From: Spirogloea muscicola
Lineage: Eukaryota; Streptophyta; Zygnematophyceae; Spirogloeales; Spirogloeaceae
Direction of reading: 5' to 3'
DNA: 64,000 nucleotides
Assembly: GCA_009602725.1 (NCBI GenBank)
Contig: WELB01000237.1
Location: 124,956-188,955 of the forward strand
In this document: positions 1 through 64,000 of the stretch, piece by piece
Layout: each line of letters starts with the position of its first letter
How positions within the stretch are numbered: the stretch's first letter is position 1
Notes under the pieces: model-generated
The model's database searches: none
What the model saw: the letters and a program-made list of their open reading frames with translations, nothing else
Told to the model about the DNA's origin: nothing
Translations under genes and position numbers: made by a program

Positions 1-165
1 CCCCCCTCCCTCCCTCCCTCTGTCCTTCAGGTACTGGTCTGATAGGGTTGCGTGAGGTGGGACAGAGTCAGCGTCCAAACACACAATGTCATCAGGGTTG
101 CCGATTCTTCATGCCCCCCACTGCCTCTCTGAACAGCAGCTCCTCCCTCGCGCTTGCCTCGGCAG

Positions 166-3100
166 GTGTCGGCGCACACGTCGGCGGGCAAGACGGTGGT
201 GGCGGAGTACGCCATTGCCATGTGCCTACGGGGCGGGCAGCGCGTCGTGTACACGTCGCCCATCAAGGCGCTGTCCAACCAGAAGTACCGCGAGCTCGCC
301 GAGGAGTTCTCCGACGTCGGCCTCATGACCGGCGACGTCACGATCGCGCCCAACGCCTCCTGCCTGGTGCCGCCTGCCACCACACCCCAAACCCCTAGTG
401 CCTTAAAAAAGACCCCGCCGTTCAGTGATCCTGGTTCAAACCCCCTCATGGCGGTGCTGGTCGTTGGCTTTTCATGTTGTGGCTCGACATCATCCCTTTT
501 GCACTGATTCCTGGCTCGATATATGTATATGTTGTTAAACTGATCTCAATGACAATTAGGTGTTAAGACTGAATGCATTCACCAGAGGTTCATGTGGGCA
601 AGCTCACCCACAGCGGCGACGGGCAGGTGATGACCACGGAGATCCTGCGCAGCATGCTGTACCGCGGGTCCGAGGCGATGCGCGAGGTCGCGTGGGTGGT
701 GTTTGACGAGGTGCACTACCTGCGCGACGCCGAGCGCGGCGTCGTGTGGGAGGAGTCCATCGTCATGGCGCCGCGCGCCGCGCGCTTCGTCTTCCTCTCC
801 GCGACCGTACCCAATGCCCGCGAGTTCGCCGACTGGGTCGCCAAGGTGGAGCAGCTCAAAAGCCCATTACCCGTGACCCCCACCCTCCTCAGAAACGGCA
901 TTCTGCCTGGGAGCCAAGCTTTCACAGTATGATAGGATTTTGTAAGTGCATTAATTTATTGACTTGTAGTTGGTCAAATGTCAATCAAGATTAACAGCCC
1001 TTAAAAAGCATGGGCTTGTTGTCCAACTAACCATCACTCTTGGAATTGCAGTACATGCACAACACAATCATGTACCACAAGTCACAGTATCTTACATTCA
1101 TTGCCTACTGGCTAAGCTGATGAGTCCCTGCTTGGGCCGTCGGCTGAGCTGCAGGTGCACAAGCAGCCGTGCCACATCGTCTACACAGATTTCCGCCCGA
1201 CGCCGCTGCAGCACTACGTCTTTCCTGCCGGCGGGGATGGCCTTTATCTGGCGGTTGACGAGCGTGGCACATTCCGCGAGGACAACTTCCAGAAGGCTGT
1301 CAACGCGGTCGGTGACGCCGCAGCTGCTGCTAGCGGTGGCGGCAGGGATGGAGGAGGCCGGCGGAAGAAACGCAAGGGGGCCCGCCGGGATGGCGGCGGC
1401 GCCGGTGGCGACGAGGCCAGCGACATCTTCAAGATCGTGCGCATGATCGTCGAGCGGCAGTACGATCCCGTCATTGTGTTCAGCTTCAACAAGGCCAACT
1501 GCGAGGCGCTGGCCCGCCAGGCAAGCCCCCTAGACCCCAGCAGTGGCTCTCTTGATATATCATTTTACTTAAAAATAGTGTGATGTCAAAAGTAAGAGCT
1601 CGTGTTTCGGAGCATGAAGATACAAAGTCAGAGTGGGTCACAAGATATCTTGTGCTATTATGAAGGTCAGACATACTTACCATGGTGTTTGGAGGAAGTC
1701 ATTGAGCCACTGGGTTAAAACACGAATTTATTCCTCCATAAATAATAGAGTAGTAGAAATGAATAGTGACAGCAGCATAATGGCTACCTCGTGGTCCCCT
1801 GTGTTGCCTGTACTCCTTGCCTCATCGGCCGTCACTGATGCCTCCGCCATCGCCGCCATTGCCACGGCTGTCGCTGCAGATGGTGAAGCTGGACATGGAC
1901 AGTGACGATGAGAAGGTGCTGGTCGAGGGCATCTTCCGGAATGCCATGGACAGCCTCTCAGACAGCGACAAGAAGCTCCCCATGGTAGCTCTGCCCTTGC
2001 TCATTGTGCCCATTGTCTGATTGTGTGAATCCTACAGATTAGCACTGCATCCCCAATTGTCAATACCTCACACAAAAAGTAGAATGATTTCCTCATCTAA
2101 GTAACTCAATGTCTCCCCTTCCCTTACACCTTCCGCTTTTAGAGTTGGATCTGTAGTAATGTTATGCTCTTGCCCTGTCATTTAAGAGCTGAAGTTGTTC
2201 ACACTGCCAATTGTAGCCTGCTGCGACGCTCACAGGCCGGCCGCCTTGAGTGACCAACCTGCTGCTGGTGGTACAGGTGTCAGCGATCCTGCCGCTGCTG
2301 CGGAGGGGCATCGGTATCCACCACTCGGGCCTCCTGCCAATCGTCAAGGAGGTCATTGAGATTCTCTTCCAGGAGGGCCTCATCAAGGTCCAACCACGCC
2401 TTGCGACTTCCGTTGGCCTGACTTGACTTGCTTCGACTTGTATGTGAGGGCCGTGACATTGCAATCACAGTCGTCATCTCTGCGGCGTTGACACTGCTCG
2501 CAAGTTGGGTTTGGGGCTTCTGGGGCGCAGTGTCTATTCGCGACTGAGACGTTCTCCATCGGCCTCAACATGCCCGCCAAGACGGTGGTCTTTGCGGACC
2601 TTCGCAAGTGGGATGGCGGGCGTTTCAGGTGCAGAGAACTATGCGATAACCTATGGGATCCAATTGGCTGCCTCAAGTAGTACTTTGCAATCATATCATC
2701 ACCTCGTCTGAAAATCAATCAGTATGAAGGCAAGAAGTCAATTCTGGTATATTAATTGTTTGGTAGCGAGACAGTCTTCAGCTCCTGCTAGGCTGTGGCA
2801 CCAGGTATATCTCGGGTGGTGAGTACATCCAGATGAGCGGGCGAGCTGGGCGGCGGGGAATCGACGACCGTGGAATCTGCATCCTAATGCTGGACGAGAA
2901 GATGGAGCCTGCGGTCGCGAAGGCCATGCTCAAGGGCACCGCCGACCCCCTCAACAGGTCACTGCAAGATCCTGGAGACCAGATTGTGAAGTCTCTTGGT
3001 GCTCGTTGACTCTCCTTGACGCTCATTGACTCTTGGTGCTCCTTGAGGGATTCACTTACTGTCCTACCTGAATACTAAGCTCCACATACACTGAGCTGAA

Positions 3101-6100
3101 AGCCTCTACGAGCTCATCGGCATACGTGTAGAGATCATTCAGCTTCCAAAACAGCCACTTAGGCTGCCAATATGGTGCTGCTGGCCAGAAGCTGATCTGT
3201 GTCATCGTCAATGTGGGTTGCTGGGGTGCCTCGCCAGCGCGTTCCATCTGAGCTACAGCATGATACTGAACCAGATGCGGAGCGAGGAGAGCGACCCCGA
3301 GCGCATGCTGCGCAGCAGCTTCCGCCAGTTCCAGGCGGAGAGAGCCCTGCCGGACCTCAAGGTGAGACACCTGCCGTGGCCCCATCGGCGTGGCCAGCCT
3401 AGCTATCGGAGCACAGCTTCCAAAGGACAGCAAATCTCAGCAACTTCTTGAAAAAGTGGAAGCATGGCTGCAATGCTGAAGCAATGCGTCTATGTCGCAT
3501 CCACGGCTGCTGCAGGTCTGGTGGCCTCATCTGGCCAGATCCTGTTGACCTCCATAATAGAGTGCACTGTAATGCAATGGCCCTCCAAATGCAGAGGAGA
3601 GTTGAGGAGCTGGAGGAGCAGCGCAGTGCGTTCGCCATTGCGCAGGAGGACATAGTGGAGGAGTACCTGTCACTGTCACGCCAGCTGGAGAAGCTGAGGC
3701 GCAGCATCCGGAAGGTCACGAGCGCGCCTGAGCACGCCTTGCGCTTCCTGAATCCAGGGCGGCTCGCGAGGGTGGTCTGCTCGCCGCCGTTGCTGCCACC
3801 GGCAGGGGCAAGAGAAGCTGCGCGCTCGGAGGCGCCGAGCTGGCATCGCTGGGCGGCAGAGGACTTGGCCTGGGGAGTCATCATCAGCTTTGAGAGAGCG
3901 TCAGCAAGGGGACTCGATGCAGGTGATAGAAACAAGGCACTTGGAGCTTCCGTGCATCCCCCCTCCTAATCTTGGCTGTATGTGTCATGACTTTCTCAGC
4001 AGCTTTTGACCATACAGTCAGGGAGTCTGAGAAGTCAGGCTTTATGATTAGCCCCAGTATCTGTAACAGTGAATCTGTAATGTTTCTCAGATAACCCGTA
4101 CTTTGGACTGCTGATAATCCTCATGCATTGACCATACTACCATTTGCTGACCATCCTGCATGAAAAGTGGAAGTTGCCGTTTAAACCCTCTAAACCATCT
4201 TATACACTGGTGATGTTGGCAGGAGAGGAGGACAGACAAGCCGAGGAGCCCTCGACGTCGGAAATATCCTATGTGGTCGACGTCCTTTTGCCATGCATCA
4301 AGGACGATGCAGCCTCCGCCGCTGCCCGAAGAGAGGTGGTTCGGCCATGTAGGCACGGCGAGGTTGGAGAGCCCATGGTTGCAGTTATACCTCTGTCTCA
4401 GGTACCACATGAATGTCAAGCACTAGCATCTCGACATGTACTATCAATGAGATCACGGACCTGAAGCATGACATATGTCTATCACAGTACAGCTCATGCA
4501 GATAGTGTTGAATTTGGGATATTTCTCTGTACACTACAGATTGCAGCAAAGCTTGTTGCATGAGGCTATCCAAGACTGCGAAGCAGGTTTTAAACCAGAA
4601 TGCCTGGCCCATATGCCTGTCGCAGGTGGACTGCCTGAGCTCAGTGAGAATACACGTACAGAAGAATTTGATAACCAGGGAAGCGAGGGAGCATGTGCAG
4701 AAGACTTTGGAGGAGGTACAACGCAGATTTCCTGACGGCTTGCAGCTGCTGGACGCTGAGGAGGACATGCAGGTACAGTCATCTCAATGAGGGCTTTCAC
4801 ATCAGTGGCAGGTTGCATGCCTTATACAGTTGATGTTACCGTGAGTCTTGGTAGGGTTAGAACAATGTGTTGGCCTGCATGCTCTTTTGGATTTGTTACA
4901 AAGTGATCAAGTCTGTCTTTCACCTTCAGGAGCCTGCAGCTCCATATCAGTTGCCGCTTTCGGAGGTGCTGCTAATAAAGCTCAAGACTGGCACTGAATG
5001 ACTGAGTACTTGTGTTGAGAGACAGGTGGAAAGCAGCTCGTACCGCAAGGCGGTCAGGCGCTTGGAGACTGTTGAGAGCACGCTAAAGTCTCACCCACTT
5101 GCCAAGGAAACTGATCTGGATGAACGGCTCGAAGCATTTACCACGAAGGAGGAGATTTCTCAACGAATTAAGAATCTGAAAAGGGAGGTGAAGGACACCA
5201 ATCATCTCATCCTCAAGGACGAGTTGAAGTCCCGGAGGAGGGTCCTGCGAAGATTGGGGTAATTATGCTGCCTTTGAAACCCACATCTGTGCAAAGGGTT
5301 GGGCTTGCATAGCCCAACTTGCTTTCTCTATTCAGCTGAGATCGTGGTATCCTAAGAATTTATACAGGCAGACAGAGTACTTTCACATGATTATGTCACA
5401 GCTGAATCAGGGCCTCTTACTGGACTACAAAGATCACAAGCAGTGCACTTGATACTATCGTCTCCTATATGTTTACCAATGACTGACTAATGCAAGAACA
5501 TTGTCAGGTATGTGAACTTGGAGGAGGTGGTGCAATTAAAGGGGAGAGTGGCTTGCGAGCTGACGACTGCGGACGAGTTGACGATGACGGAGCTGATTTT
5601 CGGCGGCGTCTTCCAAGACCTGCCGCCAGAGAGCGCCGCCGCGCTGGCCTCGTGCTTTGTGTGGCAGGAGAAGGTGGCCAACGCTCCGCGCCCTAGAGAG
5701 GAGCTCGAGCAGCCTCTGCGGCAGCTTCGAGACGTCGCCCGGCGTGTAGGCAAGGTGCAGGAAGAATGCAAGGTGGGAAAAATGATAAGGAAGAATTCTG
5801 AAGTCTAAAAGCCCTCAGTCTTCACATCTTGATCCTGTACCCTTGTGTTAGCCCACATTATCGCTGCAAGCATTCAGATAATGCTGCACAATGTCTGTCT
5901 TGTAAATTGTACCATGTTGTGCATGTCCATTTTTTTTGCGGTCTGCTGGAATGTACAGTGCTTGTAATGATGTAGATAGAGCCTGTCAAAGAGGTGCCTC
6001 AACCCTGGAAGGTGATGCCTTGTTAAACCTGGCCTAGCTTTCTTCTTACTGACATTCAGTCTTACTACTCTCTCTTAGATGGTCCTTGATGTGGAGGAGT

Positions 6101-6357
6101 ACGTGGCGGGCTTCCGGCCGGACATCATGGAGATTGTGTACCAATGGTGCCGCGGCGCCAAGTTTGCCGACATCCTGCGGCTGTCGGATATCTTCGAGGG
6201 CAGCCTGATCCGGGCCCTGCGCCGGCTGGAGGAGCTCCTCCGCCAGCTCGTGGCGGCCTGCGCTTCAATTGGTGAGGTTGGGCTGGAGGACAAGTTCCGG
6301 ACTTCGATTGAGCTGATGAAGCGCGACATTGTCTTTGCGGCATCGCTCTATCTATGA
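166..6357 (+). CDS. MTR4: Exosome RNA helicase MTR4 (5' partial)
   Basis: DExH-box RNA helicase that feeds RNA to the nuclear exosome (TRAMP-like complexes). I place 14 exons: 166-366, 627-845, 1155-1520, 1880-1984, 2277-2387, 2531-2628, 2805-2957, 3238-3361, 3595-3922, 4223-4401, 4626-4772, 5026-5258, 5508-5772, 6079-6357. Phases agree throughout and give 935 residues. Motif I (AHTSAGKT) opens the first visible exon; then come [11 protein letters not shown], the DEVH box (FDEVHYL), SATVPNA and [10 protein letters not shown]. An arch/KOW insert follows, and the DSHCT tail ends with [12 protein letters not shown], the classic MTR4 C-terminus, which separates it from SKI2. A Gly/Arg/Lys-rich insert lies near 1320-1420. 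The intron after 1520 starts with GC. The residues before motif I, roughly 150 in relatives, lie off the window. Confidence 0.95.
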
Positions 6358-7032
6358 TCAGAATCTGTGCCAGGGCAATGGGAGTAAGTTCTTCATGATT
6401 CGGGCTCAAGGCTCATCAGGGCTCAGGGCTCAGGCCCTCAAGGTGTAGCAGTGGCAGAATGACTTCGAGTCCTTTGCAAGCTTGCAATCTGCTCTTTTCC
6501 AGTTCATCTGGGTACCTGCACCCAGATTGGACCTGTATGCTGGACATTGCATATGTACACCTCAAGTAAAACCGTTGACTCGTAAATCTCAACCCTATGT
6601 ACACTTGAAGGCCTCTATGTCCTCAATACTCTGCTTTTTGTCCAATTTGCTGAAGACAGTCCCAATGAGCTTATGTAATAACCTGTTGCAATCTGCATTG
6701 GTGTCTGCATGAGGTGTGCAGTAGGGCCCCGCGATGTGCATGACTTCCCTTCTTTTGTGTTGAATGAGAAGCGCTGCACCAATGACAGTGCACTCTTGAT
6801 TGTCACTTGCTTTCTTTATTGTTCTTGGACAACATGGACCCTGGCATTGTGGTAAGCCCATACAAAGTTTCACGTCCACCTTGACGACGGGCAAGACGGG
6901 CATGGATAATGGTGCTCACTCAAAGTCTGGGCGCTACTTTGTTTAGGATGTAGTATATGCCTTATGTAATAAATTTGCCAATGAATCTGAGTGACTAATG
7001 ACTGTGCAGTTGGGTATACAGCCTAAAGCTGG
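6358..7032. other. Convergent intergenic spacer
   Basis: This 3'-to-3' spacer lies between MTR4 (+) and the GNAT gene (-). TGTAA, the usual green-algal polyadenylation signal, occurs on + at 6674-6678 and 6965-6969; the first is a plausible end signal for MTR4. Near 6400-6445 there is a short run of degenerate GGGCTCA/GGCTCA repeats. I see no supported coding region. Confidence 0.5.
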
Positions 7033-9388
7033 TCATGTAGATCTCAACATCCCCTGGAGGACAATGTAGTTGAAGCTTTCGCCGGATTCGCCAGGGAAGA
7101 GGCGTGCCAACCGCGACCCAACCCATGCCTCGTCGACACCGCTGCCTGCAAGACCGCCTCCTGGCCGGCTCGTGTCTCGCAGGTCCACAAATGACTGGAA
7201 GCAGGCATGCCGCCGGGAGGCGAACAGAAGTGCTGAGGTTGCGATGCTGGCCGACGAGGCCACCATGCCGACAATGACCTGGTTGTGGTAGTCTGGCTCC
7301 TGCTGCATGATCAGAGCTCCGGCGCCTGAGAGGTCCATACCCTCCATTGCGTCCACCTGAGCTTGGGATTCGAGCTTCCCACCAGCGCCAGTTATTTGTC
7401 GCCGTGCCGGCTCCAAGACCCAAACGGACCCATTTGCGAGCGCCGCTGCCACTTTCTGGCCGCGCGGCGCCCATATCTGGAAGTACATGGGCAGCCAGAG
7501 CGGCTCGTCGCTCGTCTCCATCTGGAATCCAGCACCATCGGCGCCGACATAGTGGCCATTCTGACAATGGCGAGCACCAGTCCTCGCCGAACTTACTGCT
7601 TTCTCCAGCTTGTTAATGTCTGTACAGGGCACCCAACGATCTGCCAGCTCCTCCATCGCTGCTTCGCTCTCCATTGGCACACCGTCGAGCATCCTTGGCA
7701 AGCTCTCCTGAGTTGCCAGCTCTCCCTTTGCTGTTACTGCTGCAGAGGCGGTCAGGCGCTTATGCAGGCGCTCAATGTGAGGCCAGACATGCACGCCCTG
7801 CACCATCCTGAAGCCCTGACATAGCAGACATTGCGACAGGTTTATAAGTTTGTCTCACAACCTCCATCATGTCAAGGCTTCTGTTACAATTTGTGAATTT
7901 AATGGCCTAAGTTGAAGGGGCTGCTGCGCCCCAGCAACTTTTCTTAAGAGTCACGGCATTGTGCTACTTGAGATTGAGCGCATGATGTACTCCAGCACAG
8001 TGGCATCAAGAGGGAAAGTACGGGGCAAAAACATGAGTATGGAGCTCATTCATTATGAAGTGCTGCTGGGAGTGAAGTGCAGCAGAACTGACGTAGCCTC
8101 ACAGTGCCCAGGATGCAACCTTCAGATTTGTTTGCATCTATTCATGTAGTAACTGAGGTCGCAAAATGGACAATGGCAGGCTCACCAAGCTCCTGAAGAT
8201 GGTCCTCGCTGCGGGATTAGCCAGGACTGTCGCAGACATGATCAAAGTGCGGCCTTGAGCTGCGGCAAGCGTCATGAGAGAGCGGACAACAAGCTTCGCG
8301 AGGCCGCGCCCCTGATGGTCACGTCGTGTTCGGAGGCCAAAGATCCACGGCAAGTCGTTCTCCCGCAGAACAATGCCGCCTGCAAAGAGAAGGATATAGA
8401 GTGGTGGTGGGGCCCACTTCTAGTAGCGACAATGTCATAAACATGGGAAGGGCTGGCACCATGCAAGCTGGTAACTGCCCACTTTGTCCACCAGTGCTTA
8501 CTAGGACTATAACTTGACAAATTGCGTCAATGCTCTGGTTGTAGTGCGACTAGAAGTCAGTGCTGCTACACAGCTCAATAAGTGGGCCTTGTGTGGTGCT
8601 TCACAGCCTATAGTATGAGGCATGTCCATCATCATCAATACTGCCAGATCCAGGTCTCAAGCTCGCAATGACAGAGGTTCTGACGTTAGACCTCGATATA
8701 AGCCCCAGATCTTAGATGATGGAGCTGTGCGCTGCTACAAGGAGCTCAAGGAGAGGAAACAGTGGGAGCAAGGGGTGCACCTCACCAAACGCGATAACGC
8801 TGTCTGTCTCACTGCCAGCGCCGTCCACCACCAGGAATTCAACCCCAGTGTCACCGTCGGCAGCCGCCACCAGGCCGGGCAGCTCGTCGTGCCCGCCATC
8901 TGCAAGCCGAGACACACAGAACAGCAATGCTCGGCCCTCATGAGTGCCATGTTGAAGTTGAGAGCCCATGTTGCTTGAGCTTGAGCTGTGCTCGCAGCAC
9001 TGCTTGTCGTTGAGCAGAACTTTGCTGCTGTAAAGCAAGTCACACTCTGTGCACAATAATGTTGGTGGATTCTAGAGTCTAAAGACTGGCTTCGACGTAA
9101 GGGGCCGCGCTTAACGCCTTTCCATTATGGGGCCCCATGTGGGCGAGAGTGTGGGACCTCACAGTTGCCCCTGCAGAGGTCTACGAGCCGGGGCTGGTCG
9201 CTCTCAGGCTCATACGGACGCACGACGACGTGCCGCCCGTCGCGGCTGGCCGTCTCCCAAGACCAGTGGCTGCCGGCGGCGGCCTCCCTCGGCCCGCCGA
9301 GGAGCTCCAGGAGCTCTGGGACGGCGGCCTCGCTGCCGGCGCACGTCGCCGCCTTCTCTTGTGTGGCTGCTGCCGAGACGGCGGCCAT
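7033..9388 (-). CDS. GNAT acetyltransferase, NAT16/histidine N-acetyltransferase-like
   Basis: Four exons on the minus strand: 9388-9163, 8899-8786, 8379-8186, 7815-7033, all in phase, giving 438 residues. The start at 9388 begins MAAVSAAATQEKAA. An N-terminal VVVRPYEPESD strand leads to the spliced segment NYGGHDELPGLV, which resembles the YGGLDYLP signature of animal histidine N-acetyltransferase (NAT16). Then comes the acetyl-CoA loop RDHQGRG at about residues 133-139. The roughly 260-residue C-terminal exon has no motif I recognise, but a long variable second half is usual in that family. Acetyl-CoA-dependent N-acetylation of a small molecule, perhaps an amino acid, is inferred; the substrate is not shown. 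It is divergent from the serine racemase gene, 486 bp away. Confidence 0.78.
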
Positions 9389-9874
9389 GGATCGCAGGCC
9401 AATTGCTTGGTGGGCACCCAGTGGAAGCCTCAGCCAAGTGGGGTGTACTGCAGCTCGTCCCCACACTGAGCTGGTCAGCTTGGTGTTGTCAGTGAGGGCA
9501 AGGCTAACGGCGGTTTCAGGGAGGGGACGAAGATAATGCGGCTGCTGATGATAGCGAAAGTGGCTCTCCCAGAGGAGATTTCCACGTATCAAAGACAAAC
9601 CAAGGCCGTAATGGCCAAGTACAGATCCGATGACGGACGTCACCCACTGCAAATTGTACCCGCTCATTATTCTTGCGTAGGATTCATTGCCTTACGTTGC
9701 TGGCTCTGCCAGCCACTCTTCTCTATGGGCGAGCACATTCTTCTTACGTTGTTCAGTAGGAGAACATAATTCTTCCAGAAAGGTTTAGTGGCTGTGTAAG
9801 TAAGTGGAGACGGCTTAAGTACATTCGAACAGGAGAGCCAAGACCTTCATTGTACAGCAACCTCAGGCAATAAC
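9389..9874. promoter_or_regulatory. Shared divergent promoter region (GNAT / serine racemase)
   Basis: The 486 bp separate two divergent start codons (9388 on -, 9875 on +), so both promoters must lie here. A copy of the local interspersed repeat core (TGGCTCTGCCAGCC followed by CTATGGGCGAGCAC) occupies about 9699-9738, close upstream of the serine racemase start. I identified no specific TATA or operator element. Confidence 0.45.
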
Positions 9875-12084
9875 ATGGCGGAAGCCAGTACAGACGCCGC
9901 CTCTGTGCCTCCATCGGCATACGCCGCGGACCTGGCCTCAGTGCGGGCCGCGGCGGCGCGCATCGCCGAGCACGCGGTCGTGACGCCCGTGCTGACCAGC
10001 CCGGAGCTGGACGCCCTGCTGGGCCGCGCACTGCACTTCAAGTGCGAGGTCTTCCAGCGGGGGTGATCCAAGCTTTCCTTAAACCCCTCTGGACGTTCCT
10101 GTCTATGGCCACGAGCAATGCCAGATGACCAACATGGCGACACTGCCGCTGTGCCTCGCAGTGGTGCTTTCAAGTTCCGCGGTGCCTGCAATGCCGTCCT
10201 GGCGCTGCCCGAGGAGCAGGCTGCGCGCGGCGTCGTGACCCACAGCAGGTACCGCCGCTGCTGCGAGGGGACTCGGTTGCTCTCGCTCCTCAAAGCCGTG
10301 CACTTTTGCTTCTCAAGTAGTTGTAGTTGTCTAGACGGACGTGACCTTCCTGGTTGGCAACTGGCATTGTGCTTCTGCTTGCAGTACTTACATCTTATTC
10401 ACAGCCTCAGCCTTATAGCCCTTCAGGGCTTGGAGTAAATGGTCAGGGTTTGGGTTTGGGTTTGGGTTTTATTTTTTGGTGCATGCTGGGGTACACTGAG
10501 TCTAAGTAAGGATCAAGTGACTCAGAGCTGACGGCTTGCCTGGCAGTGGCAATCATGCAGGTGCGCTGGCGCTGGCGGCCAGCCTGCGGGGCATCCCCGC
10601 GCACATCGTCCTACCTCGCAATGCGCCGCTCTGCAAGGCCGAGGCTCTGCGGCGGCTGCCCTGTGCCGTCACGCTCTGCGAGCCCACCGTCTCGGCGCGC
10701 GTGTCCACGGCTGAGGAGATTGCTGCGAGGACCGGCGCCGTCATGATCCCGCCTTTCAACTACGGCCCAGTCATCAGGTGCATTCAGAATGTAGCAAGAG
10801 CCTCGTCCTGGACTTCACCTGGACCTAAGCTGGCCCTTATGCTTAAGCCTACGACTTTTACCTTTAATCAATATCTGCTCCCCTCAATCTTCCTTGACCT
10901 GTTGCCACTTTCTGTCGTCGCCGGTCAAGATATTGCATACTAGGACTATCAGATCAAGGAACGAGCCATGTTAGGAAGGCTGCTCTAAGCCCCCCAATTG
11001 GACTGCTCATTCGAAGTGGGCAGGGCACAATAGCACTGGAGTTCCTCGAGCAGGTGCCTAGCCTCAACGTCATCATCGCACCAATCAGTGGTCAGTCCGC
11101 CACCCTGCAGCTGCATGCGGCCCCTCGCAGACAAATGCATCAAGGCTGGCAATTAATGCCGACTGCACTAGTAAAGGCGCATCAACATCTGAAGAAATTG
11201 CTCCAAGTGGTTCAGAAAGTTCACCTGTGAAGCCTTTATCTCCAGGCAATGCTGTTATGTGGCCTACTGATGTATAGACCCTGCACTATATGCTCAGTAC
11301 TTTCAGTAAGATCATCAAGTCACACTTATACCGAGATGTTGTAAATCCTTTGTGGGGAGCTTGCATGTGACTTCTCTCTGAGCTGTATGGCGGAAGGTGG
11401 CGGGCTCATCTCCGGCATCGCCGTGACAGCCAAAGCGCTGAAGCCATCAATAAAGATCCTGGCAGCAGAGCCGGCTGGCGCCGATGACGCCTTCCAGTCC
11501 AAGGCCGGAAGCAGCCTCCTGCCCTGCCCTGACCCAAGGACAATCGCTGACGGCTTGCGTGCATCCATGGCCTCCCTCACCTGGTTGGTACCACCATCTC
11601 GCACTACGTCCTGAAAGCATTTTTATTCTGGTCCCAAGCTTAATACTGAACCTGATGGTGCAAGACCCCAGCTACATCTGCTTGTGCAAGACTTCCAGCT
11701 ACTTTGCGGTAGGGGACTTGCATCTTGGACCAGCATCACACTGATAGTTTTCAGCATAGTGGTGTTTCTGCCACGTCAATCATTGCTTGCAGGCCTATCG
11801 TGCGTGACCTTGTGGATGGCGTGATTCGTGTGGAGGAGGAGGAGATCCTGGCAGCCATGAAGCTCTGCTTTGGCGCCCTCAAGGTCGTGGTTGAGCCCAG
11901 CGGCGCAGTGGGCCTGGCGGCTGTGCTATCAGATTCGTTTCGCAAGGACGGCCGTTACGCCGGGCTGCACAAGGTTGGCATCGTCCTTTGCGGCGGCAAC
12001 CTGGACCTTGAGCCGCTGTGGGCGTCCATCGAGCAAGACATTGGCCGCCTGCGGGTGGCGGCCTTGGGAGCTCAACCACCATGA
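9875..12084 (+). CDS. SR: Serine racemase (PLP fold-type II)
   Basis: Six exons (9875-10062, 10162-10248, 10547-10777, 11017-11090, 11397-11583, 11793-12084) join in phase to 352 residues, the usual size. Family: PLP-dependent serine racemase, interconverting L- and D-serine and also eliminating serine to pyruvate. Visible features: GAFKFRGA with the Schiff-base lysine (K67); HSSGNHAG with the re-face serine (S92); PISGGGLISGIA binding the PLP phosphate; AAEPAGADDAFQSK, which matches the metal-site region; TIADGLRAS; TWPIVRDLVDGVI; and a C-terminal CGGNLDL. These favour serine racemase over threonine dehydratase, whose C-terminal ACT domain is absent. Intron 2 holds a telomere-like tract. The start is the first ATG of the exon, in a good context. 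Confidence 0.9.
10445..10470 (+). repeat. Telomere-like GGGTTT tract in serine racemase intron
   Basis: About four consecutive GGGTTT units lie within the second intron of the serine racemase gene. The unit is one T/A step from the plant telomere repeat. One of several such tracts in introns of this window. Confidence 0.7.
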
Positions 12085-12822
12085 CCGACCGTGTCGAGCC
12101 AGGATATGACATAGACATGGTACCAGACAGATCGTTTCCAATCATGCAACTATACTGGCAGGCCCTGCAGGTTTGTCAATGAGAACCTTACAACTTGTGG
12201 CCAACCAAGTGCTCGCTTCTTTACCGTAGTACTTGACGAGTTCTAAGCCAACCGTACTGCCTTGATGTACAAGCATTACTGTCTATGGCAAGCTTTGGCA
12301 GACTGTCAACTAGCAACTTGCCAAGCCATTGGCAAACCACGACAACTGCCTTGTGGCAATTGTGAGTTTTGTAGGTGTGAAACATGTGACATCCATTCAA
12401 GTACGCCCGGCTTTATGCTAACAAGAAAAGAGCATGGGCAGCAAAAGGCCAGCTTTTAGTGAATGCCTGAAGGGTCAGAGAGAGGCGCGCCTACTTTTGA
12501 ACATACACAGTGACCGCCTAGTGTCTGCAATTTACTGTTCTTACAGTTGAGCAAAGCGGCAAAGCGTCATATGCTCACCCAATTTCTATCTCACAATGGG
12601 GGCCAAGTGGCTATTGGATCCGACAAAAGGGTTGTGTACTCCAGGATGGGCCCTTTGCAGGTTGTTGCAATTTATATGCTGCGCTATCAGCTAACAAGCA
12701 GCAACTGCTGGAACCCATTATCATGTCAAAGGCTAAAGTAGGTGAGAGCAGCACCAGGCTGGCAAGAAAGACGCTCTGCAATGGCAGCTCTGGCAAGACG
12801 AGCCCAGCAAGCAAGCAAGCAA
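12085..12822. other. Convergent intergenic spacer
   Basis: 3' flanks of serine racemase (+) and CCT6 (-). TTACA at 12541-12545, which reads TGTAA on the minus strand, is 278 nt past the CCT6 stop and is a plausible polyadenylation signal; another lies at 12188-12192. A TTGGCAA/TTGCCA-rich stretch runs from about 12290 to 12365. No supported gene. Confidence 0.5.
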
Positions 12823-15800
12823 TCACCCGGCCTTGCCCCGCATGTTGCGGCCAGCCCGCATGACCTCGTCCACCAGCAAGAGCTGAGACGCAATGATGGG
12901 CCTGCGCAATCAACCAGAAATAGAGCGGCCCCAGTCTGCGTATGAGACAGAATGCACTGGTGTAAAGGGTTTTGAAGGGTTTTTTTGAAGCGGCTAGCAA
13001 CTAGTTGCTCCATTACTTGCTGCATGTTGATCTCCAAAGAGCCAAGAGGAGGGCTTACGCAGAATTGAGCATTTGCCGCTTGGCTGAGTAGTTGTCAAAG
13101 ACGCCCTCCAGCTGCGGATCCATGGGCTCCCCAGTCACCACGTTCAGGCCCACGACGTTGGCTTTCTCGTGCTCCGACTGTCAATTGCACTACGTCAGCT
13201 TCGAAGCAGCTAACCTCATATCGCGAAGCATTCCGGGAGATGTAATCTATTTCCCTAAGTCCAAGCTGCATACTCTTTATGCAGTTTGCATACAGTAGAA
13301 CATCTGACAAATCATTTGAACTGTTGCTTGTAACGTTGCCGATGTATAAACTTCAGCAGTTATATAGCTGCAGCCCAAGAATACCAATTTGTAGTGCAGC
13401 TTAATCTCAGGACCTGTCACATAGCGTCCTGCCTGGCTTTTGAGCTATCTCAGAAGTTTTGCTTAACTGACCTTCAGTGCAATGAGAGCATCCAACGTAT
13501 CTAGTCCCGAGTTCTCCGCCAGCGTCTTTGGGACAACCAGCAGCGCGTCAGCGAAGGCCTCAATGCCCAATTGAGCCCTCTGAAAATCACAGCACGACAT
13601 ACATTAGCAACATCACGATACTTGAGCCACCCACCAAGGATATCCTTCCACATGCAAACCAATCATAACTCTCAACACATGCTGTTCCACGACAAGCTTC
13701 AGGCATGCGGCAGACTGACCCCTTGGACGGTCTTCTTCACATTGGTCATCAGGTGCTGCCAGGCCGCCACCTCGAATGCTCCAGCACCCTGCAGATTTTG
13801 ATTTTTGATAAAATATAAAGTGGGGATCGTGTTTAAACAACACGATCCCCATTGAGGACCAGGATGGAGAAATTGCCCACCTAGTCAACCTTGGACCTAC
13901 TACTACTATCTTAGCATATGCAGCAGCCAGTGTCTCGGAGAATCTGCACTACAGGGAATGCACACCCAGTCTTTGTGCGATTGCTATCTAACCACCACGG
14001 CTAAGGACTTGAAGAGCCAGCAGCACACATTGAACAGGTCCATCACGAGCTACAGAACAGACTCTTCAGAGTTCAAGCACTGACCAAGACTACGCAGCCA
14101 TCATCCAATGTGTTCTTCACAGCGCGCAAACCATCCCTGATGGCATCCTTAATCTGAGCAATTGTGTGATCGTTGGGACCTACATCACAAAGTCCCAATG
14201 AGCAGGAAGTTACAGGAGCTGTCAGCTACTCCTGATCCATCCAGTTACTACTTGCATCTGATACTAGAGAATGGAGTTACAACCTTCACTTGGGCCCTGG
14301 ATTAGGAACCCCAGCACATTTCTACCGGAAGACCCTGTCCTTCTCTGACTTCGGTTAATGATGATGACCATCGCACCTTTGACAAGAATGGTGCATGAGT
14401 GTGGGTTCTTCACGCTCTCCACAAACGTGTACTTTTCCTCGCCAACAATGTGCTCGTACACCAGTCCCGCAAAGCCCAGCTCCGCAGGTGTGAGGTCGTC
14501 TACAGAGTTCACGGCCTCGCCACCGCAAGCCAGCACCAACCGTTCCATGTTCCGCCGCTTGGCCCTCCTCAAACCCACAATCTTGAGAAGCAGCAGATTG
14601 GACATCATGTTATATGAGTATGTTGCTATCTGCAGGTCTCGATCGGTATTCCAATAACGCAATAGACTGTCTTGCAGCAATGGCAAGGAGTCTAACTTTA
14701 TGGCTTACGAGCCTAATACATCGGCTGTCGAGTGTGCTTTAGGGCTATTCAGTAAAGGATAAGGACAAGGCAGAGAAAGCTTCAGAGAATAGTAAAATGA
14801 TAGGTGCACAAATGAGAGGCAAAGCTTCTGGAGCTCTGGACCAAGCTCCAGGAATATCGGTGCCATGGTCACGGTCATCGCGAGTATCATGCAACTTTGC
14901 AGCAGGAGCTGTGCCTCATCTTGAATCAGCACAGGAGCTTACCCCGTGTCGCGCCAGAATGTCAAGCGATATGGGGTCGATGCCCTTTTGATTGATGACC
15001 ACAAAGTTGTCATCGCTATTGTCGCATACCTGTTTCGCAAGCACAACTATTCATCAACTGCCTAACTTCAACAATGCGTGGGCAAGGGCGGTACCAAGTT
15101 CTTGCAGAACTTGACACCAACATTGACAGGGCAGTCGGATGAAAGCGAGAATTGACGCCTGTGGTCAATAGCTAATTTAAGTCTGGTAACTCACATCTAG
15201 CTACTATATCTGTCACGTCACACGATCTGGCTCTGTTAGTCTGCTCAAACGCTTCTAGCTATGCTTGGATTGCTAGAGCTCCACGAAGAATATCCTAGTT
15301 CGAAGACTCTATGCCTAATTCTCAAGCCCACGCTTGTTTGTCGCCAAAACATGTCATGCACTGCTGTATAGCAACTAAGTGTGGCTAACTTGAGGAACTA
15401 TCGATTGCACTGACTTCCAGCAGCTCTTGTTGCTGTGGACTTTATTACGGATCATCGAAGCAGCCAATGGAACCCATCATCAAGCTGCAAAATGCACTGT
15501 AGCTCAAGGATATGAACTGGAGATCAAGCTCATCCTGAAGCTCAGAGTTCACCTGCTTCTTAAGCGCGACTATCTTGTGCACGCGGTCATCAACAACCTG
15601 TCGCTCAGCAGCCACCATCTTCTCCCGCTGCTCCGCGTCATGGTAAAAAAAGCCCGAGTTCACCTCGCTGTGCGATCAGACCTCATGGATACGGAAGTGA
15701 GCATCAGAACAGAGCTGGCCACGCCAAGGTCCAGCTGCCTACATGAAAACTTGAGAAGGATTTGTACTACTATTCAAAGAGCTTATGCATCCATTCAGGC

Positions 15801-17700
15801 TCTGCATCTCCTTCTTGCAGAAATGATCTCACCGCAGCGGCAGTGCAATTTGGCATGCTCCCCTTGGGAGCTCACAGCAACTTGAAGCTGCATTTCGAAA
15901 TACATGGGACAAAGGTCTACCTCTTCTCGTACTCCAGTGAAACATTAAGGGTGAGGATGTGGCAGTTCTCTACGCGCTTCTTCATGTCTGGGTGCCGAGC
16001 TCCATGGTCCAGCACCAGCCCCTTCACCTGCGCTCCCCCGGCAGCCTCAGTCTCATTAGCACTTCGAACGCACCAGGGACCAACCAACTCCGAAATAATC
16101 ACCAATGTTATGCAATCATTCATTCTGCCGCTCACAAAGGACCCTCAGGGAGGGGACAGGCAAGCAGACCAGGCGCGTGTCAGTGTCGAGCTTGTGGCGC
16201 ATGTGCATTATTTCCACCATGAAGAGGTCGATGGCCTCGCCCGGCTGCCGCACGCACAGCACCTGCATCACCGCCGGGCAGCCGTGGCCAGGTGCGATGG
16301 CACCCACGCAGTCAGGCGGAGGGGTGAACGCTAATAACTGGTGATGAGCACCAACAAACCAGTTTAAGAATTTGGTACACAATGTAGACCTGGACCGTTC
16401 CCAGAGCCAAGACCGGCACTTATGGGCTCTGGTGGAAAGGTGGCCGCCGCTCTCACTGCATCGACAACGACGTCGGTGAGCTGGTCGGCGAGCTCCTCGT
16501 GCACCTGCACATGATTGGGTATCGGCAGCAGCCTCCGGGGCTCAGGAATCGGCTGTGCGAGCGAAAGCGCCAGCTCTGGCGTAAACCTAAACCCTTGACC
16601 TTAAACCCCACACCCTAACCCAAGACCTTAAACCCTAACCCCAATCAGCAGGCCTCTTGTGCGCTCAGACCGGAAGGCACACCTTGGTGCGGAGGGTGGT
16701 GCGGGCGACCATGCGCAGCATCTCGCGGTCAGGGCTCTCGCCGACCGCCACGGGCGTCTTGAACTCTTCGAGGAAGGTGAGCGTCGCCGCCTTGGCGATC
16801 TCGAAGCCGTCGCAGAGCAGCCGGGGGTGCATTCCTGGCTAGCGACAGAGACACGCTGGGGAGGGGCGTCAGCGAGAAGGTGAGATGCTACAGAACATGG
16901 CAGTGGTGGCGGCAGCGGCAGTAGTGAGAGGCCTCGCCTTCGCCGATGAAGCGCTCCGCCTGCTTCATGAGCTCGCCAATGAGCAGCACGGTGGAGGTGG
17001 TGCCGTCGCCGGACTCGTCGTCCTGCGCCGTCGCCGTCCGCGCGATCATGATGGCCACTGGGTTCTGGATTTGCTGCAGAAATTTGGCAGGATAGGAGAA
17101 GCTGTGAGCATACCATATGCTGCAGCGTGCCATCGTCTGGAGATCTCAATTACGGTCCAATGTGGGGCCAACGCCTTATCAACTTGGTGGCTGTGGAAGA
17201 CCCGGATGCGGCTGACTTACACTAAAACCTGAATCTGGACATCACATCTCATCAGATTATGGCCTTCTATCTGATCGTAAAGCCAAGGATCTGTATCACA
17301 AGCGGGGGCTCACGAGCCGGAGGCCATTATGGAGGACTGGCGAGACGTCCGGCTGCCTAAGGGGCTAGTGCAGGTTTAGGCAGAAGCAGGCAGCCGCACC
17401 ATCTCCTTGAGAAGCGTGTTGCCGTCCTTGGTGAGCTTGATGTCGCCGGCGCCGCCGACGAGCCTGGCGGCCGCCATGCCAGCACCAGCAGATGAGTTCA
17501 GCGGCGGCGCCAAAAGCTGCGCAAAGCCAGGGGCCAGCATGCTGCATGCCGGCGACTGCGCCTCACATCTTGATGGTGCCCTTGGGCCCGAGGTTGGTGC
17601 GCAGCACGTCCTGCAGGCCCTTGGCGGCGTTGATGCTCATGAACAGCGCCGCGGACTTGCTCAGTATGTCCGCGCCCGGGTTGATCGTGCGCACGGCCAT
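12823..17700 (-). CDS. CCT6: T-complex protein 1 subunit zeta (CCT6)
   Basis: Zeta subunit of the cytosolic CCT/TRiC chaperonin, which folds actin, tubulin and other proteins. Fifteen exons on minus: 17700-17567, 17463-17400, 17073-16938, 16834-16683, 16504-16457, 16262-16170, 16027-15921, 15667-15553, 15029-14943, 14581-14377, 14179-14085, 13788-13720, 13579-13472, 13177-13059, 12901-12823. Phases agree and give 536 residues, the normal length. It starts [19 protein letters not shown], has the ATPase motif GDGTTST (residues 88-94), and the zeta-type segments [38 protein letters not shown] and [15 protein letters not shown]. The intron after 16938 starts with GC. Intron 4 carries a telomere-like tract, and intron 11 a perfect hairpin. 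Confidence 0.96.
13821..13851. repeat. Perfect 13-bp inverted repeat in CCT6 intron
   Basis: The arms TGGGGATCGTGTT (13821-13833) and AACACGATCCCCA (13839-13851) are perfect reverse complements around a 5-nt TAAAC loop. They lie within the intron between CCT6 exons 11 and 12. The flanks are A/T-rich. It could be a folded intronic element or the remnant of a palindromic insertion; function is unknown. Confidence 0.85.
16581..16642 (-). repeat. Telomere-like TTTAGGG tract in CCT6 intron
   Basis: Degenerate CCCTAAA units on + (TTTAGGG on the sense strand of CCT6) fill the intron between exons 4 and 5. Several units are separated by CCTTGA or CACA spacers. Confidence 0.75.
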
Positions 17701-19616
17701 CGCGCCGGCGCGGCAGTGGCGCCGTCTCCGGCGACGAGCTGCTGCGGCGGCTCGTCACAGTTCGTCACGCCAGCAGGCTTCGCCTGGTCCTAAGCAGACG
17801 ACGGCGGCGGTCCCAGTGGGAGGGCGGCGCCGCGCGCGCCGGCGGGCGCGGCGGCGTGGGGCGGCTGCGCAGCGAGGAGGGGGTCCTGCAGCGAGAACTG
17901 GGGCCTTAAACCCTCTGTCCCGGAGAGAGGGGAGGGTTTTAGGCTGCCCGGGGTGGTTCGGGCAGGCAGCAGGAAAATCCATTAAGCGGCGGGGTTTGCG
18001 CTGACTGCTGCCGTCAAGCCGCTGTCACCGGGGCGCCGGGACCTCCCGCCGGACGTGGCCCTCGACGTGGCGGGCAAGGGACCACGTTGGGAGGAGGACA
18101 CGTGAAGGCCGGAATGGCCAGAATGGTTGACGGCGGCCATTGCGGGCTACCGTCGGCAGCGGAAGATTGTCGAAGGTTGAAACGGCGTGCCAGCGGCCGG
18201 GCAGAAGCCCCTGTGAGTTTGACCTTGGCCATTGGCCTATGTTTGTTTCAAATACACGGAATTTTATGTGAGGTGAGGGGAGATGGAGCGTTGAGCGGGC
18301 AGAGAGGCAGGGCTTGGGCCAGTATTCAGCAATTCTTAGGCCCCTCTGAACCTTTGTCCATTCTTTCTGGGCTGGCTTTGCTGGCCCCCTTTCTCCCCCT
18401 CTTTTCCCCCCCCCCCCCCGCTCCCGACCGTTGGGAGCCCGCGCCCGCCGCTCGCGCCGCCGCCGTCGCCGCCGCCGGCGGCGANCTAGTCTGTCGGATC
18501 TGAGGCTCCTCACTCGTACTTATTGAGTGATCCATCCTCCCCCTGTTTTACCATTGCATCCTCAGGCCCCTTTGTAGCTGCTCACCGCGCTTAGGCCCCT
18601 CTGACCCTTTGTGAATTCTTTTTGGGCTGGCTTTTCGCAGCCCTTGCCCCCATTGGGAGTGCCAATTCTTCTGAAAGGCGACCGTGGAACAGACGGCCGA
18701 AGACCACCAACTCAAGGTCAAGTCGACCACTGGGTCGAATGAACGGCCCTGAGAGACCACCCTTTCTCTTAGCCAACCAGCGAACAGCGCACCTAGCCAA
18801 TTAGGTAGCGCTAGGGTTTCACCTTAGGGCTTCGCCTGGCTTCCCCCCCCCTCTTCTTGTACTCTGTTCATTCTTTTTTGGGCTGGCTGTTCCAGCCCAT
18901 ATTCTCAGTGGGCGAGCCCTTCTTCTTCAACGCATCCGGCCCATGTCGGAGCGCGCGAGCCCTGCCAAGCAGTTCGCTTGGCAAATCTCACCCTCCTGCC
19001 GCGCCTGCACCCACCGCGCCTGTGCCCACCAAGCCTGCGTCTACTCGCGCCTGCGTTCGCGAGAGAGCAGAGCCCGCCGCCCACGGCGTGTGCGCTTAGT
19101 GAGCGTTGCGCGAACCCGCTAGCGGCTGCGATAAGTCGTCTTTCTTCTGTGGTGAGCAGCTTATCATTGTGCTGTTCTTGCAAGTCTTACCTTCGGAGTG
19201 CTGTGCTCATTGCTTGAGCACACGTCTTTGCATTGGTTGCTTGTGTGCATGTAAGGCGCGCCTTTCGGCCCCTTTACAATATTCACAAAAGGCGCGCCTT
19301 TCGGCCCCTTTGAATATTGGTGAACCTAGATAGGGCCGGTCTTCGGACGCTCGTGTGACTGAAATACTGGTGACGGGAAAGTCGAGATACAGTGGCACGT
19401 TACTTTTAAACTACAGATTGAAAGTCGACTGTTCTTGACTTGTCCATGGTGCTGTGATGTCTGGCATGGTTCCTTAGCAGATGGATTTTCATGACAGTCT
19501 GGTCAAAGTAGCCAATATCCTCGTTTGGCTTGTCTGTACACCAGACTAGCAAGTCAGCATTTCCCTTCTTCTAGACCTGTCGACGCCACCTCGCACCGAC
19601 GCCCTCGCGCGTGACA
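17701..19616. other. CCT6 5' flank, contig join and repeat-rich spacer
   Basis: The first ~500 bp are GC-rich and contain the CCT6 promoter region; no defined element was identified. A single N at 18485, inside a GCC-rich stretch, may be a contig join. From 18345 to about 18925 there are at least three copies of the interspersed repeat core (see 18345-18925). At 19253-19315 a 20-odd-bp motif starting GGCGCGCCTTTCGGCCCCTTT is repeated in tandem. No supported gene. Confidence 0.5.
18345..18925 (+). repeat. Cluster of interspersed repeat copies (GGGCTGG hairpin family)
   Basis: Three copies of a family that recurs through the window begin near 18345, 18600 and 18850. The shared order is GTCCATTCTTTTT, then GGGCTGGCTTT(N)CAGCCC, an imperfect hairpin, then CATTGGGAGAGCC or CTCAATGGGCGAGCAC. 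Copies differ in completeness. They directly flank the truncated end of the TIR pseudogene. Confidence 0.6.
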
Positions 19617-21757
19617 CGGTGCTCAGCGGTCCAGGCCAGGCGGTCAGCCAAATGCAGCGCATCTGAAAGTCGCCAGAGCACGAAGCCAAGGTGGTGTACC
19701 AGACGCAAAGCAGGGCCCTCCACAAACGTGCCAGCAGGTCCTTAGAGAGTGCAAGCACAGGCTCCTGAGAGTGGCTGCCCAGAGCAGCATGGCTGGCATG
19801 GTGGCAGTGCTCAAAGTGCGTGTCCACGGAGGCGAAGGAGGTACAGAGGCTAGCCACCATGGCTGTGCCGGCCTCGGTGCCACCCTTAGCCTTGCCGTAT
19901 TCTTGCACAAGGTGGTGAAGATGAGGGAGCTGTCGCACTTGGCGCGCCTCGCCATGCCGTAGTGCACAAGCAGCCGCACAGCCTCGTCCACTGCAGCTGG
20001 CTTTTGCCGGTTCACTGCGGCCTCGAATCGACTGTGGGGTCTACCTGGCCCTTGCCGGCTTGCCTCCTCTGCTTCCACTTCCTCCGCCAATCTTGTTCTG
20101 AACTTCTGAGGGGCCAAGGACTTGCTACGATCACCGTCGCCCTTCATGGCCCCCTCTTGTCGTCTTGATCGATCTTGGACTCTGTGCGAATCTGGCGGCG
20201 CAGTGGGCCGCATAGTCTGCCGGATGCTTGGGAGCAGGGCGGCAGTCTGAAGCAACAGGGGTACTGGAATGGGCACACCAGCAAACCAGCCTGCAGCATG
20301 TGCCATGTCGACAGCGAGCCTGAGCTCGGGGGCAAAGTTTTCATTGCACTCCAGTAGCTCAATGCTCGCATCGAAGAGGCGCACCAGGTCAGGGTGCGTC
20401 CGGAAGACAGGGTCTCCAGGCTCAGCAGAGAAGGTTTGCGAGCCTTCGGCTTGTAGTCATTGCAGGAGGCGCGAGGGCAGCATGGCGCAATGAGCAAGCT
20501 GCCGCCGGCAGAATGCCAGGCTGAGTGTCAGGTAGCCCAACCTGCCAGCAAGGTCCTCTGCAGCCTGCAGCTCCTCACTGCCCAACTCCTCGTGGCCGAG
20601 CAGCAGCGCCATGGCGTCGCAGTGGGCCAGCATGTCGAGCGGGAGTTCTGCGAAGTTGGAGACTCCACTCAGACGGGTCGTGACGAGGATGTGGCACGCT
20701 TCGCCAGTGGCAGCACCTCCGCCAACACAGTATTATCGCGCTCCAGGTTGTCCAGGACCAGCAGCGTGGGCCCACCGTCGGCCTCAAGTGCGCGCCCTAC
20801 AGCTTCCACATTCCGCTTCTCTGTGTCACAGCCTGGCAATGGCGGCTGCAGACATAAGCCACCGTCTGCCATATGTGCTGCTCCCTCCTCCTCCGTTCCT
20901 TGCGCCAGCTCGACGCCTAGAGGCTTCGCGAGGCCGAGGAAGGCAGCTGCAAGCCTGGACCCAGAAGCGTCCAGCCAAAGAATGCGCGAGTAGCCGCTGC
21001 GGTGCTTGTGCACGTATTCAAGCGCAAGCTGCGTCTGCCAATGCCAATGCCGGCGAGGCCGTATTTGGCCGCGCGGCCATGGCGTGCCAGCAGCTCGTGC
21101 AGCGACTCCAGCTGCGGCGTGCAGCCGACGAACTCGACATTGCGTGGGAAGGGCGTGGTGTCGATGGTGGTGGGCGTGGGCGGCGGCCGGCCGAGGCGCT
21201 CACATGCGGAGCGCACGGCCTCGTCGACGCACAGGTCCCAGTTGCCTCCATGGTCGCTCAGCTTGTCCATCGTGACCGCAGCCACCCTTGCGACGTCGCG
21301 GCGCCAGGCCGCCTCGTCGCCGCCATAGCATTCCCACAACGGGCTGCCGTTGCAGCCGGGCTCGCTCCACACGCCCCGCCGTGCTACGATGCGCTCGCCA
21401 TCCACATCGCTTGCTCGAAGACCCACAAGGAACGGCAGAACGCAGCTCTGGTCGAGGAACACCTCCAGCTCCCGCATGCAATCGCCGCTTGCAAAGAAGT
21501 CGCGCGACAGCACGACGATGCCCAGGCGCGCAGATTGCGAGGCGGCGCGCATTAGAGCGGGGGCATCGTCGCCGGGCTCCAGCGACCGCTGGTCGAAGAA
21601 GACGGCCAGGCGCTGCCGGCGCAGCTCGCGCGCCAGGAACGTGCAGAAGTCGCGCTTGGTGTCCGGCCCGCGGTGGCACAAGCAGACGTCATACGGCTGC
21701 TGGGGCGCCCCCCGCGGCCCTGGCGGCGGCTTTCACGGAGTGGAGCTGCCGGCCATG
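19617..21757 (-). pseudogene. TIR-NB-ARC pseudogene, truncated before the TPR domain
   Basis: Inverted, decayed copy of the intact gene at 32385. The sequence corresponding to the start codon is at 21757, followed by a premature stop within ten codons. The TIR part (CHRGPDTKRDFCTFLARELR, with CMREL carrying the catalytic-Glu position) is well preserved. The P-loop region near 21040 reads GLAGIGIGR and shifts frame, so the nucleotide-binding lysine is lost. Later NB-ARC segments (TLLVLDNLERDN; AVDMAHAAGWFAGVPIPVPL) are readable only in other frames. Similarity stops near 19617, just where the TPR array would start. Upstream similarity to the flank of the intact gene continues to about 22140, so this was a segmental duplication followed by decay. 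Confidence 0.85.
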
Positions 21758-22363
21758 GGCTCGCGGCGTCACGACTGCAGGAGCCAAGACGCCCTGTCTC
21801 GAGCGGTCTTGCGGTGCAGAGATAGACTCGTTTTGGGACAGAGTGCCTGCAGTAATGAGCTGGCCCACTGGCCAAGGACAGCGGGCAGGACAGTGAGGCG
21901 GCAGTGGACGAGGAAATGAGTTTTTGTTCAGTGATGGAGGGCCTGAGTGGAGCACCGGCGAGGCGCCTCGAGCACCTCGCAGGCGAGCGGGCTTGCGGCG
22001 CCTCCTGCGTGAAAAAGAAGAAGTCCTCGCCCAGTGAAAGGGGCCCGCAGCTCCGGAAGCGGCAGTGGCAGCAAGTAAACGGCTCCACAGCGATAGAGGC
22101 TCCTCCGAGACGAGGCCAGCCGCAGAGAAGCACGCCGAGAGCGCGGGGGGACGGGGGAAAGTGGGGGGGAAGGTGGCCGGAGTGGGGGAAGTGGAAGTAG
22201 AAGGAAGAAGCGGGGAAGAGCGGGGAAGAGGCTTGCCCCACTCGGCTGGGCTCAAAAAAAGGATGGAGGGCGGGGGAGGAAGAAGTGAGCTATTCCACAG
22301 TGACTCTTCCAAAGGGGTCGGAAATGCACTCGCAATGAGGAAAGCGCGGGGAAGAGAGGGGGN

Positions 22364-22408
<45 letters not shown>

Positions 22409-22461
22409 AGAGAGAGAGAGAGAGAGAGAGCGCGCGAGAGAGAGAGAGAGAGAGAGAGAGG
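22364..22461. repeat. GA microsatellite
   Basis: About 98 bp of (GA)n interrupted by two CGCGAGAG-type variants, directly after the single N at 22363. Confidence 0.95.
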
Positions 22462-22924
22462 CAGAGCAGGCGGCGAAGGGGAAGGGGCGGCCCGGCTGGG
22501 CGGGGGCGCACGTGCGCTAGGGCCGGACCGGCGTTGACCGCCGGGGGGGGGGGGGGCCAACCTCCGCGCATCCGGCGGCTGCGCAGACGCCGCTGCGCAG
22601 CGCTCGGGACAAGATTCCGTCAACGGGTTTCCCGCTTAAAGCCCGGGACCTCGCAGGCCGCCACGTGGCGGAAGTGAGCGCTTCCCCTCCTCGATGCCGG
22701 CGCTGCGCCTATGTACTTGCCTTTGTACTTGGCCACACATGGCCTCCCCATCTCTTAATATACACGCATTTCCTTTCTTGGCAGCTTCGTACAGCTGCTA
22801 AGAAACCCCCGGCTTTAGCTTTTCTTCTCGGCATTTTGGCTCCTTGGATTGTACCAATTCTCAGAGAAGAAGAAGAGGGGCTTTGCCAGCCCCTCTTCTC
22901 TTTTGGGTGAGCGATTCCCCTGGC

Positions 22925-23075
22925 GTGGCATGAAATACTGAGCTTCCATCTGCATCGTCTCGTGTCTGGTTGTGTAGTTTTCTTTTCGGCACCTTTTTTG
23001 GCTTTTAGACAGTGTCCATTCTTTTTTGGGCAGGCTGTTCGCAGCCCTTGCCCCCCCCCCGTTGGGAAAGCCACG
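22925..23075 (+). repeat. Interspersed repeat copy, near full length
   Basis: It reads through CTGAGCTTCCATC, GTGTAGTTTTCTTTTCGGCACC, TTTTTGGCTTTTAGACAGTG and TCCATTCTTTTTTGGGC, then a GGCTGTTCGCAGCC hairpin. The same order is found reversed at 31743-31890, and in part at 27455-27550. It lies 80 bp upstream of the start of the second TIR locus. Confidence 0.65.
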
Positions 23076-23154
23076 TTCTCTTTTTCCCAAGGCGCTTTCC
23101 TACTTTCCCCCGCACGCGGGCCCACTCTCCTCGGGCCGCCTCCCAGCAGCCGCC

Positions 23155-26100
23155 ATGGCCGGCCGCCGCTGGCCGCCTTGGCGGCCCGCGCCAGGCCGCT
23201 CGGGGTCGACCGCGCCGCCATTCGACGTGTTCCTGTGCCACCGCGGGCCGGACACCAAGCCCGACTTCTGCACATTCCCGATGCGGGAGCTGGAGCGCCA
23301 GCGCCTCTCCGTCTTCCTCGACCTGCGGCGGCTGCAGGCCTGCGACGACGCGCCCGCCGTGATCAGCGATGCCATGAAGACGGCGCGCCTGGGCATCGCT
23401 GTGCTGTCCCCCAAATTCTTTGCCAGCAGTTGCTGCATGCGAGAGCTGGAGTTCTTCCTCGACCGGCGCTGTGTGCTGCCCATCCTTGTGGGCCTTAGCG
23501 CGAGGGACGTCGATGCTGACGACATCGTGGAGCAGCGGGGCGTGTGGAGCCAGGCCAGCTGGGAAGGCGGCCGTCTGTGGGAGGGCTACGGCGGCGATGA
23601 GGCAGCGTGGCGCCGCATCATTGCTCTCGTGGCAAACGTGACGATGATCAAGCTGAGCAACTACAAGGGAGAATGGGACCGGTGCATCGACGAGGCCGTG
23701 CGCATCGCTTGCGAGCGCCTCGGACGACCGCCTCCAGACTCCACCACCCTCAACACCACACCTTTTTCGCCAAATGTTGACTTCCTTGGCCGCGAGCCGC
23801 ATACTGGAAGACTTGCACAAATTGCTGATGGCCCACCATCGTGTGGCCGTCGGTGGCCTCGCCGGGATCGGCAAGACGCAACTCGCAATTGCTTCCGTCT
23901 ACCAGCACCAGAGCCAATTTGTGCGCATCTTCTGGCTGGACGCCTCGAGCTCAAGGCCTGCGGCTGCCTTCCTCGGCCTTGCCGAGCCGCTGGGCATCAC
24001 GCTTGGTGAAGGAAACGAGGACGTGGACACTCTGCCTGCAGGTGATGGCTCATGTCTGTGGCCGCCAGGCCACCCGCATATTTCACAGGCTTCACAAAAT
24101 CCACTGTAACTACGATGCGTTTGTACTTGTTTCCATGGAGATGGAATGTTCTGCACAGTCGTCAATGCAAGTCCTCACCTCCATTGCCCAATTGCGCAAT
24201 GTCAGGCTGCGACACAGAGAAGCGGAGTCTGAAAGCCGTGCGGATGGCCCTTGAGGACTGCCACGGGTCTACGCTGCTGGTCCTTGACAACCTAGAGCAC
24301 GTTGATGCTGCGCTGGTCGAGTTGCTGCCAAATAGTGAGACGTGCTGCATCCTCGTGACAACGCGTCTGTACGGAGTTGCCAGCTTCAAGGAACTACCCA
24401 TCGAGAAGCTGGCCGATTGCGACGCCATGGACCTGCTGCTTGGTCATGAGGCCAAGGAGCTGAGCGCCAAGGAGCTGGAAGCAGCACGAGAACTTGCCGC
24501 ACGGCTGGGTTACCTGACGCTTAGCCTTGCTGTCTGCCGGCGGATGCTTGCTCATGGCGGCATTCTGCCCTCAAAGCTTCTGCAACGCTTGGAAAATAAA
24601 GGTGTAAGGACCTTCACTAATGAGCCCATGGATCCCTTCTTTCGGAAGCACCCCGACCTCATGCGACTCTTCGACACAAGCATCGAGCTGCTGCAGAGCA
24701 ATGTCGATTTTGCCGCTGCGCACAAGGAGCTGGCAGTCAAGATGGTGCACGTCGCAGGCTGGTTTGCAGACGCGCCAATACCAGTATCACTGCTGGCCTT
24801 GGCTTCTAATCCGCGGATCAGAGAGGAGGGAGGCCTGACAGAAGGAGACGCCTTGGATGATGTGGAAGAGGCGGAGCGATTGCTGGTACGGTATGACATA
24901 GCGAGGCGCGACATGTGCGGCTCCCTCATCTTCCACCACCTTGTACAAGACTACGGAAAGGCCAAGGGCGGCGCAGAGGCTGGCACAGCCATGGCGTCCA
25001 GCCTTTGCATGTCCAGTAACCACCTAGACACACACCTCGAGCACTTTCACAATGCCATTGATACATTGATATCGCTCTTGGCAGCGGTACTCGGCTCCCC
25101 GCACTTATGGTCCCTGAGGAACCACTGGCAGGCTTCGTGGGGGACCCTGGGGTGCAGCTCGTCCACTTCGTTGGCCACACGCTGTGGCAGCCGTCACGCG
25201 CCCTGCAGATTGCCGATCGCCTGGCTTGGGCGGCAGAGTACCAGCTGCAGGCCTTCCCAGTCATCCGCCACAGAGTTTCCGAAGCGAGGTGTTCTGTGCT
25301 GATCATACTTGGACAGCACGCAGAAGCGGAGCAGCAGAGCCGGCACGCACTGGAGCTGCTGAGGCAAACGGCTGACTTCGAGCAACTCACCAGCTACTTA
25401 CTGCTGGCGCATGCCAAGTTTTTGGACTCTGACGACAAGTACGAAGAAGCAGAGCAGGCATGCCGGGAGTCCCTGAAAACTATTAAGCGCTTGCATGAGG
25501 AGCCAAGGTTGGTCGTGAGGACGCTTGGGCAGCTTATGATGATCTGCAGCAGACAAGGAAAGTTCCACGAAGCAGTGGAACTCGCTCAGCAGGCCGTCAA
25601 AATTGAGAGAGAAACCTGGGGCCAAGTGCAGAGTCTGCAGATATTAGAGCGACTGGCAGATTTCCTGCTAAAAGTTGGCCGCTATGCAGAGGCAGCGGAG
25701 CATGCACGCAACAGCTTGGCCATGTGCCAAGAGCTACACGGCCCGAGCAGTCCTCGTGCTGTCTTCAGCCTCACCACATTGGCCACCTCTTTACTGAAGC
25801 AGGATGAAGTAAGCGAGGCGGAGGCTACGATATGTGGGGCTTGGACAATCTTGGAGGGCTCCAAGATCGTGGACCCTTACAGGCTTGTCGACCTGGCCGT
25901 TGTCTTTGAGCAGCTTGGCAACCTCACTAAAGCCGAGGACCTGCTTCGCCATGTGGTGGAATTTACGGCATCTAAGCTTGGGTGCCAGCACGAATTCATG
26001 GCTGCAGCATCTGTCATCTATGCAGGCCTGCTCATGCGCATTGGAGACGAGCCGCGGCTACAAGAAGCAGAGAATCTGCTCATATCCTCTCTGCCAATCA

Positions 26101-26507
26101 TGCGTAGTCTCTTTCAAGGCAGAAGTACCAGAACGCAAGAACACGTCGGTTTGGTTGGCACGCTGGATAAGCTGGCTAGGCTACGCATCAAGCAGCATCG
26201 TCCTGAGGAGGCAATGAGATTGCTGCAAGCAAGCATCTCAATTGCCGAGCAGATCCAACACAATGGATATTTCACAGAGGAAATTTAGAGCTTGTATGAA
26301 TCGTTGCTCAGGTTGCTGCACGGGGAGCTCTGCTCTGGAGAACAAAAGACCCTCATATTCAAGATGCTTCAAAGTCAAGGAGAGGGCCACGACCATGCAG
26401 CTACAGCCGAATTAACAATTCGCCTCGACACCTTCATGGCTCGTAACGACCGGTTGCAGAAGCTGCTCTATGAAGTGATAACTGCATACGAGGCCATACG
26501 TGCTTAG
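23155..26507 (+). pseudogene. TIR-NB-ARC-TPR paralogue, disrupted
   Basis: Second member of the TIR-NB-ARC-TPR family, clearly diverged from the 32385 gene. From the ATG at 23155: TIR (FDVFLCHRGPDTKPDFCTF; CMRELEFFL keeps the catalytic-Glu position), linker, P-loop GLAGIGKTQLA, kinase-2 STLLVLDNLE, LVTTRLYGV, NB-ARC tail, then TPR repeats to about 26507. The frame changes near 23800 and again near 25090, and an in-frame stop at 26286-26288 precedes further TPR-like sequence (YESLLRLLH). A 164-bp segment absent from the paralogue interrupts the NB-ARC at 24042-24205 and has intron-like ends. With about three breaks I call it a pseudogene, although assembly errors cannot be excluded and the motifs themselves are intact. 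Confidence 0.75.
24042..24205 (+). other. Intron-like insertion in the TIR paralogue
   Basis: Relative to the 32385 gene, extra sequence begins shortly after CTGCAG and ends just before GCTGCGACACAGAG. It starts GTGATG and ends GTCAG, and splicing these ends keeps the NB-ARC phase (DTLPAG|CDTEK). Its first ~25 bp match sequence that is coding in the paralogue. It could be a real intron, or an insertion that happens to carry splice-like ends. Confidence 0.5.
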
Positions 26508-26992
26508 CTGAGCGAAGAGGTCACCGTCAGCAGGAGGAGTCCGCATGTAGCAGTGGTTGTGTATACACATGGCTGCCTGTGCATGGACAGTGAGGAAATT
26601 CACTACCATTCAGATTAGCCCACACCATTCATGACATTTCATCATCCTCTTACTTGAGCTAGTCATCTGTGGGTAAGCAACAATATGTCCAAATATTAGT
26701 TTCAGGAAGCCATCCGATGCTTAGCATGCCTAGACTCACGTGGCTTGCCAATACCGCCCCTATCATGCTGTACTGGTTGCTAGTCTGCTGCTCTGTGGCC
26801 TTCAGCTTGTCAAATCCATTTCAGCAATTTGCGAGTCTGCACTCATGGCAACTCACATTACATCACCTGCTGCTTAGATGTAACGTTCCCTCCGTTGGGA
26901 GTGCCAACGGTGCCGGTAACCTTACATGATCGTATCATAGCTTCCGTTTGGGCGTGTCCACTGGTGCTGGTAAGTTCTGCACACCACGTGTA

Positions 26993-27128
26993 GCTATCCC
27001 CATTGTGGGGCTCGCCCTTCCGAGGGTAAGACCCTGGGGCTCCCCTCGTCACACACACTACTTCGTATCCCCATTGACGGGCCCGCCCCTCTTAGGGTTG
27101 ACCCTGGGGTTACCCTCGTCGAAGAAGT
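26993..27128. repeat. Two-copy tandem repeat of about 70 bp
   Basis: Two diverged units each begin TATCCCCATTG, continue through a GGGCTCGCCC / GGGCCCGCCC block and GAGGGT or TAGGGT, and end ACCCTGGGG...CCCTCGTC. A reversed GGGCTGG-family core follows directly (27125-27170). Confidence 0.7.
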
Positions 27129-27454
27129 GCTCGCTCATAGAGGATAGGGGCTGGGAAAGCCCAGCCCAAATAGATGCACAACTTCGAAGGGGCCATGGGA
27201 AGCGCTAAAAAGCAAGCACAAGAAGAACTAAGCAGCTAGACATTACTCAGTAAGCCCTGCTAAGCAGCAGCAGGTCAGAGAATCTGGGCTCCTGGTAGCG
27301 GGTCCCCTGGCCAGGGCCAGAGGCACACCCTCGGAGGAGGGGTGGCAGTATTTCGTGATAAGTAGTAGGCCTAGGCCAGATTGACCCAGCCCAGAAAACC
27401 CAGGAGAGCGAAGGTGCGCCCGGGCGGGCCAGCGCTGACCGAAGGCATGGACTG

Positions 27455-27625
27455 TAGTGTAGTTCTTTTTCGGCACCTCTTTCTTTGGCTTGGGATATTG
27501 TCCATTATTTTCGGGCTGGCTTTGCCAGCCACTCTTCTCTATGGGCGAGCACTTTGTTTTTCTTTAGCTTGGGATATTGCCCATTCTTTTTGGGCTGCTT
27601 TGCCAGCCACTCTTCTCTATGGCGG
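27455..27625 (+). repeat. Interspersed repeat copies in tandem
   Basis: GTGTAGTTCTTTTTCGGCACC, then TTGGCTTGGGATATTGTCCATT, then the GGGCTGGCTTTGCCAGCC hairpin and CTATGGGCGAGCAC. A second partial unit (TTAGCTTGGGATATTGCCCATT onward) follows at 27566. Same family as 22925 and 31743. Confidence 0.65.
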
Positions 27626-27766
27626 GGGGGCAGCTTGGGCCACTCCAGCATTCCGCAGGCCTTAGTTGCATATTATAGAATGCGGCTCTCGCTTAGTTTG
27701 CAGCGCTCGCAAGCATTGGCTCTTCATCAACGTGCAGGGCGCGCTCTAAGTCAGGCCTCCAGCTTT

Positions 27767-27966
27767 CGTGGCGGCGCTCCAGCTCCCCAAGTTAGCTTGT
27801 CAGATTTGTTTGTGCTCACCCGTGGGTACTAATGTCATCTTAGGTACCTTAGATTAGGTCTCCGTATTATGTAGCATTGTTTAGTCTGCACTCGACTCTG
27901 CCTGAACAATGTATTGGCTTGAATTGGCCTCCCTTTCAATTCATGCGCCCCGCGCGCCTTCTCTCT
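27767..27966 (+). repeat. 200-bp repeat, inverted twin at 47149-47348
   Basis: Nearly base-for-base reverse complement of 47149-47348; I noticed about one difference across 200 bp. It starts GTGGCGGCGCTCCAGC and ends at CGCGCGCCTTCTCTCT. It has no coding potential I trust. Two nearly identical copies about 19 kb apart point to recent movement or duplication. Confidence 0.85.
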
Positions 27967-28589
27967 ATGGGCGAGCAACTTCTTCCTGGGACGAGGCCCC
28001 CGTGCCGTCGGACACCGAGATCCGCATCCTGCGGCTTCAATCGTGCCGGGCTGTCTTGGAAGTCTATATCTTCAACCTCGGCTGAGCGGCCGGGCCGTAC
28101 TCGGCGGCTGGGGTCACCAAAGCCTCGCCCCCGCCGAGCTGCGCCTTCATGGCAGCTTGCCCAACAAGAAGCCTCCTTCAGCTGCCTTCTCCACCCTCGT
28201 CAGGAGAGTCTCTCTCCCTCTCCCCCCCCCCCCTCCATCAATAAGAAGTAAGAAAGTGCTCTCCCAAAGGGGGCAAGGGCTGTGAAGGCCAGCCCGAAAA
28301 GAGTTGACTGAAGGAGGCGCGCGGTGCGCATGAAATGGGAGGCTCTTAAAGGCTGATTTGTGCTGCAAGCAAGTGGTCTTTGGGACTTGATTGATGGTCG
28401 TCTTGAACAGCCTGTAAACACATCGCCAACATGGTGGAGCATAGCTTATCAGGCTAGTGCATTTAGTGTTTTCAGTTTAGAACATAGTCCACTGCACCAC
28501 GTTGAGCTATTAGACACTTCAAAGGCCTTCTGGGACAGGCTTAGAGCTCTACCAACCTAGATCTCAGGCTAATGAGATGTGTCTCTTTT

Positions 28590-30589
28590 TTAAACAAAAT
28601 TACTTGGAGGAAATTGCTTGGTATCTTCAGATCCACGTCTTTGTCTCAATGCTGAAACAACCTCATCGCATACGCTATGCAACTGCTGATGCCAATTATC
28701 AACCCTGGTAGCACGATCGTCTGCAGACTGTGCCTCCAGCTGCTCCAGATACCAATACTGCAGCGGCCGATTGTCATGCGGCTCATATGGCCGGCTGCCA
28801 ATGGGAAGGAGGTATGGGCCGGACTCTTGGTCCAAGCTGCACCGGTAAAAGTTGGCAAGGTCAATGGGCTCCACCAACTTGCGGTAATTCCGTGCCCGAG
28901 ACAGCCACTCCTTGTCACGACTGAAGAAGTCCTGTGGCAGTTGTCCTTCGCTTGCCTTTCTGATGGCACCTTGCCAGAATCGCAGAAGTGTCTTCCGGTC
29001 TTCGCGGGCTGCTTTGAAGGCAGAGATCTCAGCATCAAGTGCTCGTTCCCTTCCATTCTGCTCCACCATTCGGGAGGCCGCTTCAAGACTGTCACCCAAT
29101 GCAAAGTGTACGTAGTATGGGGGCAAGCGCTGATCTTGGCAGAGTCGCTGATACTGATGGAAACGGCCAATGGCCTCCTGCGCGCCAGCATAGTCCAGCA
29201 AAAGGTTGCCCTCCGCCTGAACCCTTCTCGCTGTCACTTCCTTTTCCAATTGCAGCTGTTGACTTTCCCACCTTGACTCGTCCTTAGCCTGGCCAGTGAC
29301 TGCAATGCTCAGGGAAAGCACATTCTGCAGCCGGTCAATGTCCTCCTCGTACACCGCCAGCCTCGCGCTGTAGGCCTGTGCTGCTATGGCCTGCAAGTCC
29401 AGTGAATATGATATGCAATGAACTTCGTAGGAAAACAAGCTATCAAGGCATTGCCTGGTGAAATCATACCAGCTTTGCGCAAAGTCGAAGGACAGGCAAT
29501 GTTACAGCAAGCAGGTCGCATTTGCTAAAATAAGCCAGAAAAGCGTAAAGTGCAGTGTCATTCCTGCTCCTCTGCCTGCCCCAGCTAACCTTGCGTGGAA
29601 AGTTGAAGCGCCAGTGCTTCAAGTAGGCACGGATGAAGACGACTGTGCGGCTGGCGACCCAGAGCAATTCCTTCACAAGTTCTCTGTGCTCCGAGGAGGC
29701 TTCGATTTGCTTCAGTATTGGGAGGAGCAGCGTGACGGCCTTCAACACCTTACCCATCTGCTCATCGGTGGCGCCCTTGGCCTTCAAAGCAGCGGCAACG
29801 CTACGCACAAGCTGGAATGCCACGCCCACCATATGAACCTGCGCCACATGATGGCAATGATTGTGGATTACATTGTGCTGATGAGTCGAGACCGACTTAA
29901 GTGTCCCACACTGCGGATGTCCCTCGAATCTGTGCACAGTGAGAATCAAAGTTGATGGCCAAGTTTGTGAACTTGAAGTGGGGAGGGCAAGTAGGTCAGC
30001 CAACATCTCCTTCAATACATCTCCTTCTATACAAACTACGCTGGCTCAGCAAGCTGGCATTGCCCAAAATGCATAGGCTGACGTTGCAGCGGCTACAAGA
30101 TGTCAACTGCGCTAGGCTGATTGGCCTAGGGCTGGGTTATGGCAGCCAAACCTGCCCCAGTATGCCCAAGGTGCTGTCGACGGCCTGGGCCACGACGTCG
30201 CCCCACATTCCCGATAGCTTAGCTGCGTCGTCGGTCATCTCCACTCCTACACTCAGCACAGAGTCCACGATCGAATCCACTTTCTCAACACCAGCCAGCA
30301 GGCCTTCCAGCTCCAGGCCGCGAGTCTCGTCCTCCGAGAGGGGCTCTGACAGGCCACTGTGCTGCTCCTCATCTATCACCTTGCTGCCACTGGCAGTTGT
30401 GGGCTTGTCGAGCTGTGCACGAGAACGACTTTCATTCGCTCCTGCTGGCGGCAGACGTGCACCTGCGTCCGGAGTGCCCTTGCCTGGCAACGTGACAGGC
30501 GGTCCCTTTGCCGGCTGGGCCTTGTCCAGCGGAGCAGCCGTCTCGGGCGTTGCATCTTCGACAGCGGCGGCGGAGAAGCAGACGCCCAT
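28590..30589 (-). CDS. N-myristoylated helical protein with an EDS1/PAD4-type EP domain
   Basis: Three minus-strand exons (30589-30152, 29838-29590, 29390-28590), all phase 0, give 495 residues. MGVCFS at the N-terminus is a strong myristoylation plus palmitoylation signal, predicting membrane attachment. Residues ~8-100 are polar and Pro/Ala-rich. Residues ~110-229 are amphipathic helix (LLPILKQIEASSEHRELVKE), loosely like RPW8 or HeLo/MLKL four-helix bundles. Residues ~250-480 match the EP domain known from EDS1, PAD4 and SAG101: PPYYVHF (319-325), RFWQGAIRK, QLPQDFFSRDKEWL, YRKLVEPIDLANFYR (398-412), GPYLL and SRPYE. Arabidopsis EDS1 has QLPDEF, YRRLVEPLDIANYHR, GPYM and GRPTRY at the same positions. 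There is no lipase-like domain. TIR-NB-ARC loci lie on both sides. The EP call is firm; the bundle is tentative. Confidence 0.85.
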
Positions 30590-30897
30590 GAGCGGCCTGC
30601 GGACAATGCAGGTGAGATGGCGTCGCAGCTAGTCACGAGTGCGTGGAAGGAGCAAACGGCAGGGACGAGGGGGGCCAGTCGCTGTGTGGTCAGCGGCAGC
30701 GGCACGGCGGCGGCGGCGCTGCGAGCGGGCGGGCGTGGAACAAGGGGTGTGGGCTCGCAGAGGCGCCAATGTGGGGCCTCTGGTAAGAGGCGCAGGTGGG
30801 GAGGCACGAGCGACGGGCCCTGGACGAGCGGCGGGCCTCCGGCCGTTGGGAGGACTGGCGCAGCAACCTTCTACGGGGGGTGGGAGGGGGGGGGGGA

Positions 30898-30986
30898 NNN
30901 NNNNNNNNNNNNNNNNNNNNNNNNNNNNNNNNNNNNNNNNNNNNNNNNNNNNNNNNNNNNNNNNNNNNNNNNNNNNNNNNNNNNNN
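30898..30986. other. Assembly gap (89 N)
   Basis: A run of 89 N follows a poly-G stretch and precedes a GA microsatellite, so the true length and linkage across it are not shown by the sequence. Confidence 0.99.
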
Positions 30987-31114
<128 letters not shown>

Positions 31115-31468
31115 CCCCAGGGAGGAGGGGGGAGAGCAGCCGAACGAAGCTGCTACGAAGGCGCAGCGCCGCCGTTGGGGGAGAGGGGGGCCACGTGGCG
31201 GCCTGCCGGCTCCCGGTGCAGCGGAAACGCGTTGACTTGGAATCTCGGCCAGAGCCGCGCGGCGCCTGCGCAGCCGCCGGATGCGCATCCGCCTCCGGCG
31301 GCACTGGGGGTCGGCCTCCCCCCACGGCGGTCAACGCCGGCCCGCCCTGGCGCACGTGCACCCGCGCCCAGCCTGCCGCCCCTTCGCCGCCTTTCTTCGT
31401 GCTTTCCCTGGCCCCCTTCTCGTACTTTGTTCACTCTCTCTTGGGCTGGCTTTTCCCACTTCCAGGAG

Positions 31469-31634
31469 CCCAGCATCTCTGATCTGCGGCTGCTTAGCAG
31501 GGGTTACTGAGTGTCTCGTAGCAGCTTTGTTTCTGTTACTTAGCGCTTCCCCTGGCCCCCTTCTCGTACTCTGTTCATTCTTTTTCGGGCTGGTTGTTCC
31601 AGCCCCTCTACTCAATGGGCGAGCACTTTCTTCT
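31469..31634 (+). repeat. 166-bp repeat, direct twin at 47409-47574
   Basis: It begins CCCAGCATCTCTGATCTG, passes through TTAGCAGGGGTTACTGAG and CCCCTTCTCGTACTCTG, and ends in the GGGCTGGTTGTTCCAGCCCC hairpin with CAATGGGCGAGCACTTTC. The copy at 47409 differs at only two or three positions. Diverged or reversed pieces occur at 27245-27300 and 37380-37425. Confidence 0.85.
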
Positions 31635-31713
31635 TTTTCCCAGCCCCCTATCCTCAATGGGCGAGCCCTTTCTATCCTGTTTCGGGCTGGCTTTTCACAG
31701 CCCTTGCCCCCAT

Positions 31714-31770
31714 GGGAGAGCCACTTCCTCTCCCCTCTCGAAAGAGGGGAGAAGAAGAAGTGGCTCTCCC
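31714..31770. repeat. Foldback of two opposed repeat copies
   Basis: GGGAGAGCCACTTCCTCTCC on one side and its near-complement ending GAAGTGGCTCTCCC on the other meet around CTCGAAAG. A + copy (to about 31738) and a - copy (31743-31890) are joined head to head. Confidence 0.75.
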
Positions 31771-32384
31771 GAAGGAGAGGCCAAGCCCAAAGAGAATGGA
31801 CAAGGTGCAAAGAGCCAAAAAGGGTGCCGAAAAAGGGGAAGACCACACAGCTAGACACTACACGGCCGCTGATGGAAGCTCAGTACCCGCGAGTGAGCAG
31901 CAGCAAGTCCGAGTAACTCGCGGCCCCCCCGGCTCCGTACCTTCACTTACCCCAGCCCAGTGTGGCAAGCCGCTCGACCCCGCTCCGGGCCAGCCTCTCC
32001 CCCCCTTCCCCCGCCGCGCTCTCAGCTTCCTCCTCTGCTGCTGGCCTCCTCTCGGAGGAGCCTCTCTTACTGTGGAGCCGGCCACTTGCTGCCGCTGCCG
32101 CCTCCAGAGCTGCGGCCTCCTTCGCGTGGGAGGCGCAGCCGCAAGCCCGCTCGTCTGCAAGGTGCTCGAGGTACCTCGCCGGTGCTCCAGTCAGCCCCTC
32201 CATCATTGAACGCACACTCAATTCCTCGTCCACTGCCGCCTCACTGTCCTTCCCGCTGTCCTGGTCCAATGGGCCAGCTCGTTATTGCAGGCACTCTTGT
32301 TCGTGGCGAGTCCGTCCCTGCGCCGCACGGCCGCTCGAGAGTGGGCGTCTCGGCGAGCGCCCGCGGTCGTGACGCCGCGAGCCC

Positions 32385-35300
32385 ATGGCCGGCAGCTCCA
32401 CTCCGTGGAAGCCGTCGCCAGGGTCGCCGGGGGCGCCCCAGCAGCCCTATGACGTGTTCTTGTGCCACCGCGGGCCGGACACCAAGCGCGACTTCTGCAC
32501 GTTCCTGGCGCGCGAGCTGCGCCGGCAGCGCCTGGCCGTCTTCTTCGACCAGCGGTCGCTGGAGCCCGGCGACGATGCTCCCGCCGTGATGGCCGCAGCC
32601 ATGAGGACGGCGCGCCTGGGCATCGTCGTGCTGTCGCGCCGCTTCTTCGCAAGCGGCGATTGCATGCAGGAGCTGGAGGTGTTCCTCGACCGGAGCTGCG
32701 TGCTGCCGCTCCTTGTGGGTCTCCGAGCAAGCGATGTGGATGGCGAGCGCATCGTAGCACGGCGGGGCGTGTGGAGCGAGCCCGGCTGCGACGGCGGCCC
32801 GTTGTGGGAGTGCTACGGCGGCGACGAGGCGGTATGGCGCCGCGACGTCGCAAGGGTGGCTGCAGTCACGATGGACAAGCTGAGCGACCATGGAGGGAAC
32901 TGGGACCTGTGCATCGACGAGGCCGTGCGCTCCGCGTGTGAGCGCCTCGGCCGGCCGCCGCCTACGCCCACCACCATCGACACCACGCCATTCCCATGCA
33001 ATGTCGAGTTCCTTGGCCGCACGCCGCGGCTGGAGTCGCTGCACGAGCTGCTGGCATGCCATGGCCGCGCGGCCATATGCGGCCTCCCCGGCATCGGCAA
33101 GACGCAGCTCGCGCTTGAATACGTGCACCAGCACCGCCGCGGCTATTCGCGCATCCTTTGGCTGGACGCCTCTGGCTCCAGGCTTGCGGCTGCCTTCCTC
33201 GGCCTCGCGAAGCCTCTAGGCGTCAAGCTGGCGCAAGGACCGGAGGAGGAGGGAGCAGCACACATGGCAGACGGTGATTTATGTCTGCAGCCGCCATTGC
33301 CAGGCTGTGACACAGAGCGGCGAAATGTGGAAGCTGTACGGCGGGCACTTGAGGGCGACGGTGGGCCCACGCTGCTGGTCCTGGACAACCTGGAGCGCGA
33401 TAATGCTGTGATGGCGGAGGTGCTGCCAACTGGAGAAGCGTGCCACATCCTCATCACGACTCGTCTCAGTGGAGTCTCCAACTTCGCAGAACTCCCGCTC
33501 GACATGCTGGCCCACCGCGACGCCATGGCGCTGCTTCTCGGCCACGAGGAGTTGGGCGGTGAGGAGCTGGAGGCTGCAGAGGACCTTGCTGGCAGGTTGG
33601 GCTACCTCACACTCAGCCTGGCATTCTGCCGGCGGCAGCTTGCTCATGGCGCCATGCTGCCCTCGCACCTCCTGCAACGCTTGCAAGCTGAAGGCTCGCA
33701 AACCTTCTCTGCCGAGCCTGGAGACCCCGTCTTCCGGACGCACCCTGACCTGGTGCGCCTCTTCGATGCGAGCATCGAGCTACTGCAGTGCGATGAAAAG
33801 TCTGCCCCAGAGCACAGGGAGCTGGCCATTGACATGGCGCATGCTGCAGGCTGGTTTGCTGGTGTGCCCATTCCAGTACCCCTGTTGGCCCAGGCTGCCG
33901 CCCTGCTCCCAAGCATCCGGCGGACTCTGCAGCCCAGTGCGCCGCCAGAATCGAACAGAGTCCAAGATCGCCCACGACGACAAGAGGGGACCATGCAGGG
34001 CGAGGCAAGCCGGCAAGGGCCAGGTAGACCCCATAGCCAATTTGAGGCCGCGGTGGACCGGCAGAAGCCAGCTGCAGTGGACGAGGCTGTGCGGCTGCTT
34101 GTGCACTACGGCATGGCGAGGCGCGCCAAGTGCGACAGCTCCCTCATCTTCCACCTCCTTGTGCAAGAATACGGCAATGCTAAGGGTGGCACCGAGGCCG
34201 GCACAGCCATGGTGGCTAGCCTCTGTACCTCCAGCGCCTGCGTGGACACGCACCCTGAGCATTGCCACCATGCCATCCGTGCTGCTCTGGGCAGCCACTC
34301 TCAAGAGCCTGCGCTTGCACTCTCTGAGGACCTGCTGGCACGCTTTGTGGAGGGCCCTGCTTTGCGTCTGGTGAACCACCTCGGCTTCGTGCTCCGCCGA
34401 TACTCAGATGCGCTGCATCTGGCCGACCGCCTGGCTTGGACTGCTGAGCACCGCCTGCATGCCCTTCCAGCCGTCTGCGCATCTGTCTTCGACCGGAGGT
34501 CGTGGGTGTTGGGCGTACTCGGACGATATACAGAAGCGGAGCAGCTGAGCCGCCGTGCACTGAAGCTTCGGCGCAAGCTGCAGACCACTGAGAAGTCCAC
34601 GCAGCTCGTCTGCCAGTCCCTAATGATGCTTGCCAGCCACCTGCGCAGCAACGGCAAGTACGTCGAGGCGGAGGAAGCATGCCGTGAGGCACTGGAGATC
34701 CGAGAGCTCCGCTTCGGCAAGCAGCACAGCCTGGTGGCCACGACGCTCAACCTGCTCGCTGAGCTCTGCCACAACCAAGGGAAGCACAGCGAGGCAGAGG
34801 ACCTGGCCCTGCGTTCGCTCAGCATCCGACAGGCAACATCGTCAAGGTCAAGCCGGTTGTATTGCGCCACACCGCTCGGTCGGCTGGCGATAGTGCTGGA
34901 GACCGTTGGCCGCCATGCAGAGGCGGAGAGGTATGCAAGGGAGAGCCTGGCCATCCGTCAGGAGTTCCTCAGCCCGCGCAGGCCAGAGACCGCCATCTGC
35001 CTCACCACGCTCGCTGCCACTCTGGCATCACAGGGGCGGCTGGCCGAGGCCGAGGCCAGGGCCCGCGAAGCACGGCGCATCTCAGAGGACGCCAATGGCG
35101 TGGGCCACCCGGTCACCACATTTGCGCTTGAGGGCCTGGCCAACGTGCTCAAGCTGCTTGGGCAGCCCTTCTTTGCTGAAGCAGAGGACCTGTTCTGCCA
35201 GGTTGTGGAGATTCGTCAGGCGAAGCTTGGGGGCGAGCACAGCTTGACGGCAACCGCATACCGCGACCATGCCGACTTGCTCATACGTGTTGGCGAGCTA

Positions 35301-35918
35301 CGGTGGACCCAGGCAGAACAGCTACTCAGGTCGGCACTGCGTGTCCAGCGAAGCACTCCAGCCGCTGCCTCGCCAGGCGACCTCCAGCTGGCTCGCACTC
35401 TGGCAAAGCTTGCAGAGCTCTACCTTGAGCAACAGCGCTTCGAGGAGGCAGAGCCGCTGCTGCGAGAGAGCATCTCCATTACAGAGCAGGTCCTGGGCAG
35501 CATGCATGCGGAGACGCAGCACCTGTATGAGGCTCTGCGCAGGTCGTTGCAAGGTCAGGAAAGCTATGTGGAGGAAGAAAGCATCATCCGAAGTATTCTG
35601 CAGATCCAGGCCGAGGAACGAGGCCACCGAAATGCGTGCTCTAGCCGCCTTTTCGTGCGCCTTGGCTCCTTGATGACTGGCGATGGGCGCTTGCGGAAGG
35701 CGCTTGAGGAAATGAGCGTCGTGCTGGAGGCCAAGCGTGCTGAGTTGGGTACACAGCACTCTGATGTCAAGAGCCTGGCAAGGAAGGTCGGTGCGCTTTG
35801 GCGTCTGCAACTGCTCAGTGCTGCCTCCATGAGGAAAAGTAAGGACTCTTGCTTTCACTTTCCAGACCCACTCATTACAACATCAGACTTCTCTTATCCT
35901 GCCCATACTTGTATCTGA
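32385..35918 (+). CDS. TIR-NB-ARC-TPR immune-receptor-like protein, intact
   Basis: One continuous 1177-residue reading frame. TIR domain at about 22-170: PYDVFLCHRGPDTKRD, and CMQELEVFL with Glu96 at the catalytic position of plant TIR NADases. NB-ARC at about 215-500: GLPGIGKTQ (P-loop, Lys239), TLLVLDNLERD (330-337), ILITTR (356-360), and LGYLTLSL in place of GLPL. A polar linker (about 510-560) precedes TPR-type repeats (about 640-1130; for example YTEAEQLSRRALKLRRKL, KYVEAEEACREALEIREL). This is the TIR-NB-ARC-TPR (TNP) class known from plants and algae, not LRR-bearing TNLs. Likely an ATP-switch sensor producing NAD-derived signals; the ligand is unknown. A GTAAGG at 35839 could be a donor, so the last ~25 residues are uncertain. 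The EP-domain gene is divergent upstream, across a gap. Confidence 0.93.
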   Translation: MAGSSTPWKPSPGSPGAPQQPYDVFLCHRGPDTKRDFCTFLARELRRQRLAVFFDQRSLEPGDDAPAVMAAAMRTARLGIVVLSRRFFASGDCMQELEVFLDRSCVLPLLVGLRASDVDGERIVARRGVWSEPGCDGGPLWECYGGDEAVWRRDVARVAAVTMDKLSDHGGNWDLCIDEAVRSACERLGRPPPTPTTIDTTPFPCNVEFLGRTPRLESLHELLACHGRAAICGLPGIGKTQLALEYVHQHRRGYSRILWLDASGSRLAAAFLGLAKPLGVKLAQGPEEEGAAHMADGDLCLQPPLPGCDTERRNVEAVRRALEGDGGPTLLVLDNLERDNAVMAEVLPTGEACHILITTRLSGVSNFAELPLDMLAHRDAMALLLGHEELGGEELEAAEDLAGRLGYLTLSLAFCRRQLAHGAMLPSHLLQRLQAEGSQTFSAEPGDPVFRTHPDLVRLFDASIELLQCDEKSAPEHRELAIDMAHAAGWFAGVPIPVPLLAQAAALLPSIRRTLQPSAPPESNRVQDRPRRQEGTMQGEASRQGPGRPHSQFEAAVDRQKPAAVDEAVRLLVHYGMARRAKCDSSLIFHLLVQEYGNAKGGTEAGTAMVASLCTSSACVDTHPEHCHHAIRAALGSHSQEPALALSEDLLARFVEGPALRLVNHLGFVLRRYSDALHLADRLAWTAEHRLHALPAVCASVFDRRSWVLGVLGRYTEAEQLSRRALKLRRKLQTTEKSTQLVCQSLMMLASHLRSNGKYVEAEEACREALEIRELRFGKQHSLVATTLNLLAELCHNQGKHSEAEDLALRSLSIRQATSSRSSRLYCATPLGRLAIVLETVGRHAEAERYARESLAIRQEFLSPRRPETAICLTTLAATLASQGRLAEAEARAREARRISEDANGVGHPVTTFALEGLANVLKLLGQPFFAEAEDLFCQVVEIRQAKLGGEHSLTATAYRDHADLLIRVGELRWTQAEQLLRSALRVQRSTPAAASPGDLQLARTLAKLAELYLEQQRFEEAEPLLRESISITEQVLGSMHAETQHLYEALRRSLQGQESYVEEESIIRSILQIQAEERGHRNACSSRLFVRLGSLMTGDGRLRKALEEMSVVLEAKRAELGTQHSDVKSLARKVGALWRLQLLSAASMRKSKDSCFHFPDPLITTSDFSYPAHTCI

Positions 35919-38800
35919 GCAGCAAGCCAGCATCTTCAACCAAGAATTCCAACTCTGCATCTGCGCGCCTGCTTGGCAAGGTGCACGAGAGGGCTGTTCA
36001 TTTGTGCTGTATGCAGGGCATCAGTTTCCAGCATTTTGTAGCACGTTATATTGCAGGTCAGATTGAATGTGCTAGATTCAGCTTCTATCATTTGAGGCAC
36101 TTTCCTTTTGGCTGTTGAGACAGGCTCTTACACTGGAACATACCTGCTGCGCACTGTGCCCAGGTCTTTCCATCTTGCAGGTTGTTGTGCAGCTTTTGGC
36201 CTTTGCCACTCTACGGCACCCACTGGGCTTGTTGTGAGTATGAAAAAGTCACCAGGCACTTATGCATTCCTCCAGTCCAACTGAAAAGCAACGGCACTCT
36301 TCCTCGCATCAACTATGCCACATTGTGGTGAGAAGCATCAATGAGCCCATATTTAGGAGCTGGAGAATATGCCCTTTACTACCGCGTACCTTCTTGACAA
36401 TCTTGGTGCGCCAACAGTCGAGCTCCAACTTGACCCCTTGTCTTTGCCCTCCTGCAAACTGACTAAGTTTTGTAAGTCCCTGAAAATAGTATGCAGCCAA
36501 GGATGCACGAACAACCCTGATCTTCTATTGACGGACCTCACTCACTAATTATGCTGCACATGATGACCTCGCAGGTGCTACAAGAATCAATGACACAAAA
36601 GAGCACTACAGAATTTAAGAACAGAAGAACATGCCCAAGGTAAACTACATACAGACAAGGCGAAATGTTCCTCGATGTAAAGCGATGTGCATCTAGATTC
36701 CAGCCATCAGATCGTTTTGAGTTAGCATCTGTGTTATGGAATGCACTAGCTGCAAGGTTTTGCCACCACAAGCAGCTCTTCCTGTATGAACACCAGTAAC
36801 ACCATGCATTTCTGGCAGATCTGCAGTGGCAAGCCAACAAACGGCAAGCTTGGGCTGGTTCTGGTGGGTAAGCAAGAGAGAACAACAAAGAAATAAGAAA
36901 AGATGACGTTTAAAATCCGATTCTGTGCTCAACGTGCATACAGCCTTGACAGTCATGTGTTCCTGAGTCAAAAGCGTGGCCTTTCAATAAATGGCCTGTG
37001 GAGGAGCTTGTGAAGCCGTTGCTAGGTTACTGCAGTGGTGCACCTGCAAAGCTGAGCGCGACTGCGAACATGTGGCAGCTGTGGTCACAAAACCTTGCCT
37101 TGGCTAGTGCTGGGTCTCTGTCTTCAACTCCTACTCCCCATGAATCTCCCTACTGGCGGTGCACCAGATCCCCAACAAAAACCTGTCCAACTTACGTGTG
37201 CTCATTCGTGGTGACTAAAGCCCTCCTCCAGCCGTACTTTCATCCATTTCCCCCAATTCCCCTAATCCGGCCCCACGCGTCACGCATGCAACATTCTCTT
37301 CCCTGCCCACACCTTGCATCTGCGTGCTGGCCGTGCCCTGGCTGCCGCTTCCAGCTATCGGCAGGGGACTGCTATCCGGCTGCTACTACTTCAGACTTGC
37401 GGCTCCTAACTAGGGGTTACTTAGCGGCCATCCTTAAATGGTCTCATCTCCTGGGGTGTGTTTGCTTTCCGACTCTTCTGGACCTTGCCTGTTGTTGGGC
37501 TGGTCTTTCAAAGCCCTCGCCCTCTCTAGAACAGCTGCTTCTCCTCTTTACCGGAAGAGATGGTAGCGATGGCTGTGACGAAAGTGGCTGTGAATGGTCA
37601 GCTCAACAAAGCAAACACCGTTGCATTCAAGTAGTTGGTGGCTTGACCTTCGACAGCGTCTTGCCCGCCATGCAGTCACCCGACGCCAAGGCCAAAAGAA
37701 TGAGCAGCCCTGCTTCTCGTTTGCTGGTTCGCCTGCTCAGGTGTTCCGTATGCGCCGGCAAGTCTCGCTCCAGCGTTCCCTGGCTTTCGCAGTGCACTTG
37801 TCAAAACGGGCGTGCTTTGGCTGCTGCTGACACTTTTCCGGCTGCAAGCTACTCTGATGTTTGACAGGGCAGAGAGGACGCCCGAGGGCGATGCACCGAG
37901 GACGCTCGAGGGCGACGCAGGAATGCGGCCATTGGAGATGCGGGCGACAGTTGCGCGGCTGGGGGGTTAGGTCGTTCGTGGTGTGGAGTGTTGAGGGGGC
38001 TCAGGCCTGCCCTAATGGCAGGGGAGGCAGGTTAACGGCACCCGGCGAGGCGAGCTAACGGCATGCTAACGGTTTTGCGAGTTCCCGGGGGGGCGTCGGG
38101 CTCACGCCGACTGGCTTTCTGAAAAGCGGTGGGGCCCACGTCCCCGCGAACCCCCCTCCCCGCCCGCCGCCCGTACGCTTACCCGGCGCCTCGCCCCGGG
38201 GGCCCCCCACCTCCCTCCTCTCCGCCGCGGCCAAGCTCCCCCCTCCCTCCTCTCTCATCCGCCTTTTGGCGTGTGCATTATTTCTCTGGGCTGGCCTCTA
38301 GAAACAGCCAGTGCCTCACATTCTTTCTCATGCATAGGACAGGAGGAGGAGACAAAGTTTCGGCTGGTTTTCCTCATGCAGCGACCTCCCCTCCCCTCTC
38401 TTCTTCCCGCGCAGGAAGTCGCAGAAGCAGAAGCAGAAGCACAGAGAGGTGCTTTGCCACGGGACGCTCTAGCTGCGGCTCGCTTGCAGGCCGAGCACCG
38501 TCGTCGCCAGCGGCGGCGTCGGCGGCGGCGGGGGCGCGGCTCTCGGCGGCCGGCCGCCGCGGCGGCAACCAGGAGCGACGTCGGCCGTCGTGGTTGCCAC
38601 CTTCGGCGCCCGGAGCTTCGGAGAAGCGGCCCGGCAGCCAAGCTCGCAGCCATGCAGGCGCCTCCAGAGGGCCCGAGAAGCCTCCGCTTGAGACGCGGCC
38701 CGCGACTGGCTTGCTGCAACTGGCAGACTGTCGTTGCCACCGCTGCCGTCGGCTAGCGTGCGTCTCTTGCTTGGAGCTATAGCCCGCAAGGCAGGCCGCC
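35919..38800. other. Long spacer between TIR gene and RAD21
   Basis: Contains the 3' end of the TIR transcript (TGTAA at 36471-36475 is a candidate signal) and the RAD21 promoter. Diverged interspersed repeats lie at 37380-37425 and near 37498-37545 (TTGGGCTGGTCTTTCAAAGCC). 38050-38260 is very GC-rich, and 38490-38560 is a (GGC)n-like stretch. A long frame at 36998-37864 has no recognisable domain or codon signature. No gene supported. Confidence 0.5.
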
Positions 38801-41800
38801 ATGTTCTACTCGCAGTTCATCCTCGCGAAGAAGGGCCCGCTGGCCACGATATGGATCGCCGCGCACCTGGAGCGCAAGCTCCGCAAGGCCCAGGTCTCCG
38901 GGACCTCCATCACGGACTCCGTCGGTGAGCGCCGCCGCCGGCCCTTGTTGTAGAACACTCTCGCCAGGAGGTATGAGCTTGCAAGCCCAGAGCGGGCGCG
39001 CAGGCAGGCTGACGCAGTCGCTAAGGGCACCTGCCGCAGACTCCATCATCAACTCGGCCGTCCCCATCGCGCTGCGCCTGTCGGGCCACCTGCTGCTCGG
39101 CGTCGTCCGCATCTACTCCAAGAAGGTCGCCGTTCTGCCGGGCCGCCACTGCCACCCTCCTTCGCTGCCTTCTTTCTGTCGTGCTTTGCGCAGCGGCAGC
39201 TTGGTCTTGAAGTAACTTTGGTTGCTGAGAAGCTTTGTGCTCTTCTCATGCGCAGGTGGGTTACCTGTTGCACGACTGCAGCGAAGCGCTGGTAACGGTC
39301 AAGGCGGCCTTCGCAGCGGCGCCGGCCGCAGGCGCAGGGCACGTGGACCTGCCCGGCGCTGGCGCCACCGTGCCTTTCCAGGCCGTCACGCTGCCCGAGG
39401 CCGACCTCGACTTTGACGACTTCGGCCTCCTGCCGGCGGCGCCGCCGCCCGCCTTCCTGTGGGTCCTCGAGGGCCTCGCTCGCCGCAGGGCCTGCCCGCC
39501 TCAAGCGTCTGCAGACTCTTGAGTGACACCTTTTGATGTTCATGGCTGCAGGAGCGAGAGCTTTGTTGACCCCAATGTCTCGGCGCGCGAGGCCATCACA
39601 CTGGAGGAGCGGCCGCTGCCACCGGACATGTTCCACGGCCAGTGGGACTCTGATGGTGGCCACCTCTCTCCTTCCCATCTTCTTTTCCTCGGCGGAGCCC
39701 CCCTCCTGGTGCAGCTAGTCAGTGCCTGTGTGCTCGCCTCGTTTGCAAGTGGAAGAGTTTGAGCAGGCTGACGGGGGCCAGTTCGGAGCCTGGTGGGTGG
39801 CACAGAGCGCTTTGGGGCAGCCATGGAGATGCCGCCACTGGAGCTCGAGGTGGCGAGCGCATCACAGGAGCTGCAGCGCCAGGCGGGGCCTGCCGACGAG
39901 CCACCGCCGCCGCCTCCATCGCCTCCGCCTTTTCCGGAGGCGGCGGGGGATGCTGGCGCCGTGCACGCGGATGCGGCAGCTGGCAGCACGTGAGCGGCTG
40001 CTTGCCTCTGAGGGGCTTGATATGGTTGCTGCAGTATAGCTGTCGCAAGTTATTCCGCAACACCAGCTTCCACAGAAGTGACGGCTTTGCTGGATGATCA
40101 GTGATGCTGTGCTTAGTCGATGCTTGAAACAGGCAGCTTGAGCCCATGGACATCGACCAGGACAGAGAGGGCCAGCCGTCAGTGGCAGCGGCAGAAGAAG
40201 TTGTTGCAGCTGCGGGCACGGCGGCGGCGAACGGGGCCAACGCTGTCCGCGACGAGGAAGAGTACCCGGAGCCAGAGGTGCTGCGGTCGATGGCCACGCA
40301 AGAGGTGGGGGGCGAGCCCCCGCCGTTCTCCCCGGCGCTGGGCCTCAACTTGGACGAGACGCCTAGCACGCGCGGCAAGCGGACGTCTGGCGGCCTGGAG
40401 GTGGATCCCACTTCTGCAAGGAGCACCAGCGGCATGGCCATGGCTCTGGAGCTGCCCAGCCCTGGGGGCAGCATTGCTGGCGCGGGCGGCGCAGGCGCTG
40501 GCGACATCCTGGCAGGTGCAGTGAGCGCACTGGGCCACAGGGTTGACCACAACTATACGTTAAACCCTGAAGCTAAACCTTAACCCTTAACCCTAAACCA
40601 GACCGTGTTCGAAAGCCAACACAGTCATATATATCACGAGGTTGTACATTCCTGTCCAAGACTGGCAGGACTGACAGATTTACTTCGCCGTCGGTATTGT
40701 CGCTATCAGCCCTTCCAAGCCCGGGGGCGGCGGAGCTGTCACCATCAGCCGCAGCCGCCGGCAAGGCGGCGCAGCGGCGGCGGCGGCCGCGGCGGCACCA
40801 CCTGGTGGTCGATGCCGTGACTTTCCTCTCTAGCGAGTACGAAGCCTGGCGCCCCTCCTCGTAGAATTGCATGACATTCTGGATCATAGAATCTGGGGTC
40901 AGGGCTCTGATCTCACCATAGAACGTTGGTTGCAAGGCCGTTCGCTTCATGCACCCCCCTACTTGCGTGCCGTTTGCCACAGGGTTATGAAGCGGCAGCT
41001 GGAGGACACTTCCGACATTCGGCGTGTGCGCCGAAGGCCGCCACCGCCAGTCGCGGCGGCTGAGGGGGCCGCTTTTGCTCACGTCTCCCGACTTCAGGGA
41101 AAGGGCCTCACGCTGGACCTATTTGCAGCGCCGTCAATGCCAGGTCTGCTATTACTGCTGCTTCATCAAAATCTATATGAATAAAGAATTTGAAACAAAC
41201 AATGACGTGCACTCTAATCAAAGCGGTACTGTGAAATGTTAGTGACATAGATGCAAGTGCTACTGCGTGATGCCAGGTCTCAATGCAGAGCTCGTCGACT
41301 TTTACCAAAGGGTGGTGGCCATGCCACCAGCACATGACCTGCCGCTTGAGGCACTGCCTACGCAAGAGACACCTAGAGAGCCTGTGGAGCCAGCGCAGCC
41401 GATGGCGGCCGGCGGAGGTGACACGGAGCCGCTGTCATCGTTTGACGCTGTTCCAGTTGGCAACCAGTCCGTGTCTACATTTCCACCGATGCGACCGCAT
41501 CCACAACCACCGCCCTTGGCGACGGGCTCGCCAGCCGGCTTCTATGATGGCGAGCCCGAGACTGTCAGAGAAATTCCCGCTATGGAGCTAGACGCCGCTA
41601 CTGAGATGGTCGCCACGCCCGTGGCAGAGCCGCCCGGTAAACCATGGGGATTATCAGCTGGCTGATCTTCTTGACTTCAGAGTCCAGGAGCTGGTGCATG
41701 ACAGTGGTGGTGTGACTGCTGAGATCAGTATGTGGAACTTATTGAGGGTGTATGGGAATCATTGCAGAGCGGGAGCACCAGGCTGCACATGCGGATGAGA

Positions 41801-43037
41801 CGCTGGAGCTGGACAGTGAGGACCGACCACGACGGGATGTTGACACTATTGTCAACGGCAGCGGCGCTGCCGAGGAGCTGCTCCCAGGCCTGGACCTCGA
41901 GGCGGACTTTGAGGCCAGCGTGGGGAGGCAGGCACTGGCTGGTCGCGATGAAGGAGAGCGTGGCGATGTCTCTGCTGATGAGCCTGCCAGTGCACGGCAT
42001 CCGCCTGAGGTACTGAGAGAGCTTGCCCACAGTTACATCACAGGGGCCAGGCACTGGTGCTCAATCATGGGCTCTGACTCCCAAGCACAAAGCAGGCCTA
42101 GTTGAAAGTAGGGTGAAAGGGTACTAACAAGCTGTCGGTCAATCAACGCTCTCGCAGGAAAGGCCTGTGGCTAGGCTCGACTTCTTGGGGGACAATAGAG
42201 GCATTGGTAAGAGAGCAGCAATAGGGGTTTATCAACAGTCATGGCCATAGCAGGCTGAGAGATCATGATTTTGCCAAGTTGGTCGCAATTTGCAGAATCG
42301 AATTGAAGCAGCTGCACATGTTGCTGGCCGAATTCTCAATAGCAATGCAGCCTTGTTTCATGTTGGTGACCTTCTTGTCTCTCGTGAAGATGGACTTGAC
42401 GCTGACGACGCCTTGACTGAGGAGGAGCCCAATGGAGCCGTTCCCAGTAGTATAAAAGACAGCGGATGGTCCTCCAGAACAAGGCAAGCTCTTTTTCAAA
42501 GTCAATTCCCTGTCACGTTCTTCTTCAACTGTGACTTGTGACAAGAGCTTGTTTAGGCTGAGATTGGACATACGGAAGGGTCACAAAATTGTCGCAGCCT
42601 CGGGAAATGCCAGCCAATGCCTCAACCGACATCGGTTGCTCCGCACAGGGGCGTTGCGTCATACCTCCAGAAGGCCTTCAAGGGCCTGGGCCTTGAAGAC
42701 AGCAACAAAGCTCCTGCAGAAGCTGCTCCCAGACTGAGCCTCCAGGGCATTGTGGCGGGCAAGAGCCGCCGTGAGGCTGCGCGCATGTTCTTTGAGACGC
42801 TGGTGAGACTTCACATTGGACATCCCCAGGCAGTGCATAGCTGGCACCTGGCTGATTCAGATACGGTGTAGTGGTCGTGTATATCTGGACTTGGGCAGTC
42901 AGCCGTGACAGCCTGCTGTCTTTATGTGCCTTTGGCAGGTCCTAAAGAGCAAGGACTACATTGATGTGGAGCAGGCAGAGGCCTACGGCACCGTCCTCGT
43001 GTCTGCGCGCAGCAAGCTGATGAGTGTGGACTTCTAA
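38801..43037 (+). CDS. RAD21: Cohesin subunit RAD21/SCC1 (alpha-kleisin)
   Basis: Kleisin that closes the cohesin ring by binding SMC3 with its N-terminus and SMC1 with its C-terminus. My 14-exon model: 38801-38924, 39040-39125, 39256-39458, 39552-39655, 39806-39989, 40133-40515, 40710-40836, 40983-41143, 41277-41636, 41768-42009, 42158-42206, 42279-42483, 42649-42802, 42939-43037 (826 residues). The N-terminal MFYSQFILAKKGPLATIWIA and SAVPIALRLSGHLLLGVVRI are diagnostic. The middle has VMKRQLEDTSDIRR; the C-terminal winged helix has GWSSRTR and GIVAGKSRREAARMFFETLV. EVLR in the acidic middle is one possible separase site. The intron after 42483 starts with GC. Exons 5, 11 and 12 are the least certain. 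The mitotic form is favoured over REC8 by the N-terminus. Its stop is 236 bp from that of the convergent RlmN gene. Confidence 0.93.
40559..40600 (-). repeat. Telomere-like tract in RAD21 intron
   Basis: Degenerate TAAACCCT/TTAACCCTAAACC units (TTTAGGG on the antisense strand) lie just after RAD21 exon 6. Confidence 0.7.
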
Positions 43038-43273
43038 GCTCAGCAAGGGCTGCAAGAATGGAGCAGTTGCTAGGGGGTACAGTCTGAATCCGAAATAATC
43101 TAGGAGGCGTAAAATTTTAGTCAGTATAAGTCGACTCAAACTCTTATGAGCACTCTGTATGAGTACTAGGAAAGGGGCCATCTGTGTTCTCCAAGATGAT
43201 GTTCGTCTGTGATCCCACACCTTGGTTACTCGTCATGTGTATGTGAATGCTTCACGGAAGCGCTCTGGGGGCC

Positions 43274-46200
43274 TCATCCGTCGAGGCAAGCGTTGATCAG
43301 TGTTGCCAACAATAGTCCCAGCTGGCCGCACGCTGCCATTTGATCATCACCGCGACTGTGTCGTATGTACACGAGCACACCGGCATCAGCCAGGAGCTTG
43401 TGGAACCGCAGCATGCTGTCATGTGGCGTTGGTTGGAAGGGGCTGCCACTGTGTGCATTGAAGCAGATGAGGTTGACCTTGCATGCGATACCCTTGATGA
43501 GCTCCACCAGCCTCAATGCATCCTCATCACTGCAGTGGAATGTGCCAGATCGATGCATTGCTTAGTAAGCGATCATCAACGTATTGCTACCCACCGCTGC
43601 ATGAGTCACAAAGCGATGCTACTGCGCAGCATAGTCAAGGTTACGATTGAGACATAGCTAAAGACACAGCAAGCGCTTATGTAGCCAAGTGCATATGATG
43701 GTCAGCTTTGATGCTGTTGGACACTATGACAGTACAGATGCTTAGCCTCTAGATTGAGCGTTCATCAGATAGTAGGGGCTGGAAGAGTGATTGTGGGAGG
43801 AACTTAAGGAGCCTTTGGTCTCCACCTGTCATTAACTCCCGCAAGCATCACGTACTCAAAGAACACCTTGGCCTGGTGCCGCCGTGGGAACTCCTCACGG
43901 AGTGCCCCCATCAGGCACTGAAGGTTGTATTTGCGGTTGATAGGCATGATCCAGCTCCTCACCTGTGCCCCAGATTCACAAACAAGGTCGCCTTTAGTCA
44001 ATCGCGCCTGGTCAAGGTCAGACCGCTATTTGCATCTGATCAGCACCAGACGTGCAATCATATAAATGAAGACAATTGACGACGTTCTGTATAGATGAGC
44101 TGCCTTTACGAAGCATGAATGATATGGATCCTAAAATCCCAGCTTCAATCTTTGGTACTCAAGATACTTTCTGGGGGCTGAGCACCTGGTGGCAATAAAC
44201 CCACTCACCTCGTCAGTAGTGGCGTTCAGGCTGACGGCCAGATGGCAGGGCGACGAACGGCAAAATTCCCGAAGCTGCGGGACCAGGCCGCTGGTCGAGA
44301 TAGTAATCTTTGCCGGGCTCAGATGAAGGCCTCTGAGGTCGACCATAATTTCTGCAGCACGCATGACTGGCCCCAGGTTTTGCAAGGGCTCGCCCATGCC
44401 CTGCGCCATGGTTGGTGCAATGTTGTTATGTTACCCGGCGATCCTTCAACGATGAGCAGAGGTACTCTACGTTGTCACAGTATGGTCCTAATTTTCATGA
44501 AGGACTCAATCTATGAAATGTAGACTGACATTGCCCTGCTTTACTTATTTGACCGAGTTCTGGGCTCAGATAAGAGCCAGTGCAGAATGTGCAAACAATG
44601 AAGCTGACAATTTAGACCAGTCAAGAGGTGCATACCATGAAGACTACATTGGTAACTGAGCCACCCTCAAGGGCAACAATGCGACGAGCAGCAACTAGCT
44701 GATCCACAATCTCGCCAGTGGTCAGGTTCCTCTTCAAACCCATCCTGTTCATAGGAGAACATATACAGCCATGAGCTTTATCAGCGCCATTCAGGCTCTT
44801 TGGGTGCACACTGGAACAGCAGGGCTGCCCATGATCAAGGAAGGCAGCATTCTGCCAACAACCTCTTTCTTATCATATGACAAAGGCCTTTTGAAAGACA
44901 AGGGTGGGCAGTGAAGCCTTCATCTTGCAGAAAGACGTGTAACAGCTGATCACATTGCTAGAAATAAGTGATGATAACCAACCTTCCCGTGAAGCAGAAT
45001 TGGCAATTCATCGCGCATCCTACTTGGCTTGACACGCACACCGTTGTCCTCCCATCAGCAGGTATTACTACTGCCTCCACAATGGCGCCCCCTTCTACCT
45101 CGAAGAGAAGCTGCACAAGAAATGAAAACGGGAAAGCCTAGCCAAAGGTTAATTTGCAGCATTCCCTATGTGTTGTCCACGTGAGCAGCGCAGCATTGTC
45201 AAGTGCGTACTTCAAGTTGCAAGTGAGTGTCCTTAGCAAAGGCCCAGTTACTTGCCTCTTGCCAATGCAAGTGGTTACGTTCAAAATATATACTGCTCCT
45301 ACATCACAGTGCAAGATTTACGACTTCAGCCAAGGAGTACCAAACGAGGTGCATTGACGAGCATAGAATATTTGCTGTAGGCAACTAGGCAACTAGAGAA
45401 ACTCTATCATGTGACATTTTGAGCCACTACTGCGAGCAGAGATCTTGCAGTGTAGCACCTTCCTTGTACAATCTGCAGCCTTACGTATGTCCTTCACAGT
45501 CAGGGCGCTAAACAGAGCCCTTTCCTGCAGCATGGCTCTGAAGTCCTGACTAACTCCTGGAAAGGTGCCATGCGGCTGCTTATCAGACGTGGCCCCCGCA
45601 TCATCAGGACGGTGGCAGACAGGTCACAGTAGAGCTAGCTGCAACGTGCCGTTCATGCCAAGTCCCATGCATCATCAGCAGCATGCCTGCCTGCTTTGCT
45701 CAATTTGCTGTGGGACAGTGCATATTCCACTGATGAGCAGTTAGCGAAGCTGGAGGAGAATGTCCAATGTCTTTGCGCACCTGTCATCTCGTCCGGCCCT
45801 TGGGCAAGCTTCCCATTGCCATAGAGCCACCGCCACAGCACCATTGCCCGGCCCTTCGGATGGCCCATGTCCTGCACCCAAGCCTGCCAACCACACCAAC
45901 CACCGGGCAAATGCAAGTGAATCAACTTACTCCAAAAAGCTCAACTAAGCCATGTCACCAGCAACGAAAGCTATCAATCAAGGGTTCAGGGTTTAGGTTT
46001 AGGATTTGAGATTTAGGGTTTAGGGGAGAGCATGTACGTGTGGCTTCCAGATACTTTATATATACTATAGATAGCATATATAAAATAGAAAGAAAAACAC
46101 TTTGCCCCAGCAAAGAGCTTCAAGCAGAGAATCAGGGTTGTAAGTTAGGGGTCAGATTCATGCACGGCGGTTCACCTCCATCTGTTGGAAGGACATGTCT

Positions 46201-46769
46201 TTCAGCTGCACCCGCTTCGGCTGCACCTCACTTAACAGGAGCCCATCGGTACCTAAGATTTGATGGCCACATTTCTGTCACAATACTTGAAGCTCCTGGC
46301 GAAGTTTGGCAGACTTCCAGGCACTTGAAGCTCAATTCATGCCCTTACACACGCGCACAGTCATAGCTGCAAGCCTGAGATGCAAAGTCATAGAGTCTTA
46401 CAGTCCATGCCTCAATATAGGATGTATAGTCTATGAGTCAGTGCCGTCCAGGTTTCTGATAACAGCACCTGGGCTCGATCGAGGCACTTCCGGCCCACAG
46501 CAGCCCGCATCTGCTACGTCCTCCGCACGTCTTTCTGCGACGTCGTAGCTCAATGGTCTTGTGCAGCTAGTGCGTCGGAGCTCACTTGGGTCGCAGAGGC
46601 GCTGGCCTTTGAGTTGCCGCCAAGGTCTGGGAGCCAACTTGGCATCTGCTCCGAAGGCACATCTTCGGGAGGCGGCGAGCTGCGGCCTCCTGCCAGCCGC
46701 AGAGCGCAGCATTGCGGCAGCCACGGCAGCCATCTGCCCGTAGGCATTGCCGCCGAGCTTCGACGCCAT
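43274..46769 (-). CDS. rlmN: RlmN-type 23S rRNA (adenine-2503-C2) methyltransferase, organellar
   Basis: Radical-SAM enzyme that methylates C2 of an adenine in organelle 23S rRNA (and tRNA in bacteria). Exons on minus: 46769-46586, 46252-46176, 45883-45781, 45556 to about 45480, 45110-44983, 44744-44636, 44400-44209, 43962-43826, 43529-43274. Exon 1 ([20 protein letters not shown]) is Ala/Arg-rich, like a transit peptide. Then [29 protein letters not shown], the cluster CAMNCQFC (CxxxCxxC), [19 protein letters not shown] and [21 protein letters not shown]. The end [13 protein letters not shown] holds the second catalytic Cys. The junction between exons 4 and 5 is not resolved; a small exon may be missing. 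Intron 2 contains a telomere-like tract. Confidence 0.92.
45981..46026 (+). repeat. Telomere-like tract in RlmN intron
   Basis: AGGGTTCAGGGTTTAGG and further degenerate TTTAGGG units lie within the intron between RlmN exons 2 and 3, in antisense orientation to the gene. Confidence 0.75.
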
Positions 46770-47148
46770 GGGCTTCGCGCTAGAGGGCCACTCCGAGCTC
46801 TCAGGTTGAGCTCGGCGAGCAGACTGCGCTTGTTCTCGGCGTCACAGCACCTCCCGCTTTCGGACGCGACAGGCGCCGCAGACCGTTACAGCTGCGGAGG
46901 CGGCCTTGAGCAGGCAAGCGCCGGCGGTGGCGCAACTGGCCTACATCGCAGCTGCAGCCTGCCTTGGAAGGCGTCTCGTGGGCTCTGCGCTGCATCTGCG
47001 TGCCGGTCGCGCTTTGGCTGCAGCCTCGGGCTCTGGCCAGGGGACCCGCACCCAGAGACTGGTTTCTCTCACCTGCGGCTGCTCAACACAAGGAGTGGCT
47101 TTCTCAACGTTGGGCTGGCTGTGATAAGACAGCTCAACAGAAGAGAAG

Positions 47149-47348
47149 AGAGAAGGCGCGCGGGGCGCATGAATTGAAAGGGAGGCCAATTCAAGCCAAT
47201 ACATTGTTCAGGCAGAGTCGAGTGCAGACTAAACAATGCTACATAATACGGAGACCTAATCTAAGGCACCTAAGATGACATTAGTACCCACGGGTGAGCA
47301 CAAACAAATCTGACAAGCTAACTTGGGGAGCTGGAGCGCCGCCACGAA
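47149..47348 (-). repeat. 200-bp repeat, inverted twin of 27767-27966
   Basis: Near-exact reverse complement of 27767-27966, ending GCTGGAGCGCCGCCAC. It sits about 60 bp from another repeat copy, as if both belong to one larger composite element. Confidence 0.85.
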
Positions 47349-47408
47349 GAGAAGAGAAGACGCTTCCAGGAGCTGGTCGCGCTGGTCATGCATTAGCCCA
47401 GGCGAGGA

Positions 47409-47574
47409 CCCAGCATCTCTGATCTGCGGCTGCTTAGCAGGGGTTACTGAGTGTCTCGTAGCAGCTTTGTTTCTGTTACTTAGCGCTTCCCCTGGCCCCC
47501 TTCTCGTACTCTGTTCATTCTTTTTCGGGCTGGTTGTTCCAGCCCCTATTCTCAATGGGCGAGCACTTTCTTCT
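47409..47574 (+). repeat. 166-bp repeat, direct twin of 31469-31634
   Basis: Same order and almost the same sequence as 31469-31634; the main difference is CTATTCTCAATG here against CTCTACTCAATG there. Confidence 0.85.
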
Positions 47575-48090
47575 CGAATTTGGGAGCTGACTATCATCTG
47601 AGCTGGACGGCCTTGATCACCGCCCCCTTCTGAACGTGCACATCTTGCAGGCAGGCCTTTCACGATACCTGCCCCTTGAAGCCAACAGCCAACAACCCTT
47701 GGGCTTGATTTTCAAAGCTGCAGCAGTGCTAGCATCATGCTTCTCTCTGCCATTGCCACACCGTCAAGCAGGCTCAGGAAGCAGAGGCAGACGTGATGCT
47801 CCTGTGCGGTGCAATGATGCAGTATTGACCAGTGCGTATTGACATATGCATAAATACGTTCTCTGACAGCTTCTAGGCTCACTCTGTTCTGCTGACCAAA
47901 TATTTCTGAGCAGCTGTTTTTGTTTCTCTCTCTTGACGCACTTTGCCGACCTCCGAGCCAGTGTCAAAAGCTACCTGTCTTTTGTCTGAGCAAAATGACC
48001 TGACACAAATATACACATGCTGGTGTTGGAGCTGTAAAGTGTGGTGTCAATATGTGAAGCAATGGTCATTTGTAAGTGGAGCGATCCTAC

Positions 48091-51000
48091 TTATGTAAGT
48101 GGGTGATGGAGCGGGTGAGAAGGTGGGGGAGAGGAGGGAGGCAACTCTTTAAAATCTTCCTTTGGCTGCACAAGCTTGTCTGCCTTGCCATCCGCGTGGA
48201 GGTGAGAAGCTGCCGCAGCGGAGGCGTGAGGAGCCGGAAGTGCATATATTGCCGCTGAGGGCTGCATGCTCTCAATCAGGCCTGCCACGCCTGTGGCGGC
48301 CGTTTGGGCGCTGGAAGGCAAGAAGAGGTCGTGCCGCTGGTCCTTGTATGCTCGCCAGATCTGCAAACCCAATAAAGACGTGGCACGACCACAGCACTTA
48401 GCATGCATCTGAGATGTACTACACCAACACATTCTTGATCCAATATGCGAAGCTACGTCGTAGTCGTCCTGTCATGTCTGGGGTTCATGGGTTCAGCTTA
48501 CATCCGAGGCTGCCAGGGTCTCCTGCACGCGTGCCGAGTACACGCCCTCGCCAGCCAGTCCCCTCAAGACCTGCAGGCCAGGCACCTCAGCATACTCGTG
48601 AGCATCGTCTTCTACAATGAAAGTTTAGAAGCAGCCTAAGGAGCAAGCTTCACAACCAATGTAGGAGGACTTTTTGTGTGCCTGACCTCCACAGCAAGTA
48701 CGCGCCCCACGGATGCCTCAGCTTCGGACCACTTCATCTGAACGGTGAGGCCGTTCCGGACGCCGGCTCGCCAGTCCAGCAAGCCAAGGAGTACAGGGAC
48801 AAGGCCAACCCTTCACAAAGTAGAGCGAATGGAAGACCGTGAGCAAGCACCTAGCATTCAGGTGTAGGAGTTACGGGCAAACTCGTGACACCAGCGCATA
48901 TGTGAACAAGGCGGTGCCTTGTGGAAGAAAAAGGCACGCTGAAAGCAAAACAGGGAAGGACAGCGAACAGCAGGTGCCTTACTTCAAAGCCTGAGCCACA
49001 ATGGCATCCCGAGCGCGATTGGACGGGCTCACGCAGCGCTTGAGCGCTTCTAGCGCCAGCACGCTGCCGCCAGGCCACCCTATGGCCTTCATGAGCAGTG
49101 GAACCACCTGCGAAGGGCACATGACACATGAGACATTGCCATTATCGACAAACGCTCATCAGGAGCACCCATGTCAGTCTTTATGACGTGATAGAGCAGA
49201 TCAGAGAAACTGTAGGAGGAAAATTGACCTGTGAGGAGCCGAGCCCAGGCGCAGCCATGGCTTCAACGCATGCCGACATGGATGCAAGTTGGTGCAGCAC
49301 CCGCAGGCAGCTGAGCCGGACTTTCTCTTGCAGGGACAGCCCTTGCTCCTCAACTCCAGGCTCAGCGACCCCCACAATGCTCTCCGTCGGGCACGGGGCC
49401 GTGTTGGGCGTGTTGGCCGTGGCCGTCAAAAGCTTTGGAATGTACCCAAGCTGAGCAACATGGTCCCCAAGAACGGGCTGCACGCGGAGGAGTGAGACTA
49501 GAGCAGCTGAAAGCATCAACAGGACCTCCATGTCGGCCTTGTCGACCAGCGACGGCGATGTCGACGACATGACGCTGATGTATTGGTCCAAGAGGCCCTC
49601 CAGGAAGCGCTTGGGATTCCGCAAGGGGTACTTGGGGTCCTTTAGGAAGAGCCGCACGTACACGCCTCCTACTTGGGGCTCAATACCTGTATGTGTACCA
49701 TCCTGAATCCACAAGAAGAACATGTTTTCGTCAAATGAAACATCAATTTGACCATCAGGGCTTGCCAAGATAAGATGCCAGAAGTCCAAAACAAGAAGGC
49801 ATATCCAACGGAACATACCCTGTGGATGGAAGCAAACATTGATCCGAGCTCTTGGAAACTCCACTCAGCCTGGGGCGCCTGAGCCTGCCGTTGGTGCAGG
49901 TCTTTGGCAATGTCTGCAACCTTGTGCACCAGCTCTTTGGCCATCTGGGGGGACCACACAAGCTCAGGGGTCTCGCTTGTTTCGGCAAGCGCCGCAATCA
50001 CAGCCTCCCCAGGTCCGTCTCTCACGACTGAAAGAATGCCGTCTGGCAAAAACTTGGCGAGACCAATGGCAACCCTTGGACCATGCAAGGGCTCGCCCAT
50101 AAGCTTGCCAAGTAGCGCAGCAGCAAGGACACTTTCCTGCTGGACAACATCCTCTGAAGACAACAACAAACAATGCACGAGCTTCAGATAGCTGCAGTTC
50201 ACAGTGCAGCAGCTGCCGAAAATTATCATGGTGCTGCGAGCAAAGTGGAGCTCACACAGGCAGCCATGTCAGTGTCAATTGTCAATGGCCAATGCCCACT
50301 AACCAGAGCTGCACAAGGTGGGCAGCCGCAGCATCTTACTCTGCTCTACAAGGACAAGCTCGAGTATGTACAAGAAGCCGCCATGCTTTGCGGCTGACCA
50401 CGCTAACTCTGGCGTGCAGGCAAGGGCGTACAGGACCCGCAGGGCTCCAAGCCTAATGGAAACAGCATGTGTACTGTCAAGAGCAAACTGCTCAAAAGGA
50501 TGAAGCTATGCGACTACAATTTCATCACTGGCTACAGCAACTCAAGAAGAGAAGCTTGACAATCCTAGAGAGGCTTCGAAGACACTTCTGTCTCCAAGAA
50601 GAGACAGGCTCCCAATAGAATCTGTGAGAAATGGGCACTGAGGAATCTGCATAAGCCCAACAAAGTACGGCTAGCGTCCAACAGGCTGACAAGGACCCAA
50701 GATATATAGGCACGTACCTACACGAAGGTACCGTATGGATCAAATGTAATAGTAGGAGAAGGTTGTCAACCTTAGTCACAATGGCTGCGACGCAGGCCTG
50801 GTGATTGGTCAATTGAGCCAGGACTGCAAGCGCAAGGACAGGGAATTCGTCGATTGACAAGCTGGGGCCTTGTAAGCAGCAGAAGAGAGGTGCCACCATC
50901 TCCACGTCCGCAACAGTGGCTGCCAAGCTGGGGTTTGTAGCCAGCAGATTCTGGCACAAGCGATGTTGTGTCACCTTTGTGAGCGAGATTTCTGAAGATG

Positions 51001-54000
51001 GAAGGTGCTCTCTTCCTGCCCAAAAGGTCAATATCTGCAGAGGTGATGCTAGGTACAATCTCACCTGCAAAGCCCTCAGAGCCTGCTTAAGCTGGCCAAT
51101 GCTGACGTCTCTGGTACTTCGACTGGACTTCCTGATCTCTGACGACTCCTGGGTCTGAGTACTCATGTCTGCCTGCTCGGAGATGTCGCCACCCTCCTGC
51201 CTGACCAAAAGCTTCTCCGTAGTGTCCGATGAACTTATCGAAGCTTCCGATGGTTCATCACCAGCCTCCCCCAGCTTGGGCAGAATCTTCAGTGTGCTGC
51301 CCAGGAACTCTAGGAGCGCTGAGCAGAACTCCCCTGGCTTGGAGACCTCGAAGTCGGGCTGCTCATTGTACACTCTCACATATATATGTCCCAAATATAG
51401 CTCCTCATCAAGAACCTTGTACCTGGTGAATGGCGACACAACCAAGTTTCTTCGGATTGAGTTACTATCATTGCCAGATCCGTACTTGTCCAGTATTTAG
51501 CAATCAGTCAAAGCATTGCCCTTTCCTGGACAAAGGTCCTCACCGGAAAGTGGTGCCCGCCTCCAGGGGGTATGTACCGTCCTGGTCTGGCCTCTCGCGT
51601 TCCTGCTCTACCATCTTTGCGAGTTCTGCTCGAGTTGCTGTGTTCCAGATTACCTGCAATGAAAAGTGGTCGGAACATGTTGGCAAAGATACTGAAGACG
51701 AATGCACATGAAGTATGCAGGTCGGCAGCAAAATGGCTTCTCAACCAGCACAAAGCTGAGCTCACCTCGGGAGTCTCTATATTCGCCGTGAGCTTCTGGA
51801 GAACCTTCTGAGGCGCGGATGCTGACAGCATATCCGCCAGTGTAGGGGTGAGCAAAGCTCTCAGTGCGCTTGACAACGTGGGGTGGAAGGTCGACTTGAC
51901 CGGTCCATGCTCATCCAGCCAGCCACTCAGACGAGCAAGCGCACATACTGCAAGCTCAGCATGGACGTTGCGTGCAGCCTGGATGCTGTTGCCAACCAGC
52001 CGGGATGCACTTGTATCTTCGCTATCAAGCAGTGGCGGTGAGGCCTCGACCGTGCTATCGTACTGCAGCAGCAATGGTAGCAGGTACCTGAGTCACCCAG
52101 AAAGGAGCACAAACTTCTTAACAACTCGCAGCTGAGATCGACAATCTTTTAAACTGATGCCTGCAGCAAGTACTTGTTTGTGGGCTTCACTTAGGCTGTT
52201 GATTCACCCAAGATCTTTGATGAAGTTTGAGGAGCAGACTGCAGCTTAAAGTTGTGAATTATAGGGGAGCTTGCCAGAGGGCTCCAGCCTTCAGGAGCCT
52301 ATCTTGCAGCTCGGCGCTGGCCGCCATCTGCGCCATCGAGGTGAGGGCGGCCTCCACGGCATCGGTGGCCAGCTCAAGCTCCAAGCACTTGACAGTGTCA
52401 ACGGCGAGGCTGGTGGAGCACGCAGCCATCTCATCCCGGGCGCCCTCAAACACGCTCACGCCAGCCATGGTCCTCATGATATTGGTCACCACCACCATGG
52501 CAGGCTCCGAGGGCGCCGTCGAGGGCCGCACTATGCCCAGGCAGCGGGACAGCAGCGAGGCCAGGAGCGGCACGCCACCATCTCGTGCGAGCTCCTCGCC
52601 ATTGAGCGGCGAAGAGACGCACGTCAACCACACGAGCTCCGTAGCAGCCTCCAGCAGCGGCGCTCGCTCTGCTGACAGGAAGTCGGCGTCCTCTGGGTCC
52701 ACTCGGACGGCGTTCAATAGCATGGGATAGCCTGCGTACTTGAATGGCGCAAGCACCTCCGAATATCGGCGGAAGAGGATGCACTGGCTCTTGAGGAGGA
52801 GCTTCAACCTCCACGGCTGTGGCCCTTGCAGGCCTTGCAATGACGACTGCACAGAGTACATGCAGAAGGAAGACAATGTGGAAAGTTAGTGTCAGTATGA
52901 CAGTTGTTGATCACTAATCAAATGATTATCAATACCAGATTAGCCACAAATGCGTAATGACTTACCTGTAGCCGCTCGTACGCCTTCTGGACAGCCTCAA
53001 ACTTGTCGCGGCCCTCTGGGTTCTTATCAGGGTGGTACTTCATGGCTAGCTTGCGGTACTGGCGCTTTAATATGATATCGTCCATCCTGCCAGTACCTGC
53101 ATAGTGTGGATATGAACAACATAAATGGTGGGAGTTATGCAATTTCTCAGCAGTGGGACCTCTGTCAAGCTGGAGGCGATGTTGCACCGCTTGCCTGGCT
53201 CTGCTTGCTCATCTCGGGCGATCTCCAAGATGGAGCAGGCGTCTTCCTCGGAGAGGTCCAACGGACGGCGCGTCAATTCCTCACGCCACGTTCCGAGCAG
53301 CGACTGGAGGAACTCCACGTGCTCCACGATCGGCCAGTCAGGGAAGCGCACTTCGTCGCACAGGTTGCGGAGATAGTATCGGTGGCACCAAAGCTCGTCA
53401 GCCAGCTCGGAGTACGTCACTGGAGGCATCGGCGCATACTCATACAGGCAGTGGCAGTGCTGCGGAAGCTTCTGAGGGAAGTCTCCAAGATGCTGGAATA
53501 TCTGCAAGCAAGCACAGAGGACGCTTTGAAGCTGCTGGCCATGCTGGTCATGTCATTTGCATGCAAGGATTCGACCCAAGCGAAATTAAAGGCAACGACA
53601 TTACTGATTGCAGCCTGATTGAGGCCGGCTGCCTTGGCACAACAACCAGACCTGGTCAATGAGACGGCCACCCCTCATTGAGTGCGTCCAGATGAGCTCA
53701 GGTGTGTCAGAGTCTGCCACCATTGCTGCGGCGAAAGGGCCGGGCCCCCGCCTGTCTAACACGTAAAGAAGGCTCTCGGGCAGCAGGCCTCCCAGCACAC
53801 TCTTGCGGGAGAGTGGGAGTGCCGCGGAGGCCGCAGCCTCGGCACCCCCGTGAAAGGACTGCTGCAAGTGTGCGCTGCTGAGCAGGAGGGCGGTAGACCT
53901 GTGCTCGAACAGTGACGAGCATGACAAGACAGCATTCAGGCTGCTGAAAGCATATATCAAGACCCGCCAGCTGCTGCGCAAGATCACCATCTCCCATAGT

Positions 54001-56898
54001 CGACATGATTTGTGCATTGGGCCCCTGATCGAGCACCTGAGATTGGAGCCCCCATAAGCAAGCAGGAAGTAGAAAACTCCTGTTGTGTACAGGCGCGCCA
54101 TGGCCCGTGGATTGTGCCGCATTGCTGCCTCCAAGAGTGAAGCTGCCCCAGCAACTACTGCAGGTTCACCGGTCAAAATGGACTGCAGAAAGATCCAGCA
54201 AGGAAAGCATAAGTGGCCACGATGGTTGCAGGCAAAGAAAAGCGAATGTGATGGTCTTGGGCTGCAGGAGCAAAGTGAGACCTGCGCAACATGAGGCAGG
54301 CAGCGCAGGCTGGAGAGGATGCGCTTCACGATCGGCGTGGGCGTGACGAGCTCGCCGCCCTCGTCGAGGTCCGTGTGGACCGCCAACAGCTTGTTCAGGA
54401 TCCCCAGCACAACCTCTCCGACCTTCATACGCACTTTGGACAATGACAAGTCAGCACCTCCCAGCTATGTCTCACTGCCTTCGCTGCAATTCATGCTCTG
54501 ATGCCTTCAACTTATGACTGTATCCAGTTTGTTTGGGGTCGATTGTGAAATGGCAGGAAGACAGCAGAGAGTGTCAGAGCATGGGAGACTGCAGTCAGCG
54601 TGCGACATTTGACGAGCACCTGGGCAGGCGTGAGGACTGGCGCTTTACTGGCAAGCACCCATCGCAGCTCGCGGACGGCGTGCAGCGGCTGCCAGCGGGG
54701 CATGCCTGCGGCCCAGCATAGATCCGACCAGCCAACCTCCTTCTTGAAGAAGGCCCGGCGGACAGCGTCCTTCTCCACAGGCCCCACCCGGCTGCCGTCT
54801 GCCAGCTGGTAGCACCACTCCTTGGGCGGCTCCGTGTATGCCTTTGCCGCGATCAGATTGGACTGCAAACACATGGCCCACGTGACCTCTTGGCAGGAGA
54901 TTCGAAGCAAGACAAGTGATTCCCTAATCTGTCACTGAAAAATGTACAGCTCTAGCTGGAAGAAGCAAACGACCTTGCAAAGTTGCCCGAGCGCGTAGGA
55001 AAAAGTCTGTAGAAATATACAAGAGCAAGCGAGCGAGCAGTCGAGCAACGGAGAGAGTGCAAGTTGGGGGGGGGGGAGTGGAAGAGACCTCACCTGAAGG
55101 GGCACAGGGGCTCGCTCTGATGCCTCATGGGCGGTCGTGAGGAGGTCAACGCAGAGCTCACAGCCACCCGCCGAAATACATGCCTCGGCATTCTCGGGCA
55201 CCGACACGAGGACCTGCCTCACCGAGCAGGTTGCTTTGAGGAGAGGAATCTTTGCAAATCTTCGTTCTATTTGAGACTTGATCGACGATGCTGTCAGCTG
55301 TGGTCAAGTCCATCGTGTGATCAACAAAAGACATGACGCTCTAGACAAATTGTACCATGGCAATCAGCATAATGCTGCAGCTATGCCCTTGCCTTGAGGA
55401 GGAGTAGCAGGCGGTGACGGAGCGCACGGTCGCTTGTGCGGTCCAGCAGCACAGTCATGTGGGCAGTGCCATCAAAGGGCCCAATAGCCGGCCCGTGCCC
55501 CTCGTAGACGATGGCCATGGCCCGCGCACACAGCTCCCGGATGCTGGCGCCGCTGCCGCCGCCGCCGCCCTTGCTGACCGCGGTGCTGTAGCCCTCAAGG
55601 CTGCCAGTGACAGCTCCATTGCTGTTTGCTGGACCATCATCTCGGTCGTCCTCGAAGCCCTCCGGCACAAGGCCCGCGTCAGCGTCACACATGAAGCGGT
55701 GGTAGAGCGCGGCAAACAGGCCGGTAGCGTCGTGCAGCGGCAGGAGCGCCTCTCCAGATGCAAGCGCACGATCGTCGAGCAGAAGGCGCAGGTAGTAGTG
55801 CCCGACACACAGCTCGCGGGCGAGGCTTGGGTACAGTACACGGAACTCGGCAAAGTTCCAGCTGATGAGCTCACCGCCAGCGCCACCACTGCCGCTGCTG
55901 GAAAATTCTGCCAACAACCGCTCACGTTCAATGTTGAGGAGATGCACCTCGCCTGCCAGCGCCTCGCGTAGCTCCTGCCGTGTGCGCTCATTCCAGATCA
56001 ACGCCGCACGGCTGTGGTCACGATCGAGCTCCCGCCAAAGCGCGCCCCAGTTGAGCGAGAGGCTCCCAGTGGCCACAGGCGCCGGCGCTGATAGCGGCGG
56101 CGGCGGCACCGGCGTTGACTCCAGCGCAACAGCCAGCGGAGGAGAAGGCCCTGCCGCTCCAGAGTCGGCCTCTTGACGCAGCATTTCCGGAGAGGCGGCG
56201 GCAGCTTCCGCTTGAGCATTCTGGTCGCTGGGCCTCTCTGCAGCGCTTCCAGAGGCTGGCAGCGGCAGCGGTGTGCCATTGGCCGCATGAGGGTGGACGG
56301 ACAGTGGGAGCTGAGCGCTGGCAGCAGCTGCAGCGCCGGCGCTAGCGGCAGTGGCGGCTGCCCGAAGGCCGGCTGCGACCACGGGGCCCACCGCCATGCC
56401 CGATGTGGTGATGACACTTGCCAGCTTGCTACCAGCGGCAGCGGTGGCCCTCGGGCTGGCTGCGTCCATGGCCAGGGTCGTCGAGCCAACCCTCTGGCGT
56501 CCCCGCCGCTGCTGCAAGACGCGCCGCAATGGCCCCTCGCTCTCGTTCCTGCTGCCACCGTCCTCAGCCCCACTGCCATCGAGCCCTGGGTGCTGGTGGA
56601 GGTATGCCAGGAGGCCGGGAGGGAAGCAGCGGGACAGCAGCGCCTGCGCCGGCTGATGGCCGTCTGCCCATAGTGCAACGAGCTGCCGGCTGACGTTGCG
56701 GCGCTCGTCTGTTGCTGCAGATACTGCAGCTGCCAAGTGGCGCAGCAGCGCACCATCGCGCAGAGCAGCATCGCGCATGGGCTCTGCTGCCGCAGCGTCC
56801 TCCTCGGCGATGACACGCATGAGGCCTGCCACGCGCTCGCGCACGCCTTCGGCCGGGTGCCCAAAGAGCGCAAACAGCCGCCGCCGCAGGCCCGCCAC
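48091..56898 (-). CDS. GRV2: RME-8 / GRV2 (DNAJC13) endosomal J-protein, 5' truncated
   Basis: Endosomal J-domain protein that recruits Hsp70 for sorting and vacuolar trafficking. Twenty exons on minus (56898-55393, 55213-55094, 54862-54620, 54422-54282, 54182-54037, 53943-53652, 53501-53195, 53096-52966, 52846-52275, 52087-51766, 51653-51544, 51422-51065, 50950-50718, 50452-50340, 50153-49819, 49678-49229, 49107-48983, 48810-48687, 48570-48502, 48360-48091) give about 1988 residues. They track plant GRV2 from [12 protein letters not shown] to the Pro/Ser tail: [20 protein letters not shown] (GYF-like), the J domain [54 protein letters not shown]. Three introns start with GC. About 600 N-terminal residues of plant relatives are missing; the frame runs up to 57033, just before the N at 57228, so the true 5' end is probably lost at a join. 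Confidence 0.93.
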
Positions 56899-57223
56899 CT
56901 GCATGTGATATACACCGCCCGTCATGCTGGTGATGCTGCATTGCAAGTTACTGAGGTGCAAAAATGCCACGGAGCAAGGTAACGAGCTCCACGTGCCTTG
57001 GACCACCAGTGTGAGAAAGAAGACCAGGGCCATGCTCAGGCAGACCAGCGAGGCGGTACAAGAGGAGAGGGGAAAGGTATGAGGAGTAATGGTGGGAGGT
57101 CGGGGCTTCTGTTGGGGTTATACCTGGAGGGAGCAGGTTAGCCCAAGCAGGGGTGGACAAGGCAAGGAGGGGCAGGTGGAAACTGAGAGCAAGAGAGAGG
57201 GGGTAGGACAAGGAGGGGCAGGA

Positions 57224-57232
57224 ATGANCGGC

Positions 57233-57267
<35 letters not shown>

Positions 57268-59379
57268 AGGCGGCGTCGGCGACTTCTACGCGCTTCTGGA
57301 AGTGGCGAGGACTGCAGGCGAGGGCCCCTTCCCCATTCCCAGCCCCATTGCCGGCACTCGGCGGCCGCCTTACGCCGGATCGCTTCGCCATTTAGGGTTG
57401 GGTTTAGGGGTTAGGGTTGAGTGCGCCGACCCATCTCCTCGCTGCTGTCACGCCACATTCCTTCTCTCCCTGACGCCGCCCCCGCCGCCGCCGTCCTGCT
57501 CCTCTCTCCCGCAGACCGCGCGGAGCTCAAGCGGGCATACAGGTGGGGCGGCTCCCTTGCTCGCGGCGCTGTCCTGGGTCTCGGGCGCTGGCACAAAACC
57601 TGACTCCCAACAACCAAAATAATATTTGCTGGAAATTGTATCTCACAACTGCCTTAAACATTCCCCGGCTTTGGGTGCAGGGCTTAGGGTATAGTGGTTG
57701 AGGGTTCAGGGGTTTAGGGTTAAGGGGTAGGTCTAGGTTTATGGTTTGAGGCCAACGAGCCGCCGGCTGCGCGAGCGCGTGCACAGGCGGCTGGCGCTGC
57801 AGTACCACCCGGACGTCAATGCGGCGCCGGAGGCGGAGGGCAAGTTCGTGGATCTCAGCACGGCCTACGAGGTGAGGCCCTGAGGAAGCAGACACATGTG
57901 AGCCAATGCAGTGAGGGCACCAGTTGGAACACTGGGAGGCACAGATGCTGAAGGCCGAGATCTTAGCAGTAGAGCTTTCCATTACAGAGTATTAAGGGTT
58001 AATGTTTTTGGGTTTAGGGGTTAGGGTGAGGAGCTGAGCATAAGATAGCCAGCTTCTGTGGGGGGAGGGAGATGGTGAAGGAGGGAGGTACGAGAAGGGA
58101 GAAACAGCATGAGCAGTGCTCGCTGCCCGTCCTTACCATTGGCTGCTTGCAGGTGCTGATTGATGACGAGCGGCGGCACATATACGACAAGTACGGCGAG
58201 GCGGGCCTGGCTGGCAGGGTGGGCGCACACGCCGACAGCGGCGGGCGGGCTGCCTGGGAGGAGGCTTGGGACCGCTGTGACAAGATAGGTGCCTCGTTGT
58301 TGGCAGCCATGTTTGCGGCTGCGCCAGGCTCAATGAAAGATCGCGGCGCAGGTCACGGAAGGGTGACGCACGCTCGGCAGCGGTGAGTGCCAGCGGCGGT
58401 GGCTCTGACAACGGTGACCCAGACGGCTTCGCCAACACTGGCGACGTTGTAGAGTACCCTCTCTCGGCGGCAGCCCAGGCCCGCCTTGGTGACGGTCGCT
58501 CTAAAGGTGCGGCCGCCCAAGGCCTCAACTGTCAATCCTAAATTCGCTCATTATACTATCTTGACCTCCAATCACTCTAGTTACTCGATTGAAATCTTAA
58601 CAGATTGATGTCCTCGTGACCTGCCACCTTATTGCTGTTTGGTCACCAGCTAATGTGCTGACATGGCAAGCGCCCTGGGTTGCCATAATTACAGGCGTCG
58701 GCTTCATCGTTGGCCGAAATATTGGTGAGCCACACACCCTGCCTGAGCCGATTGGCGGGCTGCTCCAGCAGTGGCCACATGTCGGCGAGCCATGACTTCT
58801 CAGCTGGGCCAGACGAGCTGATGGCACTGCAGCGTGGCACCTCCTTGCCGGCTTGATGTGCCATGCGGGGGCCGGCAGATCGGGGCGACCGTGACAAGCT
58901 GTCGCCGGAGGTGAGCTCCAAGACCACGCGGCTGCTGGCAGCAAGCCTTGGAGGGGCTTTGAGGGACGGAGGACGGAAGGAGGGAGGGCGGATGGAGAGG
59001 AAGGTGGGAAGAGGGAGGGAGGCCAGATTGGTCGTGCTCTGGTTGCCTCTGACGCTCCTAGGCATGCCACTCATTCCTCCAGAACCTGCTGCTGGTTGAG
59101 CTGGAGCCACTGTACTCGGAGGACGGTGGGCACGCATGGCACACTGACCCCCTGGAGAGTGCCGCGTTCGCGTCCCTCCGAGACCTCCGTGTTCTCACCA
59201 CGGTCAGTAGACTGTGCCCGCTGCCCCACCTCCTTCCCTCCTTTCACTCTCTACCTCCATCTCAAGATCACGCTGCATTTGCGCAGGACTTTGACGCAGC
59301 CACAGACACGTGGACGCTGCGCGACGAGCTCTCCGATGGCTGTGGCAGCCCGCAATATGCAGACGAGGTCATTGTCTGA
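57224..59379 (+). CDS. J-domain protein with unfamiliar C-terminal domain
   Basis: Nine exons (57224-57317, 57515-57542, 57751-57871, 58153-58288, 58381-58506, 58695-58724, 58879-58910, 59083-59202, 59287-59379) join in phase to 259 residues. A Gly-rich start leads into a J domain: [37 protein letters not shown] (HPD present) and [18 protein letters not shown]. It would stimulate an Hsp70. The tail ([67 protein letters not shown]) matches nothing I know; there is no zinc-finger or DnaJ C-terminal domain. The N at 57228 is in codon 2, so the real start, and any transit peptide, may be missing. Intron 1 starts with GC; three introns carry telomere-like tracts. Confidence 0.8.
57228..57228. other. 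Single N, probable contig join
   Basis: One N lies between the truncated 5' side of RME-8 (-) and the Gly-rich start of the J-protein (+). Confidence 0.6.
57391..57420 (+). repeat. Telomere-like tract, J-protein intron 1
   Basis: ATTTAGGGTTGGGTTTAGG continuing to GGTTAGGGTTG, sense orientation, within the intron between exons 1 and 2. Confidence 0.75.
57681..57750 (+). repeat. Telomere-like tract at splice acceptor, J-protein intron 2
   Basis: Degenerate GGGTTTAGGG units run right up to the predicted acceptor (GGTTTGAG) of exon 3, so the tract itself forms the 3' end of the intron. Confidence 0.7.
57987..58028 (+). repeat. Telomere-like tract, J-protein intron 3
   Basis: AGTATTAAGGGTTAATG followed by GGGTTTAGGGGTTAGGGTG in the intron between exons 3 and 4. 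Confidence 0.7.
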
Positions 59380-59753
59380 AATCATCTGCTGAGAGCCTCC
59401 GCTGAGGACGCTGTCCTGACAGCCAGGTACAAGGAAGCAGCATTGCAGTGCCTTTGTGCGATCTTTGTACCTAAGCCTAAGTAGCAGGATATTCTGTGCC
59501 CATAATCGCAGCAGGCGGAGGCAAGGGTGGGCACTGCAAGGCAAAGTTCGTGCTTGGTATGTTCTCTTCAGTTTAGTCAGGCGCTTAGCTAATGCGTTAG
59601 ACACTCCGCCTGGATGGGAAAGGCAAGTAACAAGAGGATAAGAGAACGATGATGCTGGACTTACATCTTTGACTTCCGCCTGTGAGCCCTGCACAGGTAA
59701 TGTGTGGGTGGGAGGTAGGAGGGGGGTTAAGTTGGTGGTCTGCATTGATGGTT
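59380..59753. other. Convergent spacer
   Basis: 374 bp between the J-protein stop (+) and the histidine-kinase stop (-). TTACA at 59661-59665 (TGTAA on minus), about 90 nt past the kinase stop, is its likely polyadenylation signal. No gene seen. Confidence 0.5.
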
Positions 59754-62700
59754 CTAGAGAAGCACAGGGGTGCCATTGCCGCCGCCGCCGCTGGCAATGG
59801 AGCCGCTCTTGAGGAGCTCCGAGAGCACGGTGCTCATCTTCTCAAGCGAGATGGGCTTGGTGACAACGCCATCCATGCCGAGCTGCAGGCAGCGTTCGCG
59901 TGTGTCAGCGTCAGTGTTGGCTGTAAGTGCGACAATGAAGGGCCGCTCTGGACCGGCAATGTTCTTCTCAGCAATGCGGCGCGCGACCTCGTATCCGTCC
60001 ATCTCTGGCATGATCAGGTCCAGCAGCAGCACCTGCGCACCGTTCGGCATCCTGGGCAGCTGTAAGTTGTGTAGAGCAGCAAGGAAGGCGCCACAGTCTT
60101 GTGCTAAAAGAAGAGGGGAATCAGATGAGGGATGTGGTATACGAGAGGATCGCTCATTGCCTGAAGGCCTATTGTTCTGGATATGGGTTATGGCAGCATA
60201 CCGTGAAGCCGTGGCCGGGCAGCATGGCAGACAGGCACTCACGGCCGGAGCTCACGACAGTGACGTCGCATCCAAGTCGCGTCAGGAGGCCCCGCGTGAC
60301 CATTCGGTTGACGCTGCAGGAAAATGCATTGCCATGGGGCAATGTCTGGTCATCTTGCAACATGAGGAGGGTGCCAGAAAGGAGGGAGGTGAGGGCATGG
60401 CCCCAAGGAAGGAGGGAGAGAGGAGGGAGGTGGGCAGCAGGGGATGGGAGGAAGGGGCACCTGTTGTCGTCTGTGACCAAAACCCTGACCCCTGAGAAGT
60501 CACAGCGCCTGGCGGGCACCAGGAGTTCGCCGTTGGCAGCAGCACCAGTGCCAGCGCGCCCTGGGCTCGGTCGCGCCTCCTCCATTTCCGGAAGGGGCGG
60601 CCCAAGCCGCGCCGTGAATGTGACGGTCGTGCCGCGACCAGCACCCTCACTCTCCACCCACAAGTGGCCGCCCATCAGGTTCACGAATCTGCAGATGAGA
60701 GAGAGGGATGTAGAAGGTGAGGTATGCACGGGGGTTTTGAAGGGAGACGAGGAATGGCAGAGGAAGTGAGATGGAGCAGCAGAAAGTGGTTTAAGGGCGG
60801 CCATTGCCAAACCGCTTGCAGATGGCAAGGCCGAGGCCGGCACCGCCAGCACCGCGGCCGGCAACGGGGTCGGCGGCTGCAAACTTGCGGAAGAGGCGTG
60901 GCGCGTCTGCTGGCGAGATGCCGGCACCTGTGTCCGTGACCTATGCGAACACATCAAAATGGTGAGCGCCGCTCGGCTTCAGCGCCAGGACGAATGAGGA
61001 CGAGCAACTCACCAACCTCCAGATTATGCGGCCTTTGGCTGCTGGTCAATATTCGAGTCAGCAACTATTCTCAAGGTTCTCTTGTATAGCAATGAGATCA
61101 TTCGACTATGTCCTAGGCAATCAGTTCTTATATATGTAGCAAACCCCTATCTTTGAGATGGTGGTCCAGATACACGAACTAGACATTAGGTGCACTCAAA
61201 TGGCCCCTGAGGACCTAGCGCCGCAATTATACTGCCGCTCTGCAGCTTATGTTATAGTGGAGTGAGGGAGGAGAGGAGGGGGCTTGGCAAGGGGGATAGG
61301 AAAGAGAAGGCTGGGTTGGTGAGAGAAGAGGGAGAGAGGAATGGAGGTGAGGACGGACCGACAGGCAGGCAGGCAGGCGAGCGAGAGGGAGGGCAGAGTG
61401 AGGAGCGGAAGAGGGGAATGAGGTGACTGAGGCAAACGAGAGCGGTGGCGGCCAACCTGGACTCGAACATATGTGCCAGGAGTTTCTTCAAAGGGGGGAG
61501 GGACATCGGAGCAGGAGCTGCTGCTCTTGGCGTGGCCGGCACTGGTGGCCATGGCGGCCGGCGGCAGCAGCTCGTGCGGGGACGCGGAGACGGTGACGGA
61601 CACGGAGCCCTCGCGCGTGAACTTGACGGCGTTGGAGACGACGTTGAGCGCGACCTGCATGAGGCGCGGCGCGTCACCTGACACCTCCTCTGGCAGGCCC
61701 TCGCCCAACACCAGTGACATCCGCAGGCGCTTCACTGATGCAACTGGACGCACCATCAACACGACCTGGAGAAAGGGGAGACAAGAGGAGGAGGGCAGTT
61801 AGCAGGAGGCGCACAGGCAGGTGTAAGGAGGGAGGAGAGAGGATGGCAGCTAGCTGCAGCCCACATTCGCTTGGTCTGAGAAAAGGCAGGCAGGCAGAGC
61901 ACAGGGAGAGGTGGAGGTGAAAGGAAGGAGGGAGGTGGTGTGAGGCAGAGGCAGGCCTGATGGAAGAGGTCCGGGAGGTCAAAGTTGGCAATGTCGAGCT
62001 CGAGCGTGCCGTCCTCGAGGCGCGAGAGGTCGAGGACGTCATTGATGAGCGTCGCGAGCAGGTTGCTGCTCTTCAGCACCGTGTCGGCCATGGAGCGCTG
62101 CTCCGGCGTCAGCTCCGTCTCCTGCAGCACGACCGCGGTGGCAATGACAGTGGCCGTTCAGCAGCGCGAGACTTGAGGAAGGGTGAGGGACGACAATGGG
62201 GGCAGGGAGGGCGGGAAGCCTCAAAGTGGGGTGCTCTCCAGCGAGTGGCGCTTGGGAGGACAGGGGGTGATGTGTGTGCAGAAACAGGAGGGATGGAGGA
62301 CAGAGGAGAGACAGTAAATGGGGAGGGGTCGAGCAGCGCGCCTGGAGCAGGGAGGAGAGGGCGATGATGGCCTGCATGGGCGTGTGCATCTCCTGGTTCA
62401 TCACGGCAAGGAAGTCGTTGCGGGCACGGATGGCCGACTCGGCGCCGCGCCGCGCCGCATCCAGCTCTGCATTCTGCTCGGCAAGCGCCTCGCGCGCGCG
62501 TGCGCTCTCACCCAGCACCGCGGCGTGGCCCAGCGCCACGCCGAGCGCGTCCGCAACCGCCTCCACCACCTCCAGCTCGTGCATTGCCCACCTCCCGCCG
62601 TTCTCGTCGCGCCGCCGCACGAGCACCAGCAGCGCGCACGGCCGCTGGGCGGCACCCCCTCCACTCCCGCTGCCACCGCTGGGCTCCAGCAGGACCCGGA

Positions 62701-62797
62701 CGGCCGCCGCAGCGCCGCTGCCCGGCAGCCGCGCCGCCAGCGCCGCTGCAACTGGGCTCAGCAACGAGATGACGACCGCACGGTCGGTCGCGAGGAC
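59754..62797 (-). CDS. Ethylene-receptor-like hybrid histidine kinase with altered H-box (5' partial)
   Basis: Exons on minus: 62797-62342, 62121-61957, 61765-61457, 60940-60813, 60688-60461, 60313-60202, 60059-59754; phases agree (about 568 residues). End of a GAF domain ([29 protein letters not shown]), ARARE coiled coil, HisKA, HATPase (N-box [21 protein letters not shown]) and a receiver with DD, phospho-Asp ([12 protein letters not shown]), T and K (VTKP) in place. The order and wording, such as [33 protein letters not shown] and SRMVT-like NRMVTRGLL, follow plant ETR1 closely. The H-box reads MNQEMHTPM where ETR1 has NHEMRTPM, so the phospho-His is Gln. The ethylene-binding membrane part, if any, is lost beyond the N at 62798. 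Two introns start with GC. Confidence 0.85.
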
Positions 62798-62798
62798 N
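62798..62798. other. Single N, probable contig join
   Basis: The histidine kinase (-) is cut inside its GAF domain and POLD2 (+) has no clean start here, so both genes lose their 5' ends at this one base. Confidence 0.65.
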
Positions 62799-62814
62799 GC
62801 GCCTGCCGCGCGCC

Positions 62815-63967
62815 GTGCGCCGCGCCGCCAGCTACCTCCGCCGGGTGCGAGCCCCCGCTCCTCCGCGCCGCGCGGCGGACTTGGCGGCGGATTCTACGGT
62901 CATGGTCTGGGGTCTGGGGTGCCCGGGCCCTCCTCCCAGGCTCAGCCAGCGCCCTGACGCGGCGTTGCCCGGCGCAGGACGAGCGGTTCACGCTGCCGGT
63001 GCAGCGCTACCGCGGGCAGCAGTACAGCCAGCTCTACTTCTGCCGCCTCGCGCGCCTGCGCGCCGTGCTCGCCGCCGCCGCCGCCGCGCGCTGGCCCGCC
63101 CTGCCCAGTGAGAAGCGCCCGCGACTCGGCCAACACCTCAGACCTCCTCCCAGCACTCACTTCATTGTACACTTGACCCCATTCCTATGCAAACCCAAAT
63201 CTTTGGAGACCGTTAAGCCCGTTCATAAGTGTGCACTATAGTATCTCGAGCACTTAAGCGCTAGGCCCTGGCGGGAAGCTCCTCCTCGTCCGTGGCTGGC
63301 GGCTGTCTACGCGCTCTGATCGATGGTGGCGGCGGCGCTCGGGTCCGCAGCGTGCACGGTGCTCAACCTGGAGGAGGGCCGCGAGTGCGCCGCCGTCGGC
63401 ACGCTGTACAAGCATATGGCGCTCAAGCCCTCCATCCTTGACGAGTACGCCAAGGAGGTCCGCATTGTCCCCCACGCTCGCTTGCCCCTGCCTCTGATGA
63501 CTGCCATGGCTGCCGGCGCGGGCGAGCCCTCCTGTGGTGGAGACCGCTGCTTGGGTGCCCGAGCTCTTGTCGTCTCGTATTTGAGAGACTGAGTCTGAGC
63601 AGTGGCCCTCACATCCTGCATCGTGCAGCGGTCCAGCACGCCGCTGGCAAAGCCGTCCAACTTCGTCAGTGAGGACGACCACCTCATCCTCGAGGACGAC
63701 AGCGGGCGCGTGAAGCTGGTCGGGGACTGCCTCGACCCTGCGTCACTCGTCACCTGTAAGACTCTCCGTAGCTCACTTGTGGACCTCCTTTGGCTTGCAA
63801 GGGCAGGGCATCACCATTGCCGGCTGTGTGACTGCGTGGTGAGCATGCAGGCGTGGTCGTGGCGGTGCGTGGCGTGGAGCAGAAGGACGGCGACTTCCTC
63901 GTTGCTGAGCTGCTCGTTGCTGAGCTTCCCCTGCAGCCGCCGCTCCCAGCTCTTAAGCCCAACCAAG
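62815..63967 (+). CDS. POLD2: DNA polymerase delta small subunit POLD2 (partial at both ends)
   Basis: Regulatory B-subunit of replicative DNA polymerase delta. Exons seen: about 62815-62898, 62978-63107, 63351-63457, 63629-63755, 63851 to about 63967, with a donor there; the gene continues past the window. Diagnostic strings: LPVQRYRGQQYSQLYFCRLA, GTLYKHMALKPSILDEYAKE, DDHLILEDDSGRVKLVG and GVEQKDGDFLVAELL, all in the N-terminal OB-fold part. The phosphodiesterase-like domain lies outside. An ATG at 62769 is in a different frame from the first exon, with the N at 62798 in between, so the start is not determined. Confidence 0.88.
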
Positions 63968-64000
63968 GTGGACGTTCCCGCTGCTCGGCAACCTCAGCCG

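Follow-up and report, generated by a model that had tools for sequence, protein, structure and literature searches.

The EP domain has been described as one that "uniquely defines the EDS1 family" (PMC9806590). A pocket made by two EP domains binds TIR products, and helper NLRs are recruited (PMC12856790, PMC10442000); the basic EDS1 cavity residues K440/441, K478 and R493 have been reported to matter (PMC6377607). In the available text of these and related papers, EP proteins are given for gymnosperms and angiosperms only (PMC10834447), and EDS1 is stated to be absent from seed-free plants, with EDS1-independent responses probably early (PMC11218826). As EP proteins are placed in seed plants only, TIR signalling in algae and seed-free plants is believed to proceed independently of EDS1 (PMC11218826). 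The same is thought of the TNPs of land plants, which occur in plants without EDS1 and had no orthologues in the algae tested by those authors, according to the part of the paper available (PMC9806590). NLR-like proteins with TIR or CC/RPW8-like domains have been reported from streptophyte algae and a chlorophyte, and so, on the accessible text of that report, algal TIR-NLRs are not new (PMC10952240). Among the listed titles and abstract openings of a mainly open-access literature on EDS1 and EP proteins and on algal or seed-free TIR-NLRs, none reported an EP domain in an alga.

Here we describe a gene with an EP-type domain in an algal genome of 153 Mb and 471 contigs. The gene is in a stretch of 64,000 nucleotides on contig C237, which was analysed as a whole and is referred to below as the window.

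Structure of the EP gene and its protein

The gene (the EP gene) is encoded on the minus strand of the window, with the following features.

28590-30589, minus strand: EP gene, three exons encoding 495 aa
30152..30589, minus strand: exon 1, residues 1-146, with the MGVCFS tail, a low-complexity linker and the start of the N-domain
30572-30589, minus strand: MGVCFS tail, in exon 1
from 30322 downward, minus strand: start of the N-domain at residue 90, within exon 1
29590..29838, minus strand: exon 2, residues 147-229, N-domain; its GT-AG borders are also found in the copy on contig C92
28590..29390, minus strand: exon 3, residues 230-495 and stop codon, with the end of the N-domain followed by the EP part
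29193-29390, minus strand: end of the N-domain, within exon 3
28725..29009, minus strand: EDS1_EP core, residues 357-451 (PF18117, E 1.5e-12; PAD4 and EDS1 matched in the PDB, SAG101 weakly)

The two introns (313 and 199 nt) are both GT-AG and in phase 0, and this splice model is predicted from the open frames and from conservation between copies.

A search of the 495-aa protein with the Pfam EDS1_EP profile (PF18117), the check that had been suggested in the first-pass annotation, gave a significant match (E 1.5e-12; 48 bits, with the cut-off at 23.1), and the five motifs quoted in that annotation were all present, in the order claimed and all inside the matched region. The annotation had aligned about 230 C-terminal residues with the EP domain; this proved too long, as only 95 residues (357-451) were recognised, covering positions 32-112 of the 211 in the profile, and positions 113-211 were unmatched in the Pfam search. 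We therefore refer to this region as an EP core and not as a full-length domain. A phmmer search of PDB sequences placed rice PAD4 (2.4e-9) and rice EDS1 (3.2e-8) at the top, and also found Arabidopsis EDS1 (7xdd_B, 4.5e-7) and, weakly, SAG101 (0.042). Identities in the printed alignments were 30/82 for rice PAD4, 29/82 for rice EDS1 and 21/60 for Arabidopsis EDS1, i.e., 35-37% to seed-plant EP within the aligned core. The homology of the predicted EP core is well above chance, and the annotation was borne out in placing an EP-type domain in an alga, with a Pfam match over the cut-off and PAD4 and EDS1 first among PDB sequences. AlphaFold2 models made from single sequences of contiguous unspliced stretches were of low quality, with mean pLDDT values of 46.8 and 50.2.

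EDS1_EP was the sole Pfam-A family in the whole protein at E values up to 10, in agreement with the absence of a lipase-like domain noted at first pass. Also as noted there, the EP part is located behind the MGVCFS tail, whose acylation is putative, and an apparently helical region. Genome-wide there were 35 Lipase_3 matches and none of them was on the five contigs with copies of the gene (C237, C92, C157, C263 and C218), in an exon-by-exon search that split domains could escape. The survey in PMC10834447 used, in the part of its methods available, lipase and EP models and subsequently retained those clusters in which known EDS1, PAD4 and SAG101 were present, and surveys of this design could overlook an EP gene that lacks the lipase part.

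Residues 1-295, comprising the MGVCFS tail and the N-domain, had no family match. The first ten residues, MGVCFSAAAV, are identical in all three copies compared (C237, C92 and C157), even though the stretch of residues 1-89 drifts overall. MGxxxS with a cysteine at position 4 presumably fits the consensus for N-myristoylation plus palmitoylation, and the tail is likely a membrane anchor, albeit a putative one. A profile search of PDB sequences with the N-domain gave a best E value of 0.38, and scans of six of the nine N-domains in the genome found no match to RPW8, MLKL or HeLo. The Pfam matches that did appear among those six (Peptidase_U4, 0.0013; MotA_ExbB, 0.032; Put_Phosphatase, 0.11) were each confined to one member and were rejected as chance. 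RPW8 had no match in the whole genome at E values up to 1, again in an exon-by-exon search that split domains could escape.

Alignment of N-domains from six of the nine loci showed that the diverged members are 27-36% identical to that in the window and share invariant W, F, Y, R and I/L positions at regular spacing. Reading the sequence by eye, we interpret the N-domain as probable amphipathic helices. That it may be a four-helix executioner is suggested by where it is located, by the motif for acylation and by the general character of its sequence; as the domain had no convincing Pfam or PDB match and the genome no RPW8, its fold and role are guessed from position. We give even chances to the N-domain carrying out a response at the membrane. 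The predicted joining of an EP core to this N-domain is a real and surprising domain architecture.

The EP core shares with EDS1, PAD4 and SAG101 a score above the Pfam cut-off, a common G-[PS]-Y and, with EDS1, the motif Y-R-[RK]-LVEP-[LI]-D-[IL]-AN, and the gene is tied by linkage to TIR-NLR genes. The protein differs from that family in having the MGVCFS tail and an apparently helical domain in place of the lipase-like domain, in the remainder of the EP model being unrecognised, and in lacking the EDS1 cavity lysines. In the alignment, with the chain numbering of 7xdd_B taken as residue numbers, K440, K441 and K478 of EDS1 are replaced by S376, E377 and L415. In rice EDS1 and PAD4 the residue opposite R430 is the first R of R-R-Y, a motif of which one R presumably corresponds to R493 of EDS1. 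Because a lipase-like domain, the full EP length and the three cavity residues were not found, we do not file the protein as a member of the EDS1 family.

The replaced lysines bear on what the EP core does. That it binds a TIR-made nucleotide is a tentative suggestion, which we consider possible but short of probable. An alternative is that the EP core mediates protein contacts or regulation within a protein of NLR type, with no binding of TIR-made nucleotides, and that it became the nucleotide receptor only after fusion to a lipase-like domain in seed plants. The absence of these lysines is in keeping with this, as are the lack of any of the 35 Lipase_3 matches on the five contigs with N-domains, the genome without an RPW8 match and the recognition of the EP core only. 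We nevertheless regard it as rather unlikely, given the close linkage to TIR genes and a dN/dS of 0.17 in the EP part, a constraint at least as strong as that on the neighbouring TIR protein (0.23).

Copies, selection and host lineage

The EDS1_EP profile had two matches in the genome, both over the cut-off, on C237 (47.3 bits) and C92 (44.2 bits). In the C92 copy the exon borders are unchanged and the reading frame is complete, at 493 aa. Between these two copies dS was 0.197 and the overall dN/dS 0.23; by part, dN/dS was 0.91 for residues 1-89, 0.11 for residues 90-295 and 0.17 for residues 296-488. The EP gene is under purifying selection, in both the N-domain and the EP part.

A protein search of the genome gave 17 matches on the five contigs, each of which is 171-570 kb in length. 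Frames around these matches were read by eye, giving nine N-domain loci: one on C237, two on C92, two on C157, three on C263 and one on C218. EP sequence is recognisable at six of the nine; it is intact in C237 and C92 and broken by stops or frame changes at the second C157 locus and the three C263 loci. The C263 copies (C263:55124-73698) are diverged and flank a broken TIR-NB-ARC gene on both sides, and their N-domains look better preserved than their EP parts. That a land-plant sequence was brought in by contamination or assembly error is barely credible: no supporting sign was seen in the contigs, the copies are on five contigs of the lengths given, there is no lipase part, and identity to land-plant proteins is low.

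At one locus (C157:298839-299903) the third exon of the N-domain ('...QFESEVTARRVQAEAKLMLN') continues in frame into an NB-ARC domain ('CLPPDTTIINTTPFPQNVDFLGRE...'). This NB-ARC belongs to the TIR-NB-ARC-TPR family, and the N-domain there replaces the TIR domain. This one damaged locus suggests that the N-domain can serve as the N-terminus of an NLR. The domain thereby resembles the NLR-like proteins of streptophyte algae, in which an N-terminal domain is joined to an NB-ARC, as far as the available parts of the reports describe them (PMC11218826, PMC10952240). It differs from the CC/RPW8-like domains described there in having no demonstrated sequence match and in being joined to EP in the intact copies. 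Exon 2 of the C157 copy contains one inserted base, its frame is broken further on, and its dN/dS values of 0.28-0.43 indicate looser selection; for these reasons the copy may be decaying, or the joining may be a chance recombinant.

This chimera, together with the decayed or partial copies on C157, C263, C218 and C92, would be in keeping with the EP gene itself being a functionless recombination product of an NLR cluster. The two complete copies, with dN/dS of 0.11 and 0.17 in their N-domain and EP parts at a dS of about 0.2, make that explanation very improbable.

Relatives outside this genome were sought in prokaryote genome contigs, where 24 stretches fitted the pattern and none was confirmed by tblastn, and in viral contigs and phages, where none was found. 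As the collections consisted of prokaryotes and viruses, this search says little.

The first-pass annotation had taken the host for a trebouxiophyte. This was not upheld: the psaB scores and an insert in the small-subunit (SSU) rRNA gene point to the Zygnematophyceae, which are streptophyte algae. The plastid contig (C392) carries psaA and psaB. Against PDB sequences, psaB scored 1627-1623 bits with 8htu, 9lut, 6l35 and 7ksq, followed by a group at 1594 to about 1529 bits, and then 6zzx and 6ijj at 1524 and 1519 bits. We take the top group to be moss (9lut excepted), the next to be seed plants, 6zzx to be Chlorella and 6ijj Chlamydomonas. One of the three SSU 3' ends (C139; L060 120-619) has 500 nt between AAGTCGTAACAAGGT and TTCCGTAGG, at the 1506 site. 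This insert matched the full group I intron model of Rfam with an E value of 4.6e-9; its score of 40.9 bits falls short of the gathering score, which is 50. The other two SSU 3' ends (C33 and C264) are without the insert and gave partial SSU matches only. A group I intron at 1506 is the zygnematalean SSU intron in the available text of a Spirogyra paper (PMC3527229). A trebouxiophyte origin was rejected on the group I intron insert and on psaB scores that were lowest, among the groups cited, with 6zzx and 6ijj. The host is probably a zygnematophyte, to judge from these sequences, which support the class well. Many light-harvesting matches occurred as sets of similar score, each spread over two or three contigs. 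The triplicated genome reported for Spirogloea muscicola, in the part of that paper available (PMC7994812), would be consistent with such sets, and that species is a conjecture for the host.

With a streptophyte alga as the probable host, horizontal movement of the EP segment into (or out of) the alga has to be weighed, as a segment acquired in this way would be uninformative about the ancestor of land plants. Since the available texts record EP proteins from no group other than seed plants (PMC9806590, PMC10834447, PMC11218826), vertical descent requires losses in bryophytes, lycophytes and ferns. We consider transfer improbable, however, since identity to seed-plant EP is just 35-37% in the aligned core the alga has several diverged and decayed copies, and the gene has an N-domain and introns of its own.

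Linkage to TIR-NB-ARC-TPR genes

Three genes with TIR and NB-ARC domains were identified in the window, one of them intact.

32385-35915, plus strand: intact gene for a TIR-NB-ARC-TPR protein of 1177 aa, facing the EP gene head-to-head
32448..32687, plus strand: TIR match of the intact gene
33072..33497, plus strand: NB-ARC match of the intact gene
22978..26288, plus strand: second TIR-NB-ARC-TPR gene, broken into several frames
19546..21732, minus strand: third gene, with TIR and NB-ARC, likewise in several broken frames

The EP gene and the intact TIR gene run in opposite directions with 1795 nt between their start codons. The intact protein has a TIR match of 50.6 bits, many TPRs (TPR_12, 162.1 bits) and an NB-ARC match close to the cut-off of 23.5 bits (24.7 bits in the genome search, 22.8 bits in the protein). 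Its TIR domain is plant-like, with Arabidopsis AT1G72930 as the best PDB match (5.1e-12), and its CMQEL preserves the Glu that plant TIRs have in C-x-x-E-L, which we take to be the catalytic Glu. Compared with a copy on C218, the gene had a dS of 0.170 and a dN/dS of 0.23. In domain composition, which was compared here and is distinct from orthology, it is like a land-plant TNP (TIR, NB-ARC and TPR). It is unlike the TNPs in that those are considered EDS1-independent in the available text of PMC9806590, whereas the gene in the alga adjoins an EP gene.

In the upstream region that the EP and TIR genes share, positions 30898-30986 are N and (GA)n occupies positions 30987-31112. The broken frames at 22978-26288 and 19546-21732 may reflect decay, introns or assembly errors. 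Elsewhere in the window, an RME-8 N-terminal domain (PF19432, 6.2e-47) at 55384-57117 on the minus strand marks an ordinary eukaryotic gene.

The genome search gave eight TIR matches, three of them inside the window, and 18 NB-ARC matches that were grouped into 12 loci. Upstream of the NB-ARC there is a TIR domain at ten of these loci and the N-domain at the C157 locus; the twelfth, a fragment at C218:161714, was left out of this reading. All nine N-domain loci, including the gene in the window, are 19-11,144 bp from an NB-ARC match, and a single random gene would have a chance of about 0.0025 of being no more than 15 kb from one of the 12 NB-ARC loci. The C218 locus is near a 60-residue NB-ARC fragment only, and if this fragment is disregarded the next match is 13.1 kb away. 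In the protein search of the genome, N-domain matches were absent from C14 and C31, which have NB-ARC genes. As the nine loci are duplicates of each other, the linkage amounts to one strong observation and not to nine independent ones.

On C92 and C263, too, the arrangement relative to a TIR gene is head-to-head, with the TIR genes broken. The one next to the intact EP gene on C92 (approximately 172000-174900) is broken within its TIR part, suggesting that the EP gene has survived its neighbor at that locus.

A proposed signaling role and its evolutionary meaning

Starting from the observed EP-core homology, architecture, selection and linkage to TIR-NB-ARC genes, we propose that the EP protein may be a two-part immune signaling protein of the TIR-NLR locus. 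The neighboring TIR-NB-ARC-TPR protein would detect a trigger and oligomerize, and its TIR domain would then use NAD+ to produce a nucleotide signal. This signal, or the active TIR complex, would be sensed by the EP core, acting singly or as a dimer, and the anchored N-domain, thereby freed or clustered at the membrane, would execute the response. For the scheme as a whole we see the prospects of its being right and of its being wrong as evenly balanced. Signaling from the TIR protein to the EP protein, taken by itself, we think somewhat probable. Counted against the mechanism are the absence of K440, K441 and K478, the unmatched EP positions 113-211, the N-domain without a convincing family match, the damage to the C157 joining, the origin of the linked loci by duplication, the EDS1-independence attributed to TNP-type proteins of land plants (PMC9806590), and the two contigs with NB-ARC genes and no N-domain match.

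The proposed arrangement resembles that of the ADR1/NRG1 helper NLRs, which have an RPW8-type N-terminus, in that an N-terminal signaling domain and an EP domain would both take part in a TIR pathway. EDS1 dimers and a helper NLR, as separate proteins, divide sensing and execution between them in seed plants, whereas in the alga, whose genome has no RPW8 match, both would be combined in one polypeptide.

A wider reading, which we hold tentatively and rate below an even chance, is that signaling from TIR-NLR to EP predates land plants. An early form would have had a membrane-anchored executioner and an EP receiver in one protein, encoded head-to-head with a TIR-NLR producing its signal, and seed plants would later have split these functions into lipase-bearing EDS1 dimers and helper NLRs. 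With a selectively constrained EP core next to a TIR-NLR in a streptophyte alga, the pathway's origin becomes open to testing, and the questions arise of whether an EP core alone can act as a sensor of TIR products and whether the N-domain is an executioner. Together, these findings suggest that the EDS1-type branch of plant immunity may predate land plants.
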